From positions 62,001 through 126,000 of the forward strand of contig JAGYIP010000004.1 of assembly GCA_018402635.1 (NCBI GenBank): a stretch of 64,000 nt of DNA, written 5' to 3'. A program made the position numbers and the translations under genes. Shown here in pieces: positions 1 through 64,000 of this stretch. Each line of letters begins with the position of its first letter. Position 1 is the first letter of the stretch. The DNA comes from Burkholderiaceae bacterium. GTDB taxonomy: Bacteria > Pseudomonadota > Gammaproteobacteria > Burkholderiales > Burkholderiaceae_A. Below the pieces are notes generated by a model. The model made no database searches. It was given only the letters and a program-made list of their open reading frames with translations, and was not told where the DNA came from.

Positions 1-593
1 ATGGCTTTGAAACCCTAGAAAAACTTGGCTTTCACGACTGGGGCTTTGACTATGTTCTGCTTGACTTCCTAGGCGATGTGGTCTGCGGTGGCTTTGGGCT
101 GCCCATTGCGCGTGACATGTGTCAGAAGGTCATTGTGGTGGCCAGCAACGACCTGCAATCCCTCTACGTGGCCAACAATGTCTGTTCGGCCGTTGAGTAC
201 TTCCGCAAGCTTGGCGGCAATGTGGGTGTGGCCGGCATGGTCATTAACAAAGACGATGGCACCGGTGAGGCCGCAGCCTTTGCCGAGCGCGCAGGCATAC
301 CTGTGCTGTCGGCCATTCCAGCCAACGAAGACATTCGTCGCAAGAGTGCGGCCTACGAAATTATTGGCAAGCCCGATGGTCAGTGGGCCCCTATGTTTGA
401 AACCCTGGCAATGAATGTTGCGCAGGCCCCACCGGTACGGCCCAAGCCTTTGTCGCAGGACGATCTGCTTGGTCTTTTCTCGGGAGATGTTGTGGGCCGC
501 AACGTGGTGCTTGAGCCTGCCACCGTGGTGGACATGGTGGGCCGCGAGACCGTGGTGAAACCTTCTTTGGAAGTGGTCTACGACCAAGCCTAA
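1..593 (+). CDS. bchX: Chlorophyllide a reductase iron protein subunit BchX (5' truncated by window)
   Basis: Frame 3 is open from the window edge: [60 protein letters not shown], a NifH/BchL-like C-terminal half; followed by bchY and bchZ. Confidence 0.95.
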   Translation, partial: GFETLEKLGFHDWGFDYVLLDFLGDVVCGGFGLPIARDMCQKVIVVASNDLQSLYVANNVCSAVEYFRKLGGNVGVAGMVINKDDGTGEAAAFAERAGIPVLSAIPANEDIRRKSAAYEIIGKPDGQWAPMFETLAMNVAQAPPVRPKPLSQDDLLGLFSGDVVGRNVVLEPATVVDMVGRETVVKPSLEVVYDQA

Positions 594-597
594 GGCC

Positions 598-2352
598 ATG
601 AACGCCCGCCCACCTATCCCCATCATTCCCGTTGAGTCGCTCGACTCGCGCGGTGCGCGGCTTTCCGCCAAGCCCTCGGACGTCACGGACTCGCACGGCG
701 AGCGCGTGATTCCTTCGCGCGAGCGGGCGAGTTCGTTGGCCGAGGGCGCTTTGGGCGAAGCGAAAGCAGGGGGCGGTTTGGGCGAAGCGAAAGCAGAGGG
801 CGCTTCAGCCGAAGCAGGCGCCGTGGGCGCTTCAGGCGAAGCGCGGGCCGAAGGCGCTTCAAGGGAAGCGCGGGCCGAAGGCGTTTCCTGCAACAACAAG
901 CAAGAGCTTCACGCCGCCGCGAAAGCCGCTGGCAAGGCCGACACCCTTAACCAGTACGCCAAAGATTATCCCAAGGGCCCCCACGACCAGCCCCAAAGCA
1001 TGTGCCCGGCCTTTGGCTCTCTGCGTGTCGGTCTGCGCATGCGCCGCACGGCCACCATCTTGTCGGGCAGTGCCTGCTGCGTCTATGGCCTTACCTTCAC
1101 ATCGCATTTCTATGGCGCTCGACGAACCGTGGGTTATGTGCCCTTTAATTCCGAGTCGCTTGTCACGGGCAAACTCTTTGAGGATATTCGCGAGGCGGTC
1201 TACGCCCAGGCCGATCCCGAGCATCTTGATGCGCTCATTATTATTAATCTGTGTGTGCCCACCGCAAGCGGTGTGCCGCTGCAGCTCTTGCCCAAAGAAA
1301 TCAACGGCGTTCGCATTATTGGCATTGACGTGCCCGGCTTTGGTGTGCCCACCCATGCCGAGGCAAAAGATGTCTTAGCAGGCGCCATGCTTCAGTACGC
1401 CATGGGCGAGGCCCAGGCAGGGCCGGTTGCCGCGCCCGCCACTGGGAAAAGCGCACTGCCCACCATTACCTTGTTGGGCGAAATGTTTCCCGCCGACCCC
1501 ATGCTAATTGGTCAGATGCTTGCCCCCATGCAACTGGCTGTGGGGCCGGTGGTTCCTACCCGCGACTGGCGCGAACTTTATGCAGCCCTTGACTGCGCTG
1601 CCGTTGCTGCCATTCATCCTTTTTATGCCGCAAGCATGCGCGTCTTCGAAAGCGCAGGCCGCCCCATTTTAGGTTCGGCACCTGTGGGCGTTGAAGGCAC
1701 TGCCAGCTGGCTTGAGGCCATTGGTGCAGCAACCAATACCTCGGCTGAGAAAATTGCCGCGGCAAAGCAGGCCGTGCTGCCCATGATTCAGCAGACCTTG
1801 GCCAAGAGCCCCATTAAGGGACGCATTACCGTAAGCGGCTACGAGGGCTCTGAGCTTTTGGTTGCACGCATGCTTATTGAAAGCGGTGCCGATGTTCGTT
1901 ACGTGGGCACAGCCTGCCCACGCACGGCCATGAGTGCTGCCGACCGTGACTGGCTTGAGGCCAAGGGCGTGCACGTGCAGTACCGTGCATCGCTTGAGCA
2001 AGACCTTGCCGCAGTCGACGAGTTCAAACCCAATCTTGCCATCGGCACCACACCCGTGGTTCAGAAAGCAAAAGAGCAAAGCATTCCCTCGCTTTACTTC
2101 ACCAACCTTATTTCAGCCCGGCCCCTTATGGGCGCCGCAGGGGCAGGCTCGCTTGCCCAGGTGGTGAATGCGGCGCTTGCCAATCAAGAGCGCTTTAACG
2201 TCATGAAAGACTTCTTTGGTGATGTGGGCATGAAAGACAATGCGGGCATCTGGCGCGACACACCACAGGCTCGGCCTGAGTTCAAGGCCATCGTGCGTCG
2301 CCAGCAAGAAAAAAGGGCGGCCCGCCGCGAGAAGGAGGCCATAGGAACATGA
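598..2352 (+). CDS. bchY: Chlorophyllide a reductase subunit BchY with a repetitive N-terminal extension
   Basis: 584-aa ORF; core [43 protein letters not shown] typical of BchY; between bchX and bchZ; ATGA overlap with bchZ. Confidence 0.93.
745..888 (+). repeat. In-frame 27-bp tandem repeat (about 5.3 copies) in the bchY N-terminal region
   Basis: Units GGCGCTTTGGGCGAAGCGAAAGCAGGG / GGCGGTTTGGGCGAAGCGAAAGCAGAG / GGCGCTTCAGCCGAAGCAGGCGCCGTG / GGCGCTTCAGGCGAAGCGCGGGCCGAA / GGCGCTTCAAGGGAAGCGCGGGCCGAA / GGCGTTTCC; encodes (G-A-x-x-E-A-x-A-x)n. Confidence 0.9.
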
Positions 2353-3824
2353 TGGTTCTCGATCACGATCGCGCAGGCGGCTATTGGGGTGCCGTTTATG
2401 TGTTTACAGCCATCAAAGGCCTTCAGGTGGTTATTGATGGCCCGGTAGGCTGCGAAAACCTGCCCGTGACATCGGTTCTGCATTACACCGATGCACTGCC
2501 TCCGCATGAACTGCCCATTGTGGTCACAGGCCTTGCCGAAGAGCAGCTTGGTCGTGAAGGAACCGAAGGCGCAATGAAGCGGGCACATGCCGTGCTCGAC
2601 CCCGACCTTCCAGCGGTGGTGGTAACCGGATCGATCGCCGAAATGATTGGTGGCGGTGTGACGCCTGAGGGCATGAACATTGCCCGGTTTCTGCCACGCA
2701 CCATCGATGAAGACCAATGGCAGGCGGCCAACCGCGCGCTCATGTGGCTCTGGACCGAGTACGGCATGAAGAAGGTTCCTGCCGTAAAGGCGCGAGCCGA
2801 GGGCGTAAAGCCCAAGGTGAATATTATTGGACCGGCCTACGGCATGTTTAACCTGCCAAGCGATCTGGCCGAAATGATTCGTCTTATTGAAGGCATCGGG
2901 GCCGAGGTGGGGATGGTCTTTCCCTTGGGAAGCCATTTAATGGATGTGCCTCGACTTGCTGAAGCTGAGGCCAATATCTGCATGTACCGCGAGTATGGCC
3001 GCATGCTCTGCGAAGCCCTTGAGCGGCCGTACCTGCAGGCCCCCATTGGGCTGCACAGCACCACAGCCTTTCTGCGGCAGCTTGGTGAACTGCTTGGTCT
3101 TGACCCCGAGCCCTTCATTGAAAAAGAAAAGCATTCCACCATTAAGCCCATCTGGGACCTCTGGCGTTCGGTCACGCAAGACTTCTTTGGCACGGCAAGC
3201 TTTGCCGTGGTGGCCAACGAAACCTACACCCGTGGCATTCGCCATTACCTGCAAGATGAGCTTGGCCTGCCCTGCCAGTTTGCGGTGGCCCGTCGCGCAG
3301 GTGAAAAAACAGCAAACGATCAGGTGCGCGAGTTCTGTGCCAAGAAGGCGCCTTTAATTATGTTTGGCAGCTACAACGAGCGCATGTACCTTGCCGAACG
3401 GGCAAGCCGTGCAAGCTTCATTCCGGCCTCGTTTCCGGGCGCCATTATTCGCCGCCACACCGGAACGCCCTTCATGGGCTATGCCGGTGCGGTCTATCTT
3501 CTTCAAGAGGTCTGTAACGGCCTTTTTGATGCGCTCTTTCACATTCTGCCTTTGGGCACAGAGATGGATAAGGGCCTTGCAACGCCATTGGGCGCGCGAA
3601 GCATGCCCGAGTCGCAGATGGCCCGCAGCCTTCCATGGACGGCCGATGCCCAGCAACGCCTTGAAGAAAGGGTGGCTGCACATCCGGTGCTTATTCAAAT
3701 TTCAGTGGCCAAGCGGCTGCGGGATCGCGCTGAACGGCAGGCCCGCGAGGCGGGCGACAACCTGGTTACGGTCGAGCAGCTTGAGGCTGCACAAGACTTT
3801 CTGAACACGGGGGTGGTGGCATGA
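2349..3824 (+). CDS. bchZ: Chlorophyllide a reductase subunit BchZ
   Basis: 491-aa ORF with nitrogenase-like motifs ([49 protein letters not shown]); follows bchY. Confidence 0.95.
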
Positions 3825-3950
3825 ACCTATGCAATGCATCGGTCGGTCAACTGCTCCCTCCCGAATGTCGTGGCACGGTGCCGCGACTGCCCCTTCCACG
3901 CGGGCCCGGCGTGGATTTGGCCGAAAGGTCAACTCTAAGGAGAACCTCCC

Positions 3951-4097
3951 ATGAGCAATAACTCAAGTATCTCCGGTCTCACCGACGAAGAAGCCCAAGA
4001 GTTTCACACGTATTACATGCAGGGCTTAGTGGGTTTTGCAGCAATTGCTGTCATTGCCCACATCCTCGTCTGGGCCTGGCGTCCCTGGTTCTACTAA
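3951..4097 (+). CDS. pufB: LH1 light-harvesting beta polypeptide PufB
   Basis: 48-aa [51 protein letters not shown] (AHxLxWxWRPWF motif); SD AAGGAG; too short for the supplied ORF track. Confidence 0.95.
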
Positions 4098-4126
4098 ATC
4101 TTTGAGTTCCGGAAGGAGGAACCGTT

Positions 4127-4354
4127 ATGGCAGATATGGCTCACTCAACAAGCGTCCGTCAGACGATGCGCAGCGACTCGGTGGCTTTCATTGGCATCTT
4201 TGCTGTTCTCTATGTTGTTTTTCTGGCGGTGGCCCTGGTTGCACAGCTACTCATGCTGCGCTGGCGTTCCTGGCTCCCGGGAGCAGAGCAAGGTAGGACT
4301 TTGTTTGGTGGCGTAAGGGCAGCTGTCTACACCCTGATGTCCCATTTAACTTAA
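4127..4354 (+). CDS. Small single-TM membrane protein encoded between pufB and pufA (possibly PufQ-like; unknown)
   Basis: 75 aa MADMAHSTSVRQTMRSDSVAFIGIFAVLYVVFLAVALVAQLLMLRWRSWLPGAEQGRTLFGGVRAAVYTLMSHLT; strong SD GGAAGGAGGA upstream; one hydrophobic helix. Confidence 0.8.
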   Translation: MADMAHSTSVRQTMRSDSVAFIGIFAVLYVVFLAVALVAQLLMLRWRSWLPGAEQGRTLFGGVRAAVYTLMSHLT

Positions 4355-4370
4355 TCGAGGAGGTCACGAT

Positions 4371-4553
4371 ATGTGGCGAGTATGGAAACTCTACGATCCG
4401 CTGCGTGCCATGGTGGTACAAGGCGTTTTTCTGTTCGGACTAGCAGCAATGATTCACCTCATTCTGCTAAGCACTGTTCGGTTCAACTGGATGGACGGTA
4501 TGAGTCAGGTCGAGTACAAGGCTTCGATTCAGAACTCGTCGATGCCGAAGTAG
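4371..4553 (+). CDS. pufA: LH1 light-harvesting alpha polypeptide PufA
   Basis: 60 aa MWRVWKLYDPLRAMVVQGVFLFGLAAMIHLILLSTVRFNWMDG, classic LH1 alpha; SD GAGGAGG. Confidence 0.96.
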   Translation: MWRVWKLYDPLRAMVVQGVFLFGLAAMIHLILLSTVRFNWMDGMSQVEYKASIQNSSMPK

Positions 4554-4647
4554 TTGAAGTCGACATGACGACGCAGGCAGTCATCGGACACACGGCCTTA
4601 GGCCTGTCCTTTGGTTGCCTGCCCATTTTTCTTGGAGGGCGCTGAAA

Positions 4648-5472
4648 ATGGCCATGCTGAGTTTTGAACGAAAATACCGGGTTCGCGGTGGAACCCTGCT
4701 CGGGGGCGACTTATTCGATTTCTGGATCGGCCCCTTCTATGTTGGGTTCTTCGGAGTCACAACAATTTTCTTTGCCTTCTTAGGCACGGCCTTAATTCTC
4801 TGGGGCGCCTCGCAGGGGCCAACCTGGAACCTTTGGCAAATTAGTATTGCGCCGCCAGACCTGAAATACGGCCTGGGTCTTGCGCCATTGAGTGAGGGTG
4901 GGCTCTGGCAGGTTATTACGGTGTGTGCCATTGGCGCCTTTGGCTCATGGGCATTGCGTGAGGTTGAAATCTGTCGAAAGCTGGGCATTGGCTATCACGT
5001 GCCCGTGGCCTTTAGCGTTGCCATCTTTGCCTATGTGACCTTGGTGGTCATTCGCCCTCTGTTGCTCGGTGCCTGGGGTCACGGTTTCCCTTATGGCATC
5101 TTGAGCCACCTCGACTGGGTCTCTAACGTGGGCTATCAGTTCCTGCACTTTCATTACAACCCGGCCCACATGATCGCGGTGACCTTGTTCTTCACAACCA
5201 CGCTCGCCTTGGCGCTGCACGGTGCGCTCATTCTGTCTTCTACGAACCCCCCTAAGGGCGAACTGGTGAAGGCACCCGAGCATGAAGACACCTTTTTCCG
5301 CGACTCTATCGGGTACTCCATTGGCACCTTGGGTATTCACCGTCTTGGTCTTTTCTTGGCCCTGGCCGCGGGGTTTTTCAGTGCCGTCTGCATTGTTATT
5401 AGTGGACCCTTCTGGACGCGTGGCTGGCCTGAGTGGTGGGGCTGGTGGTTACGCCTTCCCATTTGGTCCTAA
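4648..5472 (+). CDS. pufL: Photosynthetic reaction center L subunit
   Basis: [37 protein letters not shown]...; internal ATG chosen over the track start at 4615. Confidence 0.97.
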
Positions 5473-5510
5473 CGTATAAGCCATACGCATAAAGAATAAG
5501 GAGAACATCG

Positions 5511-6497
5511 ATGGCTGAATATCAAAACCTCTTTACCCAGGTGCAGGTCATTGGTCCGCTTGAGCAGGGCATTCCGCTCGATCGTCCCCGCGACACTGCC
5601 GAGCGGGTGGGCAAGCCCAGTCATTTCCACATCCTTGGCCGTCTCGGTAATGCCCAAATTGGTCCAATCTACCTTGGCTTTTTGGGCATTGCCTCGGCCT
5701 TTGCCTTCCTTGTTGGGTTCACGGCCATTGGCTGGAATTACCTGGTGCAGGTGAACTACAGCCCCATTGAGTTTGTTCGCCAGCTCTTCTGGCTGTCGGT
5801 TGACCCACCACCGCCTGCCTATGGGCTGCGAATACCGCCCTTAAATGAGGGCGGATGGTGGCTGTTCTCGGGCTTCTTTATTACCCTGTCTATTCTGCTT
5901 TGGTGGGTACGTATGTATCGCCGTGCGGTGCAGCTGAAAATGGGCACGCACGTGGCTTTTGCTTTTGCCGCTGCCATCTGGCTTTACCTGGTTCTGGGTT
6001 TCTTCCGCCCTGTGCTTATGGGCAGCTGGGGCGAGGCTGTGCCCTTTGGCATCTTCTCGCACCTTGACTGGACGTCTGCCTTCTCGTTGCGCTATGGCAA
6101 CCTGTTCTACAACCCTTTCCACATGCTCTCTATTGTCTTTCTGTATGGATCGGTCTTGCTTTTTGCCATGCATGGCGCCACTATTCTCGCGGTAAGTCGC
6201 TTTGGTGGTGAACGCGAAATTGAGCAGATTGTCGATCGCGGAACGGCCTCCGAGCGCGCTGCACTTTTCTGGCGCTGGACCATGGGCTTTAACGCCACAA
6301 TGGAGTCCATACACCGTTGGGCCTGGTGGTTTGCCGTACTCACCTGCATAACCGGGGGTATTGGTATTCTGCTGACAGGCACCGTGGTGGACAACTGGTA
6401 CCTGTGGGCGGTAAAGCATGGCGTTGCTCCTGCCTACCCTGCTGTTTGGGGCCCGGTCATTGATCCAGCGTTGGTCGACCCACAGCTAGCGAATTAA
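5511..6497 (+). CDS. pufM: Photosynthetic reaction center M subunit
   Basis: [23 protein letters not shown]...[30 protein letters not shown]... Confidence 0.97.
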
Positions 6498-6516
6498 TTG
6501 ATGATAGGAGCGTTTG

Positions 6517-7767
6517 ATGACTAAATATCCTCGACAGGAGTCTCACGCAGTGCCCATGGAAGAGGGTACGCGGTTGAGGCCAACCCCCGTGGCGAATTCT
6601 AAGAAGCAAGGGGCACTGGGGTGGCGTGGGCTTGTTATCGGCATGGCCATGGGCCTGGGGTTAATGGGGTGTGAGCGCCTACCTGTCGACGTTAATCAGG
6701 GTGGCTACCGCGGCACGGGCATGGAGCAGGTCGTCAACCCACGCATTGAGGCTGTGAAGCTGGCGGCCAATCAGGCCCCCCCCGCGCTTGAGCCGGTAGA
6801 AGAAGGTGGACCCAAGGCAAGTCAGGTTTATCAGAATGTGCAGGTCTTGGGCGATCTCTCGGTGGCGCAGTTCAACCGGCTGATGGTTGCCATGACCGCC
6901 TGGGTTTCTCCGGAACAGGGCTGCGCTTACTGCCATAACGTTCAAAACTTTGCCGATGACGGCCTCTACACCAAATTGGTGGCAAGACGCATGACGCAAA
7001 TGACCCAGACCATCAACGACCGTTGGCAGGCGCACGTGGGCCAGACTGGCGTAACCTGTTTCACCTGTCACCGAGGTCAAAACCTCCCTGAAAAGCGGTG
7101 GTTCACCGAGCCAGAAATGCAGATCGCTGGACGGCTTCTGGGTAACGATTCAGGCCAGAACCGCGCGGGTGTCGAGGCTGTGGCGAATTCCGATTTACCC
7201 TACGACCCGTACACGCCTTTCTTACTAGAGAGCAATCCCATTCGGGTCAATGGCACCACCGCGCTGCCCACTGGGAATCGCATGTCCACCAAGCAGACGG
7301 AATGGACCTACGCGCTCATGATGCACATGAGCGACGGTCTAGGGGTTAACTGCACGTACTGCCACAACACCCGGGCCATTGCCGAGTGGGAGCAAAGCCC
7401 TCCTGCCCGCGTCACCGCCTGGTATGGCATTCGAATGGTGCGTGAAATTAACAATGAGTTCATTACCGGGCTCACTCCTATTCACCCACCGAATCGACTC
7501 GGCGTCATGGGCGATATTGCCAAGGTGAACTGTGCCACCTGTCACCAGGGCGTGAACAAACCGCTTTACGGCGCCCAAATGCTCAAGGCACACCCCGAGC
7601 TCTCGGGCCCCAACGCACTTAAAGACGCTATGGAAATTCGGGGTCCTGGCAAGCCAATAGCTCCTCAGAGTCAAGGCCCTGAACCCACGCCCTCGCCAAC
7701 CTCTTTTCTGAAGGGTTCTGCGAGCACAGGGCAGCTTGAGGGCCATGCTGTTGCCCGAGCGAATTAA
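6517..7767 (+). CDS. pufC: Reaction center tetraheme cytochrome c subunit (lipoprotein)
   Basis: Lipobox-like MGLGLMGC; four CxxCH motifs CAYCH, CFTCH, CTYCH, CATCH; directly after pufM. Confidence 0.96.
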   Translation: MTKYPRQESHAVPMEEGTRLRPTPVANSKKQGALGWRGLVIGMAMGLGLMGCERLPVDVNQGGYRGTGMEQVVNPRIEAVKLAANQAPPALEPVEEGGPKASQVYQNVQVLGDLSVAQFNRLMVAMTAWVSPEQGCAYCHNVQNFADDGLYTKLVARRMTQMTQTINDRWQAHVGQTGVTCFTCHRGQNLPEKRWFTEPEMQIAGRLLGNDSGQNRAGVEAVANSDLPYDPYTPFLLESNPIRVNGTTALPTGNRMSTKQTEWTYALMMHMSDGLGVNCTYCHNTRAIAEWEQSPPARVTAWYGIRMVREINNEFITGLTPIHPPNRLGVMGDIAKVNCATCHQGVNKPLYGAQMLKAHPELSGPNALKDAMEIRGPGKPIAPQSQGPEPTPSPTSFLKGSASTGQLEGHAVARAN

Positions 7768-7847
7768 GGCGTTACAGCTTGCTATAGCAATTGGAATTCA
7801 TCTTGCACCGACTGGAAGTGAAGTCCTCCGGTGCTCTTTGCCTCTAG

Positions 7848-7907
7848 GCCCCTCCTAGGGGCATTTTTTTGACAAAAGAAAAGCTCCCTAGGGAGCTTTT
7901 CTTTTGT
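7848..7907. terminator. Tandem terminators between convergent pufC and hip, including a perfect 36-bp palindrome
   Basis: GCCCCTcctAGGGGCATTTTTTT then ACAAAAGAAAAGCTCCCTAGGGAGCTTTTCTTTTGT (7872-7907, perfect self-complement). Confidence 0.85.
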
Positions 7908-7928
7908 AATACCGAATGCAGCTTTAAT

Positions 7929-8255
7929 TTAGCTCTTAACCTGCTTGAAGTTTTTACACCATCCCGCTCTGGGTGTGTGCTGGTCACCAAAGAACGAGCA
8001 TGCTGCGTACGCGTCATTGTCTTTGCCATCCCAAAGCTGACACTTACTGCATTCCTGGCCCGTCTTGAACTTTCTGAAGTTTCGATGCGCCTTAGGGTCA
8101 ATTCCCTTTGCGTCAACAACAAAGCCCATTGATTTGGCGTAGCTGTCGTTGGGGTCAAGGCGGTTGCTCTGGGCCCGCACCCCCTGCAATGATGAAAAGG
8201 CTGCAGCGCCTGCAACAGCTTTAAGTATGAATACACGTCTTGAAACAGTTGTCAT
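7929..8255 (-). CDS. hip: High-potential iron-sulfur protein (HiPIP)
   Basis: MTTVSRRVFILKAVAGAAAFSSLQGVRAQ (Tat signal); cysteine pattern CSKCQLWDG...AACSFFGDQ...GWCKNF typical of HiPIP. Confidence 0.92.
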   Translation of the reverse strand: MTTVSRRVFILKAVAGAAAFSSLQGVRAQSNRLDPNDSYAKSMGFVVDAKGIDPKAHRNFRKFKTGQECSKCQLWDGKDNDAYAACSFFGDQHTPRAGWCKNFKQVKS

Positions 8256-8319
8256 TATCGTTCTCCGTGTTTGGGTCTTAAAAATTAAAGGTAATGAAAT
8301 GAATGGAGCCTTGAAAAAC

Positions 8320-8891
8320 TCAGTTGCCATACCGCACAAGCCTAACAAAAAGCTTTGAGTCGGAAGGGACTGCCCTTAACCCCTCGTGCCCAAAACTCAT
8401 TGCGTACCAAAGCGGCTCGTAGCCCCCAGAGGCCCTTGCACTGCTTGTCCAAAAGAAACTCGCAGGTGTACCAGGGAAGTTCTCTCGGCTAATTCGAACA
8501 CCCTCTGGGTTGAGACTGCTCGATGCTATGCGCGCAAGTTCTGTAAGGCTGGGAAGACGCCAGTCTTGATGAAAAGGTTCTGTTTGATTGATCTGCTGAA
8601 CAGCCTCGCGCGCCTGATCAAGGCTAAGGGCCAGGGCCCTTCCTTTACAACTCGTCAACGCCTCGTCCCACTGTTGACCAAGCGAACAACGCTTCCAGGT
8701 AATTTGGGCCGCGCGGTCTGTCAGGGTTCCGTCTGCGTTGTCAACAAACCGATTCTCGTTCATCTTGACAGCAATCAAACCGGCTTCCAATGGCTTGTGC
8801 TGAGCACCTGCCTGGGCGCCGGCCAGGCTTAAAAAACAGCTAGACCGAGCGCCGCTTGCTTTAATTGCAATGACAGGTGAGGCGTTGCCAT
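8320..8891 (-). CDS. Secreted DUF1566 (Lcl C-terminal-like) domain protein; apparent frameshift in the signal peptide
   Basis: MNENRFVDNADGTLTDRAAQITWKRC...WRLPSLTELARI...FWTSSARASGGYEPLWYAMSFGHEG. ATG at 8891 gives MATPHLSLQLKQAALGLAVF; one extra T in the A6/T6 tract at 8831-8836 would continue FLSLAGAQAGAQHKPLEAG, a coherent signal peptide. Confidence 0.65.
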
Positions 8892-8940
8892 AAACCCTGA
8901 AAGCAAGTGTCAGACAGGCTAAAAAAACTACAAATTCAAC

Positions 8941-9456
8941 TTACTCCCGAGTGTCTTTGCCAATCATGGAGGGCTTAGAAGGAAAACCCTTACCGTACTC
9001 AACACGAACGGGCGATGTCTGCCGTGATGCAAGGCCAGGCTCAATGGGCTTGCCCCGGTGCAGCTGAAAGGCATAGGCCTCCATTGCCAACATCTCCGGG
9101 CCCGTCACATCAAGGGCCTTGCCCGCCTGTGGATTCTCGATGCACCAGTTGATCATTTCCCTGAAGGTTGCGACGCGGTTGAACGCCGGAATGAACTTGG
9201 GAAACGTCTGTGGGTTAGCAGCAGCACCGTCGGGATGGCAGTTACCGCAGCCCAGCCCGTTGGTGCTCATTGAGGGTTTGCTTCCGTGCCAAAGGTCGTA
9301 GCCTTCTTTGGACACGGCCCACAAGGCCTTCTGTTGCTTATCGAGTTCGGCCTGCGTAAAAGGCTCGCGGGCCTGAACACTGCCTAACGAAAAAGCTGCT
9401 GTAAGGCCCACTGCACCGAGGGCTGTTAGCGCCCTGCTTGTAAAGGTTGTTTTCAT
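8941..9456 (-). CDS. Periplasmic monoheme c-type cytochrome
   Basis: MKTTFTSRALTALGAVGLTAAFSLGSVQA signal peptide; single CGNCH heme motif; FREMINWCIENPQAGKAL. Confidence 0.8.
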   Translation of the reverse strand: MKTTFTSRALTALGAVGLTAAFSLGSVQAREPFTQAELDKQQKALWAVSKEGYDLWHGSKPSMSTNGLGCGNCHPDGAAANPQTFPKFIPAFNRVATFREMINWCIENPQAGKALDVTGPEMLAMEAYAFQLHRGKPIEPGLASRQTSPVRVEYGKGFPSKPSMIGKDTRE

Positions 9457-9485
9457 CAAAGTCTCCTTAATTGACGAACACTGAA

Positions 9486-10541
9486 TTAGGCTTTGAAGCC
9501 GTTCTTCATCCATGGGGTAAGTGAATCTGCAAACGGCTGGTGTTGGACATTAATGCCGGCCGGGGTAATGTCTGCGTAGTAGCTACCCATTCCGTCGGCT
9601 TCATTGCCAGGGTCTGCCCGGTACTGTCGGCTCTGGGGGAAGGCAAGCTCGACATCCGGATAGGGCCAGGGCCATGACGTGCTCATTGCACCAACCGAAG
9701 ACATGTTGCCAATCTTGTTGTAAATGGTCTGGTGGACATGGCCATGGAAGGAGAACGTGTTCTCGAACCTGGCAAGCATGGCACGAATTTCCGCGCCATC
9801 GGACGTTCCGAAGCCCCAACGTGGGTAGTAGTCCCACAGAGGTGCGTGACTAAAGAGAACGATAGGCGTGTCGGTGGATTGCTTAGCGAGGTCTTTCTTG
9901 AGCCAAGCAAGCTGCTCAGCATGAATGCCCCACAGGCCTCCCCATGGTCCCTCAAGCATGGACATATGGGTCTGGCGCTCGACACCCGTCATTTTCTGGG
10001 CAGTCCAGAAGTCGTCAACAAGAATGTTATTCAGGCCGACAAAGTGCACGCCCTTGTGATCAAACGACCAGTACTCTTTACGTCCCTTGCGCTGACCAGA
10101 TTCAGGGTTGTTCGCACCGTAAAGGCCGTTCCAGCCTGTACCCATGTCAACGTACCAGTCGTGCTCACCTGGGATGATGACCATCTTGGACTTGATGTTT
10201 GAGAGGATCTTCTTGCCTTTTTCAAGCTGGTCCATCGTGCCGTCTTGGGCAATGTCGCCGCCGTAGAGCACGAAGTCAGGCTTAACAGGCAGGTTGTTCA
10301 CCTGCTCAATGGCATCCATCAACTGGGTGTCAAACTTGTGGTCTTTGAAGCTGTAGAGATGTGAATCGCTGATGACTGCAAATCGGAAAGGGGTGACCTT
10401 CTTTCCGGGCTGTGCATGCACTAGGTCAACAAGACCAAGGTTAACGCCGGCCGCGGTGGCCACCATGGTTGAAAGACCCGCTTTACCTGAAAACTGTAAA
10501 AACTCACGCTTACTGCTGTTTTCAATGTTGCTGTCTGCCAT
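9486..10541 (-). CDS. Exported calcineurin-like metallophosphoesterase
   Basis: KREFLQFSGKAG Tat-like leader; FRFAVISDSHLYS, VLYGGDIAQDG, GEHDWY, FSHAPLW, FHGHVH metallophosphoesterase motifs. Confidence 0.85.
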   Translation of the reverse strand: MADSNIENSSKREFLQFSGKAGLSTMVATAAGVNLGLVDLVHAQPGKKVTPFRFAVISDSHLYSFKDHKFDTQLMDAIEQVNNLPVKPDFVLYGGDIAQDGTMDQLEKGKKILSNIKSKMVIIPGEHDWYVDMGTGWNGLYGANNPESGQRKGRKEYWSFDHKGVHFVGLNNILVDDFWTAQKMTGVERQTHMSMLEGPWGGLWGIHAEQLAWLKKDLAKQSTDTPIVLFSHAPLWDYYPRWGFGTSDGAEIRAMLARFENTFSFHGHVHQTIYNKIGNMSSVGAMSTSWPWPYPDVELAFPQSRQYRADPGNEADGMGSYYADITPAGINVQHQPFADSLTPWMKNGFKA

Positions 10542-10604
10542 TTGAAACTCCTTTAATTAAAGACAACTCCCTCGATTGAAATAGTAGAACCATGTACTAA
10601 TTTC

Positions 10605-10687
10605 GTCTAGGACAAAAACATTAAGATTTGCTTAACAACCAATATATAAGCCAATCCGCATACATACACATTGTTTTTGTCCCAGAC
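10605..10687. promoter_or_regulatory. Inverted repeat pair upstream of the metallophosphoesterase operon
   Basis: GTCTAGGACAAAAAC (10605-10619) and GTTTTTGTCCCAGAC (10673-10687), 14/15 complementary. Confidence 0.45.
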
Positions 10688-10915
10688 AGAAACATGGGCA
10701 AAATTTAAGTTTCACCTAACTTCTTCGAAACCGGGTTTTCCCGTACGCATTAGAGCTATTTTGAAAGGAGTTTCTTACGGGTACTGTAAAGCCGCTCTTA
10801 TGAATGGGCGGACGCCCCTCTGGCTGGGCAAACGAGGGGCCGCAACCGCGGTAACCTACGTTCGTTTCCTGCTGCGAATAACCCTTAGCACCTATTGAGA
10901 TTCGAGGCTTTTGGG

Positions 10916-12055
10916 CTATTTGCCTTTGTTTTCGATCTTAAACGGGTTGACTTCCGCCACCTCGTCATAGGTTCTGGGGCCGCCTGCGTACGGTAGCCGT
11001 GGCTCAACAGCAAGAGAAGGGTAGTCGTTAAGCATGCTTATGCCATTGAGTGGCTTACCGACCCCCTTGTGGCAGGTTGCGCAGGCCACCTTCGGATAGT
11101 CGCCTGAGGCGTTCATTCGATATAGGGGTAGCAGGCTGCCCACAGAATGCAGATAGGTGCTGTTGATATCTCTGACCATCCGAATGCCATACCAGGCGGT
11201 AACACGCTGAGGGGAACTCTGCTCCCAGTTGGCCGCAGCCCGGGTGTTATGGCAGAAGGTGCAATTCACTCCTAAGGACTGACTCATGTAGATCATGAGC
11301 CCATAGGTGTGTTCGCTTTGCTTAACAGAGCGACGGTTCTCGCCAGCCAGCGCCCTTTCGCCCTGAACCCGAATGCTAGGGGAGTCTTTATCTTTTAGAA
11401 AAATGGTGAGCGGGTCGTAGGGCAGGGAAGTATTGCCAACGGTCTCGACGCCTGGATGGTTCTGCCCGAACCGATGCCCAAGCATGGCAAGCTGATCTTT
11501 CTCGTTACCAATAAATTCAAACCAATCGCCTGAGGGCACAGGCTGCCCGCGATGGCAGGTGTAGCAGGTTACGCCGGTGTTGCCCACGTGCTTTTTCCAA
11601 CTGTCGTTGATGTTGCGAGTCATCTGCAACATGTGCCTTGCGACAACCTTGGGGTATTTTTCATCGGAGGCAAGGTACTTAGGATTGTGGCAGTAGGCGC
11701 AGCCCTCTTCAGGCGAGACCCAGACAGTAAGGGCCTGCATAAGCCTTGAGAACTCTTGGGTGTTGAGGTCGGTGAGGACCTGGATATTGAGGTACTGATC
11801 TTTTGCAAGCTTTGGGGGGTTGGCTGGGTCGATCTCAGGGGGGGGCTCGGGCTCTGGAATGGCGTGAAGCGGTGCCTGCGCTCGCTGGGTCTTAGGGTCG
11901 TGGTTGAGCACCATGCCTACGCCTCGGTAGCCCAGTTGCTCGGGCTTTGTAGCCTCAACTTTTGAGCCACTAGCGGCCGTTAAAAGCGTAAGAAGAGCGA
12001 TGCCGACAATGCTCGCCAGCGCGGCGATTACGGGGATTAGAAACAGACGCTTCAT
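10916..12055 (-). CDS. Second PufC-like tetraheme cytochrome, N-terminal TM anchored
   Basis: Four CxxCH motifs CAYCH, CYTCH, CTFCH, CATCH; colinear with PufC (GYRGVGM, WVSPEEGCAYCHN, QSEHTYGLMIYMSQSLGVNCTFCHNTRA); no lipobox cysteine. Confidence 0.92.
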   Translation of the reverse strand: MKRLFLIPVIAALASIVGIALLTLLTAASGSKVEATKPEQLGYRGVGMVLNHDPKTQRAQAPLHAIPEPEPPPEIDPANPPKLAKDQYLNIQVLTDLNTQEFSRLMQALTVWVSPEEGCAYCHNPKYLASDEKYPKVVARHMLQMTRNINDSWKKHVGNTGVTCYTCHRGQPVPSGDWFEFIGNEKDQLAMLGHRFGQNHPGVETVGNTSLPYDPLTIFLKDKDSPSIRVQGERALAGENRRSVKQSEHTYGLMIYMSQSLGVNCTFCHNTRAAANWEQSSPQRVTAWYGIRMVRDINSTYLHSVGSLLPLYRMNASGDYPKVACATCHKGVGKPLNGISMLNDYPSLAVEPRLPYAGGPRTYDEVAEVNPFKIENKGK

Positions 12056-12172
12056 CCTGCCCTCCTGTCTACCTAGAGTCTTGGGCCTGGGGCGCCTTTA
12101 ATGCCTACCGGGGCCTTGGTTGGTGACGAGAGACCCCAGTTTGTCCCTGTTCGTTTGTGCAACAGACCTTAC

Positions 12173-12205
12173 TGTAATAATAAATTGACACGCGGAAATG
12201 TCAAT
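12173..12205 (-). promoter_or_regulatory. Candidate promoter with PpsR/CrtJ box for the second pufC-like gene
   Basis: TGTAATAATAAATTGACA (TGT-N12-ACA) at 12173-12190; minus strand TTGACA-N16-TATTAT overlaps it. Confidence 0.65.
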
Positions 12206-12273
12206 GAATCTATACATAAGAGATCTTGATGAAAGCAGGGCTCGAGCGGAGAGGTAAGTTGGATGATGGACGG

Positions 12274-12777
12274 CTAGACAAAAGGAGCGTTCAGCACAAC
12301 CGTGGCAAGGTTTAACACCGCAGCAAAGCTCACCCAGGCAAGGTAGGGCCAAAGTAGTAGGGCAGCGCGTTTGTTGTAGCGGCTGGTGTGACGAATAAGC
12401 AAAACAATGGAGAGCCAAAGCACAACCACCTCGGCAAGTGCCCAGTCGGGCCGTTGCAGGTAAAAATAAAGCAGGCTCCAGCCCATGTTGGCCAGGCCAT
12501 TCAGCGCCCAAAGCAAAAGCAATTGCGCGCGACGGGCACTAAGGCTAGGCTCGTCTTCGGCCGCAGTGCGCCAGGCCAGCACGCCCGACCAGGCCATAAG
12601 AATAAAAAGAATGGTCCAGGCTGGGCCGAATAAAAGATCGGGCGGCTTGAACCAGGGCTGCTCTAGGTTGTAGTACCAGTCACCAAGTACGGTAAGGCCG
12701 CCACCAATGGCCGCCACCCCAAAGGCAAGGCCCAGGGCCACCAACCAATCGGTGGCCGTGCCTCGCGGAGCCATCAT
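12274..12777 (-). CDS. tspO: TspO/MBR family protein
   Basis: WYYNLEQPWFKPPDLLFGPAWTILFILMAWSGVLAW and ALNGLANMGWSLLYF motifs; in PGC as in other purple bacteria. Confidence 0.92.
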   Translation of the reverse strand: MMAPRGTATDWLVALGLAFGVAAIGGGLTVLGDWYYNLEQPWFKPPDLLFGPAWTILFILMAWSGVLAWRTAAEDEPSLSARRAQLLLLWALNGLANMGWSLLYFYLQRPDWALAEVVVLWLSIVLLIRHTSRYNKRAALLLWPYLAWVSFAAVLNLATVVLNAPFV

Positions 12778-13991
12778 GCTCGGGCAAAGCCGAGCAGGTG
12801 GGCCAGATCTTTAATGAAAATACGAAGATGTGCCATGGGCTTGCGTCGGACGAGTCGTTTGTTCATGTAGGATTCAAAGGTGATTTGTTGCACGTCTTTG
12901 TCTTTGCAAATTTTAACGAACTGTTCGCGACGTTTGTCATTGCCGTACCAGAATTTTTGCAATAACCCCAAAACCCAGAAGACCCGACCATGCTCTTTCA
13001 TGAATCGCTTGCGTGCGCTGGCAAGCGCCCTAGGTGAGTCGGTGGCAAGTTTTTCCAAGCAGGCCTCGGCCGCTAGGCGCCCGCCAAGCATGGCGTAATA
13101 AATGCCCTCCCCCGATGCTGGGGCAACAACCCCCGAGGCATCGCCGGCCAGCACCACGTTGCGGCCGTTATCCCAGCGTGGCAGGGGCTTTAAAGGAATG
13201 GGCGCGCCTTCGTGGCGAATGGTCTCTAGGTTGCTAAGGCCTGCCTGCTCGCGCAGACGGGCCGTAGCGGCCTTTAAAGAAAAGCCCTTGTCCATGCTGC
13301 CCGTGCCCACACTTAGATGCGCCCCATGGGGAAAGACCCAGCCGTAGAAGTCGGGTGAAATGGTGCCGTTGTAAATGACATCGCAGCGGTCCGCGTCGTA
13401 GTCGGGATGGCTGCTTTGGCGTGTTTCGGGCTCGGGCGATTTTAAAATCTCGTGATAAGCAAACACGAAGACGCCCTTGTCGGCACCGGCAATGGCCTGG
13501 GCCGCGACCTTTGACTTCGCGCCATCGGCACCAATAAGCAGCGCACAGGTGACCGTCATGTGCCGCTCGGCCGTGTCGTTGGCATGGTCGCGCACCATAA
13601 GCTTCACCTTAAGGCCATCGTCGGTCTCGTGAAGACTCTCAAACCGACCAATGAGTCGCCTGGCACCATTGGACTGGGCGCGGTTGCGAAGCCATTCGTC
13701 AAAGGGGCCGCGATCCACCATTCCAACAAAGCCGTTCTCAATGGGAATGTCCACCTTCTTGTCGCTTGGCGAGACCATGCGCGCGCAACGAATCTTTGCA
13801 ACAAGCATCTCTTGTGGAATCTCGAAGTCTTGTATGGCCCGAGGGGGGATGGCGCCCCCGCAGGGCTTGATGCGTCCGGCCTTGTCAACAAGCAGAACGC
13901 GCCGGCCCGCGAGGGCAAGGTCGTTTGCAGCTGTGGCGCCAGCAGGGCCTCCACCAATGACAACCACTTCGTAATCGAGCATCGTCTGCAT
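12774..13991 (-). CDS. bchP: Geranylgeranyl diphosphate/bacteriochlorophyll reductase
   Basis: MLDYEVVVIGGGPAGATAANDLALAGRRVLLVDKAGRIKPCGGAIPP... Confidence 0.94.
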   Translation of the reverse strand: MQTMLDYEVVVIGGGPAGATAANDLALAGRRVLLVDKAGRIKPCGGAIPPRAIQDFEIPQEMLVAKIRCARMVSPSDKKVDIPIENGFVGMVDRGPFDEWLRNRAQSNGARRLIGRFESLHETDDGLKVKLMVRDHANDTAERHMTVTCALLIGADGAKSKVAAQAIAGADKGVFVFAYHEILKSPEPETRQSSHPDYDADRCDVIYNGTISPDFYGWVFPHGAHLSVGTGSMDKGFSLKAATARLREQAGLSNLETIRHEGAPIPLKPLPRWDNGRNVVLAGDASGVVAPASGEGIYYAMLGGRLAAEACLEKLATDSPRALASARKRFMKEHGRVFWVLGLLQKFWYGNDKRREQFVKICKDKDVQQITFESYMNKRLVRRKPMAHLRIFIKDLAHLLGFARA

Positions 13992-14001
13992 GGTGCTACT
14001 C

Positions 14002-15435
14002 CTAATTCGCAAGCCCGCTGGGGGCAGGGTGTGAAGGGGACAGGGCTGTACGAGCCCCTTGAGGGTTGAGGGCTGATGGCGCCTGCGGGGCCTGCAAAGC
14101 TGAGGCCTGGGTCATGGTGTTGCCTGGGCTGGAGGGCGACTCTCGTATCTGACTTGCAAGCCTTGCCGCAACAATAAAGAGCAGGGCCTCAAGGCCAAAG
14201 ACGGTTGCGTAGGCCAAGGCGGTGTCGTTAATAAGGGCACGGCTTATGTCTGAAAGGCCTGTACCTAAGAGCCCGCCCGCTCCAAAGGCAAGGGCCTGGG
14301 CCGCACCCCAAAGGCCCATGCGTGTCCCTTCGCGCCGTGCGCGGCCCTCGTTGGCAAGCCGCATCATGGAGGCAATGGCCGCGATGGAGAAGGCGCCGTT
14401 GGCCACACCGAGCAGCATCACATTCCAATTAAGCGGCCAGCCCGGGCCATAAACGCCCGCTGCCACAAGGCCCGCCAGTGCGAAGCCCGAGGCAATGCAG
14501 CCAGAGATGGTCCAGAACTTTAATGAGCCAAGCCTTCGCCCAAAAAGTCGGCCACTGCCTGCCGCCGCAACCACCAGCATTCCAATAAGAATGCCCGAGT
14601 GCTGCAGTCCGGAGAGCTTGGTGGACTCGCCGGGCGTGTAGCCAAAGACACTTCCTGCGAATGGCTCAAGAATGAGGTCTTGGGCACTAAAGGCAAGCAT
14701 GGAGACAAAGACGAAGACAGTGAAGTGGCGTGCCTCGGGCTCGTCCCAGACCTGACGCAAGGCGGTTCGGAAGTTAAGCTCGGGCTCGGGCTTGTGCGCG
14801 GCGGCGTGAGGCTCGGCCTGCCGCTCAAGCCCTGCGAGCAGCAGTGCGGTTGCAACAATGGCAAGGCCCGTAACGGTTGCGGCAACGGCAAGCAGCCGGT
14901 CCTCGGAGTAGGGGTCGAGGAAGTGGCCCGCCAGGCCAGCCGTAATGGCAAAGCCAGCAATCATGAGCAGCCAGACCAGGGTGGCAGCCCCCGCGCGTCG
15001 GGTGTCATCAACCCGCTTGGCAAGCAGAACCAGCACCGATGTGCCGCAGGCGCTTACCCCCAGGCCAATGAGGAAAAAGGCAACGAAGGAAAGGGCGATG
15101 CCAAGACTTAAGGCCGTGGACATGAGCACCACCGCGTAGGCACCTAAAAGCCCGCCCAGGGCAAGTATGACCATGCCACCCAAGATGAAGGGGCTGCAAC
15201 GGCCGGCAATGTCGGAGCCAAAGCCCATGCGGGGGCGCAGAATTTGAACCAGGTAATGCATGGCGACAAGCACACCGGGTAGCAGGGCGGGCAGGGCAAG
15301 TTCCACCACCATTATTCGGTTCAAGGTGCTGGTGGCCAGCACCACCACGCCACCTAGACAGGCCTGAATAAGGCCAAGCCTTGCAATGGCAAACCAGCTA
15401 AATCCTTGTGGGCCTTGCCGATGTCCCTGGCTCAT
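14002..15435 (-). CDS. PucC/LhaA family MFS (BCH-adjacent 'orf428'-type)
   Basis: 12-TM-like ORF between bchP and bchG; LGLIQACLGGVVVLATSTLNRIMVVELALPALLPGVLVAMHYLVQILRPRMGFGSD. Confidence 0.88.
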   Translation of the reverse strand: MSQGHRQGPQGFSWFAIARLGLIQACLGGVVVLATSTLNRIMVVELALPALLPGVLVAMHYLVQILRPRMGFGSDIAGRCSPFILGGMVILALGGLLGAYAVVLMSTALSLGIALSFVAFFLIGLGVSACGTSVLVLLAKRVDDTRRAGAATLVWLLMIAGFAITAGLAGHFLDPYSEDRLLAVAATVTGLAIVATALLLAGLERQAEPHAAAHKPEPELNFRTALRQVWDEPEARHFTVFVFVSMLAFSAQDLILEPFAGSVFGYTPGESTKLSGLQHSGILIGMLVVAAAGSGRLFGRRLGSLKFWTISGCIASGFALAGLVAAGVYGPGWPLNWNVMLLGVANGAFSIAAIASMMRLANEGRARREGTRMGLWGAAQALAFGAGGLLGTGLSDISRALINDTALAYATVFGLEALLFIVAARLASQIRESPSSPGNTMTQASALQAPQAPSALNPQGARTALSPSHPAPSGLAN

Positions 15436-15496
15436 GGACGCACCTTGGGGTTTGACTGCAGATAAGCCGTTGTAATTTCTGCGCCCATGACTCGAC

Positions 15497-16426
15497 TTAG
15501 CCTCCCAGCCCCGCAGTCGCTTGTAACGATCGCAGCCCAAAGGCCGAGACCATCATGCCAAGCACAAACAAAGGCACCCCAAAGCCGCTGTAGTAAAGCG
15601 CGCGGTCAACGGGCTTTTTCAGAAACCAGGCCATAAGCGCAAACTGGGCAAGCAGCAGAACGAAAACGCCAAGGGCGTGCAGGGGCAGCTGCCAAAGGCC
15701 AAGAAGTGAAATAACAGCGATTTGTGGAAGCGCCATGACAAGACAGGCTGTGAAGGCTGCGCGCTGCGGGCCAAGCTGCACGGGCAGAGACCTTACGCCC
15801 ATAACCGAGTCGCCCTTAATGGACTTAAAGTCGTTGAGGGTCATGATGCCGTGGGCGCCAAGGCTGTAGAGCAGGGCAAGCACCACCGAGCGGGTCTCGG
15901 GGAAGGCGCCGCCCGCCATGACAGCTGCACCTGTTATCCATGCCAGGCCTTCGTAGGAAAGGCCGCAGGCGGCATTTCCTAGCCAGCCGTTTTGCTTGAG
16001 CCGAATAGGCGGCATACTGTAGGCCCAGGCCAATAGAAGCCCCAAGGCGGCGGCACCAAAGCCCCATGGCCCAAGGGCTGTGGCCACCAGCAACGAAACA
16101 ACTGTCCAGCCAAGGGCAATGTAGAGCCCCCACCTTCCGGGGATTCGACCCGAGGGAATGGGCCGGTTGGGCTCGTTGATGGCGTCAACATGCCGATCGA
16201 ACCAGTCGTTTACGGCCTGGCTGGTGGCACAGACCATTGGCCCTGCAAGGGCAATACCAATTACCGCAAGAAGCCAGTGGTCGGAGACGCTGGCCCCTGA
16301 GGCCACCACGCCGCAGGCAAAGGCCCACATGGGTGGAAACCAGGTAATGGGCTTAAAGAGCTCGAGAACGGCAGAAAAAGAGGGCTGGCCGAGGTCTGCC
16401 GAGCTGGTCGGATGAATAATTCCCAT
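15497..16426 (-). CDS. bchG: Bacteriochlorophyll synthase
   Basis: UbiA-type prenyltransferase: LELFKPITWFPPMWAFACG, NDWFDRHVDAINEPNRPIPSGRIPG. Confidence 0.94.
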   Translation of the reverse strand: MGIIHPTSSADLGQPSFSAVLELFKPITWFPPMWAFACGVVASGASVSDHWLLAVIGIALAGPMVCATSQAVNDWFDRHVDAINEPNRPIPSGRIPGRWGLYIALGWTVVSLLVATALGPWGFGAAALGLLLAWAYSMPPIRLKQNGWLGNAACGLSYEGLAWITGAAVMAGGAFPETRSVVLALLYSLGAHGIMTLNDFKSIKGDSVMGVRSLPVQLGPQRAAFTACLVMALPQIAVISLLGLWQLPLHALGVFVLLLAQFALMAWFLKKPVDRALYYSGFGVPLFVLGMMVSAFGLRSLQATAGLGG

Positions 16427-16442
16427 AAACTGCATTTTGTAC

Positions 16443-16474
16443 TTGACAAATGGAACCGTCAATTGCAATTTACA
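16443..16474 (+). promoter_or_regulatory. Candidate PpsR box / promoter between bchG and crtIB
   Basis: TTGACA at 16443; CGTCAATTGCAATTTACA at 16457-16474 (one mismatch from TGT-N12-ACA); TTGAC-N10-GTCAA. Confidence 0.5.
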
Positions 16475-16498
16475 GTTTCTGACTAAAGGAAAACGCTT

Positions 16499-19102
16499 AT
16501 GCACGCCGTAGTGATTGGATCGGGCTTTGGAGGCCTGGCGGCTGCCCTTCGTCTTTGTTGCAAGGGCTACCGTGTAACCGTACTCGAGCGGCTTGAGGGC
16601 CCCGGGGGCAGGGCCTTTGTTTATAAACAGGACGGCTTCACCTATGACGCGGGGCCCACCATTATTACGGCCCCCTTTCTTTTTGAAGAGCTCTGGGCCT
16701 TGTGTGGAAGGCGGTTTTCAGACGATGTCGACCTTCGGCCCATGTGGCCGTTCTACCGTATTCGGTTTGATGACGGCAGCCACTTTGACTACTTTGGCGA
16801 GACCGAAGCCATGCGCCGGGAAATTACCAGGCTTGTCGGGGCCTCGGAAGTGGCAGGCTACGACGCCTTCATGCGCGAGGCCATGGTCTGCCTGAAGCTC
16901 GGCTACGAAGAACTCGGTACAACGTCCTTTGTAAGCCTTGTGGACCTTATTGCAGCCATGCCCTCAATGGTGCGTATGCAGGCCTGGAACACCATCTACA
17001 GCATGGCTCAGCGTCATTTTAAGAACGACAAACTGCGCCAGGTTTTTAGCTTTCATCCGCTTCTTATTGGTGGCAATCCGTTTGCGGTTACCCAGGTCTA
17101 CAGCCTCATCCCAGCCCTTGAGCGGGAGTACGGGGTGCATTCGGCCATGGGCGGTACGGGCGCCATTGTGCAGGCCCTTGCCCGCCTGCTTGAAGACCAG
17201 GGCGCAGCCATTCGCTACCAGGCCGAGGTGAGTCGTATTCTTTTAGAAGGCCGGCGTGCCGTGGGCGTGGAATTGGCCGATGGCGAGCAGATTCGCGCCG
17301 ACATTGTGGTCTCGAATGCCGATGCGGCCAACACCTATCGCAAGCTTTTACCCAATGCTGCGCGTCGTGTCTGGACAGACGCCAAGGTAGAGCGGGCCGC
17401 CTATTCCATGGGTCTTTTTGTCTGGTACTTCGGCACCCGGCGTCGTTACGAAGACATTCCGCATCACATGATTCTTCTAGGGCCCCGCTACAAGGGGCTG
17501 CTGCAAGATATCTTCAAGCATAAGTTGCTTAGCAAAGACTTCAGCCTGTATCTGCATCGGCCAACGGCCACCGACCCCGCGCTCGCCCCCGAGGGCTGCG
17601 ACACGTTTTATGTTCTGTCGCCCGTGCCGCATCTTGATGCCGATGTCGACTGGGTGCAGACCGCCGAGCCCTACAGGCAGGCCATTGCCGCCTACCTTGA
17701 GCAGTCGGTGTTGCCAGGGCTTTCGGCCGAGGTCTGCAGCTCGAAGATCATGACCCCACTCGATTTTGAGTCTAGGCTCTGGGCCTATAAGGGCGCGGCC
17801 TTTGGAATGGAGCCAAGGCTGACGCAAAGCGCATGGTTTCGGCCGCACAACCAGAATGAAGACATTGAGGCTCTGTACATGGTGGGGGCAGGCACGCATC
17901 CAGGCGCAGGCGTGCCCGGCGTTCTTAGCTCGGCCAAGGCCTTTGATAGCCTTATTAAGCCCGTGGGTCGGCCCAGCAACGGCAGGCGTCATTCTGCGCC
18001 CTGGGTCTTGCCCACTCCCACGCCCACTCCCACTGCGGCGTCACAGCCCCAGGCCCAGACGCACCACGCACGGGTGTCGGAAGAAGAATTGATGCGTGGT
18101 GGGTCGAAGTCTTTCTTTGCGGCCTCAAGGCTTTTGCCCAAAACAGTTCGCAATGCCGCAGTCGATCTCTATGCCTACTGCCGCGTGGCCGACGATCGGG
18201 TGGATGAATCCATGGCAAGCACGCAGGTTATGCAAGAACTGCATAGTCGGCTAAACACCATTTACACAGCCCAGTCGCCAGCAGACCTACCGATGGTGGA
18301 CAAGGCGTTCTGGCGTGTGGTGAGTTGCTACAAAATTCCCAAGGCTGTTCCTCTGGCGCTGCTTGAGGGCTTTGAATGGGACGCCCAGGGCCGCGTCTAC
18401 GAGACCCTTGAGGATGTCTTTGACTACAGCGCGCGGGTGGCAGGCACCGTGGGCGCCATGATGGCCCTTGTTATGGGCGTGCGTGAGGCGCGCCCAATGG
18501 CCCGAGCCTGCGAGCTGGGTGTGGCCATGCAGCTCACCAACATTGCACGCGATGTTGGTGAAGACGCCCGCATGGGACGGCTCTACCTTCCGCGCCAGTG
18601 GATGCGTGAAGAGGGCATGGATCCGCAGGCCTGGCTGGCTGCGCCTTGCTTTACCCCGGCGCTGGCCCGCGTGGTCGAAAGGCTTTTGCAAGAGGCCGAT
18701 GGCTTGTATAAGCGCGCTGAAGAGGGTGTGGGCTTTTTGCCCCGGGCATGCAGGCCGGCCATTATGGCGGCCCGCCATATTTATTGCGACATAGGCCGCG
18801 AAATTGGCAAGGCAGGTTTTAACTCCATCGATCAGCGTGCCGTTGTCAGTTCGTCAAGAAAAATTCAACACCTCTTACACTGCCTTCCTGCGGCCCTTAT
18901 GGCGCCACGTATGCCGCGCGGCCATAAGCCTCTTGCTGCAATTGCCTTTCTTGTGGAGGCCTCGGGCATTTCGATGCGCAGCCGACCTCCGCGCACGGTG
19001 GCCGAGAAGGCAGGCTGGATGGTGGATTTATTTCTTACCCTTGCCGAGCGTGAACGCCAGGAGCGACACGAAGGCGGTCAACCACTCACTGGAGGACGAT
19101 GA
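16499..19102 (+). CDS. Fused phytoene desaturase (CrtI) - phytoene synthase (CrtB)
   Basis: Single 867-aa ORF: N-terminus MHAVVIGSGFGGLAAALRLCCKGYRVTVLERLEGPGGRAFV...GAGTHPGAGVPGVLSSAK (CrtI); linker APWVLPTPTPTPTAASQPQAQTHHA; C-terminus GGSKSFFAASRLLP...DLYAYCRVADDRVDE...QLTNIARDVGEDARMGRLYLP (CrtB). Confidence 0.95.
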   Translation: MHAVVIGSGFGGLAAALRLCCKGYRVTVLERLEGPGGRAFVYKQDGFTYDAGPTIITAPFLFEELWALCGRRFSDDVDLRPMWPFYRIRFDDGSHFDYFGETEAMRREITRLVGASEVAGYDAFMREAMVCLKLGYEELGTTSFVSLVDLIAAMPSMVRMQAWNTIYSMAQRHFKNDKLRQVFSFHPLLIGGNPFAVTQVYSLIPALEREYGVHSAMGGTGAIVQALARLLEDQGAAIRYQAEVSRILLEGRRAVGVELADGEQIRADIVVSNADAANTYRKLLPNAARRVWTDAKVERAAYSMGLFVWYFGTRRRYEDIPHHMILLGPRYKGLLQDIFKHKLLSKDFSLYLHRPTATDPALAPEGCDTFYVLSPVPHLDADVDWVQTAEPYRQAIAAYLEQSVLPGLSAEVCSSKIMTPLDFESRLWAYKGAAFGMEPRLTQSAWFRPHNQNEDIEALYMVGAGTHPGAGVPGVLSSAKAFDSLIKPVGRPSNGRRHSAPWVLPTPTPTPTAASQPQAQTHHARVSEEELMRGGSKSFFAASRLLPKTVRNAAVDLYAYCRVADDRVDESMASTQVMQELHSRLNTIYTAQSPADLPMVDKAFWRVVSCYKIPKAVPLALLEGFEWDAQGRVYETLEDVFDYSARVAGTVGAMMALVMGVREARPMARACELGVAMQLTNIARDVGEDARMGRLYLPRQWMREEGMDPQAWLAAPCFTPALARVVERLLQEADGLYKRAEEGVGFLPRACRPAIMAARHIYCDIGREIGKAGFNSIDQRAVVSSSRKIQHLLHCLPAALMAPRMPRGHKPLAAIAFLVEASGISMRSRPPRTVAEKAGWMVDLFLTLAERERQERHEGGQPLTGGR
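18011..18034 (+). repeat. Pro-Thr-coding 12-bp tandem repeat in the CrtI-CrtB linker
   Basis: CCCACTCCCACG CCCACTCCCACT encoding PTPTPTPT. Confidence 0.85.
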
Positions 19103-19488
19103 TGAAAACACTTCTTATTTTTCCCCCCGCAGCAATGGGTTCTGGGCTTTCAAACTTGCTCTATAAGCCACGGCCTGAGTTAAGGCGCATCATCATGTCC
19201 TTGGGCTTTTTTGTTGGCCTGGCTATTGCGGGCAGTGCCCTTGCAGGCCCGAAGGCAGCCCACTGCAACGCCATTGAAGAGGACGATCAGCGGGCGCTTT
19301 GCAAGGCCTTAGCTACAAAAAGTGGCTTCTTTTGTTCGGCCATTGAAGATGAAAACCTCAAGGCAAACTGCTGGTCGCAGGCAAGTCGCGGAGCCTCGCA
19401 CTGCAAGATGGCGGTCTACGACACCGACTACCCGGTGATTGACCAGGTTCTAATGACCCAGTGCAAGGAACTCTCGCGCAAGTATTAA
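19099..19488 (+). CDS. Small secreted Cys-rich hypothetical protein
   Basis: ATGA overlap with the end of crtIB; internal signal peptide MSLGFFVGLAIAGSALA; six Cys in the mature region. Confidence 0.65.
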   Translation: MMKTLLIFPPAAMGSGLSNLLYKPRPELRRIIMSLGFFVGLAIAGSALAGPKAAHCNAIEEDDQRALCKALATKSGFFCSAIEDENLKANCWSQASRGASHCKMAVYDTDYPVIDQVLMTQCKELSRKY

Positions 19489-19490
19489 CC

Positions 19491-20500
19491 TTAGGTTCGT
19501 CGGGGCATACGCCAGGGAAGCATCAGCCGAACAAGTTTTGATCGAACCCGTGGCAAGAAAAGTGTCTCGTGCATGGCATTTACCTCTTGCCCTAAAAGCG
19601 TCTGACGCACCACAGAGCGCATGTAAAACGGTGTGTCCTCAAGGGTCTGCAGAAGGCTTGCTGCCGGGGCCTTTGGGTCCGACCGTATTGAACGGCCAAC
19701 ACCCCAGATGCCTTTTGTTAAGGACTGGCGTGGATCAAGCTCGAAGGGCTCGACCTCGCCATTTGTTTTGAACCTTGCAGTAATAAGCCGGGAGCTCTGG
19801 TCGTTGGAATAGTGCACGGTGCGGTCGTGCAACTGGTTGAACTCGGCGGCTCGCGCCGATGGCGTGGCCTGTCGATCGCGGACATCGTAAATAACGGCTG
19901 TGCTTCCATCACGTAAAAGCGCTCGCGACCAGTCCCATTCATGAAAGGGAACCTCGATGGGCTCATCGCCCTCGTTGGAGTCCAGATAGGCATGGCCCGA
20001 CCATTTCAGACCCGGCAGGGGAAGTCCACCTCGATACGGGCCGAGGGCGCAAGCGGCCCCCAACGGTGCCTGCCTTGGGCATCGATGACCTGCTGGTAAT
20101 GAAAGAACTGATTGGCCCGAATTCGCATCTGGCCCTTGACCTTCATAGGAACGGGTACAGACCATTCGTTAATGTCAATAACCAGCTCATCACCCGTCCA
20201 GCGCAGCTGGCTTGGGCCCACGGTGAACTCGGTGCTTGAGCGGTGCAGAAAACGCCTGCCGCGCTCGGTCATGGTCCAGCGTTTTTTTCCTTTGGAATAA
20301 AGCGCCAGGTTAATGCAGACATGGTTCTCGGGGTCACTGGTCTGAGGCTGCGCCCTTGCCCAGTGGTAGTAGCTTGAAAAGACACTGCCCACAAAGGCAA
20401 TCATGGTGATGCCATGTTCGCCGTCGTCGCTTAGTCCATCGACATACCACCAGAGATAACCACCCGCTGGGACCTTCTGGTCGAATCGAGGTGTGCCATC
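19491..20500 (-). CDS. crtC: Hydroxyneurosporene synthase/hydratase CrtC, split by an apparent 1-nt frameshift; start uncertain
   Basis: RFDQKVPAGGYLWWYVDGLSDDGEHGITMIAFVGSVFSSYYHWARAQ...LAPSARIEVDFP in one frame (ORF 20006..20773) continuing as PLPGLKWSGHAYLDSNEGDEPIEVPFHEWDWSRA in another (ORF 19491..20165). Confidence 0.85.
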
Positions 20501-22032
20501 AGGGCTGCGGCCGCCAGTCGGCCCGAGAGGCTGGCCATGGGAACCCCCGCTCCCGGGTGCACGCTGCCCCCCGCTAGAAAGAGCCCCGGCACTGGTGTTC
20601 GGTTCGTGGGCCTCTGAAAGGAGGACATCCATCCGTGGGGGGCCATTCCATAAAGAGCCCCCGCGGAGGCAGGAAACATCTGGTGAAAGTCTTGCGGTCG
20701 GCCAACCTGCACAGCCTGGGGCTCCACCGTAAGACCCACCTGTTGCAGCTGGGCCAAGACGCGTTTCTGACATACGCTGATTTCCTCTTCGAGAAGGGTC
20801 TGACGGTCTGCGCGTGCGGGCGCGTTGATAAGCATAAAGAGTCGCTCTGCCTCGGGCTTGGCCGCATGCACAGGCCTGTCTTCATGGTCTTGTGCCTGTG
20901 GCTGTTCGGCCGCGCTGGAGCTGGCCGGCCCAAAAGGCCCGCGGTCGTGGGCGCAGATGTAGACCGTGGGTCGGGCTGGCAGCCTGCCTTGGGAAAAGAC
21001 AGACTGAAACTCGTCTTCGTAGGGTGTCTTCTGAAAGACAACATTGTGGAAGTCCAAGGCCATGCCTTGGGTGCGGGCCACCATGGAAAAGGTAAGGGCC
21101 GACAAGGACCTTGGGTAGAGCCCTTCGGTGTTTGGCACGGCCGCCTTTGCTGGACTTCCCAGTAGACCCTGATGCAGGGCGGCCGCCTCGCCGTTGAAAA
21201 TTACGGCATCGGCCAAGAGCCTTTGGCCGTTGCTAAGCTCTACGCCCTTCGCACGTCCTTGCTCGATAAGAATTTCGTTTACCTGTGCATTGCATTGAAT
21301 GTCTACACCAAGCTTTTGCGCAGCCCGCGCAAGCCCCAGGGCCAGGGCCTTGATGCCGCCGCGTGCGGCCCAGACCCCACGCTGCTCGACATAGGCAATA
21401 AGCATAAGCGTGGCCGGTGCCTGCCATGGCGAGCCCCCGCAGTAAGTGGCATAGCGGGCAAAGAGTTGTCGAAGCCGCGGGTCGTGAAAGTATCGGCCCA
21501 GACTTTTCCAAAGGCTTGCAAAAGGCCCAAGTCCTGCCAAGAGGCTTAGGCCACGAAGGCCAATGTCTTGGCTCATAGAGCTCATGGTGGGGCGCTCGGC
21601 GCGAATGTAGGCAGCCTCAAGGGCATGGTAGACACGCCGGGCCTCTTGGCTAAAGGCTCGAAAACGAACGGCCTCTGCGAGGCCTGAGAATTCTGCAATG
21701 GCATCGGCCGATGCGGCCTCCTCGGCAAAGAGGTCGAGCCGCTCCTCGGCTGACCAGGCATGGCGGGCGATGACGGGCAGGGCCTTGAGTTCAACAAAAT
21801 CTTCAAGCCTTAGGCCTGCACCGCCAAGCAGGTCTTCAAAGACCCAGCGCATCGTGATGACGGTGGGTCCTGAGTCCATGGCCTGACCGGCAACAACTTT
21901 CTGATGGTTTTTACCCCCAACCTGCGCATCCTTTTCAAGCAGGCTGACGCGTACCCCTTGGCTGGCAAGGTCGATGGCAGCGGCAAGGCCGGCCATGCCT
22001 GCGCCCACAATCACAACCCGGCGTTCAGCCAT
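20431..22032 (-). CDS. crtD: Hydroxyneurosporene/methoxyneurosporene desaturase
   Basis: MAERRVVIVGAGMAGLAAAIDLASQGVRVSLLEKDAQVGGKNHQ...GLFLAGGSVHPGAGVPMASLSGRLAA. Confidence 0.9.
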   Translation of the reverse strand: MAERRVVIVGAGMAGLAAAIDLASQGVRVSLLEKDAQVGGKNHQKVVAGQAMDSGPTVITMRWVFEDLLGGAGLRLEDFVELKALPVIARHAWSAEERLDLFAEEAASADAIAEFSGLAEAVRFRAFSQEARRVYHALEAAYIRAERPTMSSMSQDIGLRGLSLLAGLGPFASLWKSLGRYFHDPRLRQLFARYATYCGGSPWQAPATLMLIAYVEQRGVWAARGGIKALALGLARAAQKLGVDIQCNAQVNEILIEQGRAKGVELSNGQRLLADAVIFNGEAAALHQGLLGSPAKAAVPNTEGLYPRSLSALTFSMVARTQGMALDFHNVVFQKTPYEDEFQSVFSQGRLPARPTVYICAHDRGPFGPASSSAAEQPQAQDHEDRPVHAAKPEAERLFMLINAPARADRQTLLEEEISVCQKRVLAQLQQVGLTVEPQAVQVGRPQDFHQMFPASAGALYGMAPHGWMSSFQRPTNRTPVPGLFLAGGSVHPGAGVPMASLSGRLAAAALMAHLDSTRRSQRVVISGGMSMD

Positions 22033-22822
22033 TGTTGGATGCCTGCTGAAGGTGGGCCTGACCCAGGCCGGGCTGCTTGAGAAAGCGCTGACCCTGCCAC
22101 TGGCCTTCGAGCCGCAAAGGATGGAATCGAACGAACATGGACTCGGAGAAAAACTTCTGGCCGTAGGCCGCCTCAATGGCGCGCTGATGGGCGCCACTGT
22201 GGGCATAGGCGTCCATGGCAGCCTGGTCCTTCCAAAGGCTGAATGTGGCCTGGCGCAAAAGCGGCGCCTCGCCAAGACCTACGGCAAGAAGGCAGCCCTG
22301 AGCCTTGGCGAGGTCGTCTTCGGCATCGGGGGATTGGGCCCAGAACCTGCGGGCCTTCAAGGGTCGAATGCTTGCTCGGGTAAGGGACGCAACCGAGCAT
22401 TCAAGGCCTGGCCTTGAAGCAAGCCTTGGGGCTTCATTTAATGCCTGCGCAAGCTCAACGGTATCAACTGGCTTTGCCTGAGCGGGTGGCTCGAGATGAA
22501 AGCCCGACCACTGGCCGCGGCAGGAGACTGGACTGAGCAGAGCAGCGAAGAACTCGTCGGAGCGATCCCTATAAGCCTTGACCTGCGGCGCGTTTTCTAA
22601 AAAGTTGTTGGCTGCCTCGGGGCTGCTAAATGCGGTGAAGAGGCCTTGATGGTCAAGACCGGGCTTGAGCCCAAAGCCGCCGTGCTCGCCGCTTCCCAAG
22701 ACTTTTTGAAAGACCAGGCCAGGCCAGGCGGCAGGCCCAAAGGCAGACTTCACCAGCCGAGAGACTGCCCAGCCCACGGCAGAGGGCCGAAGGCGCGACA
22801 GGACAACCACCACCGTGTGCAC
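22025..22822 (-). CDS. crtA: Spheroidene monooxygenase
   Basis: ATFSLWKDQAAMDAYAHSGAHQRAIEAAYGQKFFSESMFVRF; overlaps the crtD start by 8 bp. Confidence 0.88.
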   Translation of the reverse strand: MHTVVVVLSRLRPSAVGWAVSRLVKSAFGPAAWPGLVFQKVLGSGEHGGFGLKPGLDHQGLFTAFSSPEAANNFLENAPQVKAYRDRSDEFFAALLSPVSCRGQWSGFHLEPPAQAKPVDTVELAQALNEAPRLASRPGLECSVASLTRASIRPLKARRFWAQSPDAEDDLAKAQGCLLAVGLGEAPLLRQATFSLWKDQAAMDAYAHSGAHQRAIEAAYGQKFFSESMFVRFHPLRLEGQWQGQRFLKQPGLGQAHLQQASNNG

Positions 22823-22827
22823 GGGGC

Positions 22828-24228
22828 TTAATCCTCGTCGGAGTCGGGCCCCTCGATGCCGTAGCGACGCAGCTTGACGTAGAGGCTCTGTCGAGAAAGA
22901 CCAAGCATGTCAGCAGCCGAGGCTCGGTTGTTTTTGGTGATTTTTAATGCGGCTTCGATGCAGAGTTTTTCAATGAGGTCGACCGTTTCGCCAACAATTT
23001 CGCGCAGCGGCATACGGCCCACAAGGCTGGTGAGGTCTTGGTTCGAGCGCGGCCGTGAGGCCTGGTCGAGCCTGCCCTCAAGCCGTCGGCCCACGTCGCG
23101 AATGACAAAGGCAAGAAAGGGCTGGTCGTCGCTTTCAACAGAGACCCCTGAAATTTCAACGGGCACCACAAGCCCGGCATGGCCGATGAGCTGGGTTGAG
23201 AAAAGCCTTACGGGCCCACCCTGTGAGAGGCTGTTGGTCATGACAAGAAGGTCGGTGTTGGCGCGTCCTAGCCAATGATTCAAAGGCTCGCCAATGACCT
23301 GGCCTGCATGCACCATTTGAATCATTTCAACAAAGGCGGGGTTGGCACTTCGAATAATGCCTTTGGTGTCGGTTAAGACCAGTCCATCGCTAAACTGACG
23401 CACGGCCTCAAGCAGTGCCGTGTCTTCGCCGGGATGCGGCTTTTCGGAATCGATGCGCACCATGAAGACCGTGTCGGACTCTTGCCGCAGGTAGCTCACT
23501 AGAACCCTGGCTGGGCCCTCGTGCTTAACAAACCGCAGAGTGACCTCGGCGGGCCTGCCTGAACTTGCAACCTGTTGAAGGGTGCTGTGCAAGGCCGAGG
23601 TTGCGCGGTCGGATAAGAAGGCCTCGATGGCCTCGCCAATAATGGACTGGCGGTCTTTTTGAAGGTACTGTCCGCCGGCACGGTTGGCTTCGATGATTTG
23701 ATGAGAACGTGCGCTGATAAGCAACACCGGGTCGTGGACGAGATCGAAGAGCATTCGAAACTGCCCCTCAACGCCGCGAAGTCGCAGGTAGTCGCGCTCC
23801 ATAAGCTGTTGGGCTTCCACCAGCCTTGCCTGCAGCGAGGCAACAGGCCGAAGGTCGCGACCAATGGCCACCATCTGCCCCTCTTTGCCGATGCGAACAA
23901 GGGAAAAGAGTATGGGTATTTCTTCGTCTTGCTCGCTGAGCTGATTAATGTGCCGCCAGCGGGCATCAGGCTTTCCAGCCTGTGCTTCGCGCAGCATTTC
24001 TTCAATTTTGGGGCGGCTCTCCGATGTAACTACGTTCGCCCAGGCCTTGCCAACCCAGCCCTGCGCGCGACTGGGCTGCCAGTCGTTGCTGCCTGTAATG
24101 GCCTGGCGAATCACGCCCTGGGAGTCGATAACTAAGGTAATGTCGGCAGCGGCTGTAACGAGTGCAGCACTCTCGTCAGCATCAAGGCCAGCAAGTCCCT
24201 TGCCTTTAGATTGTTCGTTGTAGCCCAA
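22828..24228 (-). CDS. ppsR: PpsR/CrtJ transcriptional repressor (PAS domains plus Fis-type HTH)
   Basis: N-terminal PAS-like modules and C-terminal KITKNNRASAADMLGLSRQSLYVKLRRYGI; adjacent to aerR/ppaA. Confidence 0.92.
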   Translation of the reverse strand: MGYNEQSKGKGLAGLDADESAALVTAAADITLVIDSQGVIRQAITGSNDWQPSRAQGWVGKAWANVVTSESRPKIEEMLREAQAGKPDARWRHINQLSEQDEEIPILFSLVRIGKEGQMVAIGRDLRPVASLQARLVEAQQLMERDYLRLRGVEGQFRMLFDLVHDPVLLISARSHQIIEANRAGGQYLQKDRQSIIGEAIEAFLSDRATSALHSTLQQVASSGRPAEVTLRFVKHEGPARVLVSYLRQESDTVFMVRIDSEKPHPGEDTALLEAVRQFSDGLVLTDTKGIIRSANPAFVEMIQMVHAGQVIGEPLNHWLGRANTDLLVMTNSLSQGGPVRLFSTQLIGHAGLVVPVEISGVSVESDDQPFLAFVIRDVGRRLEGRLDQASRPRSNQDLTSLVGRMPLREIVGETVDLIEKLCIEAALKITKNNRASAADMLGLSRQSLYVKLRRYGIEGPDSDED

Positions 24229-24243
24229 GGCTCGTTGTCTTTG

Positions 24244-25278
24244 CTAGGAGTTGGTGGTTATTTTGGAGGGGCCGCTTTGGTTTAAACGGCTGCGAAGCAT
24301 TGAGACGGCTTTTTCAACGGCCAGATCGGCGTCACCCACAAGAAGGTCGGCCTTGGCCTGATCGGCGAGCTCTGGGAAAGCCACGAGGGCTGGCCCACCA
24401 AGCATGACGAGGGGAGTTTGTTTTAGTTTGATGTCGCGCAGCCTTTGTATGAAGCGCGCCACCCGGCTGATGTCCTTCTCGCTGGCAACCGACAGGCCTA
24501 CGACATCGGGTGAAAGCCGATGAATCTCGCCAAGCAGGTCGATCTCTGATTTCGATTCAAGCATGAAGCAGTCCCAGCCGCCTCGCGCAAAAAAACTGTT
24601 CACCATTTGCAGCCCGAGCCGGTGCTGGGAGCCGGGCAGGGTGGCCAGCGCAATGCTTGGAATGGGTTGGTCGGGCTCCAAGACGCAGGCCGCAGTTTGC
24701 GGGGCGGTTTTCTGAACTTCGAGCCGCAGGTCGTTAAGAATTTGTTGAAGCCGCCACAGCCCAATGGTGACCCCCGCAAAATCGCAGCGATCGGTCATCC
24801 ATCCTTCGCCCATGCACCGCGCTGCGGGCTGAATGAGGCCAAGCATAACGGCCTCCGGTGAAAGGTCTTCTTCGCGCCGCAGGTCGTGAATAAGCTGCCA
24901 ACAGCCGCCTGCATTGTTGTCCATGGCCATCTCGGCCAAGGTCTTGGCCGCTGCCTGCAGGTCAGGAAAGCGTGCGTCTGCCTCGGGGGGCTGGGTACCA
25001 AGGCTGCAGCCTTGTCTGGGCTTTACTCGGGCTAACGGGGCCTGGGTAGGGGTTTCCGATAAGACCAGCTGTGGAATAACCTGCTGGGTTAGTACCTCAA
25101 GCACAGCGCTGGCTTGCAGCTCTTCAGTGGCGGTCTCCTGATCACGGAGATACGACCGATGCAAATACTGCTCGTTCATGGCGACTCTCCCTGCAGCGCT
25201 TGCGCGGTAAGCGGCCTGGCCCGATGCGGGTGGTTCGCTTCCTTGCTTATCGATAGCTGCCTTAGTTTGCAAATTCAT
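24244..25278 (-). CDS. ppaA: AerR/PpaA B12-binding antirepressor
   Basis: B12-binding-like fold LATLPGSQHRLGLQMVNSFFARGGWDC...PDVVGLSVASEKDI; located between ppsR and bchF. Confidence 0.88.
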   Translation of the reverse strand: MNLQTKAAIDKQGSEPPASGQAAYRASAAGRVAMNEQYLHRSYLRDQETATEELQASAVLEVLTQQVIPQLVLSETPTQAPLARVKPRQGCSLGTQPPEADARFPDLQAAAKTLAEMAMDNNAGGCWQLIHDLRREEDLSPEAVMLGLIQPAARCMGEGWMTDRCDFAGVTIGLWRLQQILNDLRLEVQKTAPQTAACVLEPDQPIPSIALATLPGSQHRLGLQMVNSFFARGGWDCFMLESKSEIDLLGEIHRLSPDVVGLSVASEKDISRVARFIQRLRDIKLKQTPLVMLGGPALVAFPELADQAKADLLVGDADLAVEKAVSMLRSRLNQSGPSKITTNS

Positions 25279-25354
25279 GATCCTCTTGCCCATCGCCTTT
25301 GTCGAGAAGTTTTATCGAGGTTTTGTCTAGGACTATCCGTGACATCGTCAGGAA

Positions 25355-25411
25355 TGTCAATTAAATTTGATGTCTCGTTTGGTTGACATTCTCTAGACCC
25401 GGGCCTAGAGT
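25355..25411 (+). promoter_or_regulatory. bchF superoperon promoter with PpsR-like box and palindrome in the -35/-10 spacer
   Basis: TGTCAATTAAATTTGATG (25355-25372); TTGACA (25383-25388) N17 TAGAGT (25406-25411); CTCTAGACCCGGGCCTAGAG palindrome in between. Confidence 0.6.
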
Positions 25412-25449
25412 AAGAAAACGAAAAAATCATATGGGAGTGACGCTGCGTA

Positions 25450-34158
<8,709 letters not shown>

Positions 34159-34159
<1 letters not shown>

Positions 34160-34941
34160 TGGATTATTTGGAACGCCGCCGCCGCATTGGTCATTACTTT
34201 GACCGCACAGCCGTTCAGGCATGGGCGCGGCTGACCTCGGATGCGCCTGTTAGCGGTGTGCGGGCAACGGTGCGTGCGGGCCGCGCAAAGATGCGAGGCA
34301 TGCTTGTGGGCTGGCTAGGGCTTGATGACCGGTTTGCAGACTGCAGCGTTCTGGATGCCGGCTGTGGAACAGGCCTTTTGGCTGTCGATCTCGCAAGGCT
34401 TGGGGCCCGCGTTACGGCGGTTGACCTCTCGCCAAACCTGGTGTCGCTTGCCCATGAGCGGCTTCCCCAAGACATTGCCTTTGGCCGTATCGATTTTCGT
34501 TCCGGCGACATGCTTGATGCCTCACTTGGTGAGTTTGATTACCTGGTGGCCATGGACTCGCTTATTCACTATGCGCCGGAGCAGGTGGTCTCGGCCTTGG
34601 CGCAATGGGCCCCGCGCATTCACTGGGCCATGAGTTTTACCTTTGCACCCAGCAGCCCCTTGCTCAAAGCCATGTTCTATCTGGGAAGGCTCTTTCCGAA
34701 GTCCGACCGATCGCCCGCCATTGTGCCCACGGCCTTTGATCAGCTTAAAAGCCTTATTGAAGCCGAGCCAGCCCTTGCGGGCTGGACCATCACCCGACGC
34801 CAGCGGGTGTCAAAGGGCTTCTACACCTCCGAGGCCATCATGCTCTGTTCGCCGAGCATGGCAGCCCGTATAAACGCGGCTGATGCCATGCCAGGCGGGC
34901 CTCTTCAGCAGCCCGCTCCTCGCCTTGGGAGCCTGTCTTGA
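34159..34941 (+). CDS. bchM: Magnesium protoporphyrin O-methyltransferase
   Basis: MDYLERRRRIGHYFDRTAVQAWARLTSDAPVSGVRATVRAGRAKMRG; SAM motif VLDAGCGTGLLAVDLA. Confidence 0.95.
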
Positions 34942-36389
34942 AGAGCGGGCTTGGGCCTTTCGGGCTCCTCACCCTTCTGAATCCGCGGCGTTGGTCGCAG
35001 ATCGATTCGCGGTTTCTGCCCTTTGCAGACCTTGCAACGGCCGACCTTCCGCTTTCGCGACTCTTTCGGCTCTCACTTTTTCAGGTCTCGGTGGGCATGG
35101 CCACGGCCTTGCTGGTGGGCACCCTTAACCGCGTGCTCATTGTTGAGCTTGGCGTTGCCGCATGGCTTGTGGCCATGATGGTCGCACTGCCTTTGCTCAT
35201 TGCACCGTTTCGCGCCCTTGTTGGTTTTCGATCTGACACGCACAAGTCGGTGCTTGGCTTGCGGCGGGTACCGTATATATGGATGGGAACCATGCTGCAG
35301 TTCGGCGGCCTGGCCATCATGCCGTTCTCGCTTATTCTGCTCTCGGGTGACACCCACTGGCATCCGGCCATTGGGCCTGTCAGCGCAGGCCTTGCCTTCC
35401 TTATGGTTGGGGCAGGTATTCAAACCGTGCAGACCACCGGCCTTGCACTTGCAACCGACCTCGCCTCGCCCGAGAACCGTCCTCGGGTGGTGGCCCTGAT
35501 GTACACCATGCTCTTGGTGGGCCTGCTGGTCTCAAGCCTGGCCTTTAGCTACTTGCTTGCCGACTTCTCTAAGTTCCGGCTCATTCAGGTGGTCCAGGGC
35601 TGCGCCTTTGTGGCCTTCTTTCTTAATATTGTTGCCCTATGGAAGCAAGAGGTGCGAAACCCGGCGCTGACCGCGCCTAAGCTGCAACGCCCAAGCTTCC
35701 GGGCCACCTGGAACGTGTTTTTGCAGCAACCGGGCAACAAACGTTTTCTTGTTGCGCTATTTATGGGTACCGCCGCCTTTAGCATGCAGGACATTATTCT
35801 TGAGCCCTATGGCGGCGAGATTCTTGGGCTTTCGGTGTCTGCCACAAGCCTGCTGACTGCCATCATGGCGGTCGGTGCACTCCTTGCCTTCGGCCTTTCG
35901 GCTCGGTGGCTGCAAAAGGGCATAAACCCTCACCGGCTTGCTGCGGCAGGCGCCTTGGTGGGGGCCCTGGCCTTTTCGCTGGTTATTTTTGCCGAGCCCC
36001 TGGGCTCGGCCACCGTCTTTCGCGCGGGCACCTTCTTAATTGGATTTGGTGGCGGACTCTTCTCGGTGGCTACGCTTACTGCTGCTATGGGTCTTGATAG
36101 CCAGGGTTTTACAGGCCTTGCGCTTGGGGCGTGGGGTGCTGTGCAGGCCACCGCCGCAGGCCTTGCTGTCTTTGCAGGCGGCGCCCTTCGCGATGTCTTT
36201 AGTGCCATGGCCGTGCACGGCCAGCTGGGCGAGGTTTTGAACTTTGCGGGTGTGGGCTACAGCCTGGTCTATCACCTCGAGATCATTCTTTTGTTTGCAA
36301 CCCTGGTGGCCATTGGTCCTCTTGTTCGACTCGCAAGAATCAAGGCCCCTTCATCGCAGAAATTTGGTCTGGCCGAATTCCCCGGCTAG
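34938..36389 (+). CDS. lhaA: LH1 assembly MFS protein LhaA (TTG start)
   Basis: PucC family; LFRLSLFQVSVGMATALLVGTLNRVLIVELGVAAWLVAMMVALPLLIAPFRALVGFRSD; upstream of puhA. Confidence 0.92.
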   Translation: MKSGLGPFGLLTLLNPRRWSQIDSRFLPFADLATADLPLSRLFRLSLFQVSVGMATALLVGTLNRVLIVELGVAAWLVAMMVALPLLIAPFRALVGFRSDTHKSVLGLRRVPYIWMGTMLQFGGLAIMPFSLILLSGDTHWHPAIGPVSAGLAFLMVGAGIQTVQTTGLALATDLASPENRPRVVALMYTMLLVGLLVSSLAFSYLLADFSKFRLIQVVQGCAFVAFFLNIVALWKQEVRNPALTAPKLQRPSFRATWNVFLQQPGNKRFLVALFMGTAAFSMQDIILEPYGGEILGLSVSATSLLTAIMAVGALLAFGLSARWLQKGINPHRLAAAGALVGALAFSLVIFAEPLGSATVFRAGTFLIGFGGGLFSVATLTAAMGLDSQGFTGLALGAWGAVQATAAGLAVFAGGALRDVFSAMAVHGQLGEVLNFAGVGYSLVYHLEIILLFATLVAIGPLVRLARIKAPSSQKFGLAEFPG

Positions 36390-36411
36390 GCTTTTTTAAA
36401 GGAGAACGAAA

Positions 36412-37207
36412 ATGGGAACAGGCGCAATTACCGGCTACGTTGACGTGGCTCAGCTGGTCTTGTATTTATTCTGGATTTTCTTCGCAGGGCTGGTGATTTA
36501 CCTCACGCTTGAGGGTAAGCGAGAGGGCTTTCCAATTGAAAGCGACCGGCGGGATGGCTCGGTTAGACGTGAGACAGGCCTGCTGCCTATGCCTGATGTC
36601 AAGGTCTACAAGACCAAGTTTCATGGAGACTTCGCCGCGCCTCACGAGCGTGATTTTGAAGATCCAATGCCTCCGGGTGCGGCCATTGGTCCGTTTCCAG
36701 GCATGCCCTTGGAGCCAACCGGTGACCCAATGAAGGCAGGTGGTATTGGTATTGGGCCAGGGGCTTACACCCGTCGAGCTGATGTCACCGACAAGACCTG
36801 GGAAGGCGAGGACAAGATTGTTCCTCTGCGAGTTGCCCATGGCTTTGAGATGGCCAAGCAAGACCTCGACCCCAGGGGCCTTACTGTCTTTGGTGCCGAC
36901 AAGCAGGCCTGTGGCACGGTGACCGAAGTCTGGGTGGACCGATCAGAGCATCTAATCCGCTACCTGGAAATTAAGACCCATGGCGGCCGCCAGGTGCTTT
37001 TACCCATGAACTTCTCTCGTGTGCGACGTGACCGTATTGGCGGCAATCGCGTGACGGTGGAGTCCATTCTGGGCGGACAGTTCGAGGGTGTTCCAGCCAT
37101 CTGCCAGTTCCGAAAAGATCACCTTGCTTGAGGAAGAAAAGGTGATGGCCTATTACGGCGCGGGCACCTTGTTTGCGGAAGCCCAACGGAGGGAGCCCCT
37201 GTTTTGA
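36412..37207 (+). CDS. puhA: Reaction center H subunit PuhA; apparent frameshift near the C-terminus
   Basis: MGTGAITGYVDVAQLVLYLFWIFFAGLVIYLTLEGKREGFPIESDRRDG... ends early at 37131 (ICQFRKDHLA*); conserved tail SEKITLLEEEKVMAYYGAGTLFAEAQRREPLF* lies in the next frame to 37207. Confidence 0.93.
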
Positions 37208-37941
37208 AGGCGCATCACAACGGCCACGAGCACGAGTTTGAGCCCGAGTACGGGCTGCCCGAAAAATTGCCACAGGATGAACGCATTCTGTGGCAAGGCA
37301 GCCCCGAGACCGGGCTTGTCTTTCGGCATGTCTTTCATGGCTGGGGGCTTGCCATTTATTTCGTGCTCATACTTTTAGCGCGTGCGGTACAACAGTATTC
37401 CGAATCAGGTAGCGCGGCTCAGGCAGTCGTCGCAGCCTTATGGCTTGTGCCAGTCTTTGCCCTGGGCCTGCTGCTTTTCTGGGCAATGGCCTACCTTGTG
37501 GCAAAGACCACGGTCTACACGCTCACCAGTCGCCGCGTGGCCATGCGTATTGGCATTGTTCTTAACCTCACGCTTAACCTGCCCTTGGCACGTATGCAGG
37601 CGGCACAGGTTCGGCCTTTGTCCCAAAGGCCTGGCGAGGAAGAAGGCCCGGGCGAAATTGCTCTGATCTTGCATTCGGAAGACAAGGTGGCTTACCCCCA
37701 CCTCTGGCCGCATGCACGCCCCTGGCATTTCGCTCAACCCCAGCCCATGCTTCGCGCCCTGCCTGCTGTAAAGGGTCTTGGCCAGCTCTTAACCCAGGCC
37801 TGGCAGGCCAACCAGTCGCCCAGTCTTACTGAAGAGCAGGTCAATGCCTCAGCCAGTGCAAATGCCTCGACCGGCGGTCGTCAGCCCTTAACAGGCAGAC
37901 GCGAAGAGCGGGCCGGTGCCAACGACATGGAGCCCGCCTAA
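37204..37941 (+). CDS. puhB: Photosynthetic complex putative assembly protein PuhB (TTG start)
   Basis: EYGLPEKLPQDERILWQGSPETGLVFRHVFHGWGLAIYF; follows puhA. Confidence 0.92.
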   Translation: MKAHHNGHEHEFEPEYGLPEKLPQDERILWQGSPETGLVFRHVFHGWGLAIYFVLILLARAVQQYSESGSAAQAVVAALWLVPVFALGLLLFWAMAYLVAKTTVYTLTSRRVAMRIGIVLNLTLNLPLARMQAAQVRPLSQRPGEEEGPGEIALILHSEDKVAYPHLWPHARPWHFAQPQPMLRALPAVKGLGQLLTQAWQANQSPSLTEEQVNASASANASTGGRQPLTGRREERAGANDMEPA

Positions 37942-38456
37942 TGGCGCATGAGATTTCAGATCGGCTGGTCTCGCGGCCTAAGGTCGAGGGGCTTCCCCTT
38001 ATTGGGCTTGCCATTCTTATTCTCGCAAGCCTTCTTCTTGCCGGCTACGCCCAGTGGCAAAAGGCCCAACAGCCCGAAACGCAAGTGGTGGGGCAGCTCG
38101 AGCGGCGTGCCCTGCTGTTTTCCGATGGCACCGATGGCAGCGTCTGGGTCACCGATGCCCAGTCTGGGCAGAGACTTGCCTCCATTGAGGGGGAGGCTGG
38201 CTTTGCCCGTGGTGTCTTACGAAGCCTTGCCCAGGCGCGCATGCGTGCGGGTGGCTCGCCAGCCGAGCCGTTCTGGCTGTCAGTCAACACTCAGGGTGGA
38301 CTGACGCTTGCCGACCCTATCTCAGGCCGCCAAATTGAACTCACAAGTTTTGGGCCCTCAAACCTAGCAGTCTTTGCAAGCTACCTTGAGCGACGCGAGC
38401 CCGTTGCCAAGTCCAGTGCCCATGAGGCAATCGGCCAAGAGCCAACACCAAGGTAA
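37941..38456 (+). CDS. puhC: Photosynthetic complex assembly protein PuhC
   Basis: Single TM near N-terminus; [40 protein letters not shown]; between puhB and acsF. Confidence 0.88.
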
Positions 38457-38472
38457 GAAGGAGGACCTCACC

Positions 38473-39621
38473 ATGAACCCGCCCGATGAACAGACACGCG
38501 AGGCTGCACGCGCTGCACTTGCTGACAGCCAGCCCGCAGGCTATGCCGAGCTGCATGAGGCCTTTAAAGGCCAGGCCCCTAACTCGGCCACCGAGATTGC
38601 CCTTGAGGACGGACTGCTTACGCCGCGGTTCTACACAACCGACTTCGACGCCCTTGACCAGGTTGATATCAGCCCAATTCGTAAAGAGTGGGATGCCCTC
38701 ATGGCGGAGTTTGAGGCCGACAGCAATACCGATCATTTTCAACGGCCCGAAGAGATGAAGGGCAAGGACTATTCCTCAAGTCTGCCCGAGGGGCTTTATA
38801 AAGAGTTCAGTGAATTTCTTATTAGCTCATGCACCTCCGAGTTTTCCGGCTGTGTTCTTTATGCGGAAATTAAAAAGCGGGTAAAGAACCCCGATATGCG
38901 CGCCTTGTTTGGTTATATGGCACGCGATGAGTCGCGCCATGCGGGCTTCATAAACCAGTGGCTGAAAGACTTTGGCATTGGCGTTGACCTTGGTTTTCTT
39001 ACCAAGGCAAAGAAGGTCACCTACTTCAAGCCCAAGTACATTTACTACGCCACGTACTTGTCAGAGAAAATTGGCTACGCCCGCTACATTGCCATTTACA
39101 GACAGGTTGAGAAACACCCCGAGCTGCGCTTTCATCCTATTTTTCTCTGGTTCGAGAAATGGTGCAACGATGAGTTTCGTCATGGCGAGGCCTTTGCGCT
39201 CATCATGCGCGCGAACCCCAGCTTATTAACGGGCGTAAATGTCTACTGGATTCGCTTCTTTCAGCTCGCAGTCTTTGCCACCATGTTCGTGCGCGACCAT
39301 GCTCGGCCCGAGATGCACAAGGCACTGGGGCTCAACCCCACAGACTACGACCTGCGTGTCTTTGAGATTACCTCTGAAATCTGCAAGCAGGTCTTCCCGG
39401 TAACCCTGCAGTACAACCATCCTGTTTTTCTTCGTTCCATGAAGAGGCTTTGCGAGATTCAAGACGCCGTAAACCAGGCCAAGGCCCAGGGTGGGCCTCT
39501 TAGTTGGGTGCGTCGCGGTCTGCTTGGGGCCGAGGCCGCGGTAAGGCTTACGCGTCTTTACTTCCTGCCAGTGAATCGCCGGCCCTTGCCCGATGACATG
39601 CGTCTTGCACCGAGCTGGTAG
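38473..39621 (+). CDS. acsF: Aerobic Mg-protoporphyrin IX monomethyl ester oxidative cyclase
   Basis: Di-iron motifs [17 protein letters not shown] and [59 protein letters not shown]. Confidence 0.96.
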
Positions 39622-40392
39622 ATGAGCGCCGAGCCATCAAGCCTGCATCTATGGATGCCTTTGGTCTTCTCCATAGCGGTCTGGTGGCTCTCAACAGGAC
39701 TTATCCTTCGCCTGGTCGATGGCAACGGCCCAGGCCGGCAGACCCGTGCGCTTTTGGCTGCAAGCCTTGCCCTTGCATTGGGTCTTGCCGGGGTCGTGCT
39801 AACCCGCGACATGACAACCCCTCTGGGCGCCTACCTGGCATTTACGTCGGCTTTGTTGGTCTGGTCATGGCAGGAGATCACCTTCTTGGCCGGCATTGTC
39901 ACCGGCCCCAATCGCCAGCCCTGCCCCCAGGTCAAGGGCTGGATGCGGGCCTGGCATGCCTTTCGAACCATTGCCCATCATGAAGCCGCTCTGGTGCTCC
40001 TTGGAGCGGCCGTAATTGTGCCAACCTGGGATGCCGCAAACCCCGTTGCCTACCAGATCTTTCTGGTGCTCTGGGCCATGCGCTTATCGGCCAAGCTCAA
40101 CCTTTTTCTGGGTGTGAAGAACTTTTACGAGAGTTTTCTTCCTCCCTCTTTGCACTACCTTCTTACCTATTTCTCGCGACGGTCGTTCAACCCGTTTTTT
40201 CCTGTAAGCCTCTGCCTCTCAACTCTGGTGGCCGTATTGCTCTGGGAGAAGGTCTTGCTTGGGGAGTCGGCCTATGAGGTTGCCGCATCAAGCCTGGTTG
40301 CAAGCTTGCTGGCTCTTGCCATTCTGGAGCATCTTTTTCTTGTGCTACCTATTCACCCCGAGAGGCTTTGGCGGTGGGCTTGGGCCCGTTAA
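39622..40392 (+). CDS. puhE: Photosynthetic complex assembly protein 2 (PuhE, DUF3623)
   Basis: Membrane ORF after acsF; LVWSWQEITFLAGIVTGPNRQPCP, LNLFLGVKNFYESFLPPSLHYLLTYF. Confidence 0.9.
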   Translation: MSAEPSSLHLWMPLVFSIAVWWLSTGLILRLVDGNGPGRQTRALLAASLALALGLAGVVLTRDMTTPLGAYLAFTSALLVWSWQEITFLAGIVTGPNRQPCPQVKGWMRAWHAFRTIAHHEAALVLLGAAVIVPTWDAANPVAYQIFLVLWAMRLSAKLNLFLGVKNFYESFLPPSLHYLLTYFSRRSFNPFFPVSLCLSTLVAVLLWEKVLLGESAYEVAASSLVASLLALAILEHLFLVLPIHPERLWRWAWAR

Positions 40393-40556
40393 GCTGCCCT
40401 TTGGTCTTACTGCGAAAGACGCGAAAGACTGATCTTTGGATCAGGTTTTCTCTCTTTTAAGTACTTTTAACCCAGGTTTATAGCCTAAGAGATTGTTTTA
40501 TCAGCATTCTGGGCTATAGTAAGGGTTGCTTGTTTTTAACCTACGGGAGATTTTTA

Positions 40557-41084
40557 ATGAAATTATTTGTCGCTGCCATCTCTCTGGCCGTTCTTGCCGG
40601 TTGTGCCACGAAGCCTGAGCAAAAGGCGAGTTCTTCTGGCGCACCATCTGCAACATCTGCACCATCCTCGGCACCGTCTGCCAGTAGCGCCTCTGTTGCG
40701 ACCCCCAAATCCGCCGATGCAGATGCACGAGAGCTTGCTCGCAAGCGCATTAGCAGCGTTGAACCCGCGGTCTATTTCGACTTCGACAAATTCGATATCA
40801 AACCAGAGTTTCACAACACCGTGTCTGCCTATGGCAATTACCTGGCGGTCATGAAAGAGTCCAAAATTCTGGTTGAGGGCAATGCCGATGAGCGTGGAAC
40901 GGTTGAGTACAACCTGGCACTCGGACAAAAACGGGCCGAGGCCGTAAGTATTGCGCTTCAGGCCATTGGTGCTAACGCCAACAACATCGAGGCCATTAGC
41001 AATGGCGAGGAAAAGCCCCGCAACAAAGGAAAGTCTGAAGCGGCCTACGCTGAGAACCGCCGCGCCGATTTAATCGTGCGTTAA
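40557..41084 (+). CDS. pal: Peptidoglycan-associated lipoprotein (OmpA family)
   Basis: MKLFVAAISLAVLAGC lipobox; YFDFDKFDIKPEF, VEGNADERGTVEYNLALGQKRA. Confidence 0.92.
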   Translation: MKLFVAAISLAVLAGCATKPEQKASSSGAPSATSAPSSAPSASSASVATPKSADADARELARKRISSVEPAVYFDFDKFDIKPEFHNTVSAYGNYLAVMKESKILVEGNADERGTVEYNLALGQKRAEAVSIALQAIGANANNIEAISNGEEKPRNKGKSEAAYAENRRADLIVR

Positions 41085-41100
41085 TTTTGGCTGTAAACAT

Positions 41101-41132
41101 AAAGCCCACCTTGGTTACGGTGGGCTTTTTTT
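41101..41132 (+). terminator. Rho-independent terminator after pal
   Basis: AAAGCCCACC TTGGTTAC GGTGGGCTTTTTTTC stem-loop plus T-tract. Confidence 0.9.
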
Positions 41133-41224
41133 CGACCGGTGTCGGGTCAACAGGCACAACGAAAAGTCTTGGCTAAGTAAAGCCGTGTTTTGTTTCCTGC
41201 ATTTTTCAAGGTAGAGCGTCAGTC

Positions 41225-42298
41225 GTGAATCATTCGCAACTCGTTCTCGATCAGGTAAGGGCCATGGGCCTGATACTGCGCGATGCGCGGCTTGCCCGCG
41301 ACATCAATCCACGTGATCTTGAGACAGATCTGCGCACGACCCATCGACACCTTCTGGCCATTGAAGAGGGTCAGATGCGGCTTTTTTACTCGGAGTCTTT
41401 CTTCTGCGATTTGTTTATGCGGTATGCCGTGCAGCTAGGCTTTTCCGCCGAGCAGGCTAAGGCGATGCGGCTTGCCCTTAGTGGTGAGGGGCCCCTTGTA
41501 GAGTCTGCCTCTATGCAAGCAGAGCCCGAGTCCGACCGCGAGTCACAGCCAGAGCCAGAGCCACAGCCAGAGCCAAAGCCCGAGTCCAAGCCCAAGCCTC
41601 AGGCCCCAGCAGAAGTTGAACCTGGCCCCGAAGAGGAAGAGGCATTCAAGCTCGAGGCTCAATCGCAGTCCAGCCACGAGCCCGAGCCTTCCCCTTCTGT
41701 CGATGGCCCGCCGATATCGGCCCCCGAACCAGCTCTACCGGAACCACCCTCAGACCCCAAGCCGTTGCCTGCTCGCTCCTCGGACGCGTCGCAATCCCTG
41801 GGCTCACTCTGGTTCTGGGGCGCTATTGCCATTGGCCTTGTTCTGGCGGTTGTTATTCTCACTCTTGAGGCTAGCCCCGAGGCGTCAATGCCGCCGACTG
41901 CTGAAACACCGAAACAAGCAGTCAAGCCAAAGGACAAGGAAACGCCATCCGTGCGGCCAGAGTCAAACCCCGCCTCAGCAGGCCCAGCGGATGCAGCGGG
42001 TGCAGTAAATACTGTCTCTTCACCCGCAACCACCGAGGCGCAGCAAGAGCCTGTCGCAGCCGCACCCACGGAACTGCCAAAGGAACAACGCATCTCTGAG
42101 TCCATTCTTATAAGTGCACCTGATGCACCAACGAGCTTTACGAATGCCTCTGCCATGGCCATTCGGTTCAATGTGAAGGGCTGGATCTGGGTCCGTGATT
42201 TTGACGACACGGTTCGAGAGTTTGTGGTTCAGCGCGGACAGACGGTGCGTTTCAGCGACCTTCCTATCTTTGTCGTCGTTCCCTCCCCGATCAATTAA
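41225..42298 (+). CDS. RodZ-like protein (HTH_25, Pro/Glu-rich linker, TM, DUF4115-like)
   Basis: RDARLARDINPRDLETDLRTTHRHLLAIEEG HTH; EPEPQPEPKPESKPKPQ; TM LWFWGAIAIGLVLAVVILTL; C-terminal WIWVRDFDDTVREFVVQRGQTV. Confidence 0.8.
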   Translation: MNHSQLVLDQVRAMGLILRDARLARDINPRDLETDLRTTHRHLLAIEEGQMRLFYSESFFCDLFMRYAVQLGFSAEQAKAMRLALSGEGPLVESASMQAEPESDRESQPEPEPQPEPKPESKPKPQAPAEVEPGPEEEEAFKLEAQSQSSHEPEPSPSVDGPPISAPEPALPEPPSDPKPLPARSSDASQSLGSLWFWGAIAIGLVLAVVILTLEASPEASMPPTAETPKQAVKPKDKETPSVRPESNPASAGPADAAGAVNTVSSPATTEAQQEPVAAAPTELPKEQRISESILISAPDAPTSFTNASAMAIRFNVKGWIWVRDFDDTVREFVVQRGQTVRFSDLPIFVVVPSPIN

Positions 42299-42401
42299 CC
42301 GTGACGGTTAACAACAAGCCCGTTACATTGCGCCGAAACGACGACGAAAAGAATCATGCGCGCTACTCGCGCTCGATGCTAAGAGGGCTGGTTAACAACC
42401 C

Positions 42402-43298
42402 TTGACCACAGGCCTTGCCTTTGTTGCGCTGGCAGCAATCTGGGGCGCCTCGTTCTTGTTTATGCGTATTGCAGCACCCGAGTTTGGCGCCATTCTCTCT
42501 GCGGAGCTTCGGGTTGCCATTGCATGGGCCTGCCTTTGGATTGTCTCCATTTTCACGCTTGGCCCGAGCCAGTGTTTTCAACACCCACGATTTGAGCCAC
42601 GCCTATTGGTGCTTGGCCTAGTCAACAGTGCAATTCCTTTCGCCCTTTATGGGGCTGCCTCGTTTTATTTGTCTGCGGGCTACCTCGCCATTCTGAATGC
42701 CTTGGTCCCCCTCTGGGGCGGTCTCATTGCAAGCGTCTGGCTTGGGCAGCCCCTTCGTTGGTCGTTGGTAATGGCTGTTTTCATTGCCGCCACAGGCATC
42801 ACCATGCTGGTCAACCTAGGCCCCATCGAGGCCAATATGCAGACGGTGCTTGGGGGGCTGGCCTGCGCAGGTGCAACCTTCTGCTACGCCCTGGCTGCGC
42901 AGTGGACACGGCGATGGTTTGCCGATGTCTCACCTTTGCGTGTCGCGCGCTCCACACTTGGCTACGCCACCCTGGCCCTGCTGCCGTTTTCGATTCCTGA
43001 CATCGTTGTGGCTACGCCCTCGATGGCAGGCTGGTTTTCTATTTTTATGCTCGGCATTTTTGGCTCGGGCTTTGCCTACCTTTTGTATTTCTGGCTTCTG
43101 CGTGAGCTTGGTCCCGTGCGGGCCAGCAGTGTCACTTTTCTTATTCCGGGCTTTGGACTCATCTGGGGAGCAATCTTTCTCGATGAGGTTATTACCCTAA
43201 GCGTTCTAGCGGGGCTGGGCCTGGTTGTTTGCTCAAGCCTTTTGGTTCAGCGCTCGGCGGCCCCTGCATTGTCAGAGGCGAATGCCTCAAGCCGTTGA
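42402..43298 (+). CDS. EamA/DMT family transporter
   Basis: LAAIWGASFLFMRIAAPEFGAIL...; TTG start. Confidence 0.85.
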   Translation: MTTGLAFVALAAIWGASFLFMRIAAPEFGAILSAELRVAIAWACLWIVSIFTLGPSQCFQHPRFEPRLLVLGLVNSAIPFALYGAASFYLSAGYLAILNALVPLWGGLIASVWLGQPLRWSLVMAVFIAATGITMLVNLGPIEANMQTVLGGLACAGATFCYALAAQWTRRWFADVSPLRVARSTLGYATLALLPFSIPDIVVATPSMAGWFSIFMLGIFGSGFAYLLYFWLLRELGPVRASSVTFLIPGFGLIWGAIFLDEVITLSVLAGLGLVVCSSLLVQRSAAPALSEANASSR

Positions 43299-43930
43299 AG
43301 CGCTTCATGAATGGACGTTGTAACCACCAGACGACTTTTCTGAGACGGTGTTAAGAAGCCCTCATGGGCTGCTTTGTTAATAAAGTTAAGCAAGGGGTCG
43401 TAGTAGCCCTTCAGGTTGGCGAGCACCACCGGCTTTGTGTGGGCATGGGTCTGAAGTCCCGTCCAGACCTCAAACAACTCCTCCAGCGTGCCTATGCCTC
43501 CGGGCAGAACTAAGAAGGCATCTGACAACTCCATCATCCGAACCTTGCGTTCGATCATGGTCTGAACAATTTCCAGACGATCAAGACCCGGCAGCACAGG
43601 TTCAATCTTTATTAGGTAGTCGGGAATAATCCCTGTGACATGGGCGCCTTCGTCAAGAGCGGCCTTTGCCACCGCGCCCATTAACCCCCAACGACCTGCT
43701 CCATAAACAAGCCGCCACTGACGATGGGCAATAGCCTGCCCGGTCTCATTGCCCATGGCTGACCAGTCGGGGTCATGCCCCAGGCGTGACCCACAAAAGA
43801 CACAGACCGCAAAAAGGCTTGTACGTGGGTCAGAGGGACTGTCGATGGCGGTATCGACCACGGGCGTTGTCGGCTCCTTTTTGGAAAGCATAAGGGATTG
43901 TATGTTGCTCGAGAGCCTGAGCCGATACAC
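43247..43930 (-). CDS. LOG family protein (Rossmann fold nucleotide-binding)
   Basis: VLPGGIGTLEELFEVWTGLQ (PGGxGTxxE motif); VYGAGRWGLMGAVAKAAL. Confidence 0.9.
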   Translation of the reverse strand: MYRLRLSSNIQSLMLSKKEPTTPVVDTAIDSPSDPRTSLFAVCVFCGSRLGHDPDWSAMGNETGQAIAHRQWRLVYGAGRWGLMGAVAKAALDEGAHVTGIIPDYLIKIEPVLPGLDRLEIVQTMIERKVRMMELSDAFLVLPGGIGTLEELFEVWTGLQTHAHTKPVVLANLKGYYDPLLNFINKAAHEGFLTPSQKSRLVVTTSIHEALQRLEAFASDNAGAAER

Positions 43931-43938
43931 TTAGGCCC

Positions 43939-44853
43939 ATGCTTAACACTTTCGTGCAATCGATCTGGTCCGATCTTGGACTGGGTCAGGCGGCAGGCTG
44001 GGCCAAGCCTGTTTTGTCTGGAGTAACCGTCCTTCTCATCGTTCTGCTTGCTTTTTTAAGCGCGGCGTTGGCGCGTAGGTTTATTGCGGCCTCGCATCAA
44101 CGGCTTAGTGCCCGCGCAGATGGCCCCGAAGAGCGCAAACGCATCGAGACGCTCGAGCGCGTCTTTCGCTACATTGCCTCGGTTGTGGTGACGGTCGTTG
44201 CCTTTATGCTCGTGCTCTCCGAGCTGGGTATTTCAATTGCCCCTATTTTGGCTACAGCCGGTGTGGCAGGCCTTGCCATTGGCTTTGGTGCCCAGAGCCT
44301 TGTTAAGGACTACTTCACAGGCTTTGTAATGCTCATAGAAAACCAGATTCGTGTGGGTGACGTGGTGGAGGTGGCGGGCAAGGTGGGCGCCGTTGAGGAA
44401 CTCACCCTGCGTTATGTGCGGCTGCGCGACTACGAGGGCGCTGTGCACTATGTGCCCAACGGGGCCATTCTTACTGTCACCAATCGCAGCCGTCTTTTTG
44501 CCTTTGCCGTCCTGGATATCGGTGTGGCTTACAAGGAAGACATCGAGCGGGTGAGCCAGGTGATGAAAGAGACCGCCACTGCGCTTCGCGCCGAGCCCGA
44601 CTGGGCCGACAAAATTCTAGATGACCTTGATATTGCTGGCGTTGATCAGTGGGCAGATTCGGCCGTTGTTATTAAGTGCCGATTAAAAACAGTGGCGCAG
44701 GAGCAGTGGGCTGTGCGACGGGCATTTTTAGGCCGACTTAAGAATGCCTTCGATCGCGCTGGCATTGAAATTCCCTTTCCCCATCGCACGGTCTACACCT
44801 TGCCCGCTCAAGAAAACGCAGGCGCAGAGAAGTCGGCGCTGCATAGCGATTAG
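43939..44853 (+). CDS. MscS-type mechanosensitive ion channel
   Basis: ILATAGVAGLAIGFGAQSLVKDYFTGFVMLIENQIRVGDVVEV. Confidence 0.93.
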   Translation: MLNTFVQSIWSDLGLGQAAGWAKPVLSGVTVLLIVLLAFLSAALARRFIAASHQRLSARADGPEERKRIETLERVFRYIASVVVTVVAFMLVLSELGISIAPILATAGVAGLAIGFGAQSLVKDYFTGFVMLIENQIRVGDVVEVAGKVGAVEELTLRYVRLRDYEGAVHYVPNGAILTVTNRSRLFAFAVLDIGVAYKEDIERVSQVMKETATALRAEPDWADKILDDLDIAGVDQWADSAVVIKCRLKTVAQEQWAVRRAFLGRLKNAFDRAGIEIPFPHRTVYTLPAQENAGAEKSALHSD

Positions 44854-44918
44854 TCGAGGGTTCGTGAAAATCGCAGTCCGTACAACTTCCTATAAAAATA
44901 TTTGTGAAAATATAAACC

Positions 44919-46520
44919 ATGATCATTCATTGGCTTGACGCCTTTATTCCAGTGGCCTACCTGGTGGCGATCGTTCTTGTGGCCTGGGCAAGTGCCCGGC
45001 GAGTTGAGACCCCCGAGGACCTCTTTCTTGCGGGCAGAGGCCTTGGCTTTGGTGTCGTTGGCCTTTCTTTGTTTGCATCCAATATTTCGTCCACCACACT
45101 CATTGGGCTGTCGGGAGCAGCCTACTCCTCGGGTATTGCAGTGGCCAATTACGAATGGATGGCAGCAGTTGTGATGGTCTTTGCGGCCGTCTTTCTCATC
45201 CCCGTCTACCTGCGAAATCGTTGTCGCACCGTCCCGGAGTTTCTTGGGCTGCGATACAGTCAGGGCATCCGCAAATACGTCTCTGCATGGATGATTGGGC
45301 TTAGCGTGCTGGTTGACACGGCGGGCAGTCTTTTTGCAGGCGCCTTGATATTGCAGGTCTTGGTGCCAGGGCTACCGCTGTGGCCCGTGGTAATTGGTAT
45401 GGGGCTTTTTGCGGGTCTCTACACCATGGTGGGCGGCCTGCGTGCCGTCATGATTACCGATGCTCTGCAGGCCGTAATACTTATTGCGGGAAGCAGTGTT
45501 ATTGCTTTTATGGTCTTTAAGCAGTTCGACTTCTCCTGGACTGCCGCAACGGCCAGTCTTCCTGAAGGCCACCTTTCTTTGGTGCGCCCGGCTGACGATC
45601 CGTCCATGCCCTGGACTGGCCTTCTGGTGGGCGTCCCCATACTGGGCCTTTATTACTGGAGCATGAACCACTACATTAGCCAGCGTTTTTTTGCGGCAAA
45701 GTCTGAAGACCATGCCCGCTGGGGAGCCATTTTGGCAGCGGCGCTAAAGTTATTGCCCTTGTTTATTATGGTGCTTCCGGGTGCGATGGCCTTAAGCCTT
45801 TATCCTTCGTTAACCTCGGGTGATCAGGTCTTTCCAACCTTGGTCAAAGACCTCCTGCCGGTGGGGCTTCGCGGCCTTGTGCTTGCCGCTCTTCTTGCGG
45901 CCATTATGTCGACCATCGACAGCACCATTAATGCAGCCTCTGCGCTGGTGCACTACGACTTTCTGAATGCAGGGCCAAGTCGAGATCGGGAATCTGCACC
46001 CGCCCAGGCAGGTAGCAGCTCCTCGACTGGGCAGACCGACCTGCCGCGGGCTCGACTGCTTACCATTGTGTTTATGGTGGTCGCCATTGCCTGGGCCCCG
46101 GTGATTCAGGGCTTTCCTGGTCTCTTTGTCTACCTTCAGCAGATGTTTGCAGTGGCCGTGCCCCCGTTTGTGGTGGTCTACTGCCTGGGCATGGGCTGGA
46201 AAAGAACCACCGCGCGGGCAGCCTGGTGGTGCCTGCTAACAGGCCACGGCCTGGGTATTGGCTTTGTGATTGCCACCCAGTACGGACTATGGAGTCTTCA
46301 CTTTCTTGAGACCGCCGGGCTTACCACAGCCATCTGCCTTCTTGTTCAGCTCGTAACCAGTGGCAGTCGGGATACAAAACAAGGTACTGGCCTGCAGGCC
46401 ATTCTTTGGTCACGAACCATGCTGCCCATGTCGAAACCCTATGGCTTCTTAAAAGACTACCGCAGTCAATTGGTTCTACTGCTTGCCTTAACAGGGCTTA
46501 TGGTCGCGGCCTTTTTCTAA
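44919..46520 (+). CDS. Sodium:solute symporter (SSS family)
   Basis: AGRGLGFGVVGLSLFASNISSTTLIGLSGAAYSSG...YTMVGGLRAVMITDALQ. Confidence 0.88.
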   Translation: MIIHWLDAFIPVAYLVAIVLVAWASARRVETPEDLFLAGRGLGFGVVGLSLFASNISSTTLIGLSGAAYSSGIAVANYEWMAAVVMVFAAVFLIPVYLRNRCRTVPEFLGLRYSQGIRKYVSAWMIGLSVLVDTAGSLFAGALILQVLVPGLPLWPVVIGMGLFAGLYTMVGGLRAVMITDALQAVILIAGSSVIAFMVFKQFDFSWTAATASLPEGHLSLVRPADDPSMPWTGLLVGVPILGLYYWSMNHYISQRFFAAKSEDHARWGAILAAALKLLPLFIMVLPGAMALSLYPSLTSGDQVFPTLVKDLLPVGLRGLVLAALLAAIMSTIDSTINAASALVHYDFLNAGPSRDRESAPAQAGSSSSTGQTDLPRARLLTIVFMVVAIAWAPVIQGFPGLFVYLQQMFAVAVPPFVVVYCLGMGWKRTTARAAWWCLLTGHGLGIGFVIATQYGLWSLHFLETAGLTTAICLLVQLVTSGSRDTKQGTGLQAILWSRTMLPMSKPYGFLKDYRSQLVLLLALTGLMVAAFF

Positions 46521-47514
46521 CCCTCCGAAGAGAAGGTCCAGTTGTGTCGTCGTCGTCATGCAGCTTCTCAATAAGCCGGCGTCCAAGAACCACCGTGCAG
46601 GCCGCCAAGGGAAGGGCAAGCAAGACACCCACAAGGCCAAGCAGGCCACCAAACACCATTAAGGCAAGAATCACGGCCAATGGATGCAGTCCGATTTGTT
46701 CCCCAACAAGCTTGGGCGTTAGGACAAAGCTTTCAAGGAACTGCCCTAGGCTGTAGACAATGCCAATGGCAATAAGTCCATGAACAAGACCAAGCTCGAG
46801 AATCCCAGAGACCAAGGCAAGCACCAGGGAGAAGGCAAAGCCAAGGTAGGGCACAAAGACCAGTAGCCCCGATAAGAGCCCAATCGAAAACCAGCTTGAG
46901 AGGCCAGCAATTAATAAGCCTAGGCAATAGAAGCTCGCCATGGCCACAATGAGCATGCCCTGGCCGCGGAGGTAGTTCTGAAGTGTTGCGTGAATCTCGA
47001 GGGTTGTCTCGCGAAGGTAGCTCCGCTTGGAGCTCGGAATTAGGGCAAGGGCGTTGCCCCAGATGCTTGACCAGTCTTTAATAAGGAAGAAAAGCAGCAC
47101 AGGCACCAGGACAATCCAGCCCAAGAGTGCTGCAACCATGCCAAGCCCCGACTGCAGGGTGGCAAAGACCGTTTGAGAAACTGCCGAGGACTGGCCTTGA
47201 AGCAGCTGAATAATTTTGGCCCTTAAGGCCTGGCTGTCATCCACAGGAAGTCCGGCTTCAACCAGGTAGGGGTAGACAAGCCCGTAGAGCCGAACGGCGG
47301 CATCGGGAAAGCGCTCCCTTAGGCTGTTGAGCTCATTTTCAATAATAGGAACAGCAACAAGAACCAGGCCAATACCAACCAGTATGCCAATGGCAATGGC
47401 AAGTAGACTTGAAAGACTGCGCGGCAGGCCCTTTTGTGTGAGACGCGAGGCCGCGGGCTCAAGAAGGTAGGCAAGCAAAAAAGCGGCAATGAAGGGGGCG
47501 AGAATTTCGGTCAT
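46498..47514 (-). CDS. AI-2E family transporter / PerM-like permease
   Basis: PFIAAFLLAYLLEPAASRLTQKGLPRSL...GLVGVLLALPLAA. Confidence 0.88.
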   Translation of the reverse strand: MTEILAPFIAAFLLAYLLEPAASRLTQKGLPRSLSSLLAIAIGILVGIGLVLVAVPIIENELNSLRERFPDAAVRLYGLVYPYLVEAGLPVDDSQALRAKIIQLLQGQSSAVSQTVFATLQSGLGMVAALLGWIVLVPVLLFFLIKDWSSIWGNALALIPSSKRSYLRETTLEIHATLQNYLRGQGMLIVAMASFYCLGLLIAGLSSWFSIGLLSGLLVFVPYLGFAFSLVLALVSGILELGLVHGLIAIGIVYSLGQFLESFVLTPKLVGEQIGLHPLAVILALMVFGGLLGLVGVLLALPLAACTVVLGRRLIEKLHDDDDTTGPSLRRVRKRPRP

Positions 47515-47555
47515 CGATCGGAACGGGTGGGCCTTAGAGTGAAGGATCTTTAGGC

Positions 47556-47894
47556 CTAGGTTACTTGACTCAGGCTATAGCCTAGGGCAACTAAGACAGA
47601 GCCTACCAGCAGTCCTGGAACCAGGCCACCCCAGGGCCGTGGCAGCCGCATCATGACAAACACCGCAACCAAAAGAGCGACAAGCCGAACCGCCAAGGGA
47701 ACCTCTTCCAAAAGGCCAACGGGCAGAATAATGATGCGGACCACAAGGGCAGCCACCATCGCGTAGGTGACACACGTCACCCATTTGAAGAATTCGGTCT
47801 CCACATTAATTCGGCCGGACAGCAAGACACCCAGCCCCCGCCAAAGGTAGGTCGCAAAAATGGTTCCAAGCAGCACGCTTAGTTCGTAGCTCAT
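47556..47894 (-). CDS. AzlD-like branched-chain amino acid transport protein
   Basis: MSYELSVLLGTIFATYLWRGLGVLLSGRIN small membrane protein adjacent to AzlC. Confidence 0.75.
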   Translation of the reverse strand: MSYELSVLLGTIFATYLWRGLGVLLSGRINVETEFFKWVTCVTYAMVAALVVRIIILPVGLLEEVPLAVRLVALLVAVFVMMRLPRPWGGLVPGLLVGSVLVALGYSLSQVT

Positions 47895-47904
47895 GGTTTT
47901 CTGT

Positions 47905-48633
47905 CTAGCCTGAAGGTCGTCGATGGATAAGCAGGTAGGCCAGGCTGCCACCAACAAGCCCAGAAATAAGCAGACTGTAGTCGGGCAGGATGCTGTGGCT
48001 AAGGGGCCCCAGCAGGCTTCCAAGCAAAATGGCCAGTCGATAGGCGGTTGGTCGAACCTCGGTAAAGCTCAACATAAAAAACAAGGGGTTTAGGAACACA
48101 AGGGCCATGGTGAGCGGCATGGGAACTTGGTCGGCAATCAGGTAGCCAATAACTGAGCCCGGCGCGCAGACACCCCAGCAGACAAGCCCAATGCCCCAGA
48201 AGTAGGCCTGACGATACTGCGGCTCCATTCTGGGCAGGTCGCGCATGGCCACGGCCCAGCTGGTCATGGCCAGAAGGTGCACCATGGCATACAGACTTTT
48301 TGAGCCTCGTTGCTTGCCATCGAACTGGGGAAGCACCGTGAGAGTCATGGGCAGAAACCGCGAGGCGGTAAGACCCACGGCCAGGGTGGTGAGCAGCGTG
48401 GTTGCACCAAGGGCAAACATCTCGGCCATGACCATCTGGCCGGGCAGGGCATAGACGAAAAAGGCTGACCCTGCGGCGGTCCATATTGACAGATCAAGGC
48501 TGTGGCAGAGCGCGCCAAAGCCAATGTAGCCTGCAAACAAGACGCCAGCGGGCGCACCAATGGCAAGCCGCATGCCGCGACGAAAGGCCTCTTGCTTGGA
48601 CTGAAAGTGCAGCTCGTACGCAGGCTTTGACAT
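47905..48633 (-). CDS. AzlC family ABC-type amino acid permease
   Basis: FRRGMRLAIGAPAGVLFAGYIGFGALCHSLDLSIWTAAGSAFFVYALPGQMVMAEMFALG. Confidence 0.82.
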   Translation of the reverse strand: MSKPAYELHFQSKQEAFRRGMRLAIGAPAGVLFAGYIGFGALCHSLDLSIWTAAGSAFFVYALPGQMVMAEMFALGATTLLTTLAVGLTASRFLPMTLTVLPQFDGKQRGSKSLYAMVHLLAMTSWAVAMRDLPRMEPQYRQAYFWGIGLVCWGVCAPGSVIGYLIADQVPMPLTMALVFLNPLFFMLSFTEVRPTAYRLAILLGSLLGPLSHSILPDYSLLISGLVGGSLAYLLIHRRPSG

Positions 48634-48644
48634 CGTGCGATTGT

Positions 48645-49238
48645 ATGATGCACGGCGTGGGCAGACTCTTTTCAAAACTCTATCAACGCGTCATGGGCTG
48701 GTCGCGTCATCCCCGGGCAACGGGCTACCTTGCGGCGCTTAGTTTTTCAGAGTCGTCCTTTTTCCCCATTCCACCCGATGTCATGCTCGCGCCCATGTGC
48801 CTTGCCCGGCCACAACGCGCCTACTGGCTGGCCCTTGTTACAACCGTCAGTTCGGTGCTTGGCGGCCTCTTGGGGTATTTCATTGGCCTTTGGGCAATGG
48901 AAATGGTCCTTCCCTGGCTTTTGGAGTCGCAGTACGCTCAGGCCTATGGCCTTGCCCAGCAGTGGTTTGCCGACTATGGTGTTTGGGCTGTACTGCTTGC
49001 CGGGTTTTCGCCCATTCCTTACAAGGTCTTCACCATTGCGGCAGGCGCTGCCTCTATGGCGCTTTTCCCATTTATTCTTGCCTCAATCCTGGGTCGCGGC
49101 GGCCGGTTCTTTTTGGTGGCCGCCTTAATGAAGTGGGGCGGTGCCCCTATGGAGCAGTGGCTTGCCCGCTGGGCCGACCGACTGGGATGGGTTCTGGTTG
49201 GCCTGGTGGTTATTGGCCTTCTGACCCTAACCCGGTGA
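48645..49238 (+). CDS. YqaA/DedA-family membrane protein
   Basis: SFSESSFFPIPPDVMLAPMCLARP...GFSPIPYKVFTIAAGAASM; stop codon falls in the 14-bp repeat at 49233. Confidence 0.85.
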   Translation: MMHGVGRLFSKLYQRVMGWSRHPRATGYLAALSFSESSFFPIPPDVMLAPMCLARPQRAYWLALVTTVSSVLGGLLGYFIGLWAMEMVLPWLLESQYAQAYGLAQQWFADYGVWAVLLAGFSPIPYKVFTIAAGAASMALFPFILASILGRGGRFFLVAALMKWGGAPMEQWLARWADRLGWVLVGLVVIGLLTLTR

Positions 49239-49246
49239 CAGTTTAC
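49233..49246 (+). repeat. Direct repeat copy 1, CGGTGACAGTTTAC
   Basis: Identical 14-mer at 51378-51391; CGGTGCCAGTTTAC at 52113-52126 within the RAYT palindrome. Confidence 0.85.
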
Positions 49247-49287
49247 CGAATACACTCCCCCAAAAAATTGGGAGAATTACCCAGCTT

Positions 49288-49452
49288 AAGCCCAAACCAA
49301 AACCACGTCCTAGCCTAATCACTTTAACCAAGGACGACGATGAGGGCGGGGTTTTCGTGGGTGTGGCCTACGGAACGAGTCAAAGGACGGATCGGCTCTA
49401 CGGAGGCGAACTCCGCATCATCAAGAGTGAACATCCCGCCACTCGCAAATAG
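49288..49452 (+). pseudogene. PemK/MazF-like toxin fragment
   Basis: Open frame KPKPKPRPSLITLTKDDDEGGVFVGVAYGTSQRTDRLYGGELRIIKSEHPATRK*; no start codon; VAYGTSQ-TDRLY-GE resembles PemK-like toxins. Confidence 0.35.
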
Positions 49453-49632
49453 CAACGTGCGCGGATCTTTTGCACCCTTCGGACGATGCGTTTTGCCAGT
49501 CGGTGGGCGCTAGGAGTGGCGGGGATTACCCCGCAAGCGCGCCGCCAAATACATGCAAATGCAGCGCTCGCAGTGACTGAAAAATATATATAGATATTTG
49601 CTTAACACTATGCTTTGTATTATTCTATATAC

Positions 49633-50001
49633 ATGCCTAAAACAGCCCTTGCCCTTTTGCAACTGCCGCCAGCCACTACTGCCGCCATTGAGAAGCTGGG
49701 TGCAGATCTCGCTGTGGCGCGCTTGCGACGTAAGGAGTCGTTGAAAACCTGGGCCCAGCGCATGGGTGTTTCGGTGCCTACGCTGCAGCGGCTTGAGGCG
49801 GGTGATCCGGCGGTGGGTATTGGTATTGTGGCTACGGCGCTGTGGCTTATTCAGCGTGATGGTGAGCTTGGAAAGCTGGCTGCGCCCGAGCACGACCAAG
49901 GGGCGATTGAGTTGGATATCCGCGAGGCCGTTGAGCTGGGGCGCGCTCGCGCCAGGGCCTCTGCAGAAGCGCGCACAAGTGCAAGACGGCCGAAGGCTTA
50001 G
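49633..50001 (+). CDS. hipB: HipB-like HTH antitoxin
   Basis: LAVARLRRKESLKTWAQRMGVSVPTLQRLEAGDPAVGIGIVATALWLI; AT-rich upstream region; directly upstream of hipA. Confidence 0.88.
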   Translation: MPKTALALLQLPPATTAAIEKLGADLAVARLRRKESLKTWAQRMGVSVPTLQRLEAGDPAVGIGIVATALWLIQRDGELGKLAAPEHDQGAIELDIREAVELGRARARASAEARTSARRPKA

Positions 50002-50016
50002 TGGGGCCAATTCACA

Positions 50017-51333
50017 ATGCGGCTCGATGATTTGACCCTGTGGTACCTCGAAAACCCGGCTGCGCCGCGCTATGTGGGTGCCTTGAAGCTGGTTTCAGCC
50101 GGCAAAGGGGTTTCGTTGCATTACGGCCAGGATTGGTTGGCCAGTGGTTTTGCATTGAGTGAAGATCTTCCGCTCCTGGACAACGAATTTTTACCGCCGA
50201 GCCGTTTGTCATCGGACGTGCAGCGTGCGGTCGGCGCAGTTGACGATGCACGGCCTGACCGTTGGGGTGAAAAGGTGATTCGCTTTGTGGACAAGCCCAA
50301 GCGTCTTTCCTTGATGGAGTACCTTTATTACGCGGGGGATGACCGGTTTGGTGCGCTCGGTGTTTCGACCTCGGCCAGCCATTACCGTCCGCGTGCAGCA
50401 GGCCCGCTACCCAGGTTGGACGATGTGCAGCAACTGAGTGAAGTGGTGGCCAAGATTGAGGCTTCGGAGCCTTTGACAGCGCTGGAGGCCAAGATCATCG
50501 CCGGAGGTGGAAGCCCGCTGGGCGGTGCCAAGCCCAAGGCGCTCATCAATATCGACGGTGAGCAGTGGGTGATCAAGTTCTTCAACAATGAACCGGTTGA
50601 CGCTCCCCTCGTTGAACACGCGGCGATGACGCTGGCCGAGCGCGCAGGCATCACGGTTGCCAAAACGCAGGCCATCTCCCTTGTGGGGTCCCATGCAGTG
50701 CTCATCCGGCGTTTTGATCGTGAGCAGGCACGGCGGATTCACAGCATTTCAGCGGGTACGGCCATTCGGGCCGCCACGGTTTCGGGCGGGGAGCCGCAGA
50801 TGGGCTACCCCGAGCTGGCCCGGATTCTTCGTCGGGTGGGTGTCGCGCATGCCAACATGAACCAGCAGGATGCCCGCGAGCTGTTTCGGCGCATGGTCTT
50901 CAATATCCTGATCGACAACACCGATGACCATGAGAAGAACCATTCCCTGTTGGTCGTCAATCCAGTTGAAAATGGCCGCCTAAAATTGGCGCCCGCTTAC
51001 GATGTATTACCCACCAACTCGGGGCAGGGTTACCAGGAGTTCATCTGCGGTGCGCAGGGGCGGAATTCGACGCTTGAAAACGCCATGTCGCAGTGCGATG
51101 CATTTGGCCTGCAGCCCCCCGAGGCTGCAGCCGAGGTGACCAGAGTCATCGAGGTTGTGACGTCTTGGAAGGCGCATTTTGCATCCGTTGGCGTGACGCA
51201 GCGGGACATCGATAGCTTGGCGCAGCAGATCGACGGCGACTATCTTCTGTCCCAACGCACGGGGTTTGAGCCCGCCCAGTTTCAGGACTTGCCGAGAAAA
51301 AAAACGCGAACCAGTCCTTTCCGTAATTATTGA
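50017..51333 (+). CDS. hipA: HipA-type serine/threonine kinase toxin
   Basis: LSEDLPLLDNEFLPPSRLSSDVQRAVGAVDDARPDRWGEKVI, GGGSPLGGAKPKALINIDGEQWVIKF, NILIDNTDDHEKNHSLLV. Confidence 0.95.
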   Translation: MRLDDLTLWYLENPAAPRYVGALKLVSAGKGVSLHYGQDWLASGFALSEDLPLLDNEFLPPSRLSSDVQRAVGAVDDARPDRWGEKVIRFVDKPKRLSLMEYLYYAGDDRFGALGVSTSASHYRPRAAGPLPRLDDVQQLSEVVAKIEASEPLTALEAKIIAGGGSPLGGAKPKALINIDGEQWVIKFFNNEPVDAPLVEHAAMTLAERAGITVAKTQAISLVGSHAVLIRRFDREQARRIHSISAGTAIRAATVSGGEPQMGYPELARILRRVGVAHANMNQQDARELFRRMVFNILIDNTDDHEKNHSLLVVNPVENGRLKLAPAYDVLPTNSGQGYQEFICGAQGRNSTLENAMSQCDAFGLQPPEAAAEVTRVIEVVTSWKAHFASVGVTQRDIDSLAQQIDGDYLLSQRTGFEPAQFQDLPRKKTRTSPFRNY

Positions 51334-51377
51334 AGTGATCGTGACGCCCGATAATTTTGCAGAATTTTCAGCCAACT

Positions 51378-51391
51378 CGGTGACAGTTTAC
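51378..51391 (+). repeat. Direct repeat copy 2, CGGTGACAGTTTAC
   Basis: Identical to 49233-49246; followed by TCGGTGACACTTCACT near 51411. Confidence 0.85.
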
Positions 51392-51452
51392 TTTTTTCAA
51401 CCCCGCCATTTCGGTGACACTTCACTAAATTTTTCTTGCGCATCATTCGGGG

Positions 51453-52130
51453 ATGGCACGCCTTCCTCGAATTGTTTTCCCTGGTCATCCTCATCACATC
51501 ACACAACGGGGTAACCGCAAGGAGCGCGTCTTTTTCCAAGACAGCGACTACGCCCTCTATATTGACTTGCTTAGTAAGGCGGCTCGTAAGGCGGAGACAG
51601 AGATCTGGTGCTACTGCCTTATGCCCAATCATGTACACCTCATTGCCGTGCCGTCAGATAAAGACGGACTTCGGAAAACCTTCGCGGATGCACATCGTCG
51701 TTACACAACCTGCATCAATGAACGTTTGGGAACAACAGGGCATTTGTGGCAGGGACGTTTTGGCTCTGTCGTCATGGACCAGCGACACCTTTACCATGCG
51801 GTGCGCTATGTGTCTCTGAATCCTGTGCGCGCTCGGCTCGTGCAACAGGCGCGGGACTGGCGTTGGTCAAGTGTTAAGGCTCACCTGTCGGGCAAGGATG
51901 ATTCACTGGTGAAGGTCGGTCCCATTTTGAATCGCTACGGTGATTTTGCGGCATTTTTAGGTGACTCATCGCATGACGAAGACGAATTTAAGAGGCTCAG
52001 GCAATCAGAAACGACCGGCCGCCCTTTGGGTGATGAAGCCTGGCTTCAGACTCTTGAATCTTTGACGGGCAAGACCGTGAGGGCACAAAAGCCCGGACCG
52101 AAGCGAAAATCCCGGTGCCAGTTTACTTAA
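51453..52130 (+). CDS. REP-associated tyrosine transposase (RAYT, TnpA_REP / Y1_Tnp)
   Basis: MARLPRIVFPGHPHHITQRGNRKERVFFQDSDY...CYCLMPNHVHLIAVP...GHLWQGRFGS...YVSLNPVRARLV. Confidence 0.93.
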   Translation: MARLPRIVFPGHPHHITQRGNRKERVFFQDSDYALYIDLLSKAARKAETEIWCYCLMPNHVHLIAVPSDKDGLRKTFADAHRRYTTCINERLGTTGHLWQGRFGSVVMDQRHLYHAVRYVSLNPVRARLVQQARDWRWSSVKAHLSGKDDSLVKVGPILNRYGDFAAFLGDSSHDEDEFKRLRQSETTGRPLGDEAWLQTLESLTGKTVRAQKPGPKRKSRCQFT

Positions 52131-52160
52131 TTACGAATTAAGTAAACTGGCACCGGGATT
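52108..52160. repeat. Palindrome with 25-bp arms overlapping the RAYT 3' end
   Basis: AATCCCGGTGCCAGTTTACTTAATT ACG AATTAAGTAAACTGGCACCGGGATT; arms perfectly complementary. Confidence 0.95.
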
Positions 52161-52207
52161 CCGAGCACCGGAATTGCGCGGTATTGAGTGAACTGAAAAT
52201 CATCTAG

Positions 52208-52278
52208 TCGGCCTCCCACCGCGGTGAAGCGGTGGGGTTAAAGTGAGTTTGCGAACTTACATAACCACAGGAGGCCGA
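52208..52278 (+). promoter_or_regulatory. Stem-loop sequestering the IS transposase Shine-Dalgarno
   Basis: TCGGCCTCC (52208-52216) pairs with GGAGGCCGA (52270-52278), which contains the SD; alternative hairpin CCCACCGC/GCGGTGGG (52215-52236). Confidence 0.55.
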
Positions 52279-52280
52279 AG

Positions 52281-53294
52281 ATGAAATATAGCGGAATTGA
52301 CCTGCACTCAAACAACAGCGTGGTGACCGTGACGGATGAGGAGGATCGGGTAATGGCAGAGAAGCGCTTGCCCAACGACCTGGCGAAGATTCTTGAGTTG
52401 CTTGAACCCTGGCGAGAAGAGATCGCTGGGGTAGTGGTCGAATCGACCTTTAACTGGTATTGGCTGGTCGACGGTCTCCAAGCGGCGGGCTTTAAGGTGC
52501 ATCTGGCCAACACCACGGCGATCAAGAAGTACGAAGGGCTCAAGCACAGCGGCGACGAAGCAGACGCACGTTACCTTGCCCACCTGCTGAGGTTGGGGAT
52601 ATTGCCAACGGGAACCATCCTGCCGCCGGAGCAACGCGCCGTGCGCGATCTGGCCCGCAAGCGCATGCAGCTGGTGCGCAGTCGTACCACCCACATCCTT
52701 TCTGTCGAAAATATCACCGCCCGCCAGCATGGCGTCCGAATCAAGTGCAACCAAGTCAAACGGCTGACGGCAGAGACTATCGACCAAATGGCACTGCCCG
52801 AGGATGTGGCATTTGCGATCAAAACCAATGTAGCGGTCATCGCCACGCTTTCCGCGCAGATCGACCTTCTTGAAAAGCGTCTTCAGGAAAGAATCGCACA
52901 GCGACCGGAGTACGAACTGCTCACCAGCGTACCCGGGATCGGTCGGGTGCTGGCGACCACGATCCTGTTGGAAGCAGGGCCGATTGATCGTTTCGCGGCT
53001 CCAGGCAACTTTGCTTCCTATGCGCGCTGCGTCGACAGCGTGCGCACCAGCAACGGCAAGAAGAAGGGGGAAGGGAACACCAAAAACGGCAACAAGTATC
53101 TGGCCTGGGCCTTTGTCGAGGCGGCCAACTTCGCGCTGCGCTACTGCGCCGAGGCGAAACGGTTCTACGAGCGCAAGAAAGCGAGGACGAATAACGTGGT
53201 GGCAATCAAGGCGCTGGCGCACAAGCTGGCGCGGGCCTGCTTCCACATTCTGAAGGAGCGCAAACCGTTTGACGTGACGCGCTGCTTTGCATGA
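52281..53294 (+). CDS. IS110 family transposase (DEDD plus Transposase_20)
   Basis: MKYSGIDLHSNNSVVTV...HSGDEADARYLAHLLRLG...TSVPGIGRVLATTILLEAG...TKNGNKYLAWAFVEAA. Confidence 0.95.
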   Translation: MKYSGIDLHSNNSVVTVTDEEDRVMAEKRLPNDLAKILELLEPWREEIAGVVVESTFNWYWLVDGLQAAGFKVHLANTTAIKKYEGLKHSGDEADARYLAHLLRLGILPTGTILPPEQRAVRDLARKRMQLVRSRTTHILSVENITARQHGVRIKCNQVKRLTAETIDQMALPEDVAFAIKTNVAVIATLSAQIDLLEKRLQERIAQRPEYELLTSVPGIGRVLATTILLEAGPIDRFAAPGNFASYARCVDSVRTSNGKKKGEGNTKNGNKYLAWAFVEAANFALRYCAEAKRFYERKKARTNNVVAIKALAHKLARACFHILKERKPFDVTRCFA

Positions 53295-53699
53295 GTAATG
53301 ACGGCGGCCGGCAAGCCCGGACATGGGGACTGGAACGACAGCCATATGAACTGAATGGGATGCCGTGCCGCCGTCACCGATTTGCAGTCAAAGCGGATCG
53401 CCCGCAACGCGAACCACCGAGGGATTGGCGCCGGAACTTCGGCAGCCACGGGTCTGTGATGAACCCATTGGACGCGTTGCGGCACCAACGTTCTTCTGGG
53501 GCGGCGAAGCCGCCAGGGCGAAAGGCAGATTCATCGCCGCTTGCTTGATCCTGATGGGTGTCTGGCGCGATTCGTCGCAGCCATGATTTGAAGAAACGGG
53601 CGTGATCGGCAACTGCAAACGGAGAAGAAGTTTCAAAACCGGCGGCTGGCGCCGCCATGGATTCGTTTGCTCACTTGACACCAGCCGACTAATGGGTGT
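53295..53699 (+). ncRNA. Candidate bridge/seek RNA region in the IS right end
   Basis: ~400 bp non-coding 3' end with several GC-rich inverted repeats (e.g. ggcggctggcgccgcc); IS1111-group guide RNAs are reported from the right end; exact RNA boundaries not determinable here. Confidence 0.45.
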
Positions 53700-53725
53700 C
53701 ACCGGGATTCAGCGGGACGGAGTTT

Positions 53726-54185
53726 TTACTTTTTACGATAGTTGTCGTGACAGCCTTTGCAGCTCTGGGCTGTGTTGCCAAAGGCCTTCTTAATGGCATC
53801 AAGATTGCCCGTCTTGCCAGCGTCGTTTAGAGCCACCACGGCAGTCTGAAATTTCTCAATGCCCGCCTTGACCTTGTCGCCTTCCGCCCAGATTTCGGGC
53901 TTGGCCTTGCCGCCCTCGGTGCCCGGTCCAAAGGCCTTCCATGGAAGCGCCGCAAGGCTTGCGACGACAGCAATATCACCGGCCACATCTTGGGCATTAA
54001 ACGCCTTATCACCCTTGACCACCGCGCCCACATTCGAGAAATGAGCGCCCATGAGAGCAAAGGCGGACTGTCGGTACTTAATTGCGTCCTCAGGTTTTTT
54101 GAATTCAAGGGCCTGAGCGGCCGAGAGGCTGAGAACAGCAAGGCCAAGCCCCAAGACCGAGGCGTGAAGCGCTGCGAATGATCAT
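53726..54185 (-). CDS. Cytochrome c' (class II), apparent frameshift in the signal peptide
   Basis: KKPEDAIKYRQSAFALMGAHFSNVGAVVKGDKAFNAQDVAGDIAVVASLAALPWKAF...SCKGCHDNYRKK; ATG at 54185 with SD AGGAG needs loss of one G in the C4/G4 tract (54149-54152) to give MIIRSASRLGLGLGLAVLSLSAAQA. Confidence 0.85.
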
Positions 54186-55090
54186 TGTTTTTCTCCTGTT
54201 GAAGATGAAGCATTTAGCGTAGCGCGTTTCTTTGAAGGTCGCATAACTAACCACACACCAAGGGCTGTGGAGAGAGTTCCAAGAAGGGTGAGTGCGGTTA
54301 TGGGCTCGTTAAAAAGCACAAAGGCCATAAGGGCGGTGGTGGGCGGCGTGAGGTAGAGAAGGCTCGTGACCTGGACCGCGGCACCCTCCCGAATAAGCAC
54401 AAAAAGCAAAAAGATGGCGCCTAAGGAAATGGCTAAGACAGACCAGGCAAGTGCACCAATGAGTTCGACGGTCCAGGCAATTTCCCGGGTCTCAACACCA
54501 AAGACCCAGGGCAGACAAATGAGGGCCGCAGCCAGGTACTGAATGGCGGTGCCCGTGCGCAGGTCGAACTGCGGGCAGAATTTTTTCTGATAGAGCGTTC
54601 CGGCGGTAATGCTTGCGAGCGCAAATACGGAAAGACCAAGACTAAGGGCGGTGAGCCCGGTCAGGCTAAGTTTGGCCCAGACCACAAGCCCAACACCAAG
54701 CAGCCCAAGGGCAAGTCCTAGCCACTGGTAAGGGCGTAATCGTTCATTTATGAGGCTTGCCAGACAGGCTGTGAGAATTGGCTGAAGGCCGACGATGAGT
54801 GCGGCGAGCCCGGCGGTCATGCCTTCGCGCACGGCGGCCCAGACCCCACCCAGGTAACCCGCCTGCAACAATGCGCCGGCCAGGGCAATGCGCAGAGCCA
54901 GGTGCGGCTCTGGCCAGGGCGCCTGCATGATAAGAATTAAGGGCAGCAAAATGGCCAGTGCCAGAAGAAACCGAAGCAACAAAAAGGTCATGGGCTCGGC
55001 ATAGGGCATGCCGTAGCGCGCCACGATAAAACCTGTGCTCCAGAGCAGAACAAAAAAAACCGGAAAGCCGGCTCGAAGCCTTGGCGACAT
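54182..55090 (-). CDS. EamA/DMT family transporter
   Basis: MSPRLRAGFPVFFVLLWSTGFIVARYGMPYAEPMTFLLLRF. Confidence 0.87.
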   Translation of the reverse strand: MSPRLRAGFPVFFVLLWSTGFIVARYGMPYAEPMTFLLLRFLLALAILLPLILIMQAPWPEPHLALRIALAGALLQAGYLGGVWAAVREGMTAGLAALIVGLQPILTACLASLINERLRPYQWLGLALGLLGVGLVVWAKLSLTGLTALSLGLSVFALASITAGTLYQKKFCPQFDLRTGTAIQYLAAALICLPWVFGVETREIAWTVELIGALAWSVLAISLGAIFLLFVLIREGAAVQVTSLLYLTPPTTALMAFVLFNEPITALTLLGTLSTALGVWLVMRPSKKRATLNASSSTGEKQ

Positions 55091-55109
55091 AATGATGGAT
55101 AATGCCTGA

Positions 55110-56624
55110 ATGCATTTTTCAGAGCTTGGCCTCGACCCAGCCATTCTAAAGGCCGTTACCGAAGCGGGCTACGAGTCTCCCACTCCCATTCAGGCGCAGG
55201 CCATTCCTCACATCATGGCAGGGCTTGATGTCATGGGTGCTGCCCAGACGGGTACGGGCAAGACAGCCGCCTTCACGCTGCCTATTCTTCACAGGCTCAT
55301 GGCCCATGCCAACACCAGTGCCTCGCCTGCTCGCCATCCGGTGCGAGGCCTTGTGCTTGCGCCAACTCGCGAGCTTGCCGACCAGATCTACCAAAACCTG
55401 CAGCAGTACGCCACCTACACCGCGCTGCGCTCAGCCGTGGTCTTTGGTGGTATGGATATGAACCCGCAGACCCAGGCCCTTAGGGCGGGTGTGGAGCTCT
55501 TGGTGGCCACGCCGGGCCGGCTGCTTGACCACGTTCAACAAAAAACCTTAAACCTCTCTCAGGTCAGTATTCTGGTTCTCGATGAGGCCGACCGTATGCT
55601 TGACATGGGGTTTCTGCCCGACCTTCAACGCATCGTGAACTTACTGCCTGCAAGCCGGCAGAGTCTTTTGTTCTCGGCCACCTTCTCGCCTGAAATTCGT
55701 AAGCTGGCAAAAACCTTTTTAGACGAGAAGCCCATTACGGTCGAGGTGGCACGGCGCAATGCAACGGCCGAAAACCTTACCCAGAGGCTCTACCGCGTCG
55801 ATAGCCCGGAGCTCAAGCGTCAGGCGGTTATTCACCTGGTACGGGAAGAAAAACTCGCACAGGTTATTGTCTTTACCAACACCAAAATTGGCGCAAGCCG
55901 ACTTGCCCGCGAGCTAATTCGCGAAGGCATTGCAGCAGATGCCATTCACGGAGACAAGTCGCAAGGCGAGCGGCTTGCAACCCTGGAACGATTTAAAAAC
56001 AACGAGGTTGTTGTCCTGGTTGCCACCGACGTGGCTGCCCGCGGCCTTGACATTGCCGAGCTTCCCGCGGTTATTAACTTTGACGTGCCGCAATCGCCCG
56101 AAGACTATGTTCACCGCATTGGCCGCACAGGCCGAGCGGGCGCCTCAGGGCTTGCCTTGTCGCTTATGGTTGCAAGTGAAGAGCGGCGGGTGGCCGACGT
56201 GGAGGCGCTTCTTGGCATAAGCCTGGGCCGCGAGCGGCTGGCGCTTATGGCACCGGTGCATTCGTCGCCATCGCGTTCAACAAGCGATCGCCCGCCACGG
56301 TCGGCGGTGCCGCGTTCGGCCTCGCCGTCTTCGCGCCCGCTGGCCCCAGTTAAAAGGCCTGCCTTGCCCGCCGATCCTATTTTTTACGCGCCTTACGATG
56401 ACTCACACGCTAAAAAGGCTTCGGCTGCAGGCGGCGCATCGGTGCCGGCCGATGCCTTGCAGTCCAATGCCTCGACTGCGACCGATGGTGGAGGGCAGGC
56501 TGCAGCCCCATCCCCCGTGGCTGCGGCAAGACCTTCTTCTGGGCTTTTTGGCATTCGTCGCGCGGCCAACCCGAAGTCTGTGCTGCTTGGTGCCAAGCCA
56601 AGCATCAAATCTGCCGACTCCTAA
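55110..56624 (+). CDS. rhlE: DEAD-box RNA helicase, RhlE-like
   Basis: MHFSELGLDPAILKAVTEAGYESPTPIQAQAIPHIMAGLDVMGAAQTGTGKTAAF; VLDEADRMLDMGF; HRIGRTGRAG. Confidence 0.93.
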   Translation: MHFSELGLDPAILKAVTEAGYESPTPIQAQAIPHIMAGLDVMGAAQTGTGKTAAFTLPILHRLMAHANTSASPARHPVRGLVLAPTRELADQIYQNLQQYATYTALRSAVVFGGMDMNPQTQALRAGVELLVATPGRLLDHVQQKTLNLSQVSILVLDEADRMLDMGFLPDLQRIVNLLPASRQSLLFSATFSPEIRKLAKTFLDEKPITVEVARRNATAENLTQRLYRVDSPELKRQAVIHLVREEKLAQVIVFTNTKIGASRLARELIREGIAADAIHGDKSQGERLATLERFKNNEVVVLVATDVAARGLDIAELPAVINFDVPQSPEDYVHRIGRTGRAGASGLALSLMVASEERRVADVEALLGISLGRERLALMAPVHSSPSRSTSDRPPRSAVPRSASPSSRPLAPVKRPALPADPIFYAPYDDSHAKKASAAGGASVPADALQSNASTATDGGGQAAAPSPVAAARPSSGLFGIRRAANPKSVLLGAKPSIKSADS

Positions 56625-56716
56625 GCCCCAAGCCCCAAGACTCAGGGCCCAAGCCCCTAGCCCCAGCTCCTGGCCCCAGCCCAGCCCCCAGTTCAGCCCC
56701 TAGCCCCAGCCCAGCC
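56625..56716. repeat. Low-complexity CCCCAGCCC/CCCCTAG-rich repeat between convergent rhlE and gluQ
   Basis: gccccaagccccaagactcagggcccaagcccctagccccagctcctggccccagcccagcccccagttcagcccctagccccagcccagcccc. Confidence 0.8.
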
Positions 56717-57566
56717 CCATGGCCTTCGCAGCAGGGCTTACCGCATCAAGCCAGTCAGAGGGCATGGTTTTCTCCAGATGCTCGGTGGCTTGCTTAAGCT
56801 GAAGCCTTACACTTTTTTCATCGGTTAGCAGGGCCTTGGCCTTGGTCTGCTTTGAGAGCTTTTGGCCTTGGCCATTTACGACCAAAGGCACATGCTGGTA
56901 GCTTGGCCGGGGCAGTTCAAGGGCATGCTGCAGCCAGCCATGCCTGGTCTGCATCGGCAAAAGATCTTCACCGCGCACAATCCGGCTTATCCCCTGCCAT
57001 TGATCATCCACAACAACCGCCAGATGGTAGGCCCAGAGCCCATCCGCACGTTGAAGAATAAAGTCGTCCTCTCCCCGGCCCGCCGTAACCTCGGGGCTTT
57101 TGAAGCGCCATGCTCGGCCTTGATCAAGTTGCTTGTTGCGGCATAACCCCGGGTAGGGTCGTTCACCATCTAAGAGTGCTGAGCCAGGCAGCGCCCTTGC
57201 ATCGGCGAAGACCTGCTGCAAGACAGAGCGACTGCACTGGCATCGAAAGGCCATGCCTTTTTCAATGAGCGCCTGCAGGGCCTGGGCATAAGCCCCTGCA
57301 GCGCCTGCGCGGTCACTCTGGTAGAGAATGCCGTCTGCCCGCCCGCCTTTTTCGCAGGGCCAGGCATCCCAGATCAGCCCATGAGCCAGGCACTGCTGCT
57401 TAATTCGCTCGGCCGCGCCGGGCGCCTCGCGCGGAGGGTCGAGATCTTCCATGCGAACAAACCATGCAATGGACTGCGCGCGGGCATCCAGGTAACTTGC
57501 CAGCGCGGTGGCAAGCGAGCCCCGATGCAGGGGCCCCGTGGGTGAAGGGGCAAAACGACCCGCCAA
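56700..57566 (-). CDS. gluQ: Glutamyl-Q tRNA(Asp) synthetase
   Basis: MAGRFAPSPTGPLHRGSLATALASYLDARAQSIAWFVRMEDLDPPRE (HIGH-like region) and KLSKQTKAKAL. Confidence 0.93.
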   Translation of the reverse strand: MAGRFAPSPTGPLHRGSLATALASYLDARAQSIAWFVRMEDLDPPREAPGAAERIKQQCLAHGLIWDAWPCEKGGRADGILYQSDRAGAAGAYAQALQALIEKGMAFRCQCSRSVLQQVFADARALPGSALLDGERPYPGLCRNKQLDQGRAWRFKSPEVTAGRGEDDFILQRADGLWAYHLAVVVDDQWQGISRIVRGEDLLPMQTRHGWLQHALELPRPSYQHVPLVVNGQGQKLSKQTKAKALLTDEKSVRLQLKQATEHLEKTMPSDWLDAVSPAAKAMGLGWG

Positions 57567-57571
57567 GGCCT

Positions 57572-58885
57572 CTAGGCATTCGCCACGGAGGCAATTTCTT
57601 TAAAGGCCTCGCGTGCATTCTGAAGAATGATGTCGATGGGCTCGCCCTGATGCTCAATAGAAAGAAAGCCTGCCTCGTAGGCCGAGGGTGCCAGATAGAC
57701 CCCGCGCTCAAGCATGGCGTGAAAAAACCGGTTAAAGGCCTCACGGTTGCTATTTGTGACGTCAGTAAGAGACTTCGGGCATGTGTGGGAGAAATAAATG
57801 CCAAACATCCCTCCGACGCTGTCAGCACAGAAGCGTTCAATGCCTGCCTCGCGTGCCGCCTGTGTCAGGCCTGCCATGCAGTCGGCGGTTATTTTCGTAA
57901 GGGTCTCAAAAAAGCCGGGCTGCGAGACGATTGTCAGTGTTGCAACGCCCGCGGCCACCGCCACTGGGTTCCCAGAGAGCGTGCCTGCCTGGTAGACCGG
58001 GCCCAGGGGGGCCACCTGACGCATGATGTCTGCGCGCCCGCCGAAGGCGCCCATGGGCATGCCCCCGCCAATGACCTTGCCCAGGGTTGTGAGGTCGGGT
58101 GTAATGCCCATAAGGCCTTGAACGCCTTGGGCGCCCACGCGAAAGCCCGTCATAACCTCATCAAAAATAAGAACAGCGCCATGCGCCGTGCACTGCTCGC
58201 GCAAGGTTTCAAGAAAGCCGGGTGATGGCCTCACCAGGTTCATATTGCCCGCTATGGGCTCAACAATGACGCCAGCAATCTTTGAGCCGTGTTCCGCAAA
58301 GCAGGCCTTGACTGCCTCAATGTCGTTGTAGTCAAGAACCAGGGTCTCGGCGGCAAAGCTCTCAGGCACGCCGGCCGATGTGGGGTTGCCAAAGGTTAAG
58401 AGCCCCGAACCGGCCTTCACCAAAAGGCTATCGACATGCCCGTGGTAACAGCCTTCAAATTTAAGAATCTTCGATCGCCCTGTGAACCCCCTGGCTAGGC
58501 GAATGGCCGACATGGTGGCCTCGGTGCCGCTTGAGGTGAGCCGAAGCATTTCAATGGAGGGAAGGTGCTTGCTAACCCATTCGGCCAGCGCGCCCTCACC
58601 GGCGGTTGGTGCGCCAAAGGAAAGGCCGCCCTCGGCCGCCTTCTTCACCGCATCAATGACCTCTTTACGCGCATGACCAACAATGGCCGGGCCCCATGAG
58701 CAGATGGTGTCAACGTAGCGATTCTCATCGGCATCCCAGAGGTAGGCGCCCTTGGCCTTGGTGAAGAACCTGGGGGTGCCGCCCACGGAACGAAAGGCAC
58801 GCACCGGAGAGTTCACGCCTCCGGGGATAAATTTTTGAGCATGATCAAAAAGTTGTTGACTGCGGTCGATGATCTGGCGAGGCAT
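57572..58885 (-). CDS. hemL: Glutamate-1-semialdehyde 2,1-aminomutase
   Basis: [64 protein letters not shown]. Confidence 0.97.
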
Positions 58886-59017
58886 GGCAGAAAGATTCCT
58901 CCAAAAGTTTAGAATGCGTGCTGACCACCATTTTAGGGGCCATGCTGCTACGAAGGACGTACTTTAGCTGGCAGACCGCTGTGAAATGGCCCTTTTGTTC
59001 ATTTGCCTGGGCGAAGC

Positions 59018-59182
59018 ATGAAGACTTACATGTGTTTAATTTGTGGCTGGATCTACGACGAGGCCGCTGGCCTTCCCGAGGAAGGCATCGCGCCCGGAAC
59101 GGCCTGGGAGGATGTCCCCATTACCTGGACCTGCCCCGAGTGTGGTGCCCAGAAGTCCGATTTTGAAATGATTGAGGTCTAG
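59018..59182 (+). CDS. Rubredoxin
   Basis: 54 aa [54 protein letters not shown]; two CxxCG motifs. Confidence 0.96.
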
Positions 59183-60780
59183 TCAGCGGCCTGTTTAAGC
59201 GCAGCAAATCGGGCCAGCGTTGCCTTGCGCGCCTGGTCGTGATCCACCAAAGGCGCGGGGTAATCGCGGCCCAGTTCAATGCCTGCGGCCTTAAGCACAA
59301 GGCCGCCTGCAAGCCAGGGGGCATGGCGTTGTTTTTCTGAAAGGCCTGCAAGCTCAGGCAGGTAGCGAGCAATGAACTGGCCCTTGGGGTCGAACTTCTC
59401 GCTCTGGCTTGTCGGGTTAAAAATTCGGAAATAGGGCTGGGCATCGCAGCCTGTGGAGGCCGCCCATTGCCAGCCGCCGTTGTTTGCGGCCAGGTCGTAG
59501 TCATTAAGCTTGAGCGCGAAATAACGCTCGCCGCGCAGCCAATGAATGCCAAGGTCCTTGGTTAAGAAACTGGCCACAATCATCCGCAGCCGGTTGTGCA
59601 TGTAGCCGGTCTGGTTAAGCTGCCGCATGCCTGCATCCACAATGGGGTAGCCCGTCTGTCCCTCGCACCAGGCGACAAAGTCTTGGTCGGCCTTAGGCCC
59701 TTCATTCCAGGCCAGCCGGTCATAGGCGGGTTTAAAGCTCGCATTCACCACGTGCGGAAAGTTCGCAAGAATCTGCATGTAGAACTCGCGCCAGATTAAT
59801 TCCGACAGCCAGGTGCTTGGCCCCGCACTGCCCGAGCCATCCGATGCTGGCGAGAGCTCAGCCCCAAGTTCAATAGCCTTACGCACGCATTCGCGCAGGC
59901 TGATCGTGCCAAAACGCAGATGGGTCGAAAGGTAAGAGGGCCCCTTTACGGCCGGGAAGTTGCGCGCCTCCTGGTACAGGTGGGCGCGGGTTTCAAAATC
60001 TTGCAAAAGTGCCTGGGCGCCTTTTGTGGCGGGCTCTAGCGAAACGGCCTTCAGGCTTTGCTCTGAAAAGCCCATGCTACTCAGAGAGGGCAGCCCAAGG
60101 CCCCAGTCGGCCGGCCTGTCGCTCTGCGGCTGCGCCAAGGCCTGGGCCTGAAGGCCTGCAGCCGCCAGGCTTTCTGCGGATAAGAGCCGTACGGGTAGGC
60201 CTTGCGTTGCCCGTTCTGCGGCCATTGAAGGCTCAAAGGCGCGCAGCCATGCTTTTTTGTAAGGCGTAAAGACAGAGAAAGGGCGACCGGCACCCGTGAG
60301 AAGCTCGGTGCCCTGAAAAACAGTCTGGTCTTTCACCTGAATAAAGTCTGCGCCAAGCGCCTTGAGGCTTTGGGCCACCTGAAGGTCGCGGGCAATGGCT
60401 GCGGGCTCAAAGTCGTGGGCAGAAATCACTCGGCAGGCCCCGAGGGCCTGGGCAAGTTGTGGGATGCGTTTGTTGGCAGGCCCATAGCCACAGACAAGCC
60501 GGCCTCCCATGGCTTTAAGCTCGTCGTCGATGGCCTGAAGGCTTGCATGAATAAAACCAAGCCGACGATCAATTGGCTGCGCCAGGCCATGCTCGGCCCG
60601 AAGCGGCTCCAAGATGGTCGTGTCGAAGACAAAGACCAGCACCACAGGGTTGGGCTGCGCAAGCGCCGCGTGAAGGGCGGCATGGTCGGTTAGGCGCAGG
60701 TCTCTTCGCAGCCAGACCAACTGGGGGGCGGAGCCTGGCAAGACCCCTTTGGCCTGCATTGACATGGTCTGACCTGGCAT
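59179..60780 (-). CDS. phrB: Deoxyribodipyrimidine photo-lyase
   Basis: [61 protein letters not shown]. Confidence 0.95.
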
Positions 60781-60815
60781 GCGGTATTACCTTTCCTTCG
60801 AAATAGAGGGTTAGA

Positions 60816-61469
60816 ATGTCAGGAATGGCCCAACGCTGGATTGATGAACTTCACTCGCCTTCGCCCTCGCCGTCAGAAAGTGACCCTGATATGACAGAGT
60901 CACCCCCTGAGTTCCCAAGTGTGGCAGGGCAGCTTCTTGTGGCCATGCCGTCACTTATCGACCCCCATTTTGGCGGCTCTGTTATTTATGTGGCAGAGCA
61001 TACCGCTAGCGGCGCCATGGGTATTGTGGTGAACCGCCCGGCTGACATGAACCTGGGCAGCCTCTTTTCGCGAATCGACCTTAGCCTCTCGGGCTCAGCC
61101 TTATCCGATAGGCCCGTCTTTGTTGGTGGGCCCGTGCAGACCGATCGTGGGTTTGTGCTTCATGAACCCCTGGGCAAGTGGTCCTCGACCCTGCCCATTG
61201 GCACAGGCCTTGGTCTTACATCGTCACGCGACATTCTCGAGGCAGCAGCCAACGGGCGCGGCCCCGAGCGCTTCTTGGTCTCGCTTGGTTATTCGGGCTG
61301 GGCCGCAGGCCAGCTCGATGCCGAACTGGCGGCCAATGCATGGCTGACTGTGCCCATGTCCCAGACCGCTCTGCTTTTTGACACCCCTGCCGAAGACCGG
61401 CTTGGTGCGGCCTTTCGTATGTTGGGCGTCGACCCCCTTAACCTCTCTGGAGCCGTTGGGCACGCCTGA
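60816..61469 (+). CDS. YqgE/AlgH family protein
   Basis: GQLLVAMPSLIDPHFGGSVIYVAEHTASGAMGIVVNRPADMNLGSLF. Confidence 0.93.
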   Translation: MSGMAQRWIDELHSPSPSPSESDPDMTESPPEFPSVAGQLLVAMPSLIDPHFGGSVIYVAEHTASGAMGIVVNRPADMNLGSLFSRIDLSLSGSALSDRPVFVGGPVQTDRGFVLHEPLGKWSSTLPIGTGLGLTSSRDILEAAANGRGPERFLVSLGYSGWAAGQLDAELAANAWLTVPMSQTALLFDTPAEDRLGAAFRMLGVDPLNLSGAVGHA

Positions 61470-61887
61470 GCCTGCCCGCAAGCCATCCGACCACGCTGTC
61501 TGGCTTGCCTTCGATTTCGGAGAACGACGCATTGGCCTGGCCATTGGTAACCGGCTTACCGGAGGCGCCCGCCCCCTTCTCGTCGTTGCCGCAAGCCCTG
61601 TGACTGCTCGCTTTGAAAAAATTGCCGGCGTTATTTCCGAGTGGCAGCCCGAGCAGCTCTTGGTGGGCCTACCTGTAATGCCCGATGGCCAGGCTCATCC
61701 GTTTGCCCCGCGTTGCGAGCGTTTTGCACGGCAGCTCGAGGGGCGCTTTGGGCTGCCCGTCACCCTGGCCGATGAGCGTTACACTTCTGCCCTAGCGCCG
61801 GGCGCTAAGGGCGATGTTGGCAAAGACGCCGAGGCGGCCGCAATTCTTCTGCAGAGTTACTTCTATGGCCCGATCGATTCAGCTTAA
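61456..61887 (+). CDS. ruvX: Holliday junction resolvase-like RuvX/YqgF (TTG start)
   Basis: [37 protein letters not shown]. Confidence 0.88.
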
Positions 61888-62845
61888 TTCCAAAGGACAG
61901 CTCACCCACCTTCTTTCAATTGAAGGTGTTCCACGGGCAATTCTGGTGGCCATTCTTGATCGGGCGAAAGACTTTCTTCGCGCCGATGGGCTCGGCGGCT
62001 TTGAGGTGGTCAATGCCCCGGTGCTCTCGGGCAAGACCATTTTCAATATTTTTTTCGAAAACTCCACGCGCACACGCACCACCTTTGAAATTGCTGCCCG
62101 CAGGCTCTCGGCAGACATTGTGAACCTTAATGTCAATGCATCAAGCACGGCCAAGGGCGAGTCTTTGCTTGACACCATTGACAACCTGGCAGCCATGCAG
62201 GCCGACATGTTTGTGGTGCGCCACGGCCAAAGCGGCGCGCCTTATTTAATCGCCCGACACATCAACCAGGTGGCGCCTCAGATCCACATCATGAATGCTG
62301 GCGACGGTCGGCATGCCCATCCCACCCAGGCGCTTCTCGACATGTTCACCATTCGGCATTACAAGGGCGACTTTCATCAGCTGCGTGTGGCCATCGTGGG
62401 CGACGTGTTGCATTCGCGTGTGGCGCGCTCGGCCATTCATGCGCTTACAACGCTTGGGGCGCCCGAGATTCGAGTCATTGCGCCCAAGACCCTGCTGCCT
62501 GCTGGCCTAGCGGAGATGGGCGTGCATGCCTTTACAAGGCTTGAGGAGGGGCTTGAAGGGGTGGATGTGGTGATGGCGCTTCGCCTGCAGAACGAGCGCA
62601 TGCGCGGCGCCTTGCTACCCAGTCCGCAGGAATATTTCAAACACTACGGCCTTACCGAGGCCAAGCTTCGTCATGCAAGCCCTCAGGCCATTGTGATGCA
62701 CCCTGGCCCTATGAATCGTGGCATTGAAATTGACTCGGCCGTGGCCGATGGCGCGCAGTCGGTGATTCTCTCGCAGGTTACCTTTGGTATTGCCGTGCGT
62801 ATGGCGGTGATGGACACCTTAAACAAGGCAGGGGAACTGCTATGA
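61865..62845 (+). CDS. pyrB: Aspartate carbamoyltransferase catalytic subunit
   Basis: [44 protein letters not shown]. Confidence 0.96.
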
Positions 62846-64000
62846 CAAAAGCGCAGCCCGTTGCACGACTTCTTTTAAAAGGCGGCCATGTCATTGATGC
62901 CACCTCGGGCCTTGATGGCCTTGCCGACCTCTATCTTGCCAATGGAAGCATCGTGGCCATTCGCCCTGCAGGCCAGGGCTTTGAGGGTTTTCAGGCCGAT
63001 GAGGTGCTTGAGCTTGATGGCCTTAAGGTGGTTCCTGGTCTTGTTGATTTAAGCGCACGACTTCGTGAGCCTGGCTTTGAGTACAAGGCCACGTTGGAGT
63101 CCGAGATGATGGCAGCAGCGGCCGGGGGTGTCACCCGGCTTGCCTGCCCGCCCGACACCGACCCCCCTCTTGATGAGCCGGGACTTGTTGAAATGTTGAA
63201 GCACCGCGCCCGTAACCTTGGCCTGGTTCATGTGCATCCTTTGGGTGCGCTTACCGTGGGCCTTAAAGGCGAGCAGCTTACCGAGATGGCAGAGCTCACC
63301 GAGGCGGGCTGCATTGGTTTTTCTCAGTCAGTCTGCCCCTTGGTGGACACCCAGGTGCTGTATCGAGCCATGCAATACGCAAGCAGTTTTAACCTTGCGG
63401 TCTGGATGTATGCCCGCGACCCCTGGCTTGGCGCCTCGGGAGTGGCGCACAGCGGGGCCATGGCCGGCCGTCTTGGTCTGGCGGGTGTTCCAGTGGCCAA
63501 TGAAACGCTGCGGCTCTACACCCTGTTTGAGCTCTGCCGCATCACCGGTGTGCGGCTTCATATCTGCCGGCTTTCCTCGGCGGCCGGAGTTGAGCTGCTG
63601 CGCCAGGCCAAGGCCGAGGGTCTGCCGGTTTCGGCAGACGTGGCCGTTCATCACCTGCATCTCACCGACGTTGACATTGGCGACTACGACGCCAATTTGC
63701 GCGTTGATCCGCCCTTTCGGGGTCAGCGCGATCGGCAGGCGCTGCGCGATGCACTGGCCGATGGCACCATCGACGCTATCTGTTCCGACCACTCTCCAGT
63801 GGATGACGATGCCAAGCAACTGCCCTTTGGCGAGGCCGAGCCTGGCGTAACAGGTCTTGAGTTATTGCTTCCCCTGACCCTGCAGTGGGCTGCCGAACAA
63901 AAGCTTTCAATGGGCGATGCCCTTACCCGTGTCACCGCTAAACCCGCTGCCATTCTGGGCCGTAATGCCGGGCGCATTCAAGAAGGGGGGCAGGCTGACC
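62842..64000 (+). CDS. Dihydroorotase-like protein PyrC' (3' truncated by window; likely non-catalytic)
   Basis: ATGA overlap with pyr[37 protein letters not shown]...[41 protein letters not shown]; HxH ligands replaced (SARLREPG). Confidence 0.9.

Follow-up and report, generated by a model that had tools for sequence, protein, structure and literature searches.

Fungal CrtYB (e.g., that of Xanthophyllomyces) is a carotenoid fusion enzyme that includes phytoene synthase. Its partner domain is lycopene cyclase, whereas the partner in the gene described here is a desaturase. A natural CrtIB was reported in 2023 from rhodopsin operons of Verrucomicrobiota ('Ca. P. phototrophica' ISCC53 PR-1; PMC10284914), and the thraustochytrid CrtIBY, reported in 2018, is trifunctional and active in yeast (PMC5924542; PMC10016063). 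The thraustochytrid enzyme shares the CrtI-CrtB order within one polypeptide with the present gene, but it is eukaryotic, has a third lycopene cyclase domain, and yields beta-carotene. In the photosynthesis clusters of purple bacteria (e.g., the Rubrivivax, Limnohabitans, and Polynucleobacter loci), orthologous domains occur in the same order, but as two genes that overlap or lie a few dozen bases apart.

The stretch analyzed here (64,000 nucleotides of the Burkholderiaceae contig JAGYIP010000004.1, hereafter the window) contains a gene in which CrtI and CrtB are joined in one frame within a bacteriochlorophyll photosynthesis cluster. Compared by description, the Verrucomicrobiota CrtIB belongs to retinal/rhodopsin operons, whereas the fusion in the window derives from photosynthetic-type crtI and crtB. 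Searches of the open-access literature, subscription papers and preprints lying outside that scope, turned up no CrtIB described from a bacteriochlorophyll photosynthesis cluster, and the present locus is the first case found here of an architecture that was itself already known. Many described bacterial proteins of this kind, which would have spoken against an initial sequence-only reading, were not found, but the novelty of the fusion is lower than that reading implied, as the kind is known (PMC10284914, PMC5924542). The explanation that we favor, with a probability of about 0.82, is a bifunctional CrtIB of single origin, in which an ordinary CrtI and an ordinary CrtB are tethered by a flexible, disordered linker and serve the carotenoid pathway of the photosynthesis cluster. 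The locus represents an independent case of the same two carotenoid enzymes fused in the same order.

The fused crtIB gene

The crtIB gene (positions 16499-19102 of the window, + strand) runs from an ATG at 16499 to a TGA at 19100-19102 without internal stops and encodes 867 amino acids, with CrtI first and CrtB after it in one uninterrupted frame. The phytoene desaturase domain (16505-17959, residues 3-487) was matched over its full length by the CrtI family profile TIGR02734 (603 bits against a cutoff of 238, E=4.3e-181), and sequence comparison with solved structures matched it to Pantoea CrtI (4DGK, E=7.9e-148). The FAD motif (GSGFGGLAAA, residues 7-16) is intact, and GAGTHPGAG (residues 463-471) constitutes the C-terminal motif of the domain.

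The phytoene synthase domain (18083-18964, residues 529-822) gave a full-length match with the squalene/phytoene synthase profile PF00494 on residues 533-785 (236 bits against a cutoff of 26, E=7.4e-70), and among solved structures it was matched to the phytoene synthase 5IYS (E=1.7e-29). Both Asp-rich motifs (DDRVD, residues 565-569, and DVGED, residues 685-689) are intact. The domain scored 368 bits with NF045921 (E=4e-110), a model named for the Rhodobacter type, and did not reach its equivalog cutoff of 500. The assignment to CrtB is based on PF00494, the Asp-rich motifs, the gene order, and the phylogenetic tree, in which the domain clustered with CrtBs of photosynthesis clusters. Between the two domains lies a Pro/Thr/Gln-rich linker (17960-18082, residues ~488-528) that is predicted to be disordered and contains the run PTPTPTPT. 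No lycopene cyclase domain was matched by the profile searches in the 867-amino-acid protein.

These coordinates and family matches agree with the sequence-only reading, which had recognized a single frame with complete CrtI and CrtB parts separated by a Pro-Thr linker. The same reading had remarked that the desaturase-first order reverses the order of the pathway. The order is real, but it is not puzzling in itself, being the ancestral gene order crtI-crtB retained in the fusion.

The genome containing the window (G000; 1.96 Mb in 12 contigs, 83% complete) has homopolymer errors elsewhere in its assembly, and the fusion therefore merited suspicion. The frame of the neighboring crtC (carotenoid 1,2-hydratase) region (19491-20773, - strand; NF045922 matched on profile positions 1-124 only) is broken by a 1-nt homopolymer difference, where one C is missing from a C5 run (CCCC instead of the CCCCC of genome G006). 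This gene is intact, with 427 amino acids, in G005 and G006, and the break is probably a sequencing error or else very recent. On contig C7 of the same assembly (276000-283000, L138), hpnD is split across frames between hpnE-like and hpnC-like genes, probably by an indel error. An indel or a missed stop codon of this kind might likewise have merged two normally separate genes in the case of crtIB. However, the same unbroken frame was found in two independent genomes of the genus, G006 (97% identical, 865 amino acids) and G005 (90% identical, 868 amino acids), where synonymous divergence reaches about 1. An artefact of assembly or sequencing is ruled out by the agreement of the three genomes and is scarcely conceivable. 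The concern that the linker might conceal a frameshift or a stop is thus answered by the open frames of G005 and G006, in a comparison of assemblies rather than of reads. We confirmed that the CrtIB fusion is genuine.

Distribution and origin of the fusion

The best 80 loci of the contig search included 76 with crtB beside crtI, and none of these 76 pairs was fused. This result rules out a widespread CrtIB in purple bacteria and bears out the earlier statement that the two genes are usually adjacent but separate. Among 11 genomes of the genus, three carried the fusion, six carried separate genes, and two had no close match. Relatives of the organism were mostly metagenome-assembled genomes of Burkholderiales, several of them from lakes or ponds.

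The nearest unfused relative is G001 (82% identity in CrtI and 71-74% in CrtB). At its junction, the crtI stop and the crtB start overlap as ATGA, and crtB, which is in another frame, has a Pro/Ser-rich N-terminal extension. The fused clade lacks this ATGA overlap and shows a 4-nt alignment gap beside it; the gap, the exact position of which is uncertain, brings crtI and crtB into one frame. In the trees, the three fusions formed one clade that was sister to the unfused G001, with support of 100/99 for CrtI and 100/100 for CrtB, which indicates that the genus fusion had a single origin, in the ancestor shared by these three sister species. The overlap would have been lost through a small frame-changing deletion, by which the operon pair would become one frame. 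In five other species, including Plesiocystis pacifica (L045, L046, L047, L048, and L049), crtI and crtB are in frame with a single stop codon between them, suggesting that fusion is a short step.

Wider surveys covered samples of 369 genomes of the class, 399 of the order, and 399 of the phylum, and yielded two further fusions. More may exist, as the surveys are samples and the large searches scored two candidates per genome. The fusion of G534, a member of Burkholderiales from another family, is complete (810 amino acids) and likewise consists of CrtI and CrtB with a short linker, with 42% identity to the CrtIB of the window over 809 columns. It differs in having a rhodopsin-operon setting and a separate origin. 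The G534 operon (L141, 5424-11752) has the order rhodopsin-crtE-crtIB-crtY-blh, in which crtE was read from sequence only. The fusion of G315 is a partial gene (L037, C3:2-1948, - strand) cut by a contig end; its match to CrtI sets in no earlier than around residue 55, and the CrtI N-terminus is out of frame. It was seen in one of 25 genomes of its family and could represent misbinned or transferred DNA. A single clade uniting the genus fusions with those of G534 and G315 was rejected by the AU test (p=1.6e-5 for CrtI and 1.7e-12 for CrtB), indicating that the genus fusion arose independently of these rhodopsin-type fusions.

Thirty-two other long-frame candidates (11 + 3 + 18) from the order and phylum searches were each read, and none was fused. 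In the plasmid collection, the top matches included no fusion, and the genes there were annotated separately.

Selection, tethering, and phytoene supply

Both domains are under purifying selection, with dN/dS between G000 and G005 of 0.054 for CrtI (dS 0.74) and 0.050 for CrtB (dS 1.06). The linker diverges freely (dN 0.39 in the same comparison), yet it remains open and in frame, and its only clear indel is a clean 6-nt in-frame deletion in G006. In a simple simulation, the probability that a drifting linker would acquire no stop was ~0.35, so the open linker is weak evidence by itself. The stronger point is that the crtB start region has been lost in all three species while the protein is still tightly constrained. 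These results suggest that CrtIB is probably bifunctional and functional. We infer that it is translated as one polypeptide, that it is enzymatically active, and that the tether has an effect. The C-terminal CrtB domain would convert two geranylgeranyl diphosphates to phytoene, which the FAD-dependent CrtI domain at the N-terminus would desaturate for a pathway that is probably of the spheroidene type. The tether would impose an obligatory 1:1 stoichiometry and co-localization at the membrane, rather than form a sealed substrate tunnel.

Several other explanations bear on the translation and the retention of this gene. An internal start at Met532 might also, or even mainly, give free CrtB, leaving the fused protein as a by-product. 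The junctions of G000 and G006 have no ATG in any frame ahead of the in-frame Met at codon 530-532, which is the chief candidate for initiating a free CrtB. Met532 (LMRGGSK) lies just ahead of the CrtB core, and the unfused CrtB of G008 begins only six residues upstream. The Shine-Dalgarno match of G006 is fair at -6.0 kcal/mol, the median of the best crtB starts in 105 unfused loci being -5.8 kcal/mol. However, the sites of G000 and G005 are weak (-3.5 and -2.7 kcal/mol), so that strength is not conserved, and the Met is also present in most unfused proteins, which means that its conservation is no pointer to initiation. We regard such a two-product gene as improbable. A neutral origin deserves more weight and is quite possible, although we would not bet on it: the loss of a stop between overlapping operon genes would have been tolerated, and drift would have fixed it in a lineage with small genomes, without functional consequence. 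The five species that are one stop codon away from fusion, and the restriction of the genus fusion to one shallow clade, are consistent with this scenario, but the fusion persists across species with near-saturated synonymous sites and arises independently elsewhere too.

The sequence-only reading had instead proposed that the fusion exists to pass phytoene directly from CrtB to CrtI. The same pair has been fused repeatedly and independently (in the genus clade, G534, Verrucomicrobiota, and thraustochytrids), which suggests an advantage of proximity, and synthetic fusions of carotenoid enzymes are cited as raising pathway efficiency (PMC10284914). The AlphaFold2 model of the fusion, built from a 20-row alignment, shows two well-folded domains (pLDDT mostly 85-95) and a linker of low confidence (residues 491-529, pLDDT about 30), and with a pTM of 0.57 it predicts no confident orientation of the domains. 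In a Foldseek search, the CrtI fold was supported by matches to the carotenoid desaturases 4REP and 4DGK, and only desaturase-like folds occurred among the 50 matches listed. A disordered linker of ~40 residues without a predicted fixed arrangement of the domains would be better pictured as holding a tethered pair than as part of a built-in tunnel. Against channelling, it also counts that chance fusions are more frequent between adjacent genes than between distant ones, and that tight channelling would starve a second CrtI of G000, whose gene lies with crtY, blh, and rhodopsin but lacks a companion crtB. Direct transfer of phytoene as the reason for the fusion is accordingly doubtful in our view, and the tethered bifunctional enzyme remains the preferred reading. 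With fused and unfused sister species and one host that has a competing second desaturase, phytoene channelling should be testable in a natural system.

The second CrtI belongs to a gene set on contig C7 of G000 (L038, 6000-24000), in which rhodopsin (10093-10842), crtI (8252-9760), crtY (7036-8286), and blh (6137-7330) all lie on the - strand. The rhodopsin was identified with PF01036 (Bac_rhodopsin, E=5e-39), crtI shares 47% identity with the CrtI of the window, and crtY is a lycopene-cyclase-like gene. Neither crtB nor crtE is among the genes of this set. A polyprenyl synthase gene upstream in the photosynthesis cluster of G000 is likely crtE. A genome-wide search with PF00494 in the 83% complete assembly detected no second crtB; the fused gene was accompanied only by hpnC/hpnD-like genes, and these SQS_PSY genes adjoin an hpnE-like gene. 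Rhodopsin was found in one of the 11 genomes of the genus, that of G000, and a binning error is possible for C7.

Dual phototrophy has already been described (PMC7701988), and judging from these genes, G000 is a potential dual phototroph. Unless the missing 17% of the genome conceals a crtB, retinal synthesis must rely on the fused enzyme for its phytoene or for a later intermediate, which makes tight channelling unlikely. An extended proposal is that one CrtIB supplies all phytoene, both to the bacteriochlorophyll photosystem and, by leakage, to the crtI-crtY-blh-rhodopsin set that lacks crtB. We consider this proposal speculative and rather unlikely; if it is true, the fusion would divide the flux between two light-harvesting systems.

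Neighboring photosynthesis genes

The window harbored various genes of bacteriochlorophyll and carotenoid synthesis around crtIB, all on the - strand. Divergent from crtIB lies bchG, encoding bacteriochlorophyll synthase (15497-16504; TIGR01476, E=7e-103); the GTG listed as its start overlaps the beginning of crtIB, and translation more likely begins further on. It is accompanied by genes for a PucC-family membrane protein (14002-15540; PF03209, E=1e-91) and geranylgeranyl reductase (bchP, 12774-14012; TIGR02023, E=2.9e-152). On the other side, in addition to the crtC region, we found crtD for hydroxycarotenoid 3,4-desaturase (20431-22275; NF045637, E=6e-184, above the cutoff), for which the listed start, a TTG, probably lies too far upstream, and a crtA-like gene for spheroidene monooxygenase (22025-22822; NF045923, E=8e-45, under the equivalog cutoff). 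The presence of crtA, crtC, and crtD as neighbors suggests a spheroidene-type pathway.

A gene for a PpsR/CrtJ regulator was located at 22828-24228 (- strand; TIGR02040, E=6.7e-135). The count of PpsR-type TGT-N12-ACA sites was not above chance, and none was found at crtIB. An inverted repeat, TTGAC-N10-GTCAA (16443-16462), lies between bchG and crtIB; its position is kept in G005 and G006, and it is possibly a regulator site or a -35 element. Additionally, the window contained two pufC-like genes for reaction-centre cytochromes on opposite strands, one at 6514-7767 (+ strand), judged from its sequence only, and one at 10916-12055 (- strand), which was matched by NF040706 (E=2e-126).
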